Positions 1 through 47,816 of a DNA stretch of 47,816 nucleotides are shown one piece after another. This stretch comes from an uncultured Rhodospirillales bacterium (GTDB taxonomy: Bacteria; Pseudomonadota; Alphaproteobacteria; Acetobacterales; Acetobacteraceae): positions 1 to 47,816 of the forward strand of contig CAIMWH010000006.1 of NCBI GenBank assembly GCA_903845065.1, in the 5' to 3' direction. Under the pieces are notes generated by a model. It was given only the letters and a program-made list of their open reading frames with translations, was not told the DNA's origin and did not search any database. Made by a program: the position numbers and the translations under genes. Within the stretch, counting starts at the first letter, position 1. Every line of letters starts with the position of its first letter.

Positions 1-812
1 AAGGATTGTTCGGCGGTTTTTTTGGCGCCGATGGCTTCGAAGGAATAGTTCACGCCGGCGAACTGGTTTTTGGCGCCGCCGGTGAGTTCCTTGACGGCTT
101 CGACGGGGTCGACGTTGGAGGCGTTGATGATGTCGGTGGCGCCCATTTTGAGGGCGACTTCGAGTTTGGCCTGGTTGGTGTCGATGGCGATGACGCGTTC
201 GGCGCCGGCCAGCGCCGCGCCGTTGACGGCGGAGAGGCCGATGCCGCCGCAGCCGAGGACGGCGACGGTGGAGCCCGGTTCGACGCGGGCGGCGTTGAAG
301 ACGGCCATGACGCCGGTGACGACGCCGCAGCCGACGAGGGCGGCGCCATCGAGGGGGATGTCCTTGTCGATTTTGACGATGGCGTGTTCGTGGACGCACA
401 TCTGCTCGGCGAAGGAGGAGAGGTTCATCATCTGGTGGACGACCTGGCCTTTCCAGGACAGGCGGCGCGACTGGCCGGGCATCAGCTTGACCTCGGTGTT
501 CTCGCAGAGGTTCATTTTGCCGGTGACGCATTGCGGGCAGTCGCCGCAGAAGACGGAGAGGCAGGTGGTGACGTGGTCACCGGGTTTTACGTAGGTGACG
601 TCTTCGCCGACGGCTTCGACGACGCCGGCGGATTCGTGGCCGAGGACGCAGGGGAAGGGGGCGGGGTAGAGGCCTTCCATGAAGTGCAGATCGGAGTGGC
701 AGAGGCCGGCGAAGGCGGTGCGGATGAGGACCTCGCGGCGCTTCGGCTTGGTGATCTGGATGTCTTCGATGGTCATCGGCGTGTTGGCGGCATGCAGGAC
801 GGCGGCGCGCAT
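1..812 (-). CDS. Zinc-dependent alcohol dehydrogenase, 3' end cut off by window edge
   Basis: Medium-chain zinc alcohol dehydrogenase that would oxidise an alcohol (or glutathione adduct) with NAD. About 270 codons are present; the C-terminus lies outside the window. Visible are the catalytic-zinc residues Cys38 (GLCHSD) and His59-Glu60 (GHES), the structural-zinc cluster Cys89, Cys92, Cys95 and Cys103, and the Rossmann motif VLGCGGIG. The start is the ATG at 812, where the protein begins MRAAVLHAANTP. The gene is divergent from the RraA-family gene across 133 bp in which I see no clear promoter. The exact substrate cannot be told; the pattern resembles class III-type enzymes. Confidence 0.9.
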   Translation of the reverse strand, partial: MRAAVLHAANTPMTIEDIQITKPKRREVLIRTAFAGLCHSDLHFMEGLYPAPFPCVLGHESAGVVEAVGEDVTYVKPGDHVTTCLSVFCGDCPQCVTGKMNLCENTEVKLMPGQSRRLSWKGQVVHQMMNLSSFAEQMCVHEHAIVKIDKDIPLDGAALVGCGVVTGVMAVFNAARVEPGSTVAVLGCGGIGLSAVNGAALAGAERVIAIDTNQAKLEVALKMGATDIINASNVDPVEAVKELTGGAKNQFAGVNYSFEAIGAKKTAEQS

Positions 813-945
813 GGGCTGGTTCCCTCGGGACGTTGTTGGTCTTGCGGGCAGACTAGGGTGGGTTGGGTGGCGGCGTAAAGTGGCGGGTGGTTGACCGGGT
901 GGGGCGGGGAGGGCCAAGCTTCCGGCGGTTTGTTGGGGGTGTGCG

Positions 946-1599
946 ATGGCTGATCTAGTGGATATCCGGACGCGGTTGTTTGCGTCGTTGCTGTCCGATG
1001 TGATGGACGGGCTGGGGTATATGGACCAGGCGATGCCGCCTTCGATCCGGCCGCTCGACGATGCGTCGGTGATGGTGGGGCGGGCGCGCACGGCGTTGTT
1101 CATGGATGTGTATGAGGTGAAGGAGGGGGAGAACCCGTACGAGAATGAGATCGCGTTGATCGATAGTTTGCAGCCGGGGGATATTCCGGTGTTTTCGTGT
1201 GGGAAGACCGGGCGGATTGCGCCGTGGGGGGAGTTGCTGAGCACGGCTTCGAGCGTGCGCGGGGCGGCGGGGGCGCTGATGGATGGGCTGGTGCGGGATA
1301 TTCGGGCGATCCGGGCGATGGGGTTTCCGGTGTTTCATGGCGGGATCGGGCCGTTGGACAGCAAGGGGCGCGGCAAGATCATGGCGGTGGATGTGCCGAT
1401 CGAGTGTGCCGGGGTGAAGGTTTCGCCGGGGGATTTGATTTTCGGCGATGCGGATGGGGTGGTGGTGGTGCCGCGGGCGATCGAGGCGGCGGTGCTGGCG
1501 GCGGCGTATGAGAAGCTGAAGGGGGAGAAGAGCACGCTGGCGGATTTGCAGGCGGGGATTTCGCTGGGGGCGGTGTTCGCGAAGTATGGGATTTTGTGA
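946..1599 (+). CDS. RraA-family protein (HMG/CHA aldolase or oxaloacetate decarboxylase type)
   Basis: 217-residue RraA-like protein. Relatives are 4-hydroxy-4-methyl-2-oxoglutarate aldolases, oxaloacetate decarboxylases or RNase E regulators; next to an enolase-superfamily sugar-acid gene an aldolase/decarboxylase role is more likely. The fold signature is clear: WGELLS at 94-99, then RGAAGALMDGLVRDIRAI with the Arg118-Asp119 pair that binds substrate and divalent metal, and a C-terminal GDLIFGDADGVVVVP. Length is usual for the family. The enolase gene originally started 14 bp after the stop, but a GIY-YIG cassette now separates the two (see 1614-2059). Confidence 0.85.
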   Translation: MADLVDIRTRLFASLLSDVMDGLGYMDQAMPPSIRPLDDASVMVGRARTALFMDVYEVKEGENPYENEIALIDSLQPGDIPVFSCGKTGRIAPWGELLSTASSVRGAAGALMDGLVRDIRAIRAMGFPVFHGGIGPLDSKGRGKIMAVDVPIECAGVKVSPGDLIFGDADGVVVVPRAIEAAVLAAAYEKLKGEKSTLADLQAGISLGAVFAKYGIL

Positions 1600-1608
1600 G
1601 TTGGGGTG

Positions 1609-2055
1609 ATGCGATGCGTATCACTGGGCTGGAGACGGGGTGATGGGCAGTGTCTTGCTGGGTCGGGTGCGGGTATCCGACATCCTACCGACCATTGGCA
1701 CACGACAGTCTTGGCGGAAGGTGTCATTCCCGAGGAGCCTGGCATTTATGAGTGGCGTATCGAGGGTGTCGGTACATACATTGGAAAATATGGGCGCATC
1801 CGACGCCCCACCAAAGAATATGGCCGAAATGTCGCGCGATTACTATCAGGCCGCCCATATCGGACGGGGAAGCCGGATGGGTACCGAGCCATTCACTACG
1901 CGCTTGCTGAAGCAGTACGCGTTGGGCGGCCGATCATACTGACGATACTGGAGAACGTGGCTCCCGATCGAATCAATCAGCGCGAGCAGGAACTTATCAG
2001 AGAGCGTGGAGCAACGCTCAACGGTCCAGCATCGATGTTCAAGGCAGTCGTGTAA
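1609..2055 (+). CDS. Small GIY-YIG nuclease-domain protein
   Basis: The frame encodes a compact GIY-YIG nuclease domain. Counting from ATG 1609, GIY is at 45-47, YIG at 57-59, candidate catalytic arginines are Arg63/65/66, the metal-binding acid is Glu126 or Glu128 in INQREQEL, and Asn138 lies in TLNG. These are the five conserved elements of the family in the right order. The start is uncertain: ATG 1609 (or GTG 1606) lies in host DNA upstream of the duplicated repeat, so the first 10 codons may be borrowed or untranslated. The only other in-frame candidate before the domain is TTG 1711. Base composition is visibly less GC-rich than the neighbours. Relatives include homing endonucleases, UvrC and UPF0213-type proteins; DNA cleavage is inferred. 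Confidence 0.75.
   Translation: MRCVSLGWRRGDGQCLAGSGAGIRHPTDHWHTTVLAEGVIPEEPGIYEWRIEGVGTYIGKYGRIRRPTKEYGRNVARLLSGRPYRTGKPDGYRAIHYALAEAVRVGRPIILTILENVAPDRINQREQELIRERGATLNGPASMFKAVV
1614..1638 (+). repeat. Direct repeat copy 1 (duplicated 5' end of the enolase gene)
   Basis: Exact 25-bp match to 2060-2084, starting ATGCGTATCACTGGG. It retains the upstream GGGGTG ribosome-binding site and now opens a nine-codon dead-end reading frame that stops at TGA 1641-1643. Confidence 0.95.
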
Positions 2056-2059
2056 TCCC
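1614..2059 (+). mobile_element. 446-bp GIY-YIG cassette inserted at the start codon of the enolase gene
   Basis: The unit runs from the first base of repeat copy 1 to the base before repeat copy 2. It is flanked by an exact 25-bp direct repeat equal to the first 25 bases of the enolase-superfamily gene, carries essentially one ORF with a nuclease domain, and is AT-richer than its surroundings. Removing it restores a plain RraA-enolase operon with a 14-bp spacer and a GGGGTG ribosome-binding site before the ATG. Insertion is therefore the simplest reading. Its boundaries and mobility are inferred. Confidence 0.6.
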
Positions 2060-2084
2060 ATGCGTATCACTGGGCTGGAGACGG
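2060..2084 (+). repeat. Direct repeat copy 2 (start of the intact enolase gene)
   Basis: Exact 25-bp match to 1614-1638. The flanks diverge at once on both sides (GCG versus CCC before, G versus T after), so the repeat is bounded exactly. This copy is the one that continues into the full enolase reading frame. Confidence 0.95.
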
Positions 2085-3271
2085 TTCGCGCCGATTTTCA
2101 TGATAACCTGATCTGGGTGCGGATCGAGACCGAGGCCGGGTTGGTGGGGTTGGGGGAGACGTTCTTTTTTCCCTCGGCGGTGGAGGCGTATCTGCATGAT
2201 GTGGTGGCGCCGCAGCTGATTGGCGGGGATGCGTCGCGGATCGGGGCGTGGTCGGCGCGGTTGATGCGGGTGCCGGTGGGGTATGGGTCGTCCGGGGCGG
2301 AGATGCGGGCGGCGTCCGCGGTGGATATCGCGTTGTGGGATTTGATGGGGCAGGCGGCGGGGATGCCGGTGCATCGGCTGCTCGGCGGTTTGGCGCGGGA
2401 CAGGATCCGTATCTACAACACCTGCGCGGGGCCGCATTATGTGACCAAGGCGCGGACGGATATCGGGACCTGGTTCGGGCTGGGCGACGGTGGCCCCGAG
2501 AAGTTCGATGATTTGCGGGGGTTTCTGGAGCGGCCGGCGGAACTGGCGCGGGAGTTGCTGGCGGAGGGGATCACCGGGATGAAGATCTGGCCGTTCGATT
2601 ATGCGGCCGAGGCGAATGGGCGGATGTCGATCACCACGGCGCAGATCGAGGAGGGTTGCCGGCCGTTCCGGTTGATCCGCGAGGCGGTGGGGCGGCGGAT
2701 GGACTTGATGGTCGAGCTGCATTCGATGTGGGACATCGAGAGCGCCAAGCGGATATTCCGGGCGCTGGAGCCGTTGGAGCCGGCCTGGTTCGAGGACCCG
2801 ATCCGCATGGATGATGCGGAGGGGCTGGCGGAACTGGCGCGGTTTACCCGTATTCCGATCCTGGCCTCGGAGACGACGGCGCCGAAGGAGAGTTTCCGGC
2901 GGCTGCTGGAGCAGCGGGCGGTGGGGATCGTGTCGTTCGATGTGGGCTGGTGCGGCGGGATCAGCGAGGCGCAGCGGATTATCGCGCTGGCGGATGCCTG
3001 GCAGGTGCCGATTGCGCCGCATGATTGCACGGGGCCGGTGGGGTTCGTGGCGGGGACGCATTTGTCGCTGAGTGCGCGCAACGCGATGATCCAGGAGACG
3101 GTGCGGGCGTATACGCAGGGGTGGTACAACGAAATTGTTACTGCACTGCCGCCGATCGCGGACGGGTATTTGTCGCCGTTGATGGGGCCGGGATTGGGGT
3201 TGGCGCTGCGGCCGGAGTTTCTGGCGCGGGGCGATGTGCGGCGGCGGCGATCGGGCGCTGGGGCTGCCTGA
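2060..3271 (+). CDS. Enolase-superfamily (mandelate racemase/muconate-lactonizing type) protein, probable sugar-acid dehydratase
   Basis: 403 residues from ATG 2060 (MRITGLETVR). A capping domain is followed by a TIM barrel with metal ligands Glu219 (VELHSMWD), Glu245 (WFEDPIR) and Glu271 (ASETTAP). Candidate catalytic residues are Lys175 (GMKIWPFD) and His321 (APHDCTGP), with Asp294 nearby in SFDVGWCGG. This pattern suits proton abstraction next to a carboxylate, as in sugar-acid dehydratases; the substrate is unknown. A longer in-frame start exists upstream inside the GIY-YIG cassette, but conservation starts at 2060 and the duplicated sequence there marks the ancestral start. The present ribosome-binding site is weak (AAGGCAG, about 13 bp upstream), because the original one stayed with repeat copy 1. 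Confidence 0.88.
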   Translation: MRITGLETVRADFHDNLIWVRIETEAGLVGLGETFFFPSAVEAYLHDVVAPQLIGGDASRIGAWSARLMRVPVGYGSSGAEMRAASAVDIALWDLMGQAAGMPVHRLLGGLARDRIRIYNTCAGPHYVTKARTDIGTWFGLGDGGPEKFDDLRGFLERPAELARELLAEGITGMKIWPFDYAAEANGRMSITTAQIEEGCRPFRLIREAVGRRMDLMVELHSMWDIESAKRIFRALEPLEPAWFEDPIRMDDAEGLAELARFTRIPILASETTAPKESFRRLLEQRAVGIVSFDVGWCGGISEAQRIIALADAWQVPIAPHDCTGPVGFVAGTHLSLSARNAMIQETVRAYTQGWYNEIVTALPPIADGYLSPLMGPGLGLALRPEFLARGDVRRRRSGAGAA

Positions 3272-3525
3272 GGGCGCCGGCTGGGCGGAATTGCTGGATT
3301 TTCGTCGTTTTGTTGTGGGGTGGATTTGCAATTCGACGGTATGTCGGATGTAAATAATTTGTGAGCAATTTTGACTTAAAATATTACGACTAAGTTTTTC
3401 ACAATGAGTTTGACTCTAAAAATTATCCATGCAAGCGTTGGAGGCCAAGCAAGTCAGGTCGTTGCGATCTGCTTTATGGATTGATTCGGCCTGAGGCAAT
3501 CAAAAAATGCCAGGAGGGTTCGTCA
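3272..3525. promoter_or_regulatory. AT-rich intergenic region upstream of the M4 protease
   Basis: About 250 bp, with a markedly AT-rich stretch near 3340-3430 in otherwise about 70% GC DNA. TTGACT occurs at 3371 and 3410, but I cannot pair either with a convincing -10 at normal spacing. Probably holds the protease promoter. The ribosome-binding site AGGAGGG at 3512-3518 sits just before ATG 3526. Confidence 0.4.
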
Positions 3526-4572
3526 ATGACGTGTAAATGTTTTATTATTCCGCAGGAAGTTCTCAATCGCTTTGCGTCGGACCCGGAATTGTCGGACGCG
3601 GTGCGGCAGAATTTCCATCACTCGGCGCAGATCAGTGCGCTGCATCGGGCGGTGCGTGAGCAGAACAACGCGCTGACGCAGGGGGTGATTGGGCTGCCGT
3701 TGCCGCGGCCGCCGATTCCTTTTCCGCGGCTGCATCTGCTGCCGGCGGCGCATGTGTTCAATTGCCACAATACGACGACGCTGCCGGGGGCGCAGGTGGC
3801 CAATCCGGGGTCATCGGCGGATGGCACGGTGAAGCGGGCGTATGGTGAATCCGAGGGGGTGGCGAAGTTCTACTGGGACGTGTTCCAGCGGGATTCGATC
3901 GACGGCAACCACATGACCCTGGTTTCCTCGGTGCATTATTCGTCGAACTTCAACAACGCGTTCTGGAACGGGACGCAGATGACGTATGGCGATGGCGACG
4001 GGCAGCTTTTCGTGGATTTCACGCTCGGCGACGATGTGATCGGGCATGAGCTGACGCATGGGGTGACGCAGCATAGCCTGGGGTTGAACTACTCGGGCGA
4101 GGCGGGCGGGCTCAACGAGAGCATTTCGGACGTGTTCGGCTCGATGTTCCGCCAGTGGGAAAAGAACCAGACGGTGGCGCAGGCGGATTGGCTCATCGGG
4201 GCGGATATCATGGGGCCGGTGGCCAAGCAGAAGGGATATACGTGTCTGAGGAATATGGCGGCGCCGAAGGATACGCACGCGCTGGCGGCGCAGCCGGACC
4301 ACTATTATCCGGGTATCGGCAATCTCGATCCGCATTATTCGAGCGGGCCGCCCAACCTGGCGTTCTGCAAGGCGGCGGTGGCGCTGGGCGGGCATAGCTG
4401 GGAGAAGGCCGGGAAGGTCTGGTACAAGGCGCTGACCGGGTTCGGGCCGAGCCCCAACATGACGATGTCGCAGTTGGCCAACAGGACGCGTTCGGTTGCG
4501 CAGAGTTTGTTTCCGGCCGATCCTGCTGTTCATGCTGCTGTAGACAACGCCTGGACGGCCGTGGGCCTTTGA
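3526..4572 (+). CDS. M4 (thermolysin-family) metalloprotease, protealysin-like
   Basis: 348 residues. Zinc-binding HELTH spans 174-178, the third ligand Glu198 lies in GGLNESISD (20 residues after His178, as in thermolysin) and the transition-state His270 is in DPHYSSG. The N-terminus has no signal peptide. It carries a short propeptide with CFIIPQEVLNRFA, resembling the compact PxxxL-type precursor of protealysins rather than the long thermolysin prosequence. Start ATG 3526 follows a strong AGGAGGG; an in-frame TTG at 3481 lacks one. The next gene, 49 bp on, is an emfourin-like inhibitor, the known partner of protealysins. Lack of a signal peptide suggests intracellular action or non-classical export. 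Confidence 0.93.
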   Translation: MTCKCFIIPQEVLNRFASDPELSDAVRQNFHHSAQISALHRAVREQNNALTQGVIGLPLPRPPIPFPRLHLLPAAHVFNCHNTTTLPGAQVANPGSSADGTVKRAYGESEGVAKFYWDVFQRDSIDGNHMTLVSSVHYSSNFNNAFWNGTQMTYGDGDGQLFVDFTLGDDVIGHELTHGVTQHSLGLNYSGEAGGLNESISDVFGSMFRQWEKNQTVAQADWLIGADIMGPVAKQKGYTCLRNMAAPKDTHALAAQPDHYYPGIGNLDPHYSSGPPNLAFCKAAVALGGHSWEKAGKVWYKALTGFGPSPNMTMSQLANRTRSVAQSLFPADPAVHAAVDNAWTAVGL

Positions 4573-4621
4573 CGATCCGCGCGCCCGGGAGGCCGGCCAG
4601 CGGTTTGGTGGGACGGTGACA

Positions 4622-4894
4622 ATGGGCGACGTGGTGATCGAGCAAGTCGGGGGTTTCGTCGGTGGCGGAACCCCCATGGGGCATTTGCGGATGGAAGGGC
4701 GGGTGCCGTGGTCGGCGCTGTCGGCGGCGGACCAGGCTCAGGTGGATGCGCTGTTCAGGGCGCGGCGGCCGGTGAATGCGAATATGCGCTATCGGCTGCG
4801 GCGGGAGGGGCCCAACGGGACGGAGACCGTGGAGGCGCCGATCGAGGCGGTGCCGCAGGTGTTGATCGAGAGTGTTCGGACGACTTTGGAGTAG
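4622..4894 (+). CDS. Emfourin-like inhibitor of the upstream M4 protease
   Basis: 90-residue protein starting at ATG 4622 (GTG 4616 is an alternative). It opens with a strand and glycine-rich loop, IEQVGGFVGGG, has a central stretch ALSAADQAQVDALFRAR, then YRLRRE and an ending VPQVLIESVRTTLE. Overall size, the early GGF motif, the middle helix and the VPxxL-type C-terminal helix match the emfourin (M4in) family as I remember it. Position directly after a protealysin-like gene supports this, since those two are known to be co-operonic. The family call rests on recall and context, not a search. Confidence 0.65.
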   Translation: MGDVVIEQVGGFVGGGTPMGHLRMEGRVPWSALSAADQAQVDALFRARRPVNANMRYRLRREGPNGTETVEAPIEAVPQVLIESVRTTLE

Positions 4895-4902
4895 AGGGAA
4901 GG

Positions 4903-4926
4903 GGTTCTTTTTTGAAAAAAAGAACC
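4903..4926. terminator. AT-core hairpin 1 (GGTTCTTTTTT arms)
   Basis: Near-perfect palindrome with GGTTCTTTTTT/AAAAAAGAACC arms, 8 bp after the emfourin stop and followed by an A tract. Reads as a terminator in both directions. Confidence 0.7.
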
Positions 4927-4937
4927 AAAAAACGTCT

Positions 4938-4985
4938 ATCCGATGGCTTCGCCACTCTCCCGGGAGAGGGGCGAAGCCATCGGAT
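4938..4985. terminator. Long GC hairpin with nested palindrome between convergent genes
   Basis: Perfect 16-bp arms, 4938-4953 and 4970-4985 (beginning ATCCGATGGC), enclose a loop that itself contains the perfect palindrome CTCTCCCGGGAGAG at 4955-4968. A run of six A follows on the + strand. A bidirectional terminator or cruciform-forming repeat. Confidence 0.75.
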
Positions 4986-4998
4986 AAAAAAGGTTTTT

Positions 4999-5021
4999 GC
5001 TTCTTTTTTTCAAAAAGAAGC
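4999..5021. terminator. AT-core hairpin 2 (GCTTCTTTTT arms)
   Basis: GCTTCTTTTT and AAAAAGAAGC arms around a three-base centre, 10 bp beyond the stop of the minus-strand phosphatase. The same motif recurs at 47790-47811, so it is a reused terminator or dispersed repeat type in this genome. Confidence 0.7.
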
Positions 5022-5030
5022 GCTCGCTGC

Positions 5031-5585
5031 CTACAACTCTGCCGCCGGCACCAGCTCCCAAGGCGCGCCAGGCCGGCAGAAGAACGGCATGGCGTTGGCG
5101 GTGCGGACGTTGGGTTCGAGGCCCATTTCGGCGCGCAGGGCGCGGAACAGGGCGCCGTGGGCGACGACGAGGACCGGGGCGGGCTGGGCGAGGGCGCGGT
5201 TGATGGCGGCGACCGCGCGGGTGCGCAGGCTGGTGAAGCTTTCGGCGTCCTCGGGCGTGTAGGTGCCGGCGACCCAATCATTGAACCACTGGACCATCGG
5301 TTTGCCTTCCTGGCTGCCGAAGGAGACTTCGCGCAGGCCTTCGTCGAGCTGGACGGTATGGCCGGTGAGGGCCGCGACCGCGAGGGCGGTGTCATGCGCG
5401 CGGGAGAGCGGGGAGGCGACGATGCTGGCGATGCCGCGGTGGCGCATCATCTCGGCGGCGGCGAGGGCCTGGGCGCGGCCGGTTTCGTTGAGCGGGATAT
5501 CGATGTTGCCCTGGCTGAGGCCCTGGGCGTTCCAGTCGGTCTCGCCGTGGCGGAGGAACCAGAAGGCGCGGTGGAGGAGGGACAT
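5031..5585 (-). CDS. Histidine phosphatase family protein (phosphoglycerate-mutase-like)
   Basis: 184 residues with the branch-defining LRHGETDWN near the N-terminus (phospho-accepting His13), SPLSRAHDTA, and the second catalytic histidine in VVAHGALFRAL. Length and motifs fit small phosphatases or phosphoglycerate mutase-like enzymes; the substrate cannot be told. Start ATG 5585 sits 8 bp after the prs stop, so the two are almost certainly co-transcribed. The gene ends at the hairpin block before the convergent emfourin gene. Confidence 0.9.
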   Translation of the reverse strand: MSLLHRAFWFLRHGETDWNAQGLSQGNIDIPLNETGRAQALAAAEMMRHRGIASIVASPLSRAHDTALAVAALTGHTVQLDEGLREVSFGSQEGKPMVQWFNDWVAGTYTPEDAESFTSLRTRAVAAINRALAQPAPVLVVAHGALFRALRAEMGLEPNVRTANAMPFFCRPGAPWELVPAAEL

Positions 5586-5593
5586 GCTGGGGA

Positions 5594-6526
5594 TCAATCG
5601 AACAGCGAGCTGACGGAGCTTTCGTCGCTGATCCGGCGCATTGCCTCGGCAAGGAGGGGCGCGATGGTGACCTGGCGGACGTTGCTGGCGAGGCGGACGG
5701 CTTCGGTGGCCAGGATGGAATCGGTGATGATCATCATCTCGATCGGGCTTGAGGAGATGCGGGCGACGGCGCCGCCGGAGAGCACGCCGTGGGTGGTGTA
5801 GACGGAGGCTGACTTGGCGCCGTGCTGGATGAGGGCGGCGGCCGCGTTGCACAGGGTGCCGCCGGAATCGACGATGTCATCCACCAGGATGCAGTCTCGG
5901 CCGCTCACGTCCCCGATGACGTTCATCACTTCGGAGGTGCCGGCGCGTTCGCGGCGCTTGTCGATGATGGCGAGGTCACAGTTGAGGCGGGTGGCGATGG
6001 CACGGGCACGGACGACGCCGCCGACGTCGGGCGAGACGATCATCAGGTCCCGGCCGGCGTAGTGGTCCTGGATATCGCGGCGGAAGAGGGGGGCGGCGTT
6101 GAGGTTGTCCACCGGGATATCAAAGAAGCCCTGGATCTGGCCGGCGTGGAGATCCATCGTCAGCACGCGATCGGCGCCGGCCTCGGTGATGAGGTTGGCG
6201 ACCAGCTTGGCGCTGATGGGGGTGCGGGAGCCGCTTTTGCGGTCCTGCCGGGCATAGCCGAAGTAGGGGATCACCGCGGTGATGCGGCGCGCCGAGGCGC
6301 GCTTGAGGGCATCGATGGTGATGAGGAGTTCCATCAGGTTGTCATTGGCCGGGTAGGACGTGGATTGGACCACGAACACATCCTCGCCGCGGATGTTTTC
6401 GTGGATTTCCACGAAGACCTCCATGTCCGCGAAGCGGCGGACCGAGGCGCGGGTGAGCGGCAGGTTCAACACGGCGGCGACCGCCTCGGCGAGGGGGCGG
6501 TTGCTATTGCATGCGACGATCTTCAT
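5594..6526 (-). CDS. prs: Ribose-phosphate pyrophosphokinase
   Basis: Makes PRPP from ribose 5-phosphate and ATP for nucleotide, histidine and tryptophan synthesis. 310 residues from ATG 6526 ([14 protein letters not shown]), which has AGGA nine bases upstream; a TTG three codons earlier would have no spacing to that site. Diagnostic features are [11 protein letters not shown], the metal/ATP-binding [13 protein letters not shown] and the PRPP loop [12 protein letters not shown]. Length matches bacterial class I enzymes. It lies between the lipoprotein gene (130 bp upstream) and the histidine phosphatase (8 bp downstream). Confidence 0.98.
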
Positions 6527-6656
6527 CGGCGGCAATCCTGGGTGGGCGATGCCAGGCAGGCGGCGTCGACTGGGCAGATGGGGGGGCGGGCGGGGCGAGC
6601 GCGTTCTAGCAACGCTGCCCTCGCGTGTCCACGAACCGTCACACGATAAGCTGGGC

Positions 6657-7520
6657 TCACTTCGGGGGGCTGATGCGATTTGCGATCACATCATGCACCC
6701 CGCCGGCGGCCTCGCGGGCGACGACGAAGGCGATATCGCCCCAATAGAGATCGAGCATGCCGTGGGGGATTTCGTTGAGCTGGACAACTTTGCCGGCTTC
6801 GGAGCCCTTGGCGTCGGACACGGTCCATTGGATTTCAACGCGGTCCTTGGCGCCTTCGACGGGGACGACGGTGACGTGGCCGGTGAGGAGGAAGTCGGCT
6901 CGCTGGGTGGCGCCGGCGATGTCCTGGCCGGCTTTGACGAGTTCGGCGCGCATGGCTTTGGCGAGGGCGATGTTGCCGTCGCCGGGGGCGCCGGTGACGC
7001 CGCTGAATTGCAGGAGGGAGGCGCGGTTTTGCAGGCTGGAGGGGTCAGACTCGCGACGCGCGGCCTCGATGCGGGAGAGCAGGGAGGCGACGCGGGGGAC
7101 GGCTTCGCCGGCGATGCGGCGGAGCGGGGGGGATTGCACCCATTCCTCGGCGGGAACGGGGAGGCCCTCGGTGATGCCGCGTTGTTCGCCCGAGGGGTCA
7201 ATGACGCGGTAGAGGGGGACGATGGTTTTGCCGCGGTTTTCGGTGCCAATGGTGAGGCGCCAGTCGGCCTTGAGGGGGGTGCCGGCGAAAACCGGGACTT
7301 CCTCGGCGAGGAGGCCTTCGGCGAGGGCGGCGGCGAATTTGTCGGCGGCGTCGGCGGACAGGAAGATGTCGCGGGCGGGGGGGATGGCGAGGCGGGCGGG
7401 GGGCGGTTCGGCGAGGCGGCGGCCGAGAGCGCCGGGGTTGCCCTCGAAGGAGCGGGGGAGGTCGCCGCAGGCGGCGAGGGCGAGGACGCAGAGGAAGGCG
7501 AGGAATTTAAAGCAGGACAC
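6657..7520 (-). CDS. Putative outer-membrane or periplasmic lipoprotein of unknown function
   Basis: 287 residues from GTG 7520: [18 protein letters not shown], a short signal peptide with lipobox ALAAC and Cys18 for lipidation, then a soluble domain with no family I recognise. An upstream in-frame GTG at 7589 overlaps the pgeF stop (GTGA) but would put 23 odd residues before the signal peptide, so I prefer 7520. The reading frame overlaps the small peptide gene at 7507-7575. It shares an operon with lgt, the enzyme that would lipidate it. Confidence 0.7.
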
Positions 7521-7575
7521 AGCTTGCCAGCGCCGCGACGAGGAGGAAGGCACAGAACATGACCATGTAGGGCAT
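7507..7575 (-). CDS. 22-residue hydrophobic peptide between pgeF and the lipoprotein gene
   Basis: ATG 7575 is preceded by GAGGGA at good spacing, better than the site of the lipoprotein gene. The product is MPYMVMFCAFLLVA followed by ALASCVLL, one hydrophobic helix with a lipobox-like ALASC. The stop TAA lies 14 bases inside the downstream lipoprotein frame, so translation of the peptide could deliver ribosomes to GTG 7520. Could be a small membrane protein, a leader peptide or chance. Confidence 0.45.
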   Translation of the reverse strand: MPYMVMFCAFLLVAALASCVLL

Positions 7576-7585
7576 CGAAGGTCCC

Positions 7586-8344
7586 TCACAGGGTGATGAC
7601 CGAGATCTGGTGGCCGATGGGGCCGGCGTTCGCCAGGGTTCGGCGGCGATGGCTGAAGAAGCGGGCGGGGTCCGCCAGGGTGTCGTGGCCGGTGACGCGG
7701 ACGCTGGCGATATTGGAGGCGGCGAGGCGGGCGGCGCAGTAGCCGGCGAGGTCGAACTGCCAGCGTTCGGGGCGCAGGCCGGCGCCGAAGAAGCGGGCGT
7801 CGGCCTGGTTGTGGGCGAGGACGGCGTCCCGCAGGTCGGCGGCGACTTCGTAGGAGGGTTGGGCGATGCAGGGGCCGACGGCGGCCTCGATGCCCTTCAG
7901 GGTGGCGCCGAGGGCGAGCATGGCGGCGATGGTGGCTTCGAGGACGCCGCCGACGGCGCCGCGCCAGCCGGCATGGGCGGCGCCGATGACGCCGGCGGTG
8001 ACGTCAGCGAAGAGGACGGGGGCGCAGTCGGCGGTGACGATGCCGAGGGCGATGCCGGGTTGGGCGGTGACCATGGCGTCGGCGCGGGGGCCTTCGCCGG
8101 GGCGCCAGGCGGTGGTGACGGTGGCGACGTGGGCGCCGTGGACCTGGGTGAGGCCGACGAGTTGGGCGGGGTCGGCGCCGAGGGCCTGGGCGGCGCGGGC
8201 GCGGTTTTCGAGTACGCGGGCGCGGTCATCCTGGCCGGAGAGGCTGCAGTTGAGGCTGGCGAAGGGGCCTTCGGAGACGCCGCCGTTGCGGGTGAAGAAC
8301 CCGTGCGGGACGTGCAGGCCGGCGGTGATCGGCGCGATTGTCAT
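7586..8344 (-). CDS. pgeF: Polyphenol oxidase/laccase-domain protein (YfiH type), purine nucleoside phosphorylase-like peptidoglycan editing factor
   Basis: 252 residues from ATG 8344, sharing ATGA with the stop of the upstream methyltransferase. Family features: HGFFTRNGGVSEGPFASLN, LTQVHGAHVA, VTADCAPVLFAD, and AAHAGWRGAVGGV, which together supply the metal-binding His/Cys set (TADC and HAGWRG). YfiH proteins act on purine nucleosides and prevent incorporation of wrong residues into peptidoglycan precursors. The usual C-terminal SHRRR is present. Confidence 0.92.
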   Translation of the reverse strand: MTIAPITAGLHVPHGFFTRNGGVSEGPFASLNCSLSGQDDRARVLENRARAAQALGADPAQLVGLTQVHGAHVATVTTAWRPGEGPRADAMVTAQPGIALGIVTADCAPVLFADVTAGVIGAAHAGWRGAVGGVLEATIAAMLALGATLKGIEAAVGPCIAQPSYEVAADLRDAVLAHNQADARFFGAGLRPERWQFDLAGYCAARLAASNIASVRVTGHDTLADPARFFSHRRRTLANAGPIGHQISVITL

Positions 8345-9315
8345 TCGGTAAATCCGGGGGGGATGGGCAGCGCTTGGTGGGTGATGGCGAGGGCCTTGAA
8401 GAGGCGGCCCATCTGGTCGGGTTCGATGAGGCGGTGAGCCCCTTGCATAAGTGCATCGGCGCGGGCGGGGGGCAAGGTGCGGGCGAGGGCGCCGGTGCGT
8501 TGGACGAGGCCGAGGCGGGTGAGGAAGAGGCCTTGGGGGAGCGGGCCGTGCGGGGTGGTGCCGGCGGTGCGGGCGGTTTCGGCGAGGGCCTGGAAATCGA
8601 CGTGGGCGGTGAGGTCGGCGTTGCCTGGGGTGTCCAGCGGGTTGGCGGGTTGGCCGTGGCGGAGGGCTTGCAGGCTGTCGCCGGGGGCGGAGGTGGCGGG
8701 GCCGTAGTCGATGAACAGGGCGGCGCCGCCGTGCTGGGCGATGCGGGTGGCGGTTTGGGTGATGAAGGCGTGCGAGGCGTCGCTGGTTTCGATGATCTCG
8801 CCCTCGGCGGCGGTTCGGGTGGGGCCTGGGGTGGGGATTTCGACGAAGGCGGCGTTCGCGACGTGGCGTTCGGTCCAGCCTTCGGCGCGGCGGACGTATT
8901 GGCGGATGGGCAGGGCGTCGAGGAATTCGTTGGCGAGGAGGAGGAGGGGGGCGGGGGGGAGGGTTTCGATGGAGTCGTGCCACGTGGCGGTGGGGACGCG
9001 GCTGCGCTGGGCTTCGCGCAGGGTGGGCGAGGTTTCGATAAAATGGACGCTCAGGGCGGCGGCGAATTGGGGGACCATGCGGGTGATGGCGCGCAGCGCG
9101 TCCTGCATGAGGGTGCCGCGGCCGGGGCCGGCTTCGGCGAGGATGACCGGCGTGGGGGCGCCCATGGATTGCCAGACGATGGCGGCCCACAGGCCGAGGA
9201 GTTCGCCGAAGCCCTGGCTGATTTCGGGCGCGGTGGTGAAGTCCCGGAAAGGGTCATGCGTGGCGTAGTAGGCCGCGTTGGCGCGGGCCATGAAGGCGTC
9301 GAGGCGTTCCGTCAT
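8341..9315 (-). CDS. Class I SAM-dependent methyltransferase, MidA/NDUFAF7-like
   Basis: 324 residues. The N-terminus YYATHDPFRDFTTAPEISQGFGELLGLWAA is the signature of the MidA/NDUFAF7 family (DUF185), followed by the SAM-binding LAEAGPGRGTLMQDALRA, LLLANEFLDALP and ALFIDYGP. In mitochondria this family methylates an arginine of a complex I subunit; a similar target here is inference. Start ATG 9315 overlaps the lgt stop, and the stop overlaps the pgeF start, so all three are translationally coupled. Confidence 0.9.
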   Translation of the reverse strand: MTERLDAFMARANAAYYATHDPFRDFTTAPEISQGFGELLGLWAAIVWQSMGAPTPVILAEAGPGRGTLMQDALRAITRMVPQFAAALSVHFIETSPTLREAQRSRVPTATWHDSIETLPPAPLLLLANEFLDALPIRQYVRRAEGWTERHVANAAFVEIPTPGPTRTAAEGEIIETSDASHAFITQTATRIAQHGGAALFIDYGPATSAPGDSLQALRHGQPANPLDTPGNADLTAHVDFQALAETARTAGTTPHGPLPQGLFLTRLGLVQRTGALARTLPPARADALMQGAHRLIEPDQMGRLFKALAITHQALPIPPGFTE

Positions 9316-10118
9316 TTCGTGCGGGTGCGCAGCATGAGGAAGAGGCCGGCGGCGAGCATGGGCAGGCTGAGGAGTTGGCCCATGGTGGCGCCGGCGTAGA
9401 GGAAGCCGAGGAAGGCGTCGGGCTGGCGGAAGAATTCGCCGATGATGCGGGCGCAGGCGTAGCCGGAGAGGAAGAGGCCGGTGAGGAAGCCGTGGCGGGT
9501 GCGCAGGGCCTCGCTGCGGCCGGCGAGCCACATGATGGCGAACAGGACGAGCCCTTCGAGGGTGGCCTGGTAGAGTTGGCTGGTGAAGCGCCAGATATCG
9601 CCGCCGCCGGTGGCTTCGAAGCGCATGGCCAGCGGCCAGGGCACCCAGTCCGGCGCCTGGCGGCCCCAGAGTTCGCCGTTGACGAAGTTGGCGATGCGGC
9701 CGAGGCCGAGGCCGACCGGGGTGACGATGGCGACGCGGTCGCCGAAGCCGAGGAGGGGGATTTTTTCGCGGTAGCAGTAGATGGCGGTGGCGATGATGAC
9801 GCCGAGCATGCCGCCGTGGAAAGCCATGCCGCCCTGCCAGACCATGGGGATCTGCCAGGGCTCGGCGAGGAAGCGGGAGGGCTGGTAGAAGAAGACGTAG
9901 CCGAGGCGGCCGCCGAGGACGACGCCGAGGACGGCCCAGGTGAGGAAGTCATCGACCTGGCGTTCGTTGGCCACCACGGGGGGGCGCTGGGTGAGATGGC
10001 GCAGCAGGCGCCAGCCGATCAGCAGGCCGCCGATATAGGCGAGCGCATACCAGCGCAGGGCGAAGGGGCCGATCTGGATGATGATGGCCGGATCGGGGAA
10101 GAGATGGATGCCGAACAT
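9312..10118 (-). CDS. lgt: Prolipoprotein diacylglyceryl transferase
   Basis: 268-residue inner-membrane protein that moves diacylglycerol from phosphatidylglycerol to the lipobox cysteine. Several membrane segments are visible. The Lgt signature lies in GLGLGRIANFVNGELWGR (essential Arg and Asn), with HGGMLGV upstream. Its start shares bases with the hldD stop (ATGA). Confidence 0.97.
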   Translation of the reverse strand: MFGIHLFPDPAIIIQIGPFALRWYALAYIGGLLIGWRLLRHLTQRPPVVANERQVDDFLTWAVLGVVLGGRLGYVFFYQPSRFLAEPWQIPMVWQGGMAFHGGMLGVIIATAIYCYREKIPLLGFGDRVAIVTPVGLGLGRIANFVNGELWGRQAPDWVPWPLAMRFEATGGGDIWRFTSQLYQATLEGLVLFAIMWLAGRSEALRTRHGFLTGLFLSGYACARIIGEFFRQPDAFLGFLYAGATMGQLLSLPMLAAGLFLMLRTRTK

Positions 10119-11092
10119 CAGCGGTAGGGGTCCGCGGTGCGCAGATAGTCCCGCACGTAGCGGGCGATGCCGGTTTCGAGGGGGGTGAACTGGCCGGCGT
10201 AGCCCGCGGTGCGCAGCGCCGTCATGTCAGCTTCGGTGTAGGATTGGTACTGGCCGCGCAGGGCTGTCGGCATGTCGATGAATTCCACCTGTTCGGGGAC
10301 GCCGGCGGCGGCGCAGACGGCGTGGGCCAGATCGAGATAGGTGCGGGCCTGGCCGGTGCCCAGATTGAACAGGCCGTTGACGGCGGGATTGTCGCGCAGC
10401 CAGAGCATCACATCGACGATATCGCCGACCCAGATGAAATCGCGGCGCTGGCCACCGTCGGGCGTGCCGGGCTGGTCGGAGCGGAAGAGGCGGGGGGGAT
10501 GGCCGGCGAGGATGTCGTCATGCTTGACCTTCACGACCGAGATCATGTGGCCTTTGTGGTACTCGTTGGGGCCGTAGACGTTGAAGAACTTGAGGCCGGC
10601 CCATTGCGGTGGGCGGGGCGCGCCCTGGGCGAGCAGGCGGCGGACCTGGAGATCGAAGGCGTGTTTCGACCAGCCGTAGAGGTTCATCGGTTGCAGGGCG
10701 TCCAGGCTGTCGAGCCCGTCGGTGAAGCCGGCGGTGCCGGCGCCGTAGGTGGCGGCGGAGGAGGCGTAGACGAAGGGGACGGCGCGGCGGGCGCACCATT
10801 CCCAGAGCCGGAGGGAGAGGGCGACGTTGGATTGCCACACCAGATCGCCATCGGTGGCGGTGGTGCTGCTGATGGCGCCGAGGTGGAAGACCATCTCGAT
10901 GGGCGGGTGGGTGGCGAGGAAATCGTCCAGCGCATCCGGGTTGATGAGGTGGGCGGGGGGGTGGTGGCCGAGGTTGCGCCATTTGTTGTTGGCGCGCAGG
11001 CGATCGACCACCACGGTTTCGTGGCCGCGCGCGACGAGGGCGGCGTGGAGGTTCGAGCCGATGAAGCCGGCGCCGCCGGTGACGAGGATCAT
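10118..11092 (-). CDS. hldD: ADP-L-glycero-D-manno-heptose 6-epimerase
   Basis: Extended SDR enzyme for the last step of ADP-heptose synthesis for the LPS core. 324 residues from ATG 11092 (MILVTGGAGFIGSN). NAD-binding GGAGFIGS, catalytic Tyr and Lys in NLYGWSKHAFD, the NKWRNLG segment, and the family-specific FNVYGPNEYHKGHM and RDFIWVGDIVDV are all present. A longer in-frame start exists upstream, but the Rossmann motif should begin the protein. First gene of the minus-strand operon, divergent from ubiK by 82 bp. Confidence 0.95.
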   Translation of the reverse strand: MILVTGGAGFIGSNLHAALVARGHETVVVDRLRANNKWRNLGHHPPAHLINPDALDDFLATHPPIEMVFHLGAISSTTATDGDLVWQSNVALSLRLWEWCARRAVPFVYASSAATYGAGTAGFTDGLDSLDALQPMNLYGWSKHAFDLQVRRLLAQGAPRPPQWAGLKFFNVYGPNEYHKGHMISVVKVKHDDILAGHPPRLFRSDQPGTPDGGQRRDFIWVGDIVDVMLWLRDNPAVNGLFNLGTGQARTYLDLAHAVCAAAGVPEQVEFIDMPTALRGQYQSYTEADMTALRTAGYAGQFTPLETGIARYVRDYLRTADPYR

Positions 11093-11174
11093 GATCGGGT
11101 GACCAATTGCATCGGGGGAGCGTATAGTGGGCGCGAGGCGTCCCGCAAAGGCGCGCAGCAGACAGGAGAGCAGG

Positions 11175-11471
11175 ATGAGCGATCGGCCGCGGATTATCGA
11201 GGATATGGCGGGTGTTGCCGGCGGGGCGCTGTCGGTGCTGTCGGGCATTCGCGACGAGGCGGAGGCGCTGATGCGGTCGCGGGTGGAGGCGGTGATCCGC
11301 CGGCTGGACCTGGTGACGCGCGAGGAGATGGACGCGGCTATGGCGATGGCGGCGCGGGCGCGGGCGGGGCAGGAGGCGGCGGAGGCGCGGCTGGCGGCGA
11401 TCGAGGCGCGGTTGGCGGCGCTGGAGGCGGGCGAGATGGAGTCGGCCGCGTTGGATGTGCCGGAGAGCTGA
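11175..11471 (+). CDS. ubiK: UbiK-family (BMFP/YqiC) ubiquinone biosynthesis accessory factor
   Basis: 98 residues. Short membrane-fusogenic protein with an N-terminal helical segment (IIEDMAGVAGGALSVLSGIRDE), then RSRVEAVIRRLDLVTREEMDA, a typical BMFP sequence, and a C-terminal coiled coil of Ala/Glu/Arg heptads. UbiK in E. coli assists the late ubiquinone-synthesis complex under oxygen. AGGAGAG precedes ATG 11175. A COQ9-like gene lies 1.5 kb downstream, also ubiquinone-related. Confidence 0.85.
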   Translation: MSDRPRIIEDMAGVAGGALSVLSGIRDEAEALMRSRVEAVIRRLDLVTREEMDAAMAMAARARAGQEAAEARLAAIEARLAALEAGEMESAALDVPES

Positions 11472-11510
11472 GGTTCTGCTGCGTTGCAGCATGAAATGAC
11501 GTGTGAACTC

Positions 11511-11521
11511 TTGCTTATAAT
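11511..11521 (+). promoter_or_regulatory. Candidate promoter of the ybjN-proC-COQ9 operon
   Basis: A perfect TATAAT (11516-11521), preceded by TTGC, which gives a near-extended -10. No good -35 hexamer is visible at 16-18 bp. The leader to ATG 11641 would be about 115 nt and contains CCATGGCCGATTCGGCCGTG, which can fold into a small hairpin. Confidence 0.35.
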
Positions 11522-11640
11522 GCGTTGCCCCCTTGCGGCGCGGATTCATCGCTCTGTAGGCTGGTCCGGGTAAGCCTCGCTGACCATGGCCGATTCGGCC
11601 GTGTCCTTCATCGGCCTTCCTCGCCCCCGGGAGACCTCGC

Positions 11641-12144
11641 ATGTCAGCTCACATGAGCAGCCACCAGGAACACGCCGCCAACCCGCTCGACGTGATGGAG
11701 CAGATTGTCGCGGCCAATGACTGGGAGTTCGACCGCCGCAATGATGCCGAGATGGCGGCGCAGGCGCCGGGCAAGTGGTGCGACTATGGGCTGTATTTCT
11801 CGTGGTCGAGCGAGATCAGCGCGATGCATTTCACCTGCGCGATCGACCTGAAGGTGCCGGAGAAGCGGCGGGCGGCGTTGTATGAATTGCTGGCCCTGGC
11901 CAATGAGCGGCTGTGGATCGGCCATTTCGGCATGGATGCCGATGACGGCATGCCGGTGTTCCGCCATGCGGTGTTGTTGCGCGGCGCGCCTGGCGCGTCG
12001 GCTGAAAGTCTTGAGGACATGATCGATATCGCCATTACCGAGTGCGAGCGCTTTTTCCCGGCGTTCCAGTTTGTGCTGTGGGGCGGCAAGACGCCGGCCG
12101 ATGCGCTGGCCGCGGCCATGCTGGAATGTGTGGGGGAGGCATGA
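11641..12144 (+). CDS. YbjN domain-containing protein
   Basis: 167 residues: NPLDVMEQIVAANDWEFDR, an alpha/beta body resembling a type III secretion-chaperone fold, and a C-terminal helix ECERFFPAFQFVLWGGKTPADALAAAML. This is the form found directly upstream of proC in many alphaproteobacteria. The function of YbjN proteins is poorly defined. The stop overlaps the proC start (ATGA), indicating coupling. Confidence 0.85.
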   Translation: MSAHMSSHQEHAANPLDVMEQIVAANDWEFDRRNDAEMAAQAPGKWCDYGLYFSWSSEISAMHFTCAIDLKVPEKRRAALYELLALANERLWIGHFGMDADDGMPVFRHAVLLRGAPGASAESLEDMIDIAITECERFFPAFQFVLWGGKTPADALAAAMLECVGEA

Positions 12145-12968
12145 GCGCAGCGATTTCTGGCGACAAAGCCAGCAAGATTCCGCCGATCCTGCTGGTCGGC
12201 TTTGGCAAGATGGGCGGCGCGATGCTGGCCGGGTGGCGCGAGCAGGGGTTGTCGGCCGCGGTGGCGGTGGACCCGATGGCGCCGGCTTCGCCGGGGCCGG
12301 AGGTGCTGGTGGTGGGGTCGGCGGCGGAGATTCCGGCCGGTTTCGCGCCGGCGGCGGTGGTGCTGGCGGTGAAGCCGCAGAGCGCGGCGGAGACGTTGCC
12401 GCTGTATGCGCGGTTTGGCGGGTCGGCGGTGATGCTGTCGATCATGGCGGGCAAGACGATTGCCGGGATCGCCGGGCTCCTGGGGCCGGCGGCGCAGATC
12501 GTGCGGGCGATGCCGAATACGCCGGCGGCGGTGCGGCAGGGGATTACCGTGGCCTGTCCGGGGCCGGGGGTGACGGCGGCGCAGCGGGACTTGTGCGACA
12601 CGTTGCTGCGGGCCATCGGGGAGGTGGCGTGGGTGGAGGATGAGGGGTTGATCGACCCGGTGACGGCGGTTTCGGGCGGGGGGCCGGCTTACGTGTTCCT
12701 GCTCGCGGAATTGCTGGAGGCGGCGGCGATCGAGCAGGGGATTCCGCCGGGGCTGGCGCGGTTGATGGCGCGGCAGACGGTTTCGGGCTCGGGCGCGCTG
12801 CTGGCGGCGAGCACCGAGGATGCGGCGCAGCTTCGGGTGAATGTGACGAGCCCGAAGGGGACGACGGAGCGGGCGCTGGCGGTGCTGATGGAGAAGTCGG
12901 CGTGGCCGGACGCGATTTCGCGGGCGATTGCGGCGGCGACGGCGCGGTCTCGCGAGTTGGCGGGATGA
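12141..12968 (+). CDS. proC: Pyrroline-5-carboxylate reductase
   Basis: Last enzyme of proline synthesis, NAD(P)H-dependent. 275 residues; Rossmann start ILLVGFGKMGGAML, AVKPQ, the conserved IVRAMPNTPAAVRQG and the C-terminal signature AVSGGGPAYVF through LRVNVTSPKGTTERAL. Both ends overlap neighbours by ATGA, placing it in the middle of a tight operon. Confidence 0.96.
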   Translation: MSAAISGDKASKIPPILLVGFGKMGGAMLAGWREQGLSAAVAVDPMAPASPGPEVLVVGSAAEIPAGFAPAAVVLAVKPQSAAETLPLYARFGGSAVMLSIMAGKTIAGIAGLLGPAAQIVRAMPNTPAAVRQGITVACPGPGVTAAQRDLCDTLLRAIGEVAWVEDEGLIDPVTAVSGGGPAYVFLLAELLEAAAIEQGIPPGLARLMARQTVSGSGALLAASTEDAAQLRVNVTSPKGTTERALAVLMEKSAWPDAISRAIAAATARSRELAG

Positions 12969-13576
12969 GCGAGGTTGATCGGGAGCTGATCGCGGCCTGT
13001 TTCGAGCGGATTGCCGCGCGCGGGTGGCATCGGTTCAGCGTGGCGGAGGCGGCGCGGGATGCCGGGATTGCGCTCGATCGGGCGCGGGCGCTGGGGTGTC
13101 GGGCGCGGTTTCTGCTGGCGTTCGGGCGGATGGCGGATGCGGCGGCGCTGGAGGGGGCCAACGAGGAGGGCACGCCGCGCGACCGGTTGTTCGACCTGCT
13201 GATGCGGCGGATCGACGCGTTGCAGGCGCATCGGGCCGGGGTGATTGCGCTGCTGAAGGCGGTGCCGTTCGATCCGGCGGCGGCGTTGCTGCTGGGCACG
13301 GCGAGTCTTTCGAGCATGGGGTGGATGCTGGCGGCGGCGGGGATCGATGCGAGCGGGCCGCTGGGACAGGTGCGGCGCAAGGGGCTGCTGGCGGTTTGGC
13401 TGTGGACGGTTCGGGCGTGGCAGCGCGACGAGAGCGGGGATTTGTCGGCGACGATGGCGGCGCTGGATCAGGCGCTGGTGCGGGCCGAGCAGGCGGCGCG
13501 GTGGTTGCAGGGGCGGCGCGACGAGCCGGTGGTGGATGACGTGGCGCCGGCTGAGGAACCCGAAGCGGGGGCTTGA
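12965..13576 (+). CDS. COQ9-like protein (TetR-fold, lipid-binding)
   Basis: 203 residues. An N-terminal helix-turn-helix-like part (GWHRFSVAEAARDAGIALDRARA) followed by a C-terminal helical domain with KGLLAVWLWTVRAWQRDESGD and ATMAALDQALVRAEQAARW, the pattern of COQ9, which presents quinone intermediates for hydroxylation. COQ9 has the TetR fold but does not act as a repressor. ATGA overlap with proC. A plain TetR regulator is the alternative, less likely given the conserved W-x-x-D-x-S-x-D run. Confidence 0.75.
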   Translation: MSEVDRELIAACFERIAARGWHRFSVAEAARDAGIALDRARALGCRARFLLAFGRMADAAALEGANEEGTPRDRLFDLLMRRIDALQAHRAGVIALLKAVPFDPAAALLLGTASLSSMGWMLAAAGIDASGPLGQVRRKGLLAVWLWTVRAWQRDESGDLSATMAALDQALVRAEQAARWLQGRRDEPVVDDVAPAEEPEAGA

Positions 13577-13636
13577 TGATCGTTGCTCGTGGTGGGGCGG
13601 TGGCGTAGGGTGGGGGCCTCGCACAAGGAGGCCGTC

Positions 13637-14107
13637 ATGCCCAGTGATCCCAGCAAACCTTTCGCCGCGGCGATGGATCAGGCGCGCCAGGCCGGCGAGG
13701 AATTCACCAAGATGTTCTCCGCCATGAAGCTGCCCGCGGCGCCCAATATGGACGCGCTGCTGGCGGCGCAGAAGCGCAACAGGGAGGCGATGTCGGCGGC
13801 GAGCCGGATTGCCATCGAGGGGGCGCAGGCGGTGGCGCGGCGGCAGAGCGAGATCATGCAGCAGACGATGACGGAGATGGGGGATTCGATCCGTGCCCTG
13901 TCGGCCGCCGAGGCGCCGCAGGACAAGGCGGCGGCGCAGGCGGAACTGCTGAAGCGGGCGTATGAGCGGGCGGTGGCCAATACCAAGGAATTGTCGGACC
14001 TGATCCAGCAGGCCAACGGGGAGGCGCTCGGGCAGTTGAACCAGCGTTTCACCGAGGCGATGGATGAGATGAAGGCGCTGGTGGCGCAGGCCGGCGGCAA
14101 GGTCTGA
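13637..14107 (+). CDS. Phasin family protein
   Basis: 156 residues, almost entirely helical, with AMDQARQAGEEFTKMFSAMKLP, a middle NREAMSAASRIAIEGAQAVARRQSEIMQQ and a C-terminal FTEAMDEMKAL. This is the usual phasin layout; phasins coat polyhydroxyalkanoate granules or bind membranes. An AAGGAG lies seven bases before ATG 13637. An in-frame upstream TTG at 13583 lacks a site. No PHA synthase is in the window. Confidence 0.8.
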   Translation: MPSDPSKPFAAAMDQARQAGEEFTKMFSAMKLPAAPNMDALLAAQKRNREAMSAASRIAIEGAQAVARRQSEIMQQTMTEMGDSIRALSAAEAPQDKAAAQAELLKRAYERAVANTKELSDLIQQANGEALGQLNQRFTEAMDEMKALVAQAGGKV

Positions 14108-14144
14108 CGGGGCGGGGGGCGCCCGCCACGCGCATTGCGGCCCT

Positions 14145-15119
14145 ATGCGGAAGCTGATCCTTCATATCGGGTATCCCAAGACCGGGACGACGACGTTACA
14201 GGCGTTCCTGGCGCGCAACGGGGCGGCGCTGACGGCGCGCGGGGTGATTTATCCGAGTGCGGGGCTGGTGCATGAGGCGCATTACGGCGTCAATTTCGCG
14301 CTGGGGCTCGCGCTGCATGACCGGCCGGAGGGCTTTCAGGTTTCGGGCACTATTCCGGCCGATATCGCAGCCGAGGCGGATGCGTCGGGCGTGGATACGG
14401 TGGTGCTCAGTTCGGAGTATTTCATCACCGCCAAGCCGGCTGCGATCCGCCGGGTGCGGGAGTTTTTCGCGGATTTCGAAGTGCGGATCGTCTGCTATTT
14501 GCGGCGGCACGACGATGCGCTGGAATCGGCCTATGCGCAGGCGGTGAAGACGGTGGTGGACCCGCCGTGGCATGACTCGATCCAGGGGTTTCTGCTGCAT
14601 AACGCGGGGCTGGGGACGGTGTCCTACGAGTATCTCGGCGTTTTGCGGCAGTGGGCCGGGGTGTTTGGCGCCGGCAATATCATCGTGCGGCCGTATGAGG
14701 CGGCGCAGAACGTGCCGGATTTGCCGGGGGATTTCCTGCGGGCGATCGGGGTGGAGGATGGGCCGGATTTCGTGCGGCCGCCTTCGGCCAACCGGTCGAT
14801 CGGGCCGCTTGTGGCGGCGGCGATCCGGATGGTGCGGCGCGGCGGGCTGGAGGATGGGTTGAAGCGCAAGGTGGTGGGGCGGTTGATCCAGCGGGCCGGT
14901 CGGGAGCGGGAGGGGGATCGGTTCCTGACGCCGGTTGAGCGGGAGGCGATCGTGCGGCGGTATGAGTGGATGTATCCGATGATCGCCTCGGAGTTCATGG
15001 GGCGGGGTGATGGGGTGCTGTTCACCGCCGGGCGGCCGGAGGCGCAGGGCGGGGCGACGGCGGTGGCGTATAGCGCGGAGCAGGTGTTCGAGACGGTGTT
15101 GCGGGCGGTGGTGCAGTGA
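14145..15119 (+). CDS. Sulfotransferase-like P-loop protein
   Basis: 324 residues. HIGYPKTGTTTLQAFL (residues 7-22) is the 5'-phosphosulfate-binding loop of PAPS-dependent sulfotransferases. A VLSSEYF/CYLRRHDDALESAYAQ segment corresponds to the 3'-phosphate-binding region. The stop overlaps the start of the large glycosyltransferase gene (TGATG), so the pair likely modifies the same surface glycan. The acceptor is unknown. Confidence 0.75.
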   Translation: MRKLILHIGYPKTGTTTLQAFLARNGAALTARGVIYPSAGLVHEAHYGVNFALGLALHDRPEGFQVSGTIPADIAAEADASGVDTVVLSSEYFITAKPAAIRRVREFFADFEVRIVCYLRRHDDALESAYAQAVKTVVDPPWHDSIQGFLLHNAGLGTVSYEYLGVLRQWAGVFGAGNIIVRPYEAAQNVPDLPGDFLRAIGVEDGPDFVRPPSANRSIGPLVAAAIRMVRRGGLEDGLKRKVVGRLIQRAGREREGDRFLTPVEREAIVRRYEWMYPMIASEFMGRGDGVLFTAGRPEAQGGATAVAYSAEQVFETVLRAVVQ

Positions 15120-18100
15120 TGGGCGAGGTGCGGGGTTCGATCGACGGGTTCGAGGGGCTGTATCTGACCGGGTGGGCGGTGGATGGGGCCAAGGTTGGGC
15201 CGTGCCTGATCGAGGTGCGGGATGCGGGCGGGCGGGTTGTGGCATCGGGGGCGGCGACGCGGGCGCGGCCGGATCTGGCGGTGCTGGGGTATGGGCGGAC
15301 GGATTTCGCGTTCCGGGTGCCGGTGGACGGGATTGTCGAGGACGGGCTGTTCGCGGTGACGGCGGATGGGGTGGCGCTGCCTGGTTCGCCGGTGCGGGCG
15401 GGGCCGGGGAATTTTGACGGGTTTTTCGAGGTGGCGAACGGGCACCTCGATGGCTGGGTGACGGAGCGGGCGGCGGGGCAGGCGGCGCCGGAGATTTCGG
15501 TGGTGGATGGGCGGGGCGTGGTGCTGGCGCGGGCGGTGGCGGTGGCGGCGGTGGATGCGCCGGACGGGGCGTTCGCGCCGGCGCGGTTCTATATCCCGTT
15601 GCCCGAGGCATGCATCGGGCGGCCGGCGGTGGCGGTGCATCTGCGGGCCAACGGGGTGCGGTTCGGGCCGGAGCGGGCGGTGAGCCTGGCGGTACGGGGG
15701 GGGATCACGCTGTTGCTGCCGGAGCGCTGCGCGGGATGGGTGGGGGCGGATGCGGCGCCGGCGCGGCGGTTCGTGGTGGATGTGCTGCGCGACGGGGTGG
15801 TGGTGGCGAGCGTGCGGGCCGATCAGCCGGTGGTGCTGGCGGGGGTGGTGCCGGAGGGGGCGGCGGCGGGCGGTGCCTGGGAGGTGGGGTTCGACCTGGC
15901 GTTGCCGGCGCCGGCGGATGAGACGGCGGTTCATTCGGTTTCGGTGCGGTTCAAGGGCGGCACGACGGATTTGTTTGGCGGGCCGTTCCTGGTGGGGCCG
16001 CGCGGCGGGTTCATCGGGCTGGCGCGGCGGGCGGCGCGGGTGGTGCATGAGGGGCTGCCGGGGCTGGGGGCGGCGGAGCGGGCGTTGGTGCAGCAGGCGT
16101 TGGCGGAATATGCGCGGTTCCATCGGTTCGGACCGATGCAGCAGGTGGTGCCGGCGCCGGTGGCGGATGGGGACGCGACGCTGCGGCTGATCGTGCTGAT
16201 CCCGGTGTATCGGGATGTGGAGGTGACGCGGACCTGTATCGAGAGCGTGCTGGCGCAGCGGGATGCGGCGCGGGATGCGCTGGTGCTGGTCAACGATGCC
16301 TCGCCGGAGCCGGGCATGGCGGGGCTGCTGGACGGGTTCGCGGCGCTGCCGAATGTGACGGTGCTGCACAATCCGGCCAATATCGGGTTTGTGCGCAGCG
16401 TGAACCGTGGGCTGGACAATTGCCTGGGCGGGGATGTGCTGCTGCTGAATTCGGATACGCGGCTGTTCGCCGGGGCGCTGGACGAGATGCATGCGGTGGC
16501 GCACGGAGGGCCGGATATCGGCACGGTGACCGCGATGTCCAACAACGCGACGATTTTCAGTTTTCCCGAGGTGGAAACGCCGGCCGAGCGGCTGGAGGAT
16601 GTGAGCTGGGAGGAGTTGGCGGGGGTGGCGCTGGCGGCCAATCGCGGGGTGGCGATCGAGGTGCCGACGGCGCATGGGTTCTGCATGCTGATCCGGCGCG
16701 ATGCGCTGGTGCGGGTGGGGCGGCTGAACGAGGTGTTCGGGCGGGGCTATGCCGAGGAGAACGAGTTCTGCCAGCGGGCGGCGGACCTGGGGTTTCGCCA
16801 TGTTGCGGCGGCGGGGGTGCTGGTGGAGCATCGCGAGCGGATCTCGTTCGGGGCGGAGCGGGATGGGCTGCTGGCGACGAACCTGGCGCGGCTGAGCGCG
16901 ATGTTTCCGGAGTATAACGACAACATTCGCAATTTCCTGGCCGATGATCCGCTGGGCGTGGCGCGCTGGCCGCTGCATGCGCATCGGGTGCGCAAGGCGC
17001 GGGCGGCGTATCCCTCGGCGGTGCTGGTGGTGGGCAACCAGCTGGGCGGGGGGACGCGGCGGGCGGAGGAGGAGATCGGGCGCCATATCGGGTATCGCGG
17101 GGCGATGGTGCTGCGGCTCTCCTGCACGCAGGAGGGTGGGCTCGAACTGGCGGCGGGCGGGGTGGTGGTGTCCTCTGTGGCGGATGACGCGGCGGGGATA
17201 TTCGTGCTGCTGGAGAGCCTGGGGATCGAACTGGTGCTGATCCATCATGTGCTGGGGTTCGATGCGGGGTTCGTGCGCGGGCTGGCGGGGTTTGCAGGGC
17301 GGCATCGGACCATCGCGTGGGCGCATGATTTCCTGGCGGTGTGCCCGCGAGTGACGATGATTGATGCGCTCGATGGGTTCTGCGGCGGGGCGCCGGTGGA
17401 GCGGTGCGCGCGGTGCGTGGCGCTGGGGGGTGGGCACGAGGCGTCGCGGATGGAGGATTTGTCGGTGGCGGAGCATCGGGCGGTGATGCGGGCGTTGCTG
17501 GCGGCGGCGGAGGTGGTGGTGGCGCCGTCACGCGATACGGCGGACCGGGTGGCGGCGTTGCTGCCGGGGATTGTGCCGGTGGTGGTGCCGCATGCGCATT
17601 TCGGCGGGGCGTTTCCGGCGGCGGTGCGGGCGGGGTCGGCGGTGGATATCGCGCTGCTGGGGGCGATCGGGCCGCACAAGGGTTCGGCGGAACTGCTGCG
17701 CCTGGCGCGGCGGGCGATGCTGACGCATCCGGGCCTGCGGTTCCATGTGATCGGGTATACCGACTGCGACGCGGCGTTGCTGGAGATCGGCAATGTGACG
17801 GTGAGCGGGAAGTATGCGGAAGACGCGTTGCCGGGGCTGATCGCGGCGAGCGGGGCGCGGGTGGCGCTGTTCCTGCACGTTTGGCCGGAGACGTTCTCCT
17901 ACACGCTGAGCGAGGCGGTGGCGCACGGGTTGTTCCCGGTGGTGCCGGACCTCGGGGCGCCGGCGGAACGGGTGCGGGCGGCGGGGTTCGGGGCGGTGTT
18001 CCCGTTCCCGATCGACCCGGCGGTGGTGCTCGATGTGCTGGCCGATCCGGCGCTGGTGCGCGGGAGCCCGGCGGGGTTTGCCGATCCGGACGCGGCCGGG

Positions 18101-18178
18101 CGGATCGCCGCGCTGTTGCGGGCGGAGGCGCCCGCCGCACCGAAGCCGGTGCGGCGGGGCAAAGCCAAGGCGGGGTAG
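15119..18178 (+). CDS. Large bifunctional glycosyltransferase (N-terminal beta-rich region, GT2, GT4)
   Basis: 1019 residues in three parts. Residues 1 to about 300 are beta-rich, with two related units (GSIDGFEGLYLTGWAV and FEVANGHLDGWVTE), and look like a carbohydrate-binding region. From about 355, LIVLIPVYRDVEVTRTCIESVL, LVNDASPEPG and LLLNSDTRLF mark a GT-A family 2 domain with a DxD-like SDT. From about 634, LVVGNQLGGGTRRAEEEIG to about 1000 is a GT-B family 4 domain including LGAIGPHKGSAELL and PETFSYTLSEAVAHG. Such tandem proteins build repeating surface polysaccharides. ATG 15119 overlaps the previous stop; GTG 15116 is possible. Confidence 0.85.
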   Translation: MGEVRGSIDGFEGLYLTGWAVDGAKVGPCLIEVRDAGGRVVASGAATRARPDLAVLGYGRTDFAFRVPVDGIVEDGLFAVTADGVALPGSPVRAGPGNFDGFFEVANGHLDGWVTERAAGQAAPEISVVDGRGVVLARAVAVAAVDAPDGAFAPARFYIPLPEACIGRPAVAVHLRANGVRFGPERAVSLAVRGGITLLLPERCAGWVGADAAPARRFVVDVLRDGVVVASVRADQPVVLAGVVPEGAAAGGAWEVGFDLALPAPADETAVHSVSVRFKGGTTDLFGGPFLVGPRGGFIGLARRAARVVHEGLPGLGAAERALVQQALAEYARFHRFGPMQQVVPAPVADGDATLRLIVLIPVYRDVEVTRTCIESVLAQRDAARDALVLVNDASPEPGMAGLLDGFAALPNVTVLHNPANIGFVRSVNRGLDNCLGGDVLLLNSDTRLFAGALDEMHAVAHGGPDIGTVTAMSNNATIFSFPEVETPAERLEDVSWEELAGVALAANRGVAIEVPTAHGFCMLIRRDALVRVGRLNEVFGRGYAEENEFCQRAADLGFRHVAAAGVLVEHRERISFGAERDGLLATNLARLSAMFPEYNDNIRNFLADDPLGVARWPLHAHRVRKARAAYPSAVLVVGNQLGGGTRRAEEEIGRHIGYRGAMVLRLSCTQEGGLELAAGGVVVSSVADDAAGIFVLLESLGIELVLIHHVLGFDAGFVRGLAGFAGRHRTIAWAHDFLAVCPRVTMIDALDGFCGGAPVERCARCVALGGGHEASRMEDLSVAEHRAVMRALLAAAEVVVAPSRDTADRVAALLPGIVPVVVPHAHFGGAFPAAVRAGSAVDIALLGAIGPHKGSAELLRLARRAMLTHPGLRFHVIGYTDCDAALLEIGNVTVSGKYAEDALPGLIAASGARVALFLHVWPETFSYTLSEAVAHGLFPVVPDLGAPAERVRAAGFGAVFPFPIDPAVVLDVLADPALVRGSPAGFADPDAAGRIAALLRAEAPAAPKPVRRGKAKAG

Positions 18179-18179
18179 G

Positions 18180-18947
18180 TCAGCGGCCCTGGAAGACCGG
18201 GGGGCGCTTTTCGGCGAAGGCGCGCATGGCTTCCTTGGCGTCGTCGGTTTGGCTGAGTTCGCGGGTGAGGTTTTGTTCGAAGCGGTAGCCGTCGCGCAGG
18301 GTCATGAATTCGATGGTCTGGGCGGCTTGTTTGGCCATTTTGGTGGCGATGGGGCTTTTGGCGGCGATGGTGGCGGCCATTTTCATGGCTTCCTCCATGA
18401 GTTGCTCGCGGGGCACGCAGCATTCGACGATGCCGAGGCGGTAGAGTTCGGGGCCGGGGACGCGGTAGCCGGTGAGCATCATGCGGCGGGTGAGGGAGTG
18501 GCCGAACAGGCGCATGGTGTGGCGGCCGCCGCCCATCAGGCCGACATCGACTTCGGGCAGGCCGAGGGAGGCGTTTTCGGAGCACATCAGGATATCGCAG
18601 GAGACCGCGATGCCGAGGCCGGCGCCGAGGGCGGGGCCGTTGACGGCGGCGATGATGGGCTTCTTGTTTTCGACGATGGAGTAGCTGAGTTCGCGGGCGC
18701 GCCGCGCGTGGGCCCAGTAGGTGCCGGGTTCTTCCTTGCGGGAGAGGCGGTCCTTGATGTCCGCGCCGGCGGAGAAGCATTTGCCGGCGCCGGTGAGGAC
18801 GACGACGCGGACATCGGGGAGATCGTTGAGGCGATCGAAGCTGGCGATCATCTCCTCCATGAATTGCAGGCCCACGGCGTTGACCGGCGGCGCATCCATG
18901 GTGACGACGGCGATGTGGTCGGCGATTTCGGTGCGGATCAAATCCAT
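18180..18947 (-). CDS. Enoyl-CoA hydratase/isomerase family protein
   Basis: 255-residue crotonase. CFSAGADIKDRL is the CoA-binding/oxyanion motif, AAVNGPALGAGLGIAVSCD the second oxyanion segment, and ASLGLPEVDVGL carries the C-terminal catalytic Glu. The other catalytic Glu position is Gly (GLGIA), so this may be an isomerase, thioesterase-like or otherwise altered crotonase rather than a simple hydratase. AGGAGA lies before ATG 18947. It ends one base from the convergent glycosyltransferase stop. Confidence 0.9.
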   Translation of the reverse strand: MDLIRTEIADHIAVVTMDAPPVNAVGLQFMEEMIASFDRLNDLPDVRVVVLTGAGKCFSAGADIKDRLSRKEEPGTYWAHARRARELSYSIVENKKPIIAAVNGPALGAGLGIAVSCDILMCSENASLGLPEVDVGLMGGGRHTMRLFGHSLTRRMMLTGYRVPGPELYRLGIVECCVPREQLMEEAMKMAATIAAKSPIATKMAKQAAQTIEFMTLRDGYRFEQNLTRELSQTDDAKEAMRAFAEKRPPVFQGR

Positions 18948-19127
18948 GGGCGTCTCTCCTGTTGGGCGGCCTTTGGGGCCATTGGCGCATGCTGCGATGG
19001 ATAAGCGGGGTTGGGCCAGGGGGGGGTGGGGCGGACGGCTGAAATTCACGTCCCTGATAATGTCGGGCGTGCTTGACCGGCGCCAGGGTGGGTCGTGAGT
19101 GTTGGGGCCTGGATGAGGGAGGCGCGG

Positions 19128-19853
19128 ATGGCGACGGCGGTGGTGACGGGGGCGGCCCGGGGGATCGGGCATGCCATTGCCGGGCGGTTGGCGGCGGACG
19201 GGTTCAGCGTGGTGGCGGCGGATATCGATGGCGGGCTGGTGGAGGCGGCGGCTGCGGGGTGGCGGGCGGCGGGGCTGTCGGTTGAGGGGGTGGGGCTGGA
19301 TGTGCGGGACCGGGCCGCGGTGTCGGCGTTGTTCGAGCGGCTCGGGCGGGTGGATGTGGTGGTGAACAATGCGGGGATCGCGGCGGCGCTGGTGGGGTTG
19401 GCGGAGTTGACGCAGGAGGCTTTGCGCCGGGTGTTCGCGGTGAATTTGCAGGGCACGTTCATTGTGGCGCAGGAGGCGGTGCGGCGGATGGGGCAGGGCG
19501 GGCGGGTGATCAATATTGCCTCGCGCGGGTATCTCGGGGGGGCCGGGGCGGCGCACTACGTGGCGAGCAAGGCCGCCGTGGTGGGGCTGACGCGGGCGAT
19601 GGCGGTGGAGCTGCGCTGGCAGGGGATCACGGTGAACGCGGTGGCGCCGGGGATGGTGGCGACGCGGATGCTGGATGATTTCACCCCGGCGATGCGGGGG
19701 GCGCTGGAGGCGCGGGAGCCGAGCGGGGCGGCGGCCGATCCGGCGGCGATTGCGGCTTCGGTGTCGTTTTTGGCCTCGGCGGGGGCGGGGTTTGTGAATG
19801 GCCAGGTGCTGCTGACGGATGGCGGCAAGTGTGTGGGGATGCCGCCGCTATGA
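19128..19853 (+). CDS. Short-chain dehydrogenase/reductase, intact
   Basis: 241 residues from ATG 19128, which has GAGGGAGG six bases upstream; two earlier in-frame ATGs (19095 reads GTG-type, 19113) lack one. NAD(P)-binding TGAARGIGHA, Asp after beta2 (AADIDGG, favouring NAD), NNAG, Ser in NIASRG, and Tyr144/Lys148 in HYVASKAA are all present. The stop overlaps the start of a catalytically dead SDR (ATGA), so the two are probably made in equal amounts and may form a mixed oligomer. Confidence 0.9.
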   Translation: MATAVVTGAARGIGHAIAGRLAADGFSVVAADIDGGLVEAAAAGWRAAGLSVEGVGLDVRDRAAVSALFERLGRVDVVVNNAGIAAALVGLAELTQEALRRVFAVNLQGTFIVAQEAVRRMGQGGRVINIASRGYLGGAGAAHYVASKAAVVGLTRAMAVELRWQGITVNAVAPGMVATRMLDDFTPAMRGALEAREPSGAAADPAAIAASVSFLASAGAGFVNGQVLLTDGGKCVGMPPL

Positions 19854-20404
19854 CGAACATGGTGCTGGTGGGCGCGGAGCGGGCGTTCGGGGCGGAGATC
19901 GCGGCGGCGTTGGCGGCGGCGGGGTATGCGGCGGGTGACGGGGCGCTCGATGTGTTGGTGGTGAATGTGCCGGTGGTGGTTGGGGCCGTGCGGTTCGCGG
20001 ACGTGAGCGATGCGGACCTGGCGGATACGTTGGAGACGATGGTGTTCGGGGTGGTGGAGGCGGTGCAGGCGGCGTTGCCGCGGATGGCGGCGGGGGGGCG
20101 GATTGTGGTGGTGGCGGCGCGCGGGCATCTCGGGGCCTGGGGCGGGGCGCATCTGATGGCGGGCAACGCGGCGTTGATCGGGCTGATGCGCTCGATGGCG
20201 CTGGAGTTTTCCGAGCGGGGCATTCGGGTGAATGCGTTGGCGCCGGATTTCGTCGGGCAGCGCTGGGATACGCCGGCGGCGCGGGCGGAGGTGGCGGAGG
20301 CGGTGGTGTTTCTGGCGCGGGCGGACATGCACATGCTGACCGGGCAGACGCTGCTGCTGGATGCGGCGCGCAGCATGCGGATGGTTGAATCGCGCCGGCA
20401 GTGA
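19850..20404 (+). CDS. Degenerate SDR (pseudo-enzyme partner)
   Basis: 184 residues, clearly SDR-derived: VNALAPDFVG, AVVFLARADMHMLTGQTLLLD. It lacks the working parts, though. The cofactor loop reads VGAERAFGAE instead of TGxxxGxG, NNAG is VNVP, the catalytic Ser is Ala (VVAARGHLGA), and Tyr and Lys are Leu and Asn (AHLMAGNAA, aligned with AHYVASKAA of the preceding gene). It is also about 60 residues shorter. The reading frame is intact and coupled to the active SDR, so it is more likely a structural partner than a decaying gene. The active/inactive SDR pair BbsD/BbsC is a known parallel. Confidence 0.8.
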   Translation: MTNMVLVGAERAFGAEIAAALAAAGYAAGDGALDVLVVNVPVVVGAVRFADVSDADLADTLETMVFGVVEAVQAALPRMAAGGRIVVVAARGHLGAWGGAHLMAGNAALIGLMRSMALEFSERGIRVNALAPDFVGQRWDTPAARAEVAEAVVFLARADMHMLTGQTLLLDAARSMRMVESRRQ

Positions 20405-20430
20405 GCGGGCATATTTCAGGAGACGTGACG

Positions 20431-21186
20431 ATGACGGGATGTTTGGCGGGGCGCGTGGCGCTGGTGAGCGGGGCGGGCAACGGGATCGGCCAGGCGATTG
20501 CGTGCAAGCTGGCGGGCGAGGGGGCGATTGTGGGGGTGAATGACCTCAAGCCCGAGTTCACCACGCGCACGGTGGAGATGATCCGGGCGGCGGGCGGGAT
20601 GGCGGAGGCGCTGCCGGGGGATGCCTCGAAGCGCGACAGCGTGCGCGGGCTGGTGCTGGAGATGGCGGCGCGGCATGGGCGGTTCGATGTGATCGTGAAT
20701 AACGCGGCGTGGGTGCGGTATGGGTCGATCGCCTCGATCACCGAGAAGACGCTGGACCGGATGGTGGCGATCGGGTTTGCCGGCGTGGTGTGGGGCATCC
20801 AGGCGGCGGCGGAGGCGATGGCGGAGACGGGTGGGTCGATCATCAATATCGCGTCGTCCGCCGCGTTTCTCGGGATGCCGAATGCGTTGACGTATTGCGG
20901 GATCAAGGCGGGGGTGACCGGGTTGACGCGGTCGGCGGCGGCGGAGTTGGGGCCGCAGGGGATACGGGTGAACGCGATCGCGCCGGGTTCGACGCAGACC
21001 GAGGCGGTGATGGCGATGCTGGACGAGGAGAAGATCGCCATGCGGGTGGCGCGGACGCCGCTGCGGCGGATGGGGCGGGTGGATGATATCGCCGAGGCGG
21101 CGCTGTATCTGGCGTCGGATCGGAGCAGCTTTGTCAGCGGCAGCGTGATGCTGGTGGATGGCGGGATTACCCACGCGTTCAGCTGA
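20431..21186 (+). CDS. Short-chain dehydrogenase/reductase
   Basis: 251 residues from ATG 20431 (AGGAGA upstream). SGAGNGIGQA cofactor loop, NNAAW, Ser in NIASSAAFLG, Tyr155 and Lys159 in TYCGIKAG, and the ending SGSVMLVDGG. Classical SDR; substrate probably a secondary alcohol or 3-hydroxyacyl-CoA given its place between the SDR pair and acyl-CoA genes. Overlaps the convergent TetR-hydrolase gene by 8 bp at the 3' ends. Confidence 0.9.
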   Translation: MTGCLAGRVALVSGAGNGIGQAIACKLAGEGAIVGVNDLKPEFTTRTVEMIRAAGGMAEALPGDASKRDSVRGLVLEMAARHGRFDVIVNNAAWVRYGSIASITEKTLDRMVAIGFAGVVWGIQAAAEAMAETGGSIINIASSAAFLGMPNALTYCGIKAGVTGLTRSAAAELGPQGIRVNAIAPGSTQTEAVMAMLDEEKIAMRVARTPLRRMGRVDDIAEAALYLASDRSSFVSGSVMLVDGGITHAFS

Positions 21187-22606
21187 GGGCGTTGGCTTCC
21201 AGGAAGCTGAGGAGGAGCGAGGCGAGCTGGTCCGGGACGTCTTCCATGGGGAGGAGGACGCCGGGGAGTTCGGCCTCGGTCTGGTTCGGCCAGGTGGTGA
21301 CGCGGCCGAGGTCGGGCTCGGTGCGGCGCCAGCCGGGGAGGACGCGGATGTGCAGTTTGGGGATGGCGGTGGTGGCCATGAACTGCATGGCGGTTTCGAC
21401 GAAGGCGGCGACGTCGGTGGGGGCGCCGTCGATCGGCATGTCCTGGACGAGGCGGAGGAGGGGGAGGCGGGCGCGGCCGTAGTGGGGCCACATGGCGCGG
21501 TAGGCGTCCATCACGGCGGGATCGAGGCGGCGCAGGGTGCCGCGGGTGAGTTGGCGATCCAGCATGCGGTCATCGTCGAGGAGGAGGGTTTCGCCGCCGG
21601 GCTGGCGCAGGCGGTGGTGCCAGCCGGCCCAGAGGGAGGGGTACATTTCGGCGGTGCCGTGCAGGGTGGCGCCGAGGTGAACGATGGCGGCGACGCGGGC
21701 GGGGCGGCGGCGGGCGAGTTCGAAGGCCATGGTGGCGCCCCACTCGTGGCCGACGAGGACGGCCGGTTCGTCAAGCGCGAGGGCGTCGAGCCAGGCTTCG
21801 AGGTTGGCGACCTGGTCGAACACGCGGTAGCCGGCGGGGGAAGGGCCGGAGGCGCCGCTGCCGGGGAGGTCGGGCGCGAGGCAGCGGGCGTGGCGGCCGA
21901 GATGGGCGGCGACGTTGCGCCAGCAATAGGCGGTGAAGGCGATGGAGTTGAGGAACACCACGGGGCGGCCGGTGCCGTGGTCGAGGTAGGAGACTTCGGT
22001 GTTGGCGGCGGCGATGCGGCGGCGGGGCAGGGGGTCGGCGGGGCCGAAATCGCGGGCGGCGGCGAAGCGGGTGAGGGAGAGCGGAGGGGTGTGCGGGTGG
22101 TCGGCGGGGAGGCGGAGGGCGGCGGTGCGGCAGGCGGCGAGGGCGCGTTCGGCGAGGGCGGGGTCATTCACGCCGCGGGCGAGGACGAGACCGCCGACGA
22201 GGAGGGCGAGGCGGACGAAGCCGGTGTCACCGCCGGAGGGGGCTTCGAGGGCGGCGACGAGGTGGCGGAGTTCGGCCTCGAAGGCGTCGCGCGCGAGGGG
22301 GGAGGCGCGGGGCATTTCGCCGGCGAGGGCGGATAGGAGGGAGGGAGAGTCGGGCGCCATGTAGCGGGCGATGAGGGTTTCGGGGGTGGCGTCGGCGCGG
22401 AAGCTGGCTTCGGCCATGGGCAGGGCGGCCTGGAGCAGGGCGTCCTTGTTGGGGAAGTGCTTGTAGACGGCGCCGTGGGTGAGGCCGGCGGCGTCCGCGA
22501 TGCGCTCGATGCTGGCGCCGGCGAGGCCGGCACTGCGCAGCACCGCGACGGCGGCATCGAGCAGGCGCTGGCGGGTTTGTTCTTTGTGTTCGCGGCTGTA
22601 GCGCAT
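21179..22606 (-). CDS. TetR regulator fused to a degenerate alpha/beta-hydrolase domain
   Basis: 475 residues. Residues 1 to about 60 are a TetR DNA-binding domain (TRQRLLDAAVAVL, GLTHGAVYKHFPNKDALL), about 60-170 a helical region, and about 195-475 an alpha/beta hydrolase of haloalkane-dehalogenase/epoxide-hydrolase type (CLAPDLPGSGASG, VLVGHEWGATMAFELARR). The catalytic machinery is altered. The nucleophile position in GHEWG is Glu288 instead of Asp/Ser, the oxyanion HGNP is replaced by NSIA (220-223), and the base His position before ED is Leu451. The domain could serve as ligand sensor. Divergent from the crotonase-3HCDH gene, with a perfect palindrome between. Confidence 0.85.
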   Translation of the reverse strand: MRYSREHKEQTRQRLLDAAVAVLRSAGLAGASIERIADAAGLTHGAVYKHFPNKDALLQAALPMAEASFRADATPETLIARYMAPDSPSLLSALAGEMPRASPLARDAFEAELRHLVAALEAPSGGDTGFVRLALLVGGLVLARGVNDPALAERALAACRTAALRLPADHPHTPPLSLTRFAAARDFGPADPLPRRRIAAANTEVSYLDHGTGRPVVFLNSIAFTAYCWRNVAAHLGRHARCLAPDLPGSGASGPSPAGYRVFDQVANLEAWLDALALDEPAVLVGHEWGATMAFELARRRPARVAAIVHLGATLHGTAEMYPSLWAGWHHRLRQPGGETLLLDDDRMLDRQLTRGTLRRLDPAVMDAYRAMWPHYGRARLPLLRLVQDMPIDGAPTDVAAFVETAMQFMATTAIPKLHIRVLPGWRRTEPDLGRVTTWPNQTEAELPGVLLPMEDVPDQLASLLLSFLEANALS

Positions 22607-22626
22607 TGACGGGAGTGTAGGGGGTT

Positions 22627-22650
22627 TATAGATTGGGTGTCCAATCTATA
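22627..22650. promoter_or_regulatory. Operator palindrome between the TetR-hydrolase and crotonase-3HCDH genes
   Basis: Perfect inverted repeat with arms TATAGATTGG and CCAATCTATA and a GTGT centre, 20 bp from the TetR start codon. Its right arm merges with the -10 element TATAAT. Size and position are typical for a TetR-family repressor site controlling both divergent genes. Confidence 0.8.
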
Positions 22651-22652
22651 AT
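22647..22652 (+). promoter_or_regulatory. -10 box TATAAT for the crotonase-3HCDH gene
   Basis: Consensus TATAAT overlapping the right arm of the operator; the -35 region (22624-22630) is poor. Repressor binding would cover it. Confidence 0.5.
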
Positions 22653-22707
22653 ACGACCCGCCTTCAAACACGGCATGGGCAGTCAATGCCCTGAGGAAAC
22701 GCAGCTC

Positions 22708-24177
22708 ATGGCTTCCCTCTCCGTCGCTGTTCCGGTGCGCGCCGCGCCGCTGCCGGCTGCCCTGTATCATCCGGTGACGCCGCCGGGGGTGGAGCTTGGG
22801 CGCTGTGGCGAGGCGGTGGTGCTGCGGTTCAACACGCCGCATCCGGGGTGTTGGAGCGCGGCGTTCCAGGAAGCGGTGGTGCGCCTGGTGCGGACCTGCC
22901 GGGAGGAGGCGGTGGACGGGCGGGTGGTTCTGACCGGGCCGCGACTGTTCGTCGGGCGGGACGAGGCGGCGGGGGAGTGGCCGGATATCGGGGCGCTGGT
23001 GACGGCGCTGGGCGGGCCGGGGGCGCCGGTGGTGGCGGCGATCCCGGGGTTGGCGACGGGGATCGGGCTGGAGGTGGCGCTGGCGTGCGCGGCGCGGGTG
23101 GCGACGGCGGGGGGGCGGTTCGCGTTGCCGGAGGTGACGCGGGGGCAGTTGCCGGTGAACGGGGCGGTGGAGCGGTTGCCGGGGCTGATCGGGCTGGCGC
23201 CGGCGGTGGAGATGATCGCGTTCGGCACCGCGTTGCCGGCGGCGACGGCGCTGCGGGTGGGGCTGGTGGATGCGATTGCCGAGCCGGGCGGGTTGGAGCG
23301 GGCGGCGGCGGGGCTGGCGTTGGGAGCGCGGGCCGAGCGCAAGATCGAGGGGTTCGTGGAATTGCGGGCCGCGGTGCTGCGGCGGGCGCCGGGGCAGGCG
23401 GCGCCGCTGGCGGCGGTGCATGCGCTCGATCAGGCGCGGCGGCCGCCGTTGTATCGGTCGCTGGCGCAGACCAGACGGCTGGCGCAGGCGCTGGCGGGGT
23501 CACCCGAAGCGCGGGCGTTGCGGTATGCGGCGGGCAATCGGGGTAGCGCCGAGGGTGCGGCGCGGCTGCGCTGGGGGTTGCTGCGGGCGGGCATCCATCT
23601 GCTCGATGCCGGGGCCAGCCCGTTGGCGGTGGATCGGGCCTTGCTGGGGTTCGGCTTTACCGTGCCGCCGTTCGCGACGGCCGATCGGGAGGGGTTGCCG
23701 GCGGTGATCGCGGCGTGTGTCGATCCGTGCGCGCGGCCGTGGCACCTCTATTCGCCGACGCTGGATCTGCTGGTGGATGCCGGGCGGACCGGGCTGGCGG
23801 CGGGGCGGGGCTGGTATCGCTATGGCGTGCCGGCGCGGCAGCCGCAGCATGATCCGGAGCTTGACCGGCTGCTCGATGAGAGCGCGCGGGCGCGGCAGCA
23901 GCGGCGGCGGGAGATCGCAAGCGCGGATATCGTGGCGGAGTGCCTGGCGGCGTTGCTCGCGGTGGCGGACGAGATGCTGGCGGACGGGTCGGTGGCCGAT
24001 GGGCGGGCGGTGGATGCACTGTCGGTGGCGGCGGTGGGGTTTCCGCGCTGGCGGGGCGGGCTGTGGTACTTTCTGGCCGAGAGCGGGTTCGCGCCGCATG
24101 TGGCGCGGCTGGCCGCTTTGCATGCGGCGCGCGGGGTGGTGCCGGCGCCGGGGGATCGGTTGCTGGCGCTCGGCTGA
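22708..24177 (+). CDS. Crotonase fused to 3-hydroxyacyl-CoA dehydrogenase C-terminal domain, lacking the Rossmann domain
   Basis: 489 residues from ATG 22708 (GAGGAAAC upstream). Residues 30 to about 215 are a crotonase: AAIPGLATGIGLEVALAC with Glu122, and RFALPEVTRGQLPVNGAVERLPGL with Glu142, the two catalytic glutamates. The first oxyanion motif is altered (RLFVGRDEAAG for AGADI). From about 285, LLRAGIHLLDAGASPLAVDRALLGFGF and the later GWYRYG and GFPRWRGGLWYF are the two helical 3HCDH C-terminal units of FadB/FadJ-type enzymes. The NAD-binding Rossmann domain that should lie between (about 180 residues, GAGTMG motif) is absent, replaced by about 60 Ala/Arg-rich residues. It may therefore act only as hydratase/isomerase or as a scaffold. 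Confidence 0.85.
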   Translation: MASLSVAVPVRAAPLPAALYHPVTPPGVELGRCGEAVVLRFNTPHPGCWSAAFQEAVVRLVRTCREEAVDGRVVLTGPRLFVGRDEAAGEWPDIGALVTALGGPGAPVVAAIPGLATGIGLEVALACAARVATAGGRFALPEVTRGQLPVNGAVERLPGLIGLAPAVEMIAFGTALPAATALRVGLVDAIAEPGGLERAAAGLALGARAERKIEGFVELRAAVLRRAPGQAAPLAAVHALDQARRPPLYRSLAQTRRLAQALAGSPEARALRYAAGNRGSAEGAARLRWGLLRAGIHLLDAGASPLAVDRALLGFGFTVPPFATADREGLPAVIAACVDPCARPWHLYSPTLDLLVDAGRTGLAAGRGWYRYGVPARQPQHDPELDRLLDESARARQQRRREIASADIVAECLAALLAVADEMLADGSVADGRAVDALSVAAVGFPRWRGGLWYFLAESGFAPHVARLAALHAARGVVPAPGDRLLALG

Positions 24178-24645
24178 TCAGGTGATTTCGAAGACGTGGT
24201 AGATCGGGCCGGTGGGGGTGCGCAGGCCGTTGGCGACGGCGACGATGCTGTTGAGCCAGGCGTATTTCGGCGCCGAGGTTTCGAAGCGGGGGATTGTGCG
24301 GGCGTAGTAGTCGGCGAAGGGGACGTTTTCGCGGCGGTTGAAGCGTTCCATCACGTCGGGCGGGGCGGTGGCGATGCCGGTGTAGTGCATGCCGATGAGG
24401 GCGCCGTCATCGGTGCGCAGGGTGACGCGGACGTCGATCATCATGGCGCCGTCTGACCGCCAGAGCACCCAGTCGGCACCGCCGGGGAGGGCGATGCCGC
24501 GCAGGCGGTCCCCCTCGAAGGTGCCGCCTTCGACGGCGAAGACCTTGCGCAGGCCGGCGGGGATGGGGCCGATGTCCTCGATGCGGTCGTAGGCGATTTT
24601 CAGGCCGAGGACGAAGAGCGGGCGGGAGCGCAGGGTATCGGGCAT
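24178..24645 (-). CDS. DUF3237 domain-containing protein
   Basis: 155 residues: RPLFVLGLKIAYDRIEDIGPIPAGLRKVFAVEGGTFEGDRLRG, then ADWVLWRSDGAMMIDVRVTLRTDDGALIGMHYTGIA and NSIVAVANG, all matching the DUF3237 beta-barrel family. Function is undefined; members often sit near acyl-CoA and SDR genes. AGGAGA precedes the start. It follows the acyl-CoA dehydrogenases by 13 bp, so it is last in that operon, and its stop abuts that of the convergent gene with no gap. Confidence 0.9.
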   Translation of the reverse strand: MPDTLRSRPLFVLGLKIAYDRIEDIGPIPAGLRKVFAVEGGTFEGDRLRGIALPGGADWVLWRSDGAMMIDVRVTLRTDDGALIGMHYTGIATAPPDVMERFNRRENVPFADYYARTIPRFETSAPKYAWLNSIVAVANGLRTPTGPIYHVFEIT

Positions 24646-24658
24646 GGGCGGTCTCCTG

Positions 24659-25726
24659 TCAGGCGGCGTCCGTCGCGGCGGCGAAGCGGGCGCGATGATG
24701 GTCTGAATTGCCGTAGAGAGTCTCGATGATCATGAGGCGCTTGAGGTGGTGGCTGACCGGCAGTTCGTCCGACGTGCCGATGCCGCCGTGGAGCTGGACG
24801 GACTGGTGGGCGACGAAGCGGGCGGTCTGGCCGATGCGGGTTTTGGCGGCGGAGACGGCGATGCGGCGGTCGGGCGCGGGGGCGTCAAGGCGCAGGGTGG
24901 CGAAGTAGAGCATGGAGCGGGCTTCCTCGCAGGCGAGTGCGATATCGACCATGCGGTGTTGCAGGGCCTGGAAGCTGCCGATGGTGGCGCCGAATTGTTC
25001 GCGGGTTTTGAGGTAGGCCAGGGTCATGTCGCGCAGGGCCTCCATGCTGCCGACGGCTTCGGCGAGGTGGGCGGCGATGGCGCGGTCGACGGCGGATTCG
25101 AGGGCATCAAGGCCGCCTTGGAGGGGGCGGGTGGGAGTGTTGGCGAGGGTGAGGCGGGCGTGGTGGCGGTGATCGGGGCCGCGGATGGGGGTGATGGTGA
25201 GGCCCGGGGCATCGCGCGGGACGAGGTGGAGGGTGAGGGCGGGGCCGGTCTGGGCGGAGACGATGAACCAGTCGGCGGTGGCGCCGTCATGGACGAAGGA
25301 TTTGGTGCCGGTGAGCGTGCCGCCGGTGGCGGTGGTTTCGGCGGCGGCGAGGTTGAAGCGGTTGCCGGTTTCGGCGACGGCGAGGGCGATGCGGGTTTCG
25401 CCGGCGATGATGGCGGCGAGGATGGCGGGGTCATCGATGAGGGCGGGGGCGATGACGGCGGTGCCGACATAGGGTTCGCGGGAGAGGGCGCGGCCGAGGC
25501 CCTCCATGACCAGCATGGTTTCGACCGCGGAGCCGCCGAGGCCGCCGGCGGCTTCGGGGACGGCGATGGCGAGCCAGCCCAGTTCGGCCATCTGGGACCA
25601 GGCGGCCTGGTTGTGGGGGCCGGCGGGGAGGGCGCGGCGCCATTTGGCGAAATCGCCGTGTTCGAGGGCGAAGCGGGTGATGCTGTCGCGCAGGAGGTCC
25701 TGTTCGGCGGTGAGGAGGAAATCCAT
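24659..25726 (-). CDS. Acyl-CoA dehydrogenase, second subunit type
   Basis: 355 residues (MDFLLTAEQDLLRDSI). The middle domain is shortened (the usual xxSEPxAGSD motif is missing, replaced by IALAVAETGNRF). The C-terminal helices retain REQFGATIGSFQALQHRMVD, QLHGGIGTSDELPVSHHLKRL and end in TLYGNSDHHR. The catalytic Glu position is not obvious. Shorter, motif-poor ACADs of this kind commonly pair with a full-length ACAD, as in the heteromeric FadE28-FadE29 type enzymes. It starts 10 bp after the upstream ACAD gene. Confidence 0.88.
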   Translation of the reverse strand: MDFLLTAEQDLLRDSITRFALEHGDFAKWRRALPAGPHNQAAWSQMAELGWLAIAVPEAAGGLGGSAVETMLVMEGLGRALSREPYVGTAVIAPALIDDPAILAAIIAGETRIALAVAETGNRFNLAAAETTATGGTLTGTKSFVHDGATADWFIVSAQTGPALTLHLVPRDAPGLTITPIRGPDHRHHARLTLANTPTRPLQGGLDALESAVDRAIAAHLAEAVGSMEALRDMTLAYLKTREQFGATIGSFQALQHRMVDIALACEEARSMLYFATLRLDAPAPDRRIAVSAAKTRIGQTARFVAHQSVQLHGGIGTSDELPVSHHLKRLMIIETLYGNSDHHRARFAAATDAA

Positions 25727-25736
25727 GGCTGCCTGC

Positions 25737-26918
25737 CTAGAGCCCGAGCGATCGGCGGGCGATGATGTTGCGTTGGACCTCGTTGGCGCCGCCGTAGATG
25801 GTGGTGACGCGGGCGTGCAGGTAGCTCGCCATGGGGGAGGGCATGTCGGCGGGGAGGTCGGTGGCGTCATCGAGCGGGGCGAAGCAGGCGGCGTCATAGC
25901 CGAGGGCTTCGACCCAGAGTTCGGTGATGCGCTGGATGAGTTCGGACCAGCGGATTTTGAGCATGGAGGCGCGGGGGCCGGAATCGAGGCCGGCGACGGC
26001 GTCGGCCAGGGTGCGCAGGCCCATGTATTCGAGGGCGAGCATTTCGATTTCGATCTGCGCCAGTTTGTCGCGGAAGCCGGGGTCGGCGAGGAGGGTGGTG
26101 GCGCCGAGGCGGACGGCGGCGGCGCGGGATTTCACCACGCGGACGTACTGGCCGAGGCGCAGGCCGAGGGCGGCGGAGAGGCCGCGTTCGCGGTCGAGCA
26201 GGACCTTGCCGTAGTTCCAGCCCTTGCCTTCCTCGCCGACGAGATCTTCGGCGGGGACGCGGACTTCGTCGAGGAAGACCTCGTTGACGTGGTGGCGTTC
26301 ATCGAGAGTGAGGATGGGGCGGACGCGGATGCCGGGGGATTTCATGTCGATCAGCAGGAGGGAAATGCCCTCCTGGCGGCGGGGGCGGATTTCGGTGCGG
26401 ACCAGGCAGAACATGTGGCTGGCGGCGTGGGCGTAGCTGGTCCAGATTTTCTGGCCGGTGACGACGTAATGGTCGCCGTCGCGCACGGCGCGGGTTTTGA
26501 GGGAGGCGAGGTCCGAGCCGGCGCCGGGTTCGGAGTAGCCCTGGCACCACCAGTCCTCGCCCGAGATAATGCGGGGGAGGTACTTCTGTTTCTGGGCATC
26601 GGAGCCGTAGGTGAAGAGGACGGGGCCGATGAGTTCGAGGCCCTGGTGGAACTGCTGGGGGGCGTCGGCGCGGGCGGATTCGGCTTCGAAGATGTAGTAC
26701 TGGGTGGGGGTCCAGCCGGTGCCGCCGTATTCGGTGGGCCAGGTGGGGGCGCCCCAGCCCTGGGCGGCGAGGAGTTGCTGGTAGGCGACGTATTCGCGCG
26801 GTTCCAGGCGGGTGCCGGTGCGCACCAGGGCGCGCAGGCGCTCGTCGATGTTGGCGGCGAAGAAGGCGCGCATCCGTTGCTGGAAGGCGATTTCGTCCGG
26901 GGTGTAGTCGAGGTTCAT
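25737..26918 (-). CDS. Acyl-CoA dehydrogenase, FAD-binding main subunit type
   Basis: 393 residues from ATG 26918 (MNLDYTPDEIAFQQRM). Motifs: WPTEYGGTGWTPTQ, CQGYSEPGAGSDLASL and VVTGQKIWTSYAHAASHM for FAD/substrate binding, VPAEDLVGEEGKGW, and IYGGANEVQRNIIARRSLGL at the C-terminus. The IYGG end resembles the large subunits of sterol/bile-acid-type heteromeric ACADs. Forms an operon with the next ACAD and DUF3237 genes and is divergent from iclR, the probable regulator. Confidence 0.92.
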   Translation of the reverse strand: MNLDYTPDEIAFQQRMRAFFAANIDERLRALVRTGTRLEPREYVAYQQLLAAQGWGAPTWPTEYGGTGWTPTQYYIFEAESARADAPQQFHQGLELIGPVLFTYGSDAQKQKYLPRIISGEDWWCQGYSEPGAGSDLASLKTRAVRDGDHYVVTGQKIWTSYAHAASHMFCLVRTEIRPRRQEGISLLLIDMKSPGIRVRPILTLDERHHVNEVFLDEVRVPAEDLVGEEGKGWNYGKVLLDRERGLSAALGLRLGQYVRVVKSRAAAVRLGATTLLADPGFRDKLAQIEIEMLALEYMGLRTLADAVAGLDSGPRASMLKIRWSELIQRITELWVEALGYDAACFAPLDDATDLPADMPSPMASYLHARVTTIYGGANEVQRNIIARRSLGL

Positions 26919-27006
26919 GGGCCGTGGGTCTCCATTGCTTCGACCGGAGGGGACGGTGCGGAGGGGCGGCTGCGGTGTCAAAGGGTGCGTGCCGGGCGGG
27001 GGAATA

Positions 27007-27018
27007 TCACGCCTGCGA
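27007..27018. promoter_or_regulatory. Weak IclR-type site in the acd-iclR divergent region
   Basis: TCACGCCTGCGA, a one-mismatch-per-arm relative of the TCACANNTGTGA sites at 27863 and 32469, followed by TTTT. Placed where an IclR regulator could control both its own gene and the acyl-CoA dehydrogenase operon. Could be chance. Confidence 0.3.
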
Positions 27019-27070
27019 TTTTCTCCGCGGGCGGCGGGTGCTAGGTTGAGGCGTCCGAACAGGAGAGCGC

Positions 27071-27874
27071 ATGCGCCGCAGCCCGATCAAATCCGCCTCG
27101 CGCGCGCTGGAAGTGCTGGAGTTGTTCGCCGAATTGCGGGCGCCGCTGCGGCAGAAGACGATTGTGGAGCGGATGTCCTGGCCGCAATCGAGCACCACCG
27201 GGTTGCTCAAGAGCCTCGTGGTGCTGGGGTATCTCAATTATCACCGGGCGACGCGGACGTACTTTCCCACCACGCGGGTGGCGGCGCTGGGGGATTGGAT
27301 CAACCACTTCATGTACGGCTCGGGCGAGCTGCTGGCGATGATGCGGCGCATCGCGGAGGAGACGCAGGAGACGGTGGCGCTGGTGTCCCAGAACGACCTG
27401 TTCATCCAGTATCTGCGGGTGATCACGCCGGATCATCCGCACAAGTTTCCGCCTTCCGAGGGGACGATGCGGCTGCTCACGCAGTCAAGCGCCGGGCTGG
27501 TGCTGTTGAGCCGGATGCCGGACCGGATTGTGACGCGGATGGTGCGGCATATCGATATCCATGAGCGGGGCTTCGGCAAGCGGGTGGATGTGGCGCAGTT
27601 GATGGAGCAGCTCACCTGGATCCGGGCGGAGGGGTACTGCTTCCTGGCGGGGATTCCGGAGCCGGAGGCGGCGACGATTTCGCTGCCGTTGCCCGAGGTG
27701 CCGCATGGGATTCCGATGGCGATCGGGGTGGGGGGTGGCAATGCGCGGATCATCCGCAACCGGTCTCGGATTGTGGCGGTGATGCGGGCGGCGGTGGATG
27801 CGTATCGGGCGGCGGTGGCCTCGGTGGTGCCGGTGGAGCCGGTAGTGATCGAGGCGCAAAAATCACACCTGTGA
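27071..27874 (+). CDS. IclR-family transcriptional regulator
   Basis: 267 residues. N-terminal winged helix (SASRALEVLELFAEL, IVERMSWPQSSTTGLLKSLVVLGYL) and a C-terminal GAF-like effector domain ending near LPLPEVPHGIPMAIGVGG. Start ATG 27071 with AGGAGA upstream. IclR proteins sense small acids or aromatic compounds and control adjacent catabolic genes; here these are the divergent ACAD operon and the downstream substrate-binding protein. Its stop codon lies inside a palindrome (27863-27874). Confidence 0.9.
   Translation: MRRSPIKSASRALEVLELFAELRAPLRQKTIVERMSWPQSSTTGLLKSLVVLGYLNYHRATRTYFPTTRVAALGDWINHFMYGSGELLAMMRRIAEETQETVALVSQNDLFIQYLRVITPDHPHKFPPSEGTMRLLTQSSAGLVLLSRMPDRIVTRMVRHIDIHERGFGKRVDVAQLMEQLTWIRAEGYCFLAGIPEPEAATISLPLPEVPHGIPMAIGVGGGNARIIRNRSRIVAVMRAAVDAYRAAVASVVPVEPVVIEAQKSHL
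27863..27874. promoter_or_regulatory. Palindromic operator TCACACCTGTGA at the iclR 3' end
   Basis: Five-bp arms with a two-base centre inside the context AAAAATCACACCTGTGAAAT, which closely matches 32466-32483. Lies 101 bp before the substrate-binding protein start. Confidence 0.55.
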
Positions 27875-27974
27875 AATGCGCTGTCTTGGTGGGGTTGCGC
27901 TGGGGTGCGGCGGGCGGCGATGGGATTGTGCCGGCCCAGGGAAACCAATCAGCCGCCAAGGGAAACGCCACATC

Positions 27975-29180
27975 ATGCAGCGCCGCACCGCCGTTTTGCT
28001 CGCCGCCGCCGCCATTGCCACCGTTCAGGTGCATATCGCCGCGGCCCAGCAGCCGCTCAAGATCGCCATCATGGGCGACCAGACCGGGCCGTATGCCGAT
28101 AACGGCGGGCCAGGCTCGGTGGTGGCCGCGCGGATGGCGGTGGAGGATTTCGGCGGCAAGGTGCTCGGGCGGCCGATTGAGCTGCTGATTGGGGACGATA
28201 CCAACAAGCCGGATGTGGGCGTGGCGATGGCGCGCAAATGGTTGGTGGAAGACAAGGTGGATGCCATCCTTACCTACACCATCTCGCCGATCGCGCTGTC
28301 GGTGCAGCCGTTGATGACGGAATACAAGAAGCCGCATCTGATCGCGGGCTCCGGCTCGGCGGACCTGACGGGCAAGGCGTGCTCGCCGATGGCGATCAAC
28401 TTCATCTATGACACCTACGCCACGCCCAAGGCGGTGACGCAGGCGCTGGTGGCCTCGGGCAAGGATACCTGGTTCTTCATCACGGTGGACTACGCGTTCG
28501 GCGCGGCGATGGAAGCCGGGGCGACGCAGTTCATCAAGGCCGCCGGCGGCAAGGTGCTGGGCAGCGTGAAGCATCCGCTGGGGACCACGGATTTCTCGGC
28601 GCAACTGCTCCAGGCGCAGGCGAGCGGCGCCAAGGTGATCGCCATCGCCAATGCGGGGGCGGATTTCACCAATGCGGTGAAGCAGGCAGCCGAGTTCAAC
28701 ATCACCGCGCATGGCCAGGTGCTGGCCTCGACCGGGACCACGATCAATACCATCGTGGCGGTGGGGCTGCCGGCCGCGCAGGGGATGCAGTTCACCGTGC
28801 CGTTCTACTGGGATCAGAACGCGGAAGCGCGGGCGTGGTCGGAGCGGTTCATGGCGCGGTTCAACAAGCGGGCGCCGACGTATCTGCAGTCGGGCGCGTA
28901 CTCGGCGGTGATGCACTATCTCAAGGCGGTGCAGGCGAGCGGGTCGGCGGATGGCGAGAAGGTGATGGCGGCGATGAAGGCCACGCCGGTGAACAGCTTC
29001 GAGATGAAGAACGTGAAGATCCGGGCGGATGGGACGACGCTGCGGCCGATGTACCTGGTGGAGGTGAAGAAGCCTTCGGAATCGAAAGAACCGTATGACG
29101 TCTATAAGATCCTTGCGACGGTGGCGCCCGAGAATGTGTGGCGGACGCCGGCGGAGAGTGGGTGTGCGCTGAACCAGTAG
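27975..29180 (+). CDS. ABC transporter substrate-binding protein, branched-chain amino acid type (Peripla_BP_6)
   Basis: 401 residues from ATG 27975. A Sec signal MQRRTAVLLAAAAIATVQVHIAAAQ is followed by LKIAIMGDQTGPYADNGGPGSVVAARMAVEDFGG, the LivJ/K-type opening, and GSGSADLTGKACSPMAINFIYDTYA. Members bind amino acids, aromatic acids or other carboxylates. No permease or ATPase gene is nearby, so it is an orphan binding protein. Upstream region 27875-27974 carries the palindrome noted above. Confidence 0.92.
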   Translation: MQRRTAVLLAAAAIATVQVHIAAAQQPLKIAIMGDQTGPYADNGGPGSVVAARMAVEDFGGKVLGRPIELLIGDDTNKPDVGVAMARKWLVEDKVDAILTYTISPIALSVQPLMTEYKKPHLIAGSGSADLTGKACSPMAINFIYDTYATPKAVTQALVASGKDTWFFITVDYAFGAAMEAGATQFIKAAGGKVLGSVKHPLGTTDFSAQLLQAQASGAKVIAIANAGADFTNAVKQAAEFNITAHGQVLASTGTTINTIVAVGLPAAQGMQFTVPFYWDQNAEARAWSERFMARFNKRAPTYLQSGAYSAVMHYLKAVQASGSADGEKVMAAMKATPVNSFEMKNVKIRADGTTLRPMYLVEVKKPSESKEPYDVYKILATVAPENVWRTPAESGCALNQ

Positions 29181-29186
29181 GGGATT

Positions 29187-29453
29187 AGCAAGGCTCCGCC
29201 GGCAAAGGGCCGCAGGCCCTTTGATCCCATCACTGCTGGCGGTTGGGGCGATGGCCTTCAGTTGAGGGCGATTGCCCCTTGCTTGCGCCGCAGGCCTTCG
29301 GTTGTCCGCGGGCGGCGGGATGGTGCTGGTGGAGAGGGATTTGATGGCTTCGCCGGTCTCCCTGTCATCGGCCCGCGGCTGAAGGTTGGTGATCCAGCCG
29401 CGAGCGGTAACGGGATCAAAGGGCCTGCGGCCCTTTGCCGGCGGAGCCTTGCT
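29187..29453. repeat. Inverted-repeat element with perfect 42-bp ends
   Basis: 29187-29228 and 29412-29453 are exact reverse complements over 42 bp (beginning AGCAAGGCTCCGCCGG). Each arm also folds on itself (AAAGGGCC-GCA-GGCCCTTT). The 183-bp core has no ORF worth calling. Lies between two convergent substrate-binding-protein genes and fills the intergenic space. Structure suggests a MITE-like repeat or a double bidirectional terminator; no target-site duplication is evident. Confidence 0.8.
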
Positions 29454-29461
29454 TGGCGCGC

Positions 29462-30970
29462 TCAGTTCTTCCAGCGCGCCCGATAGAAGCGCGGATTGTC
29501 GTCATAGAACGGCGTGAAATCCAGTTGCTTCGAGAAGGCGTAGGTTTTCACGTAGGTGAACAGCGGCAGCATGTAGGCGCGGTCGCTGACGAGGTGGAAG
29601 GCTTGGGCGTAGAGGGCCCGGCGTTGGTCGGGGTCGGGGAGGTTGGCGGCTTTGGTGACGAGGGCGGCGACTTCGGGGTCGTGGCTCATGTCGTAGGGGC
29701 TGCCGGTGTAGAAGTATCCGAGCAGGGCGGAGACATCGTTGACGGCGAAGCCGCCCCAGCCGGCCATGGCGGATTGGAGTTTGCCGGCCATGGCGAGTTG
29801 GATGACGGCGCCGGCCTGCATGACGCGGGTGTTGGCGGTGATGCCGACTTCCTTGAGCTGGTTCTGGATGGCGCCGATCCAGATCGAGGGCAAATAGGTG
29901 TGGATTTCGATTTCGACGCCGTTGGGGTAGCCGGCTTCGGCGAGGAGTTGGCGGGCGAGGGCGGGGTTGTAGTCATAGTGCACGCCGGCTTTCTGGTCGC
30001 AGCCGAATTCGGTGCGGAAGCAGGCGATATCGAGGACTTGCGAGCCGCCGGGCATGAACTGGGCGGCGAGGGTTTTGCGGTCGATGGCGTGGGCGACGGC
30101 CTGGCGGACTTTGAGTTTGGTCAGCGGGAGATCGGCGCCGGAGCGGCCGGAGGCGTCCATGTTGAGGTAGGTGACGCGTTGGACTTCGGCGCGGACGGCC
30201 TGGAGGGTGGGGATTTTGCTGATGTTGTCGAACTGGTCGCCGGGGAAATCGGAGATCCAGTCGGCGCGGTTGCCGAGGAGTTCGGCCATTTCGGTGGCGG
30301 TATCGGTGACCTGGTGGATGGTGAGGCGGCGGATGGCGGGGTGGGGTTTGGGGCTGCCGGCGTAGTGGGCATCGAAGCGTTCGAGGGCGATTTCGCCGGG
30401 GCCGGTGATGGGCAGGATGCGGTAGGGGCCGGTGCCGACGGGGGCTTTGGCGAAGGCGTCGGCGCCGATGCGTTCGCGGTAGGCGGCGGGCCAGATGGGC
30501 ATGACGGCGGCGATGACGTTGATGGCGGGGGGGAAGGGTTTCTTCAGCTTTACCCGGACGTGGAGCGCGTCGATTTTCTCGGCGCCGGCGAGGAAGGCGT
30601 AGTTGGAGGGGCTGGCGACGCGCTTGTCGGTGGGCAGGGCGTTGAAGGTGTAGACGACGTCATCGGCGGTGAAGGGATCGCCGTTGTGGAAGGTGACGCC
30701 GTCACGCAGGGTGAATTCGAGGGTGGTTTCGTCGACCTGGCGCCAGGCGGTGGCGAGGGCGGGGCCGATGATGTTGGTGTCGGGGTCCCGGTAGAGCAGG
30801 CCGTCCCAGGCGAGGTCGGCGAGGACGATGCCGTTGCGTTGGGTGTTGTAGTAGGGGTCGACGTTGGGGACGGCGTCTCGCCAGGAGACGCGGAGGTTGT
30901 CGGCGGATTTTTGGGCTTGGGCGGGGAGGGCGAGGAGGGCGGCGGCGAAAGCGAGGATGAGGGGTTTCAT
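29462..30970 (-). CDS. ABC transporter substrate-binding protein, family 5 (peptide/nickel type)
   Basis: 502 residues. Signal peptide MKPLILAFAAALLALPAQAQ; then NLRVSWRDAVPNVDPYYNTQRNG, the SBP_bac_5 signature region TLRDGVTFHNGDPFTADDVVYTF, GTGPYRI, and KVRQAVAHAIDRKTLAAQF. Binds oligopeptides or other small hydrophilic ligands in the periplasm. No partner permease genes are in the window. ATG 30970 overlaps the NTF2-like gene stop (ATGA). Confidence 0.92.
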   Translation of the reverse strand: MKPLILAFAAALLALPAQAQKSADNLRVSWRDAVPNVDPYYNTQRNGIVLADLAWDGLLYRDPDTNIIGPALATAWRQVDETTLEFTLRDGVTFHNGDPFTADDVVYTFNALPTDKRVASPSNYAFLAGAEKIDALHVRVKLKKPFPPAINVIAAVMPIWPAAYRERIGADAFAKAPVGTGPYRILPITGPGEIALERFDAHYAGSPKPHPAIRRLTIHQVTDTATEMAELLGNRADWISDFPGDQFDNISKIPTLQAVRAEVQRVTYLNMDASGRSGADLPLTKLKVRQAVAHAIDRKTLAAQFMPGGSQVLDIACFRTEFGCDQKAGVHYDYNPALARQLLAEAGYPNGVEIEIHTYLPSIWIGAIQNQLKEVGITANTRVMQAGAVIQLAMAGKLQSAMAGWGGFAVNDVSALLGYFYTGSPYDMSHDPEVAALVTKAANLPDPDQRRALYAQAFHLVSDRAYMLPLFTYVKTYAFSKQLDFTPFYDDNPRFYRARWKN

Positions 30971-31428
30971 GGCTTGGCGTCCGCGGGCTTGGCTTCCACA
31001 TCGATGAGGCGGAGCATTTCGCGTTTGGCGAAGCGCCAGCCTTCGGGGGTGCGGACGAACTCGTCGCGGTATTCGACCAGGAGTTCGAGGCCGCGCATGG
31101 GGACGGGCAGGGTGCCGTCGCCTTTGGGGCCGCGGACGACGAGGCCGAAGGAGACGCCTTTGGCGTGGTCGGCGTCGATGACGTCGATGACGGGGTTGAT
31201 GACGAGGTGGCGGGATTCGGAGTGGGTGGGGCGGCGGTTGAAGAAGCTGCGGATGGATTCGCGGCCGGGCTGGTTGATGACGGGGAGGGGGGCGATGCGG
31301 CGCCAGGTGGCTTCGGGGGTGAAGAGGTCGAGGAAGGTATCGACGTCGAAGCGGTCGAGATGGGTGCAGTAGGCGGTCATCAGGCGGAGGCATTCGCGCT
31401 CGATGAGGAGGCGGGTGAGGTCATCCAT
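30967..31428 (-). CDS. NTF2-like (SnoaL/scytalone-dehydratase type) protein
   Basis: 153 residues: LLIERECLRLMTAYCTHLDRFDVDTFLDLFTPEATWRR, a typical small cone-shaped NTF2 fold opening, then RHLVINPVIDVIDADHAKG and EYRDEFVRTPEGWRFAKREMLRL. Often catalyses dehydration or isomerisation of a cyclic substrate, or simply binds a ligand. Overlaps the SDR gene upstream by 8 bp and the binding-protein gene downstream by 4, forming a coupled three-gene operon. Confidence 0.85.
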   Translation of the reverse strand: MDDLTRLLIERECLRLMTAYCTHLDRFDVDTFLDLFTPEATWRRIAPLPVINQPGRESIRSFFNRRPTHSESRHLVINPVIDVIDADHAKGVSFGLVVRGPKGDGTLPVPMRGLELLVEYRDEFVRTPEGWRFAKREMLRLIDVEAKPADAKP

Positions 31429-32347
31429 GTGACGGCTCCTGGCCGCGCGCGGCGGCGCGGGCGTATTCGGGGTTGCGCGAACGGTCGGTGACGATCGGCG
31501 GGTCGATGTAGCCGGGCTGGGCGGAGGGGCCGAAGGCGGCGGTGATGGCGGCGATGCGTTCGTCCACCAGCCCGCGGTATTCGGGGTGGGTGATGATGTA
31601 GAAATCGTCGTTGCGGATGGCGGCGAGGACGCGGTGGCCGACGTTGAGCGGGTCCATGCGGGGGGCGGGGTCGGCGCGGGTGGCCAGCGGTTGGGCCATG
31701 CCTTCCTCGGCGCCGGGGGTGGCGGCGCGGCGTTCCGCGGAGGAGGCGACGAAATCGGTGCGGACGCCGCCGGGGCAGAGCACGCTGACGCCGATGTTGT
31801 GGGGGGCGAGTTCGGCGCGGAGGGCTTCGGAGAGGCCGACGACGGCGTATTTGGAGGCGCAGTAGGCGCCAAGGCCGCCGGGGGAGACCAGGCCGGCCAT
31901 GGAGGCGGTGTTGACGATGTGGCCGCCGCCCTGGGCTTTCATGCGGGGGGCCGCGGCGCGGATGCCGTTGAAGGTGCCGTGGACGTTGATGTCGATGACC
32001 AGGTGCCAGAGGGCTTCGGGCATTTCGGCGAGTTCGATGGGGCGGCCATCGGGGAAGCGGCCCTGGCCGATGCCGGCGTTGTTGCACAGCACGCTGATGG
32101 GGCCGAGGGCGGCTTCGGCGGCTTCCAGGGCGTGGGCCCAGGCGGCGGGGCTGGTGATATCGAGGACGACGGGACAGACTTCGGCGCCCGTGGCGCGGAG
32201 GGATTCGGCCGCGGCGGCGAGTTTGTCGGCGTTGATGTCGGCGATGGCGACGCGCATGCCGGCGGCGATGAAGGCGCGGGCCATGCCGAGGCCGATGCCG
32301 CCGGCGGCGCCGGTGATGAAGGCGGTTCTGCCTGAAACGTCCCGCAT
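31421..32347 (-). CDS. Short-chain dehydrogenase/reductase with C-terminal extension
   Basis: 308 residues from ATG 32347. TGAAGGIGLGMA, Asp in IADIN (NAD preference), CNNAGIG, Ser in NTASMAGL and the Tyr/Lys pair in AYCASKYAVVG. The C-terminal 60 residues (HPEYRGLVDERIAAI, then a proline-rich tail) extend beyond the normal SDR, a form seen in relatives acting on hydrophobic cyclic alcohols. First gene of the minus-strand operon; its promoter must lie in the divergent region with two candidate IclR sites. Confidence 0.9.
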   Translation of the reverse strand: MRDVSGRTAFITGAAGGIGLGMARAFIAAGMRVAIADINADKLAAAAESLRATGAEVCPVVLDITSPAAWAHALEAAEAALGPISVLCNNAGIGQGRFPDGRPIELAEMPEALWHLVIDINVHGTFNGIRAAAPRMKAQGGGHIVNTASMAGLVSPGGLGAYCASKYAVVGLSEALRAELAPHNIGVSVLCPGGVRTDFVASSAERRAATPGAEEGMAQPLATRADPAPRMDPLNVGHRVLAAIRNDDFYIITHPEYRGLVDERIAAITAAFGPSAQPGYIDPPIVTDRSRNPEYARAAARGQEPSHG

Positions 32348-32432
32348 GGTTTTCCCCCGATTGCAGCTTTCGGACAGGGTGCGGGCAGGGGGTGGCGGGT
32401 TGTCAAACGGCGTTCGGCGGGGGTGGTTGTTA

Positions 32433-32444
32433 TCACCGTTGTGA
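32433..32444. promoter_or_regulatory. Relaxed copy of the TCAC-N4-GTGA palindrome
   Basis: TCACCGTTGTGA, extended to ATCAC/GTGAT arms. 36 bp from the stronger site at 32469, in the divergent region 32348-32605 between the SDR operon and the substrate-binding protein. Confidence 0.4.
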
Positions 32445-32468
32445 TTTGCGGTGGGGCGGCGCGCAAAA

Positions 32469-32480
32469 TCACATGTGTGA
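32469..32480. promoter_or_regulatory. Palindromic operator TCACATGTGTGA upstream of a substrate-binding protein
   Basis: Sits in AAAATCACATGTGTGAAAT, nearly the same 19 bp as at the iclR 3' end (only the two centre bases and outer flanks differ). Lies 126 bp upstream of ATG 32606. Suggests both binding-protein genes answer to the same regulator. Confidence 0.55.
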
Positions 32481-32605
32481 AATTCGGCGTGGCGGTGCGT
32501 GGGGGTTGCGCGCGAGGGGGCGGGTGCGATGCTCGGTGGTGACGGCAATGATCGTCCAAGAATGGTGTCGTGCGTGGCGCTTCAAATAAACGGGGGAAAA
32601 CTTCC

Positions 32606-33808
32606 ATGAACCATATGACACGGCGCGCAGTGGCGCTTGGCGGCGTGGCCGCACTCGGGATGCCGGCGATTGCGCGGGCGCAGACCCGGGGCATTACCGC
32701 CACGGAAATCAAGCTCGGGCAGACGCAGCCGTATAGCGGGCCGGCTTCGGCGTTTGGCGCGGTGGGGCGGGCCGAGGCGGCGTTTTTCCAGATGGTGAAC
32801 GATCAGGGGGGCGTGAACGGGCGCAAGATCAACCTGTTGTCGCTCGATGACGGGTATTCGCCGGCGAAAACGGTGGAATTGACGCGTCGGCTGGTGGAGG
32901 AGGACCAGGTGGCGTGCATTTTCGCCTCGCTGGGGACTGCGCCAAATACGGCGATCGTGAAGTATTTACAGCAGAAGGGGGTGCCGAACCTGTTCGTTTC
33001 TTCGGGGGCGAGCCGGTGGGGGAACCATGTGGAGTTGCCGCTGTGCATCGCGGGGCCGCCGAGTTATCGGGTGGAGGGGCATATCTATGCCAAGTATATC
33101 CTGGCGCAGAAGCCGGACGCGAAGATCGCGGTGCTGTGGCAGAACGACGATCTCGGCAAGGATTACCTGGCGGGGCTGAAGGATGCGCTGGGCGACAAGT
33201 ATGACCGGATGGTGGTGAGCGCGTCCTACGAGGTGACGGATGCGACGATCGACAGTCAGGCGATCACGTTGAAGAACTCGGGCGCCAATGTGGTGTTGAC
33301 GGCGGCGACGCCAAAGTTCGCGGCGCAGTTCATTCGCAAGATCCATGACCTGGACTGGAAGCCGATGCATTTCCTCTCCAACGTCGCGATCTCGGTGTCC
33401 TCGGTGCTGCGGCCGGCGGGGGTGGAGAACGCGATCGGGATCATGAGTGCGGCGTATTTCAAGGACCCGAACGACCCGACGTGGAAGAACGACGCGGGGA
33501 TGGCGACGTTCCGGGCGTTCATGGCGAAGTATCTGCCGGCGGGCGATCCGGGGGATGCGGCGTATCTGACCGGGTTCGGCTGGGCCTCGATGATGTTGCA
33601 GACGCTGAAGCAGTGCGGCGATGATTTGTCGCGGGAGAACCTGATGCGGCAGGCAGCGGCGATCAAGGACCTGGAGGTGCCGGTGTGGCTGCCGGGGATC
33701 AAGATCAACACGGCGCCGACGCAGCATAACCCGATGACGCAGTTGCAGTTGCAGCGCTGGACCGGGACGACGTGGGAGTTGTTCGGGGGCTTGATCTCGG
33801 CGACCTGA
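32606..33808 (+). CDS. ABC transporter substrate-binding protein, branched-chain amino acid type
   Basis: 400 residues from ATG 32606; ATG 32615 is an alternative. TRRAVALGGVAALGMPAIARAQ looks like a twin-arginine or Sec signal. GITATEIKLGQTQPYSGPASAFGAVGRAEAAFFQMVNDQGGVNGRKI is the Peripla_BP_6 opening, and FVSSGASRWGN follows the ligand loop. Only distantly similar to the binding protein at 27975. No transporter membrane or ATPase genes adjoin it. Confidence 0.92.
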   Translation: MNHMTRRAVALGGVAALGMPAIARAQTRGITATEIKLGQTQPYSGPASAFGAVGRAEAAFFQMVNDQGGVNGRKINLLSLDDGYSPAKTVELTRRLVEEDQVACIFASLGTAPNTAIVKYLQQKGVPNLFVSSGASRWGNHVELPLCIAGPPSYRVEGHIYAKYILAQKPDAKIAVLWQNDDLGKDYLAGLKDALGDKYDRMVVSASYEVTDATIDSQAITLKNSGANVVLTAATPKFAAQFIRKIHDLDWKPMHFLSNVAISVSSVLRPAGVENAIGIMSAAYFKDPNDPTWKNDAGMATFRAFMAKYLPAGDPGDAAYLTGFGWASMMLQTLKQCGDDLSRENLMRQAAAIKDLEVPVWLPGIKINTAPTQHNPMTQLQLQRWTGTTWELFGGLISAT

Positions 33809-33817
33809 ACGGGGCGG

Positions 33818-33843
33818 GGTCCTGACGCCTGGGCGTCAGGACC
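33818..33843. terminator. Bidirectional hairpin between convergent genes
   Basis: Perfect 12-bp arms GGTCCTGACGCC and GGCGTCAGGACC with a TG centre, 10 bp after the binding-protein stop and 8 bp before the GMC gene's end. No T tract. Confidence 0.7.
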
Positions 33844-33850
33844 CTGGTGT

Positions 33851-35449
33851 CTAGTCGAACAAAGTCGCCAGGCGCTGCTTGATGCTGTCGGCGATGTAGA
33901 GGGCCAGCGCCTGGATGGTGGAGGTGGGGTTCACGCCGCCGGAGGTGACGAAGATGCTGCCGTCGACGATGAAGAGGTTTTTCACGTCGTGGCTGCGGCC
34001 CCAGCCGTTCACCACGGAGCGGGTGGGGTCGTCGCCCATGCGGGCGGTGCCGAGGAGGTGCCAGCCGCCAAACAGGATGGGGCGTTCGACGCCGATATCG
34101 GTGGCGCCGGCGGCGGCGAGGATTTCGCGGGCGCGGGCGATGCCGTGATCGAGCATGCGGTGGCTGTTTTCGGAGATGGTGTAGTCGATTTTAGGTGACG
34201 GGATGCCGTTGCTGTCCTTGAGGACGGGATCGAGGGTGACGCGGTTGTGTTCCTCGGGGAGGTCTTCGCAGATGGCGGACATGCCGATGCGGTGGTTCAT
34301 CAGGCGGCGATAGGCGGCGTGGTGGTCGTCGCCCCAGGGGAGGCGGCCGGCGGCGGTGCTGGAGATGGCTTCGGTGATGGTGCCGATGCCGCGGCCGAGT
34401 TGGTAGGAGTAGCCGCGGACGAAGCCGCGCGATTTGTCGGTTTCGTAGAACTCGTGGCTCCACAGGCAGAGCGGCGGGCCGTGGTTGCCGTCGAGCGGTT
34501 CCTCCGCGTAGCCGTAGATTTGCGCGTAGGGGTGGAACATCAGGTTCTTGCCGACCAGGCCGCTGGAGTTGGCGAGGCCGTTGGGGAAGCGCTCGGATTT
34601 GGAATTGAGCAGCAGGCGCGGAGTGCCGACGCCGTTGCAGGCGACGATGACGACTTCGGCGGGCTGGAAGTGTTCGGCGCCGTCGGCGTCGTAATAGATG
34701 GCGCCGGTGGCCATGCCGTTTTCGCCGGTGGTGATTTCGCGGACGCGGCAGCGGGTGCGCAGTTCTACGCCGGCGCGGATGGCTGCGGGCCAGTAGGTGA
34801 TATCGGTGCTGGCCTTGGCGCCCTGGGCGCAGCCGTACATGCAGTGGGCCAGGTTGATGCAGCGGGCGCGGCCGTCATAGTCGGTGGTGGCGAGCGTGGT
34901 GTCGGACGGCCACCAGTGCCAGCCGAGCTTGTTGAGCGCCTGGGCGAAGCGGGTGCCGGATTTGCCGAGGGGCAGCGGCGCCATGGGGGGCTGGTGGGCG
35001 GGGTAGGCGGGATCGCCGGCGAGGCCGGAGACGCCCATCATGCGGTCATTTTCGGCGAAGAAGGGTTCGAGGGTTTTGTAGTCGACCGGCCAGTCGTCGG
35101 CGACGCCATCGAGGGTGCGGACGCGGAAATCGGAGGGGTGCAGACGGGGGAAGTGGGCGGCGTAGAGGATGGTGCTGCCGCCGACGCCGTTGAAGTTGAG
35201 CACCTTGATCGGCGAGTTGTCGTCATTCACCGGGTAATCGGTGGGGCGGGCGCGGCGGTTGGGGCTGGCGTTGAAATCGGTGAACTGGCGGGCTTCCCAG
35301 TCGCGCCCGTTGGTGGGGTATTCGGTGGGCTTCACCCAGTCGCCCTGTTCGAGGCAGAGGATGCGCATCTTGGTTTCGGCCAGGCTCCACGCCACCGCGG
35401 CGCCGGACGCGCCTGATCCGATGATCAGGACATCGACTTTTTCTTGCAT
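33851..35449 (-). CDS. GMC-family flavoprotein, gluconate 2-dehydrogenase large-subunit-like (copy A)
   Basis: 532 residues. FAD-binding VDVLIIGSGASGAAVAW, the GVGGSTILYAAHFPR second flavin loop, VEVVIVACNGVGTPRLLLNS-type NAD/FAD segment (here AEVVIVACNGVGTP), and active-site GGWHLLGTARMG (His) with SGGVNPTSTIQALALYIAD (Asn). No signal peptide. It would oxidise a sugar acid or alcohol and pass electrons onward. Its partner is the small subunit 13 bp upstream. A second copy lies beyond that. Confidence 0.93.
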   Translation of the reverse strand: MQEKVDVLIIGSGASGAAVAWSLAETKMRILCLEQGDWVKPTEYPTNGRDWEARQFTDFNASPNRRARPTDYPVNDDNSPIKVLNFNGVGGSTILYAAHFPRLHPSDFRVRTLDGVADDWPVDYKTLEPFFAENDRMMGVSGLAGDPAYPAHQPPMAPLPLGKSGTRFAQALNKLGWHWWPSDTTLATTDYDGRARCINLAHCMYGCAQGAKASTDITYWPAAIRAGVELRTRCRVREITTGENGMATGAIYYDADGAEHFQPAEVVIVACNGVGTPRLLLNSKSERFPNGLANSSGLVGKNLMFHPYAQIYGYAEEPLDGNHGPPLCLWSHEFYETDKSRGFVRGYSYQLGRGIGTITEAISSTAAGRLPWGDDHHAAYRRLMNHRIGMSAICEDLPEEHNRVTLDPVLKDSNGIPSPKIDYTISENSHRMLDHGIARAREILAAAGATDIGVERPILFGGWHLLGTARMGDDPTRSVVNGWGRSHDVKNLFIVDGSIFVTSGGVNPTSTIQALALYIADSIKQRLATLFD

Positions 35450-35462
35450 GGTTCGCGTTCCT

Positions 35463-35909
35463 TCAGGGCGCGTCGCGCCAGAAGCGGGGGCGGGTGCGGA
35501 CCTGGTCGAGCAGCGACCAGTCGCCCTGTTCGACCACGTGGCCCTTGGGGAAGGGCGGGCGGGGTTCGAGGTTGAGCGAGCGCATCACCCGGTCATCACG
35601 GTAGTAGCAGAGCAGGACGAGGCGGGTGAGGATGGCGAGGGGTTGGCCGCCTTCGGCGCGGAAATCGCCGACCACGGCGCCGCGACGATCGGGGTCGAGG
35701 CTGGCGAAGCTGCCGCCCGCGAGGCGGGCGAGGTTGGCGAGGGCGGTTCGCACATCGGCGAAATCGCGGCCGAGGCTCTGCAGCATGTCGGCCATGATGA
35801 GGTCGTCATCGGCGCCGGGCACGCTGTAGGCGGTGCTGGCGGGGATGATCATGCCGGCGAGGCATTTGAGGTCACGGGCTTCGGCGGGGGAGAGGGTTTC
35901 GGTCGGCAT
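35463..35909 (-). CDS. Gluconate 2-dehydrogenase subunit 3-like small subunit
   Basis: 148 residues: LSPAEARDLKCLAGMIIPAST, SVPGADDDLIMADMLQ, then a helical middle and LVLLCYYRDDRVMRSLNLEPRPPFPKGH, matching the Gluconate_2-dh3 family (the gamma subunit that helps mature and export the flavoprotein). Unlike classical versions it has no Tat signal peptide. Shared, apparently, by the two flanking GMC copies. Confidence 0.8.
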   Translation of the reverse strand: MPTETLSPAEARDLKCLAGMIIPASTAYSVPGADDDLIMADMLQSLGRDFADVRTALANLARLAGGSFASLDPDRRGAVVGDFRAEGGQPLAILTRLVLLCYYRDDRVMRSLNLEPRPPFPKGHVVEQGDWSLLDQVRTRPRFWRDAP

Positions 35910-35916
35910 GGGTGCC

Positions 35917-37515
35917 TCAATCGAACAGGGTTGCGAGGCGCTGCTTCATCTGGTCGGCGATGTAGAGGGCCAGGGCTTGGATGGTGGAGGTGGGGTTCAC
36001 GCCGCCGGAGGTGACGAAGATGCTGCCGTCGACGATGAAGAGGTTTTTCACATCATGGCTGCGGCCCCATTCGTTGACCACGGAACGGGCGGGGTCGGTG
36101 CCCATGCGGGCGGTGCCGAGGAGGTGCCAGCCGGCGTACATCAGCGGGGCCATGGTGTGGACCTCGCGGGCGCCGGCGGCGGCGAGGATTTCCTTGGCGC
36201 GGGCGATGGCGTGATCGAGCATCAGGCTGGTGTTGGCGCCGATGGCGTAGTCGATCTTGGGCGCCGGGATGCCGTGGCCGTCCTTCAGGACCGGATCGAG
36301 GGTGACGCGGTTGTGTTCCTCGGGGAGATCCTCGGTGCAGACGCCGACGGACATGCGGCGGCCGACCAGGCCGCGGAATGTTTCGTGGTGGCGCTCGCCC
36401 CAGGGCAGGATGCCGGCGGCTTCGGTGGCGACGGCTTCGGTGGCGACGCCGATGCCGCGGTTGAATTGCAGGTTGTAGCCGCGCACGAAGCCGCGCGAGA
36501 GGTCGGTTTCGTAGAACTCCTGGCTCCAGACGCAGAGGGGCGGGCCGCGATGGCCGTCCATCGGTTCGTCGAGGTAGCCGTAGATGGTGGCCCAGGGGTG
36601 GAACATCAGGTTCTTGCCGACGAGACCGCTGGAATTGGCGAGGCCGTTGGGGAAGCGGGCGGATTTGGAGTTGAGCAGCAGGCGGGGGGTGCCGACGCCG
36701 TTGCAGGCGACGATGACGACTTCGGCGGGCTGGAACTGCTCGACGCCATCGGCATCGAAGTAGACCACGCCGGTGGCCATGTCGTTTTCGTCGGTGAGGA
36801 TTTCCTTCACCCGGCAGTTCGTCCGCAGTTCGACGCCGGCGCGGACGGCGTGGGGCCAGTAGGTGATGTCGGTGCTGGCCTTGGCGCCTTGGGAGCAGGC
36901 GGGGGTGCAGTGGCCGAGATTGATGCAGGGGGCGCGGCCGTCATATTCCTGGGTGGCGAGCGAGGTATCGGACGGCCACCAGTGCCAGCCGAGCTTGTTC
37001 ATCGCCTGGCCGATGCGGGTGCCGGATTTGCCGAGGGGCAAAGGCGGCATGGGGGGTTGGTGGGCGGGGTAGGCGGGGTCTCCGGTCAGGCCGGAGACGC
37101 CCATCATGCGGTCATTTTCGGCGAAGAAGGGTTCGAGGGTTTTGTAGTCGACCGGCCAGTCATCGGCGACGCCGTCCAGGGTGCGGACTTTGAAGTCCGA
37201 CGGGTGGAGGCGGGGGAAGTGGGCGGTGTACATCACGGTGGAGCCGCCGACGGCGTTGAAGTTCACCACCTTGATGGGCGAGTTGTCGTCGTTGATGGGG
37301 TAGTCGGAGGGGCGTTTGCGGATATTGGGCGAGGTGGCGAAGTCACTGTAGAGGCGGGCTTCGTAGTCCTTCCGGGTGGAGGGGTATTCGCTGGGTTTCA
37401 TCCAGTCGCCCTGTTCGAGGCACAGGATGCGCATCTTGGTTTCGGCGAGGCTCCACGCCACGGCGGCGCCGGAGGCTCCGGAGCCGATAATGAGGACGTC
37501 GACCTTGTCTTTCAT
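35917..37515 (-). CDS. GMC-family flavoprotein, gluconate 2-dehydrogenase large-subunit-like (copy B)
   Basis: 532 residues, the same length as copy A and alike along the whole chain: same VDVLIIGSGASGAAVAW start, same GGWHLLGTARMG and SGGVNPTSTIQ ends. Differences cluster in the middle (for example CTPACSQGAKAS versus CMYGCAQGAKAS, and MTAPLMYAGWH-type MAPLMYAGWH versus ERPILFGGWH near the active site), suggesting different substrates. Starts 8 bp after the D-2-hydroxyacid dehydrogenase stop. Confidence 0.93.
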   Translation of the reverse strand: MKDKVDVLIIGSGASGAAVAWSLAETKMRILCLEQGDWMKPSEYPSTRKDYEARLYSDFATSPNIRKRPSDYPINDDNSPIKVVNFNAVGGSTVMYTAHFPRLHPSDFKVRTLDGVADDWPVDYKTLEPFFAENDRMMGVSGLTGDPAYPAHQPPMPPLPLGKSGTRIGQAMNKLGWHWWPSDTSLATQEYDGRAPCINLGHCTPACSQGAKASTDITYWPHAVRAGVELRTNCRVKEILTDENDMATGVVYFDADGVEQFQPAEVVIVACNGVGTPRLLLNSKSARFPNGLANSSGLVGKNLMFHPWATIYGYLDEPMDGHRGPPLCVWSQEFYETDLSRGFVRGYNLQFNRGIGVATEAVATEAAGILPWGERHHETFRGLVGRRMSVGVCTEDLPEEHNRVTLDPVLKDGHGIPAPKIDYAIGANTSLMLDHAIARAKEILAAAGAREVHTMAPLMYAGWHLLGTARMGTDPARSVVNEWGRSHDVKNLFIVDGSIFVTSGGVNPTSTIQALALYIADQMKQRLATLFD

Positions 37516-37523
37516 GATGCGGC

Positions 37524-38516
37524 CTATTTGAGGAACTGCTTGTTGACGCAGTTCTCCAGCCGGCCCTCGCGCAAATAGCGCGCGGCGGTGCGGGCGGAGA
37601 AGGCGCGGATGTCGCGCATCGATTCCGGGGTGTAGAAGGCGGAATGCGGCGTGAGCACCAGGCGGTGCTTGAGCCAGGCGTCGCCGCGATGCCAGGCGGC
37701 GAGCAGGGGTTCCTGGAGATTGGCGGGCTCGTCGGGCAGCACATCGAGGCCGGCGGCGAGGACGGTGCCGTCCTGCATGGCGTCATGCAGGGCCGCGAGA
37801 TCGATGAGCGGGCCGCGGGCGGTGTTGACCAGGACCATGCCCTTTTTTGCCGCGGCGAAGGCGTCGCGGCCGATCAGCTTGCGGGTGTCGGCGTTTAGCG
37901 GCACGTGGATGGAGACAATGTCGCACTGGCCCATCAGTTCGGCCAGCGTGTCGGCGCGGCGGATGCCGAGGGCGAGTTCGTAGCCGTTGGGCTGGTAGGG
38001 GTCGTGGAAAACCACGTCCATGTCGAATGCCTTGGCGCGCCGGGCCGCGGCGGTGCCGATGCGGCCGATGCCGACGACGCCGAAGGTGCAGGCGGAGAGG
38101 CGGCGGCCGTAGGGGTTGTGGGCAGGGCGCCAGTTGGCGCGGGGATCGGCGCGCAGTTCCTCGTCGTGGTAGGCGATCGATTTGGTCAGGGTCAGCATCA
38201 GGGCGATGGCGTGGTCGGCTACTTCGCGGGTGCCGTAGTCCGGGGTGTTGCAGACCGCGATGCCCTTGGCGCCGTAGGCTGCGATGTCCACCTCGTCATA
38301 GCCGACGGCGGCTTTGACGAAGATGCGGCACTTCTTCAGCTTGTCCAGGTATTCGGGCGGGGGGGAGGAGCCGACGATGCCGTCCGCATTGGCCCATTGT
38401 TCCTCGGTGACCTGCTTGAAATCGGTGCAGAATTCGGCCTGGAAATCGTCGCCGGCCGCGGCGCGCGCGATGTCGTGGAATTCGGCCGGCAGGGCGGGCC
38501 ACAGAATACGCATCAT
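37524..38516 (-). CDS. D-2-hydroxyacid dehydrogenase
   Basis: 330 residues from ATG 38516 (MMRILWPALPAE), with GAGGAAG 11 bases upstream; an in-frame GTG at 38549 has none. Rossmann FGVVGIGRIGTAAARRAKAFDMDVVFHDPY; catalytic Arg in VNTARGPLID, Glu in GLDVLPDEPA, His in LTPHSAFYT. Interconverts a 2-oxoacid and D-2-hydroxyacid. First gene of the operon with both flavoproteins, so it may feed them or use their product. Confidence 0.92.
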   Translation of the reverse strand: MMRILWPALPAEFHDIARAAAGDDFQAEFCTDFKQVTEEQWANADGIVGSSPPPEYLDKLKKCRIFVKAAVGYDEVDIAAYGAKGIAVCNTPDYGTREVADHAIALMLTLTKSIAYHDEELRADPRANWRPAHNPYGRRLSACTFGVVGIGRIGTAAARRAKAFDMDVVFHDPYQPNGYELALGIRRADTLAELMGQCDIVSIHVPLNADTRKLIGRDAFAAAKKGMVLVNTARGPLIDLAALHDAMQDGTVLAAGLDVLPDEPANLQEPLLAAWHRGDAWLKHRLVLTPHSAFYTPESMRDIRAFSARTAARYLREGRLENCVNKQFLK

Positions 38517-38606
38517 GGTTTGTTTCGCTTCCTCGAAGGGTGCAGGCACCTTGTGGCGGGGACTTTCCCGCGCTGTTCGACGCGGGTCAACCGGGGCGGC
38601 GAGCGG

Positions 38607-38627
38607 GATTGTCGTTGGTTGACAATC
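38607..38627. promoter_or_regulatory. Candidate operator between the hydroxyacid-dehydrogenase operon and an SDR
   Basis: Perfect 7-bp arms GATTGTC and GACAATC around GTTGGTT, in the 171-bp divergent intergenic region. Also contains TTGTC/GACAA half-sites. Regulator unknown. Confidence 0.5.
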
Positions 38628-38687
38628 GACGGTGCGCGGCGGAACCTCGGCCCATCAATCGCTGAACGATCACGAGGAAACGAACAA

Positions 38688-39587
38688 ATGGCTCTTCTCT
38701 GCGAAGGACGCGTCGCCATCGTCACCGGCGCCGGGCGCGGTATCGGGCGTGAACACGCCATTCTGCTGGCCAAGCATGGCGCCAAAGTTGTCGTCAACGA
38801 TCTTGGCGGTTCGGCCGATGGCACCGGGTCCGACGAAACGCCGGCGCAGGAAGTGGTGCGCACCATCAAGGAAGCCGGCGGCGAGGCGGTGGTGAACACC
38901 GATAACGTGGCCGATTTCAAGGCCGCCAAGCGGATGATCGACCAGGCGATCGAAACCTTCGGGCGGCTTGATGTGCTGGTCAACAACGCCGGCATCCTGC
39001 GCGATCGCGTGCTGGTCAACATGATGGAAGAGGAATGGGATGCCGTGATCAACGTGCATCTCAAAGGCACCTTCGCCCCCTCGCGCCATGCCGCCGCCTA
39101 CTGGCGTAATCTGTCCAAGGAAATCGATGGGCCGGTGAATGCGCGCATCATCAATACGTCGTCGGTCTCGGGCATCTATGGCAACACCGGGCAGACCAAC
39201 TATGGCGCGGCCAAGGCCGGTATCGCGGCCTTCACGGTGATCGCGGCGCGCGAACTCAAGCGCTATGGCATCACCGTCAACGCAGTGGCCCCGCAAGCCA
39301 TGACCCGCATGACGCTCGGGCTGCGCGAGCGCACCGCCGAACAGATCGAAGCCGGGCATCCCCGCCGCGTGTCGCCCGCCATCGTGTGGATGGCCAGCGC
39401 GGAATCCAAGGACTTTACCGGCCGTATCGTGGAAGCCGGCGCCGGACTCCTCGCCCTCTCGGAAGGCTGGCACCGCGGCCCGACCGCCGAACCGATCGAA
39501 GACCCGAGCCTGCTCGGCCCGACCATGATGGACCTCCAAGCCCGCGCCCGGAAAAACGCCGGCATGAACGGCATGGACCTCGACTGA
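38688..39587 (+). CDS. SDR of the peroxisomal multifunctional-enzyme (17beta-HSD4-like) type
   Basis: 299 residues from ATG 38688 (GAGGAAAC upstream). RVAIVTGAGRGIGREHAILLAKHGAKVVVNDLGGSADGTGSDETPAQEVV is the opening typical of (3R)-hydroxyacyl-CoA dehydrogenases of the MFE-2 type. NNAGILRDR, Ser in NTSSVSGIYG and Tyr172/Lys176 in NYGAAKAG complete the active site. Codon choice is strikingly different from the other plus-strand genes: C-ending codons (GCC, GGC, ATC) instead of G-ending, and GAA over GAG. It stands alone between a divergent operon and an inverted-repeat block. Confidence 0.92.
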   Translation: MALLCEGRVAIVTGAGRGIGREHAILLAKHGAKVVVNDLGGSADGTGSDETPAQEVVRTIKEAGGEAVVNTDNVADFKAAKRMIDQAIETFGRLDVLVNNAGILRDRVLVNMMEEEWDAVINVHLKGTFAPSRHAAAYWRNLSKEIDGPVNARIINTSSVSGIYGNTGQTNYGAAKAGIAAFTVIAARELKRYGITVNAVAPQAMTRMTLGLRERTAEQIEAGHPRRVSPAIVWMASAESKDFTGRIVEAGAGLLALSEGWHRGPTAEPIEDPSLLGPTMMDLQARARKNAGMNGMDLD

Positions 39588-39604
39588 GGCGAGGTGCGGT
39601 AGAA

Positions 39605-39835
39605 GGAAGCAAGGCCAGGGCTCTGCCCTGGACCCGCTGGGGGATGATCCCCCAGACCCCATCCGTTGAAGTAAGAGCCTCGAAGACGAAGAGAGGGGGC
39701 CAACGGTGCGGTTGCAACCACGCTGTTGGTCCCCTCTCTTCGTCTTCGAGGTTTCCTTGCCTTAAGGGTTGAGGTCCAGGGGCTCGGCCCCTGGTGGGGT
39801 CCGGGGCAACGCCCCGCCCTTGCTCGCTTCCGCCG
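39605..39835. repeat. Nested inverted-repeat block between the SDR and the CoA transferase
   Basis: Core hairpin with 27-bp arms, 39678-39704 and 39725-39751 (CCTCGAAGACGAAGAGAGGG), with one mismatch. On each side lie GC-rich hairpins such as CCAGGGCTCTGCCCTGG and CCAGGGGCTCGGCCCCTGG, and outer GGAAGCAAGG / CCTTGC-type ends. No ORF. A composite intergenic repeat that also could terminate transcription of the SDR. Confidence 0.7.
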
Positions 39836-39858
39836 TTCCCGACTCTGTGGAGGGTTCC

Positions 39859-41073
39859 ATGACGGACGTGCCGTTGTTTGCCGGGCTTCGGGTTATTGAT
39901 TGTGCCACCTACATTGCCGCGCCGACGGCGGCGACGGTTTTGGCGGATTTTGGCGCCGAGGTGATCAAGATCGAGGCGTTGGGGGAGGGCGATCCCTGGC
40001 ACAATTTGTGGAACCGGCCTGGGTTGCCGGTTTCGCCGCATAATTATCCGTGGCTGGTGGATAATCGGAACAAGCGCGGGTTGGCGGTGGATTTGAAGGC
40101 GCCGGCCGGGCGGGCGGTGCTGGAGCGGCTGGTTTCGCAGTGCGATGTTTTCATTACGAATTTGCCGTTGCCGGCGCGGGAGCGTTTGGGGGTTCGGTGG
40201 GTTGATTTCGCGGCGAAGTATCCGCGGCTGATTTATGGCTCGATGACGGCGTATGGGGAGGATGGGCCGGAGTCGGGCAAGACGGGGTTTGATATCACGG
40301 CGTATTGGGGCCGCAGCGGGTTGATGGACCAGGTTCGGGCGGATGGGTCGGTGCCGCCGGCGCGGTCGGTGGCGGGGCAGGGGGATCATCCGACGGCGAT
40401 GGCGTTGTACAGCGGGATTCTGACGGCGCTGTATCGGCGGGAGAAGACGGGGCAGGGGGGCGAGGTTCGGGCATCGTTGCTGGGAAGCGGGATGTGGGCG
40501 AACGCATTCCTGGTGCAGGCGGCGTTGTGCGGGGCGAGTATTCCGGCGCGGCCGCCGCGCAGCCAGTCGACGCATGCGCTGGGGGGAACGTATGTGACGT
40601 CGGATGGGCGGTGGTTGATGCTGGCGTTGACGAGCGAGGTTCGGCAGTGGCCGGCGCTGGCGGCGGCGGTGGGGCGGGCGGATTTGCCGGATGATCCGCG
40701 GTTTATTGGGGTGGCGGAGCGGCGGGCCAATGCGCAGTCCTTGATGGCGATCCTGGATGTGGCGTTTGCGGAGCGGACGCTGGCGGATTGGCGGCCGGTG
40801 CTGGATGCGGCGGGGCTGACGTTCGGGATTGTGGGAACGGTGGAGGAGGTGGCGGCGGACCCGCAGGCGCTGGCGGCGGGGATTTTGCGGCCGATCGAGG
40901 GGACGGATCTGATGACGATCGATAGCCCGTTCACGGTGACGGGGATCGACAAGGTGCCGATCACGCGGGCGCCCGATCATGGCGAGCATACCGGGGCGGT
41001 GCTGCGCGATGCGGGCTACACGGAGGCCGAGATTGCGGCGCTCCGTGAGGCCGGGGTGGTCAGCGGGGGTTAG
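39859..41073 (+). CDS. Family III CoA transferase (CaiB/BaiF type)
   Basis: 404 residues from ATG 39859 (GGAGGG upstream). FAGLRVIDCATYIAAPTAATVLADFGAEVIKIE is the standard opening, NKRGLAVDLK follows, and Asp145 in TGFDITAYW is the active-site carboxylate that forms the acyl-enzyme. It activates a carboxylic acid by transferring CoA from a donor thioester. An isolated gene; it could activate the acid degraded by the acyl-CoA genes elsewhere in the window. Confidence 0.93.
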   Translation: MTDVPLFAGLRVIDCATYIAAPTAATVLADFGAEVIKIEALGEGDPWHNLWNRPGLPVSPHNYPWLVDNRNKRGLAVDLKAPAGRAVLERLVSQCDVFITNLPLPARERLGVRWVDFAAKYPRLIYGSMTAYGEDGPESGKTGFDITAYWGRSGLMDQVRADGSVPPARSVAGQGDHPTAMALYSGILTALYRREKTGQGGEVRASLLGSGMWANAFLVQAALCGASIPARPPRSQSTHALGGTYVTSDGRWLMLALTSEVRQWPALAAAVGRADLPDDPRFIGVAERRANAQSLMAILDVAFAERTLADWRPVLDAAGLTFGIVGTVEEVAADPQALAAGILRPIEGTDLMTIDSPFTVTGIDKVPITRAPDHGEHTGAVLRDAGYTEAEIAALREAGVVSGG

Positions 41074-41084
41074 GCCTCCCCTTC

Positions 41085-42311
41085 CTAAGGTAGGGTTGGG
41101 CAGTCGCCGAGGGAGGATTGCAGGGCGCCCATGTCGGCGGCGCCGGTGCGTTTGCGGCCGCAGAAATCGTTGGTGACGCGGGGCTCGCTGCCGCCTTTGC
41201 CGGCGATGGCGGTGACGGGGCCTTTGAGGCGGAGGTCCGCCAGGTCGGGGTCACGGTACATGGCTTCGAGGTCACCGGAGCGCATGCGGGTCATGTTGCC
41301 GCCGTCCTTGAAGGTGCCGCCGTCACGGGTGCGGATGTCGGAGGCCATGAGGTTGCCGCGCGCTTCGCCGGTGGCGCCGGCGAAGCGGAAATCGATGCCG
41401 CGGGTGCGGATGAGGGTGTTGAAGAGGATGAGGGAGTTGGGGGCATCGTTGACGTAGATGCCGACGTCCCCGCAGTTGGCGATGATGTTGTTGCGCATGA
41501 TGCCGCCGCGGGTTTGTTCGCAGGGGGCGTTGGCGTTGAAGTTGGGGGCGCAGTTGGCCGGTTCCATGCCACCGCCGCCGAAGGACAGGCCAACGCGGGT
41601 GCCGCCGGTTTCGTCATGCCGGCGGCAGACGACGACGTTGCGTTCGAAGATGGGGCGGTCGCCGCCGCCTTTGACGAAGGCGCCGTAGCTGACTTCGTTG
41701 CCGGCGCCTTTGTGGAAATCGTAGATGTAGTTCCCGCGCACCACCCATTCGCCGCCGTGATCGATATCGAGGGGGACGACGGGGTTGCCGGTCTGGCGGG
41801 GGTGGGTGTCGAAGAGTTCGTTGGCTTCGACCAGGCCGCCGGTGGGGATGACGCGGTCAACCGCGTTGACCTTGAGGTGGGCGTTGAAGTCGGCGATGCG
41901 GTTGCCGATCATGCGGAAGTTGTTGGCGCCGCCGACGACGTGGAAGGCGTGTTCGCAATCGGTGTCGTTGCTGCAGGTGCCGCGGATATCGAGGTCCTTG
42001 AAGGTCCAGTTGGGGCCGGTGACATCGAAGGCGACGATGGCGGAGGAGCGGATTTCGGCCTTCCAGCGGTGGGCGGCGCGCACGGTGATGGGGGCGTCGG
42101 GCGTGCCCTGGGAGTTGGCGGCGATTTTGCCGCGCCCGGTGATGGGGTAGGTGCCGTCGGCGAGGACGATGTCGTCACCTGGTTCGGCGTTCTTGATGGC
42201 GGAGATGAGGGCGGTGGTGGAGTCGACCTCGACGGTGCGGGCGCTTGCGAGGCCGGGGGCGAGGAGGGCCAGGCCGAGGGCGGCGGCGAGGCGGGGAAAC
42301 TGGCGGGCCAT
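41085..42311 (-). CDS. Secreted right-handed beta-helix protein, PL6 (chondroitinase B/alginate lyase) like
   Basis: 408 residues. Signal peptide MARQFPRLAAALGLALLAPGLASA; then LISAIKNAEPGDDIVLADGTYPITGRG, the first coil of PL6-type lyases, and PITVRAAHRWKAEIRSS. Repeating N-rich coils follow (RMIGNRIADF, VEANELFDTH, VVRGNYIYDF, MRNNIIANCGDVGIY, LILFNTLIRTRG). Several Cys pairs suit an exported protein. Activity on a polysaccharide is likely, but the catalytic Lys/Arg pair cannot be assigned confidently by eye. Confidence 0.75.
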   Translation of the reverse strand: MARQFPRLAAALGLALLAPGLASARTVEVDSTTALISAIKNAEPGDDIVLADGTYPITGRGKIAANSQGTPDAPITVRAAHRWKAEIRSSAIVAFDVTGPNWTFKDLDIRGTCSNDTDCEHAFHVVGGANNFRMIGNRIADFNAHLKVNAVDRVIPTGGLVEANELFDTHPRQTGNPVVPLDIDHGGEWVVRGNYIYDFHKGAGNEVSYGAFVKGGGDRPIFERNVVVCRRHDETGGTRVGLSFGGGGMEPANCAPNFNANAPCEQTRGGIMRNNIIANCGDVGIYVNDAPNSLILFNTLIRTRGIDFRFAGATGEARGNLMASDIRTRDGGTFKDGGNMTRMRSGDLEAMYRDPDLADLRLKGPVTAIAGKGGSEPRVTNDFCGRKRTGAADMGALQSSLGDCPTLP

Positions 42312-42425
42312 GGAAGCTCCAGCGAAATGTTCGGGGCAGCTTACATCGTTCGCGGGCGGCGCACTACGTGACCCGGGGCGGGGGGCGTTCTAGAAGGCTG
42401 GGCAGCGCACACCTTGGAGCATCCC

Positions 42426-43313
42426 ATGGCCGGTATCCCTACTTTCGCGACCGCTCCCGGGTTTCTGGGCATTGCGCGGGCGGACCGGGCGGCAGCGTTC
42501 ACCGTTGCGGGGGTGCCGTTCGATATCGGCACCACCAATCGGGCGGGCACGCGGGAGGGGCCGGCGGCGATACGGCGGGCGAGCCGGATGTTGGTGGATG
42601 GGGCGCATCCGGGGAACTGGGTTGATCCGCTGGCGCTGGATATCGCGGATATCGGGGATTTCACCATTGCGCTGGGGGATATCGAGGGCACGCTGCGGCT
42701 GGTGGAGGCGCAGGCGGAGGGGTTGGCGCATCTGCTGTGCCTGGGCGGCGAGCATGGGGTGACGCTGCCGCTGCTGCGGAGCCTGGCGCGGCGGGTGGGG
42801 AAGCTGGGGCTGGTGCATTTCGATGCGCATGTGGACACCTGGCCGGATAGTTTCGGGCTGGTGTATGGGCATGGGTCGTTTTTGTACCATGCGATCAACG
42901 AGGGGTTGGTTGATCCGGCGCGGACGATCCAGATCGGCATCCGCTCGCCGGTGCAGCGCGAGGTGTGGGATTGGACGGTGGGGCAGGGGGTGACGATCCT
43001 GTCGGCGCTGGATGTGCATGCGATGGGGCCAGAGGCGGTGGCGGCGCGGGTTCACCAGGTGGTGGGGGCGGGGGCGGCGTATTTGAGTTTCGATATCGAT
43101 GCGCTCGATCCGGCGTTTGCGCCGGGGACGGGGACGCCCGAGATCGGCGGGCTGGCGAGTTGGCAGGCGCAGGCGATCCTGCGGCGGCTGGGCGGGATCG
43201 GGTTTGCCGGGATGGATGTGGTGGAGGTTTCGCCCGCCTATGACAGCGCGGAAATCACCGCCTTGGCGGCGGCGACGGTGGTTTGGGAGTACCTCGCGCT
43301 GGTGAATTCCTGA
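42426..43313 (+). CDS. Agmatinase/arginase-family ureohydrolase
   Basis: 295 residues from ATG 42426 (GGAG upstream). Binuclear-manganese ligands are His110 (GGEHG), Asp133, His135 and Asp137 (HFDAHVDTW), and Asp223/Asp225 (SFDIDALDPAF), followed by the family's PGTGTPEIGG. It hydrolyses a guanidino compound to urea and an amine. Lying 370 bp before an ornithine decarboxylase gene, it fits a polyamine route (agmatine or guanidino acid to putrescine-like products). Confidence 0.93.
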   Translation: MAGIPTFATAPGFLGIARADRAAAFTVAGVPFDIGTTNRAGTREGPAAIRRASRMLVDGAHPGNWVDPLALDIADIGDFTIALGDIEGTLRLVEAQAEGLAHLLCLGGEHGVTLPLLRSLARRVGKLGLVHFDAHVDTWPDSFGLVYGHGSFLYHAINEGLVDPARTIQIGIRSPVQREVWDWTVGQGVTILSALDVHAMGPEAVAARVHQVVGAGAAYLSFDIDALDPAFAPGTGTPEIGGLASWQAQAILRRLGGIGFAGMDVVEVSPAYDSAEITALAAATVVWEYLALVNS

Positions 43314-43683
43314 CCATGCAAGGGGGGTCTGCCACGGGTCCGTAAAACGCAATGCACAGGGGGGGTGGCAGGCCGTATTACCCCCCTCCGCTTCGCCCCC
43401 CCGGGGGCAGGTGTCCACTGACGCATCGCACGTGCCGCGAGCCCTGATGGGGCACAGCAACGACGTAAGCGTCCTTTTCGGTTCGTCCGGTCTGCTTGCC
43501 GGGGTCGTTAGGGATAGTCCTATGTTTGCTGCCATGATCGTGGCGATGCGAAGTCCGCACATCGCCTGAGCCTTTCGCCGGCGCGCGATACGCGCTGCTG
43601 GTGGTTTGACTCTTTCCATTCCCCATGGTCTCGCCGTGGCGCCTTGATGGGCGGTCGCGCGGGATGCTGAGAGGTTTGCCGCG
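43314..43683 (+). promoter_or_regulatory. 370-bp leader of the ornithine decarboxylase, candidate speF-type RNA
   Basis: The first part (43320-43386) folds as a long hairpin (GGGGGGTCTGCCAC pairing with GTGGCAG and ACCCCCC), probably the agmatinase terminator. The second part, about 43415-43683, contains an ORF (43447-43569), the small hairpin GACG-TAAG-CGTC, CCGGTCTGCTTGCCGG and GCGCG-ATA-CGCGC. Alphaproteobacterial ornithine decarboxylase genes are known to carry a conserved speF leader RNA in this position. Assignment is by context and resemblance only. Confidence 0.5.
43447..43569 (+). CDS. 40-residue upstream ORF in the decarboxylase leader
   Basis: ATG 43447 to TGA 43567-43569; an in-frame GTG at 43432 would add five residues. 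The peptide begins MGHSNDVSVLFGSSGLLAGV and ends MIVAMRSPHIA. No strong ribosome-binding site. It overlaps the predicted leader hairpins. In gammaproteobacteria speF is controlled by an ornithine-sensing leader peptide, so a regulatory uORF is plausible, but the frame may simply be open by chance across a conserved RNA. Confidence 0.35.
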   Translation: MGHSNDVSVLFGSSGLLAGVVRDSPMFAAMIVAMRSPHIA

Positions 43684-44883
43684 ATGTCCAACCTGCGTGT
43701 TCGTTCCGCCGTTTCCCCCCTTCGCCGCCGCGTGCTGGATGCCGAGGGGGCGTTTGTGCCTGCCGTGCTGCCGACGGTGGATGGGCTGGTGGCCGAGATG
43801 CGGCCGGAGGAGCCGGTGCATTGCATTCGCCCGGCGGTGCTGGCGGCGACGGCGGCTGAATTCGTGGCGGCGTTTCCGGGGGATACGCTGTACGCGGTGA
43901 AGTGCAATCCGGACCCGGCGGTGCTGCGGGCGCTGTGGGAGGGGGGCGTGCGGCATTTCGATTGCGCGTCACCGGCGGAGATCGGGCTGGTGCGGCAGAT
44001 GTTTCCCGCGGCCGAGATCCATTTCATGCATCCGGTGAAGGCGCGCGGGGCCATTCGCGAGGCGTGGGCGCGGCACGGGGTGCGGGATTTCGTGCTGGAT
44101 AGCGCGGCGGAGCTGGCGAAGATTTTGGCGGAGGTTGCGGCGACCGGGGTGGCGGGGTCGCTCGGGTTGGTGGTGCGGCTGGCGTTGCCGAAGGGGGCGG
44201 CCGTGCTCGATTTGTCGGGCAAGTTCGGCGCCGAGGCGGAGGAGGCGATTGCGCTGTTGCGGGCGGCGCGGCCGCATGTGGCGCGGCTGGGGGTGGCGTT
44301 CCATGTCGGCTCGCAGTGCCTGGAGCCGTTGGCGTGGCGTGCGGCGCTGGGGATTGCCGGGTCGGTGATTGCCGCGGCGGGGGTGGCGATCGATGTGGTG
44401 GATGTGGGCGGTGGGTTCCCGGTGGCGTATCCGGATGTGAAGGTGCCGGCGCTGGGGGCGTTCATGGCGGAGATCGAGGCGGGGTCCGAGGCGCTCGGGC
44501 TGCCTGGCGCGCGGCTGTGGGCGGACCCGGGGCGGGCGCTGGTGGCCGGTGGCGGTTCGGTGGTGGTGCAGGTGCAGGCGCGGCGGGGCGATGCGCTTTA
44601 CATCAACGACGGGGTGTATGGCAGCCTGGCGGATGCCGGTGGGCTGGGGTTCCGGTTTCCGGTGCGCTGCCTGCGGGCGGATGCGGCGGCCAATGCACGA
44701 GCGTTCCGGCTTTTCGGGCCGACCTGCGACAGCGCGGATGTGATGCAGGGGCCGTTCTGGTTGCCGGAGGATATCGGCGAGGGCGACTGGATCGAGATCG
44801 GGCAGCTTGGTGCTTATGGGGCGTGCCTGCGCACCGGGTTCAACGGGTTCGACCGGGCGCGGATCGTCGAAGTTTCCGCCTGA
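43684..44883 (+). CDS. Fold-type III PLP decarboxylase, ornithine decarboxylase
   Basis: 399 residues. PLP Lys73 in LYAVKCNPDP, HFDCASPAEI, His207 in FHVGSQ, GGGFP at 242-246 for the phosphate, DPGRALVAGGG, and the dimer-contributed Cys348-Asp349 in FGPTCDSADVM, which favours ornithine over diaminopimelate. Makes putrescine from ornithine. Preceded by a long structured leader and an agmatinase-like gene, so the two form a polyamine locus. Confidence 0.92.
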   Translation: MSNLRVRSAVSPLRRRVLDAEGAFVPAVLPTVDGLVAEMRPEEPVHCIRPAVLAATAAEFVAAFPGDTLYAVKCNPDPAVLRALWEGGVRHFDCASPAEIGLVRQMFPAAEIHFMHPVKARGAIREAWARHGVRDFVLDSAAELAKILAEVAATGVAGSLGLVVRLALPKGAAVLDLSGKFGAEAEEAIALLRAARPHVARLGVAFHVGSQCLEPLAWRAALGIAGSVIAAAGVAIDVVDVGGGFPVAYPDVKVPALGAFMAEIEAGSEALGLPGARLWADPGRALVAGGGSVVVQVQARRGDALYINDGVYGSLADAGGLGFRFPVRCLRADAAANARAFRLFGPTCDSADVMQGPFWLPEDIGEGDWIEIGQLGAYGACLRTGFNGFDRARIVEVSA

Positions 44884-44975
44884 GGCCTGGCGCGCGGGGG
44901 GCGGTGCCAACCCGCGCGCGTTGCTGCTACGGTCCCTGGCGGCGCCTTTAGGCGTGAGCAGGGAAGAACGATCAC

Positions 44976-46217
44976 ATGACCCGTCCCGAGAATTGGGCGC
45001 AGAACCATCATTTTATCGCCGGGGCGATTTATCGGCCGGTCTCGACGGATGCGTTGCGGCATCTGGTGGCGCGGGCGCCGCATATTCATGCGATCGGCAG
45101 CCGGCATTCGTTCAATGGGGTGGCGGATTCGCCGGGGGTGCTGGTGGACCTGGCGGATATGCCGGCCGATATCGTGGTGGATGCGGCCGGGCGCACGGTG
45201 ACGGCCGGGGCGGCGGTGAGTTATGGCGCGCTGGCGGCGCATCTGGAGGCGTTGGGGTGGGCGCTGCACAACATGGCGTCCCTGCCGCAGATTTCGCTGG
45301 TAGGGGCGGTGGCGACGGGGACGCATGGCTCGGGCGATCGGCTGGGGACGCTGTCATCCGCGGTGGCGGCGCTGGAGATGGTGACGGCGGGCGGGGACCT
45401 GGTGACGGTGCGGCGTGGCGATCGTGGGTTCGATGGGATGGTGGTGGGGCTGGGCGCGTTCGGGATCGTTACCCGCGTGACGCTGGATATCGAGCCGAGC
45501 TACCGGATGCGGCAGGATGCCTATGAGGGGTTGTCCTGGCAGGCGGTGCTGGAGGATTTCGATGCGGTGATGGGGGCGGGCACCTCGGTGAGCCTGTTCA
45601 CCATGTGGGGCGGGCCGGTGGTGGATCGGGCGCGGGTGAAGACGCGGTTGGGGGCGGATGTGGCGCCGGCGGCGTTCGCGGGGGGGACCGCTGGGGCGTA
45701 TCCGCCCGATCTGGCGAGTGCCGATCATCTGCGGTTTTCGACGCCGTTCGGGGTGGCGGGGCCGTGGTCCGAGCGGCTGGTGCATATGCGGATGGAGTTC
45801 CATCAGACCCGGCATTTGCAGAGCGAATATTTGGTGCCGCGCTCGGCGGCGACGGCGGCGATGGTGTTGTTGCGCAACCTGGGGGGGCGGATCGATCCGC
45901 AGTTGCGCATCACCGAAATCCGCTCGATGGCGGCGGATCGGCTGTGGCTCAGCCCGGCGTTCGGGGCGGACACGGTGGGGCTGCATTTCAGTTGGGAGGC
46001 GTTCGACGTTCCGGCGGTGCTGGGGCTGTGCGCGGAGATCGAGGACCTGCTGCGCCCGCTGGGGGGGCGGCCGCACTGGGGCAAGGTGGTGTTCGGCGAG
46101 GCCGCCGAGTTGGCGGCGCTGTATCCGCGGATGGCGGATTTTCGGGCGCTGGCGATGCAGTTCGATCCGGCGGGCAAGTTCCGCAATGCGTTCCTGGATC
46201 GTCACGTTTTCGGGTAG
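44976..46217 (+). CDS. FAD-linked alditol (xylitol)-oxidase-like protein
   Basis: 413 residues. VAO-family flavoprotein: AIGSRHSFNGVADS with His44 as the expected covalent FAD attachment site (as in AldO), VGAVATGTHGSG, LGAFGIVTRVTLDIEP, and a C-terminal YPRMADFRALAMQFDPAGKFRNAFLDRHVFG typical of sugar-lactone and alditol oxidases. Oxidises a polyol at C1 using oxygen, in the cytoplasm (no signal). A binding-protein gene follows by 10 bp, which may deliver the polyol or a related ligand. Confidence 0.9.
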   Translation: MTRPENWAQNHHFIAGAIYRPVSTDALRHLVARAPHIHAIGSRHSFNGVADSPGVLVDLADMPADIVVDAAGRTVTAGAAVSYGALAAHLEALGWALHNMASLPQISLVGAVATGTHGSGDRLGTLSSAVAALEMVTAGGDLVTVRRGDRGFDGMVVGLGAFGIVTRVTLDIEPSYRMRQDAYEGLSWQAVLEDFDAVMGAGTSVSLFTMWGGPVVDRARVKTRLGADVAPAAFAGGTAGAYPPDLASADHLRFSTPFGVAGPWSERLVHMRMEFHQTRHLQSEYLVPRSAATAAMVLLRNLGGRIDPQLRITEIRSMAADRLWLSPAFGADTVGLHFSWEAFDVPAVLGLCAEIEDLLRPLGGRPHWGKVVFGEAAELAALYPRMADFRALAMQFDPAGKFRNAFLDRHVFG

Positions 46218-46227
46218 GAGACCGCAT

Positions 46228-47781
46228 ATGCAGCGCCGTGGATTGCTGGCTTCGGCCGTCACGCTGGCGGCGCCGCGGATTGCCAATGCGCAGGCGGTGG
46301 ATACGCTGCGCTTTGTGCCGGTGGCGGATGTGACGGTGCTTGATCCGTTCCTGGCGGGGCCGGATGTGACGGTGCAGCACTCGGCGATGATTTTCGACAC
46401 GCTGTATGCGACCGATCTCGATTCGATGCCGCGGTTGCAGATGCTGGAGGGGCACAGCGTCGAGGATGACGGCAAGCGGTGGCGGCTGACGTTGCGGCCG
46501 GGGCTGCGGTTTCATGATGGCGAGCCGGTGCGGGCGGACGATGCGGTGGCGAGCCTGCGGCGGTGGGGCACCATCGATGTGTTCGGCATGAAGCTGATGA
46601 GCGTGACGGATGCGTTGACGGCGGTGGATGACCGGACGCTGGAATTCCGGCTCAAGCGGCCGTTTCCGTTGCTGCCCAATGCGCTGGCGAAACCGGCCAC
46701 CTACGTGCCGTACGTGATCCCGCGCCGGATGGCGGAACTGGCGGGCACCGGCAAGCTCAAGGAGATGATCGGCAGCGGGCCGTATCGCTATATGGCCGAT
46801 GAGCGGGTGGTGGGGTCCCGCGTGGTGTACGCCAGGTTCGATGGGTATGTGCCACGGCCGGAGGCGCCGAGTTGGCTGGCGGGCGGCAAGGTGGCGCATT
46901 TTCCGCGGGTGGAATGGCGGATCATTCCCGATGCCTCGACGGCGGCGGCGAGTTTGCAGAAGGGGGAGGTGGATTGGTGGGGGGATGTGCCGCCCGACCT
47001 CGGGCCGCTGCTGCGGCGGGATGCGAAGCTGGCGGTGCAGGTGCAGGATTTCGTCGGCGGCGAGATGATCATGCGATTCAACGCGCTGTATCCGCCGTTC
47101 GACAATCCGGCGATCCGGCGGGCCATTCTGCCGGCGATCGACCAGGCGGAGTTCATGACGGCGATCGCGGGGGAGGATCGGGCGCTGTGGCGCGACCATG
47201 TCGGCGTGTTCAGCGTGGGCAAGCCGATGAGCACGGATGTGGGCGTGGGGGTGATGGAGGGGAACGTCGAGAAGGCGCGTCGCGCGTTGGGGGAGGCGGG
47301 ATACAAGGGGGAGCGCATCAACATCATGGTCGCCGCCGATTATCCGAGCCTGTTTGCCGGGGGGACGGTGGCGGCTGATCTGCTGAAGCGGATCGGGTTC
47401 AATGTGGAGGTGCAGACGATGGATTTCGGCACCCTGATCCAGCGGCGGGCCAATCGAACGGCGCCGGCGCAGGGGGGGTGGAGCGTGTTCCTCAATTTGT
47501 TCAACGGCTACAACCGCTACGATCCGGCGGCGCATCTGGGGATTTCCAGCACGTGGGCGGGATGGCCGAAGATCCTGGAGATCGAGGCGTTGCGGGATCG
47601 GTGGTTCGATGCGCCGGATCTGGCGGGGCGGCAGGCGATTGCGCGGGAGATCCAGACGCTGGTGTGGCGGGATGCGCCGTATATTCCGCTGGGGAGTTTC
47701 TATCCGTTGACGGCGTATAGCCGGGGACTGGGCGGGATTACGCGGGGGGCTTCGCCGTTTTTCAATGTTCGGCGGATATAG
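46228..47781 (+). CDS. ABC transporter substrate-binding protein, family 5
   Basis: 517 residues from ATG 46228 (TAGGAG upstream). Signal MQRRGLLASAVTLAAPRIANAQ with an Arg-Arg pair (possibly Tat). DTLRFVPVADVTVLDPFLAGPDVTVQHSAMIFDTLYATD, LTLRPGLRFHDGEPVRADDAVASLRRW, GSGPYRY, and NPAIRRAILPAIDQAEFM are the SBP_bac_5 landmarks. The upstream gene is a polyol-oxidase-like enzyme in the same operon. Transporter partners may lie beyond the window edge. Confidence 0.93.
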   Translation: MQRRGLLASAVTLAAPRIANAQAVDTLRFVPVADVTVLDPFLAGPDVTVQHSAMIFDTLYATDLDSMPRLQMLEGHSVEDDGKRWRLTLRPGLRFHDGEPVRADDAVASLRRWGTIDVFGMKLMSVTDALTAVDDRTLEFRLKRPFPLLPNALAKPATYVPYVIPRRMAELAGTGKLKEMIGSGPYRYMADERVVGSRVVYARFDGYVPRPEAPSWLAGGKVAHFPRVEWRIIPDASTAAASLQKGEVDWWGDVPPDLGPLLRRDAKLAVQVQDFVGGEMIMRFNALYPPFDNPAIRRAILPAIDQAEFMTAIAGEDRALWRDHVGVFSVGKPMSTDVGVGVMEGNVEKARRALGEAGYKGERINIMVAADYPSLFAGGTVAADLLKRIGFNVEVQTMDFGTLIQRRANRTAPAQGGWSVFLNLFNGYNRYDPAAHLGISSTWAGWPKILEIEALRDRWFDAPDLAGRQAIAREIQTLVWRDAPYIPLGSFYPLTAYSRGLGGITRGASPFFNVRRI

Positions 47782-47789
47782 AAGCAAGC

Positions 47790-47811
47790 GCTTCTTTTTG
47801 AAAAAAGAAGC
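47790..47811. terminator. AT-core hairpin (GCTTCTTTTT arms) at the window end
   Basis: GCTTCTTTTT and AAAAAGAAGC-type arms, 8 bp after the stop codon, followed by an A run. Same motif as 4999-5021. Confidence 0.7.
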
Positions 47812-47816
47812 AAAAA

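Follow-up and report, generated by a model that had tools for sequence, protein, structure and literature searches.

How did a gene for a small GIY-YIG nuclease come to lie between an RraA-like gene and an enolase-superfamily gene, and why does the start of the enolase gene stand on both sides of it? The first-pass annotation of this DNA had proposed a self-mobilizing element that cuts at gene starts and leaves its target whole. The features on which the answer turns are given below, one per line, with positions counted in the window (the whole 47,816-nucleotide stretch of DNA analyzed).

946..1599, + strand: RraA-like/aldolase gene (Pfam RraA-like, E 9.7e-34), upstream of the insertion
1600..1613, + strand: leader with the ribosome-binding-like sequence GGGGTGAT
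1614..1638, + strand: direct repeat copy 1, equal to the first 25 bases of the enolase gene
1614..1643, + strand: nine-codon frame (MRITGLETG, then stop) whose stop codon overlaps ATG 1643 (TGATG)
1639..2059, + strand: insert of 421 bp, with GC below that of its neighbors
1711..2055, + strand: GIY-YIG nuclease gene; frame open from GTG 1606/ATG 1609, in-insert start TTG 1711
2060..2084, + strand: direct repeat copy 2, the start of the intact enolase gene
2060..3271, + strand: enolase-superfamily gene (MR/MLE-type dehydratase-like, 403 aa; Pfam MR_MLE_C and MR_MLE_N)

The sequence ATGCGTATCACTGGGCTGGAGACGG is present at both repeat positions with exact identity over 25 bp, the copies lying 446 bp apart from start to start with 421 bp intervening. 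The structural description given by the first-pass annotation holds: the first 25 enolase bases occur twice and are exactly bounded, the DNA between them has lower GC and contains one GIY-YIG frame, the repeat re-creates the enolase start so that the target gene is whole (403 intact codons from 2060), and the upstream copy, which has a good ribosome-binding site, opens a frame of nine codons. The GGGG of GGGGTGAT, a sequence that we take to match the anti-Shine-Dalgarno, ends 7 nt ahead of the ATG of copy 1, and the stretch 1600..1613 is probably the original enolase leader. As copy 1 has the ribosome-binding site, it appears to be the original start of the enolase gene, and the same site ahead of it suggests that RraA and the enolase gene already adjoined each other when the insertion took place. 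Copy 2 starts 4 nt past the TAA of the GIY-YIG gene, and no ribosome-binding site is evident in the sequence before it. Translation of the enolase gene would now depend on restart past the nuclease stop codon (TAA, 4 nt, ATG).

A repeat of 25 bp is far above chance. When a gene of similar size was placed at random in the window, the flanking repeat was 15 bp or shorter in 297 of 300 trials, and the three placements that exceeded 15 bp all struck the 25-bp repeat itself. A survey of 81 pieces of the genome (1,065,326 of 5,906,210 bases, 18%) for pairs of at least 24 bp spaced 100-2500 bp apart gave three direct-repeat pairs, apart from one long duplication of 2066-bp spacing in the window. The 1614/2060 pair has the shortest spacing of the three (446 bp versus 900 and 1301 bp), and no second pair of like spacing and length was found in that 18% of the genome. 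The GC content of the insert is 56.8%, versus 63.6% for RraA and 66.6% for the enolase gene, and third codon positions are G or C in 63 of the 114 codons of the GIY-YIG gene counted from 1711 (55%) versus 179 of 217 in RraA and 341 of 403 in the enolase gene (82-85%). By composition the GIY-YIG gene looks foreign. No terminal inverted repeats were seen at the insert ends by eye or among the longest 25 of the 26 inverted pairs listed, the 25-mer has no clear inverted core by eye, no attC-like site was found by pattern scan of window 901-3400, and the 421-bp insert contains no recombinase gene.

The open frame of the nuclease already starts ahead of the insert and runs through repeat copy 1 in a different frame from the enolase start. 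The candidate start codons are GTG 1606 or ATG 1609, both outside the insert, and TTG 1711, which is the one common start codon in frame between the left end of the insert and the GIY motif. The first bases of the insert are GGTG-ATG, and this ATG (1643) does not lie in the GIY-YIG frame (window 1640-1710); one base lost near 1690 may account for this, as its restoration would join the two frames. Such a reading fits a by-eye comparison with the relative L042, although the frame-1 reading is about equally good, and for such short stretches GC3 gives no decision between the two (frame 2, 13 of 17; frame 1, 12 of 22). The superfamily motifs GIY, YIGK, R, E, and LNG (the conserved Arg, Glu, and Asn) are present by eye in alignments; L042 has YIS where the others have YIG. 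An AlphaFold2 model of 119 residues (mean pLDDT 85.9, pTM 0.80) predicts the GIY-YIG fold, and the seven best Foldseek matches in the PDB are six UvrC GIY-YIG chains and one I-TevI catalytic domain, at modest values (probability 0.98-1.00, E 0.0081-0.030, all above 0.001). The model shows a protein of a single domain, about 115-120 aa long, and no additional DNA-binding domain. Pfam, PHROGs, and PADLOC gave no match to it at E cutoffs of 1 to 10, NCBIfam gave a weak match to UvrC (E 0.058), and a profile search of the sequences of solved structures gave none. When six relatives were scanned against Pfam, L052 alone matched GIY-YIG (E 0.5). A known defense gene was considered and rejected, there being no PADLOC match.

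The account that we favor, with moderate confidence, is that the insert is horizontally acquired GIY-YIG cargo, placed within the enolase gene by an illegitimate event of the repair type. A GIY-YIG gene of the type found as cargo in integron cassettes, plasmids, and intergenic hotspots would have arrived horizontally and been inserted 25 bp into the enolase gene of an RraA-enolase operon, a break or template switch leaving 25 bp of the target on either side. This would have re-created a complete enolase gene immediately past the nuclease stop codon, and the insertion would have been retained since the enolase gene was preserved. Read in this manner, the locus is a clean, apparently recent case of a foreign gene entering an operon without killing the gene that it hit. 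The tidy boundaries speak against a repair-type insertion: copy 2 coincides with the enolase gene from the first base of its ATG, and just 4 nt of insert follow the nuclease stop codon. A bare 25-bp target duplication is also unusual for random end joining, and neither donor DNA nor a true empty site was found among the sequences searched. Note that selection for an intact enolase gene would favor tidy boundaries, without proving that the insertion was of the repair type.

The first-pass annotation had proposed that relatives be searched for the RraA-enolase pair free of the insert. The four other genomes examined from the genus indeed gave no match to the nuclease gene, but none of them has RraA adjoining the enolase gene, and we found no clean empty site. 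RraA of the window is 91-93% identical to its counterparts in G001, G002, G003, and G004, and the enolase orthologues of G001, G002, and G004 are 82-84% identical. In the nearest genomes the place is taken by an amidohydrolase gene: the order in G001 and G002 is RraA, amidohydrolase, enolase orthologue, with synteny continuing on the far side, and in G004 the amidohydrolase and enolase genes are together with RraA elsewhere. The amidohydrolase gene begins no more than 75 bp past RraA in 16 of 29 other RraA loci, and the enolase gene directly follows RraA in none of the 29 (nine further RraA matches without a locus were left out of this set, and at least three loci, L163, L171, and L185, end 60-560 bp past RraA). 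The assembly from which the window comes has only paralogues of 30% identity to the amidohydrolase, an absence that is to be read against an assembly of 380 contigs and 96.39% completeness. Because only such paralogues remain there and the gene is present in G001, G002, and G004, the probable history of the window lineage is loss of the amidohydrolase gene and gain of the nuclease gene, the loss probably coming before or with the insertion.

A different small-gene arrangement was seen at the same start codon in G002, a sister species (L035, G002:C83, - strand; enolase 4280-3084), where a pair of small genes lies directly before the enolase ATG. The second encodes a ParE-like toxin (Pfam ParE_toxin, E 1.7e-5), and the pair fills 536 bp between the expected enolase start place and the enolase ATG. 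For the 25 bases ahead of the first small gene, similarity was seen to the leaders of the enolase genes in G001 (shuffle fraction 0.006) and G004 (0.0115), and for the 25 that precede the G002 enolase gene, to the G001 leader (0.0105). Fifteen pairs were compared, which makes any one value near 0.01 weak. The two G002 flanks are not clearly alike (shuffle fraction 0.20), and the window flanks showed no resemblance to the sister enolase leaders (best shuffle fraction 0.84). The resemblance of the left flank of the G002 pair to the enolase leaders of other species suggests that the enolase start codon may have taken an insertion twice within the genus.

Relatives of the nuclease were then counted in progressively wider collections. 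The own genome has one clear copy, its only other match being weak (E 0.26). Five of 100 related genomes matched at E 0.01 or better, namely the own genome and four weak matches. A domain-only search matched three of 397 family genomes (the own genome, a fragment in G275, and a weak match in G412), and profile searches matched one of 385 genomes of the class (the own genome) and three of 398 genomes of the phylum (the own genome, G928, and G1122). Matches were found in two of 72,556 annotated plasmid records, in none of 50,697 phage records, and at four loci of genome contigs; three scans of viral contigs gave one locus, two being empty and the third giving L050, an integron array. A prophage or phage origin was rejected on the strength of the empty phage records and of L050 being the sole viral-contig match. 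These counts across genomes, plasmids, phages, and contigs show that the nuclease family is rare and scattered, as expected for mobile cargo. The locus points to a small GIY-YIG family that has no match in four profile libraries and whose members ride in integrons and plasmids.

The settings of the relatives are integron cassettes, plasmids, an intergenic hotspot, and other contexts. Scanning of L050 gave eight well-folding attC-like sites (two overlapping rows counted once and one weak row dropped), and by eye attC-like sequence lies on either side of its gene, with common blocks of 10-12 bp. L051 is cassette-like, having one attC-like site directly after the gene and a second 0.7 kb on, after the next ORF. 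The strict and first loosened patterns found nothing at the L051 or L053 genes, and the two L051 sites came from a further loosened pattern set after the L051 sequence had been seen, which makes their support weaker than that of L050. The further loosened pattern found no site in 2,035,020 strand-bases of the own genome and none at the gene of L053, a distant relative in the same genome as L051 at which the other scans also found no attC-like site. Plasmid relatives come from Burkholderia and Synechocystis; L040 and L041 are plasmid records, and L044 is a record titled unlocalized plasmid scaffold. L052 (G928, 1377-2141) lies between genes reading as tuf and rpsJ. By eye the same spacing holds a MazEF-like pair in G1174 and an HNH-like gene in G1188, and it is about 165 bp in G1173 and G1180 (six relatives fetched, four read in detail). 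The tuf-like/rpsJ-like spacing (L052, L066, L067) is a small-gene insertion hotspot across species of one genus. At L038 of G275 (1546-1902 onward) a C-terminal GIY-YIG-like fragment is fused in frame to an apparent antitoxin and followed by a toxin-like frame, with unrelated genes on both sides.

Ten relatives were tested for flanking direct repeats using 400 bp on each side of the gene (54 bp downstream for L043), a test that would miss an element extending well beyond the gene and 400 bp of flank. In nine of the ten the longest repeat was 9 bp or there was none of at least 9 bp, and the 12-bp repeat of L050 is part of attC, as compared with 25 bp in the window. The ten relatives therefore have no flanking direct repeats beyond chance or attC. 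Since its relatives lack a flanking duplication, the insert looks like an apparent one-off insertion scar, not a new kind of jumping element. The first-pass annotation was thus right about an insertion-like foreign GIY-YIG gene and the rescue of the gene hit, whereas self-mobilization was not supported: the nuclease is single copy, and other locus-specific repeats of about 25 bp around such a protein, which the annotation had suggested looking for, were found neither in the own genome nor in the ten relatives. Homologues without flanking repeats were an outcome that the annotation itself had named as refuting its reading.

The main rival to a repair-type insertion is one-sided homologous recombination, which we judge unlikely. 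The donor would already have had the GIY-YIG gene directly before a near-identical enolase gene; homology within the enolase gene would have served on the right and an illegitimate join 25 bp into the recipient enolase gene on the left, in which case copy 1 would be the stump of the recipient gene rather than a target-site duplication. This accounts for both the operon-like right junction (TAA, 4 nt, ATG) and the arbitrary left junction, and a one-sided homologous/illegitimate process is described for bacteria (PMC3240628). However, the donor must have been identical over the first 25 bases, no genome was found with the nuclease gene before the enolase gene and without copy 1, and the relatives that have an enolase orthologue carry amidohydrolase or toxin genes at that place.

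Self-mobilization in the strict sense, in which the nuclease makes nicks at a gene start, offset by about 25 nt between the two strands, and filling of the gaps yields the 25-bp duplication, seems to us very improbable. A perfect 25-bp repeat around a minimal nuclease gene speaks for it, and the GIY-YIG enzyme I-TevI cuts 23 and 25 nt from the intron insertion site (PMC2988022), a parallel that is only suggestive. The same source has known GIY-YIG homing enzymes leaving 2-nt 3' extensions, which counts against 25-nt nicking, and free-standing ones cutting far from their own gene. Homing calls for the insertion to destroy the recognition site, and a site lying entirely within the 25-mer would instead have ended up in two copies. 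The lack of such repeats in the ten relatives and the single copy in the own genome led us to reject self-mobilization as the main reading; the lack of a like pair in 18% of the genome and the one-domain protein also argue against it. A nuclease-made target duplication is possible and unsupported, and the 25-bp duplication was presumably not made by the nuclease itself. Were it true that the nuclease made the duplication, a minimal self-inserting element that spares its target would be new.

Site-specific integration in trans, the repeat being attL and attR from a recombinase encoded elsewhere that re-created the gene start, has an equally small chance of being correct. Integrase products typically have direct repeats by which the target gene is restored, and several relatives are integron cassettes. 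Opposed to this are the absence of an attC-like site in window 901-3400, of a recombinase in the 421 bp, and of a clear inverted core in the 25-mer by eye, and there is no second copy of the cassette. An integron cassette at a secondary site was likewise rejected for the window, for lack of an attC-like site. Slimmer again is the chance of a one-gene element that enters at start codons through nicks offset by about 25 nt on the two strands, its gap filling duplicating the start and keeping the target alive while the nine-codon stump (TGATG) feeds it ribosomes from the ribosome-binding site of the target. Least probable of all is an artefact of assembly or sequencing by which a stray nuclease fragment came to be joined into the operon. 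Although the draft has 380 contigs and a contamination estimate of 4.37%, the repeat junctions sit 1.6-2.1 kb into a contig of 47.8 kb, and synteny with G001 and G002 extends over both neighbor genes and the region beyond.

The locus resembles several known systems in part. Like the free-standing GIY-YIG homing endonucleases (seg) of phage T4, the window has a small GIY-YIG gene between two conserved genes, and its protein has a predicted catalytic fold like that of I-TevI. In contrast to seg, the window gene is a bacterial chromosomal gene for a single-domain protein with no relative in the 50,697 phage records, and it has a 25-bp target duplication; no sign of homing and no cognate empty allele was found. 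Free-standing homing endonuclease genes usually insert by gene conversion without target duplication, whereas the window has a duplication. Insertion sequences also have a direct repeat of the target flanking the insert, but the window insert has no transposase and no evident terminal inverted repeats and is single copy; its 25-bp repeat is longer than most insertion-sequence duplications, and the same element with different flanking repeats was found neither in the own genome nor in the ten relatives. The fold is like that of the UvrC N-terminal GIY-YIG domain (six of the seven best PDB matches and the weak NCBIfam match), although the window gene stands alone without the UvrC partner domains. 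The relatives L050 and L051, as cassettes or cassette-like genes, resemble integron GIY-YIG cassettes, unlike the window copy, which has no attC-like site and is flanked by a 25-bp direct repeat. An Aeromonas class 4-like integron carries a GIY-YIG nuclease cassette, orf6 (PMC10609294). Our limited literature search found no description of a GIY-YIG cassette with a 25-bp target duplication.

Other parts of the window gave separate observations. A gene at 3481-4572, reading by eye like an M4-type peptidase, lies behind a stretch of 40% GC (3301-3500), and the alignments with G001 and G002 jump from about 3222 to 5013-5044, spanning this gene; the region may be a second lineage-specific insertion beside the enolase gene. 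At 4894-5024 a near-perfect palindrome of 25+25 nt lies between A/T-rich inverted arms. A similar stretch occurs in L034 (82% over 131 columns) and, for some of its length, in L035, the 13-base core has six matches in 1.07 Mb of the own genome, and the palindrome is possibly a dispersed palindromic repeat. The duplication of 2066-bp spacing set apart in the repeat survey is a long tandem duplication at 33887-37424 with exact blocks of up to 74 bp.
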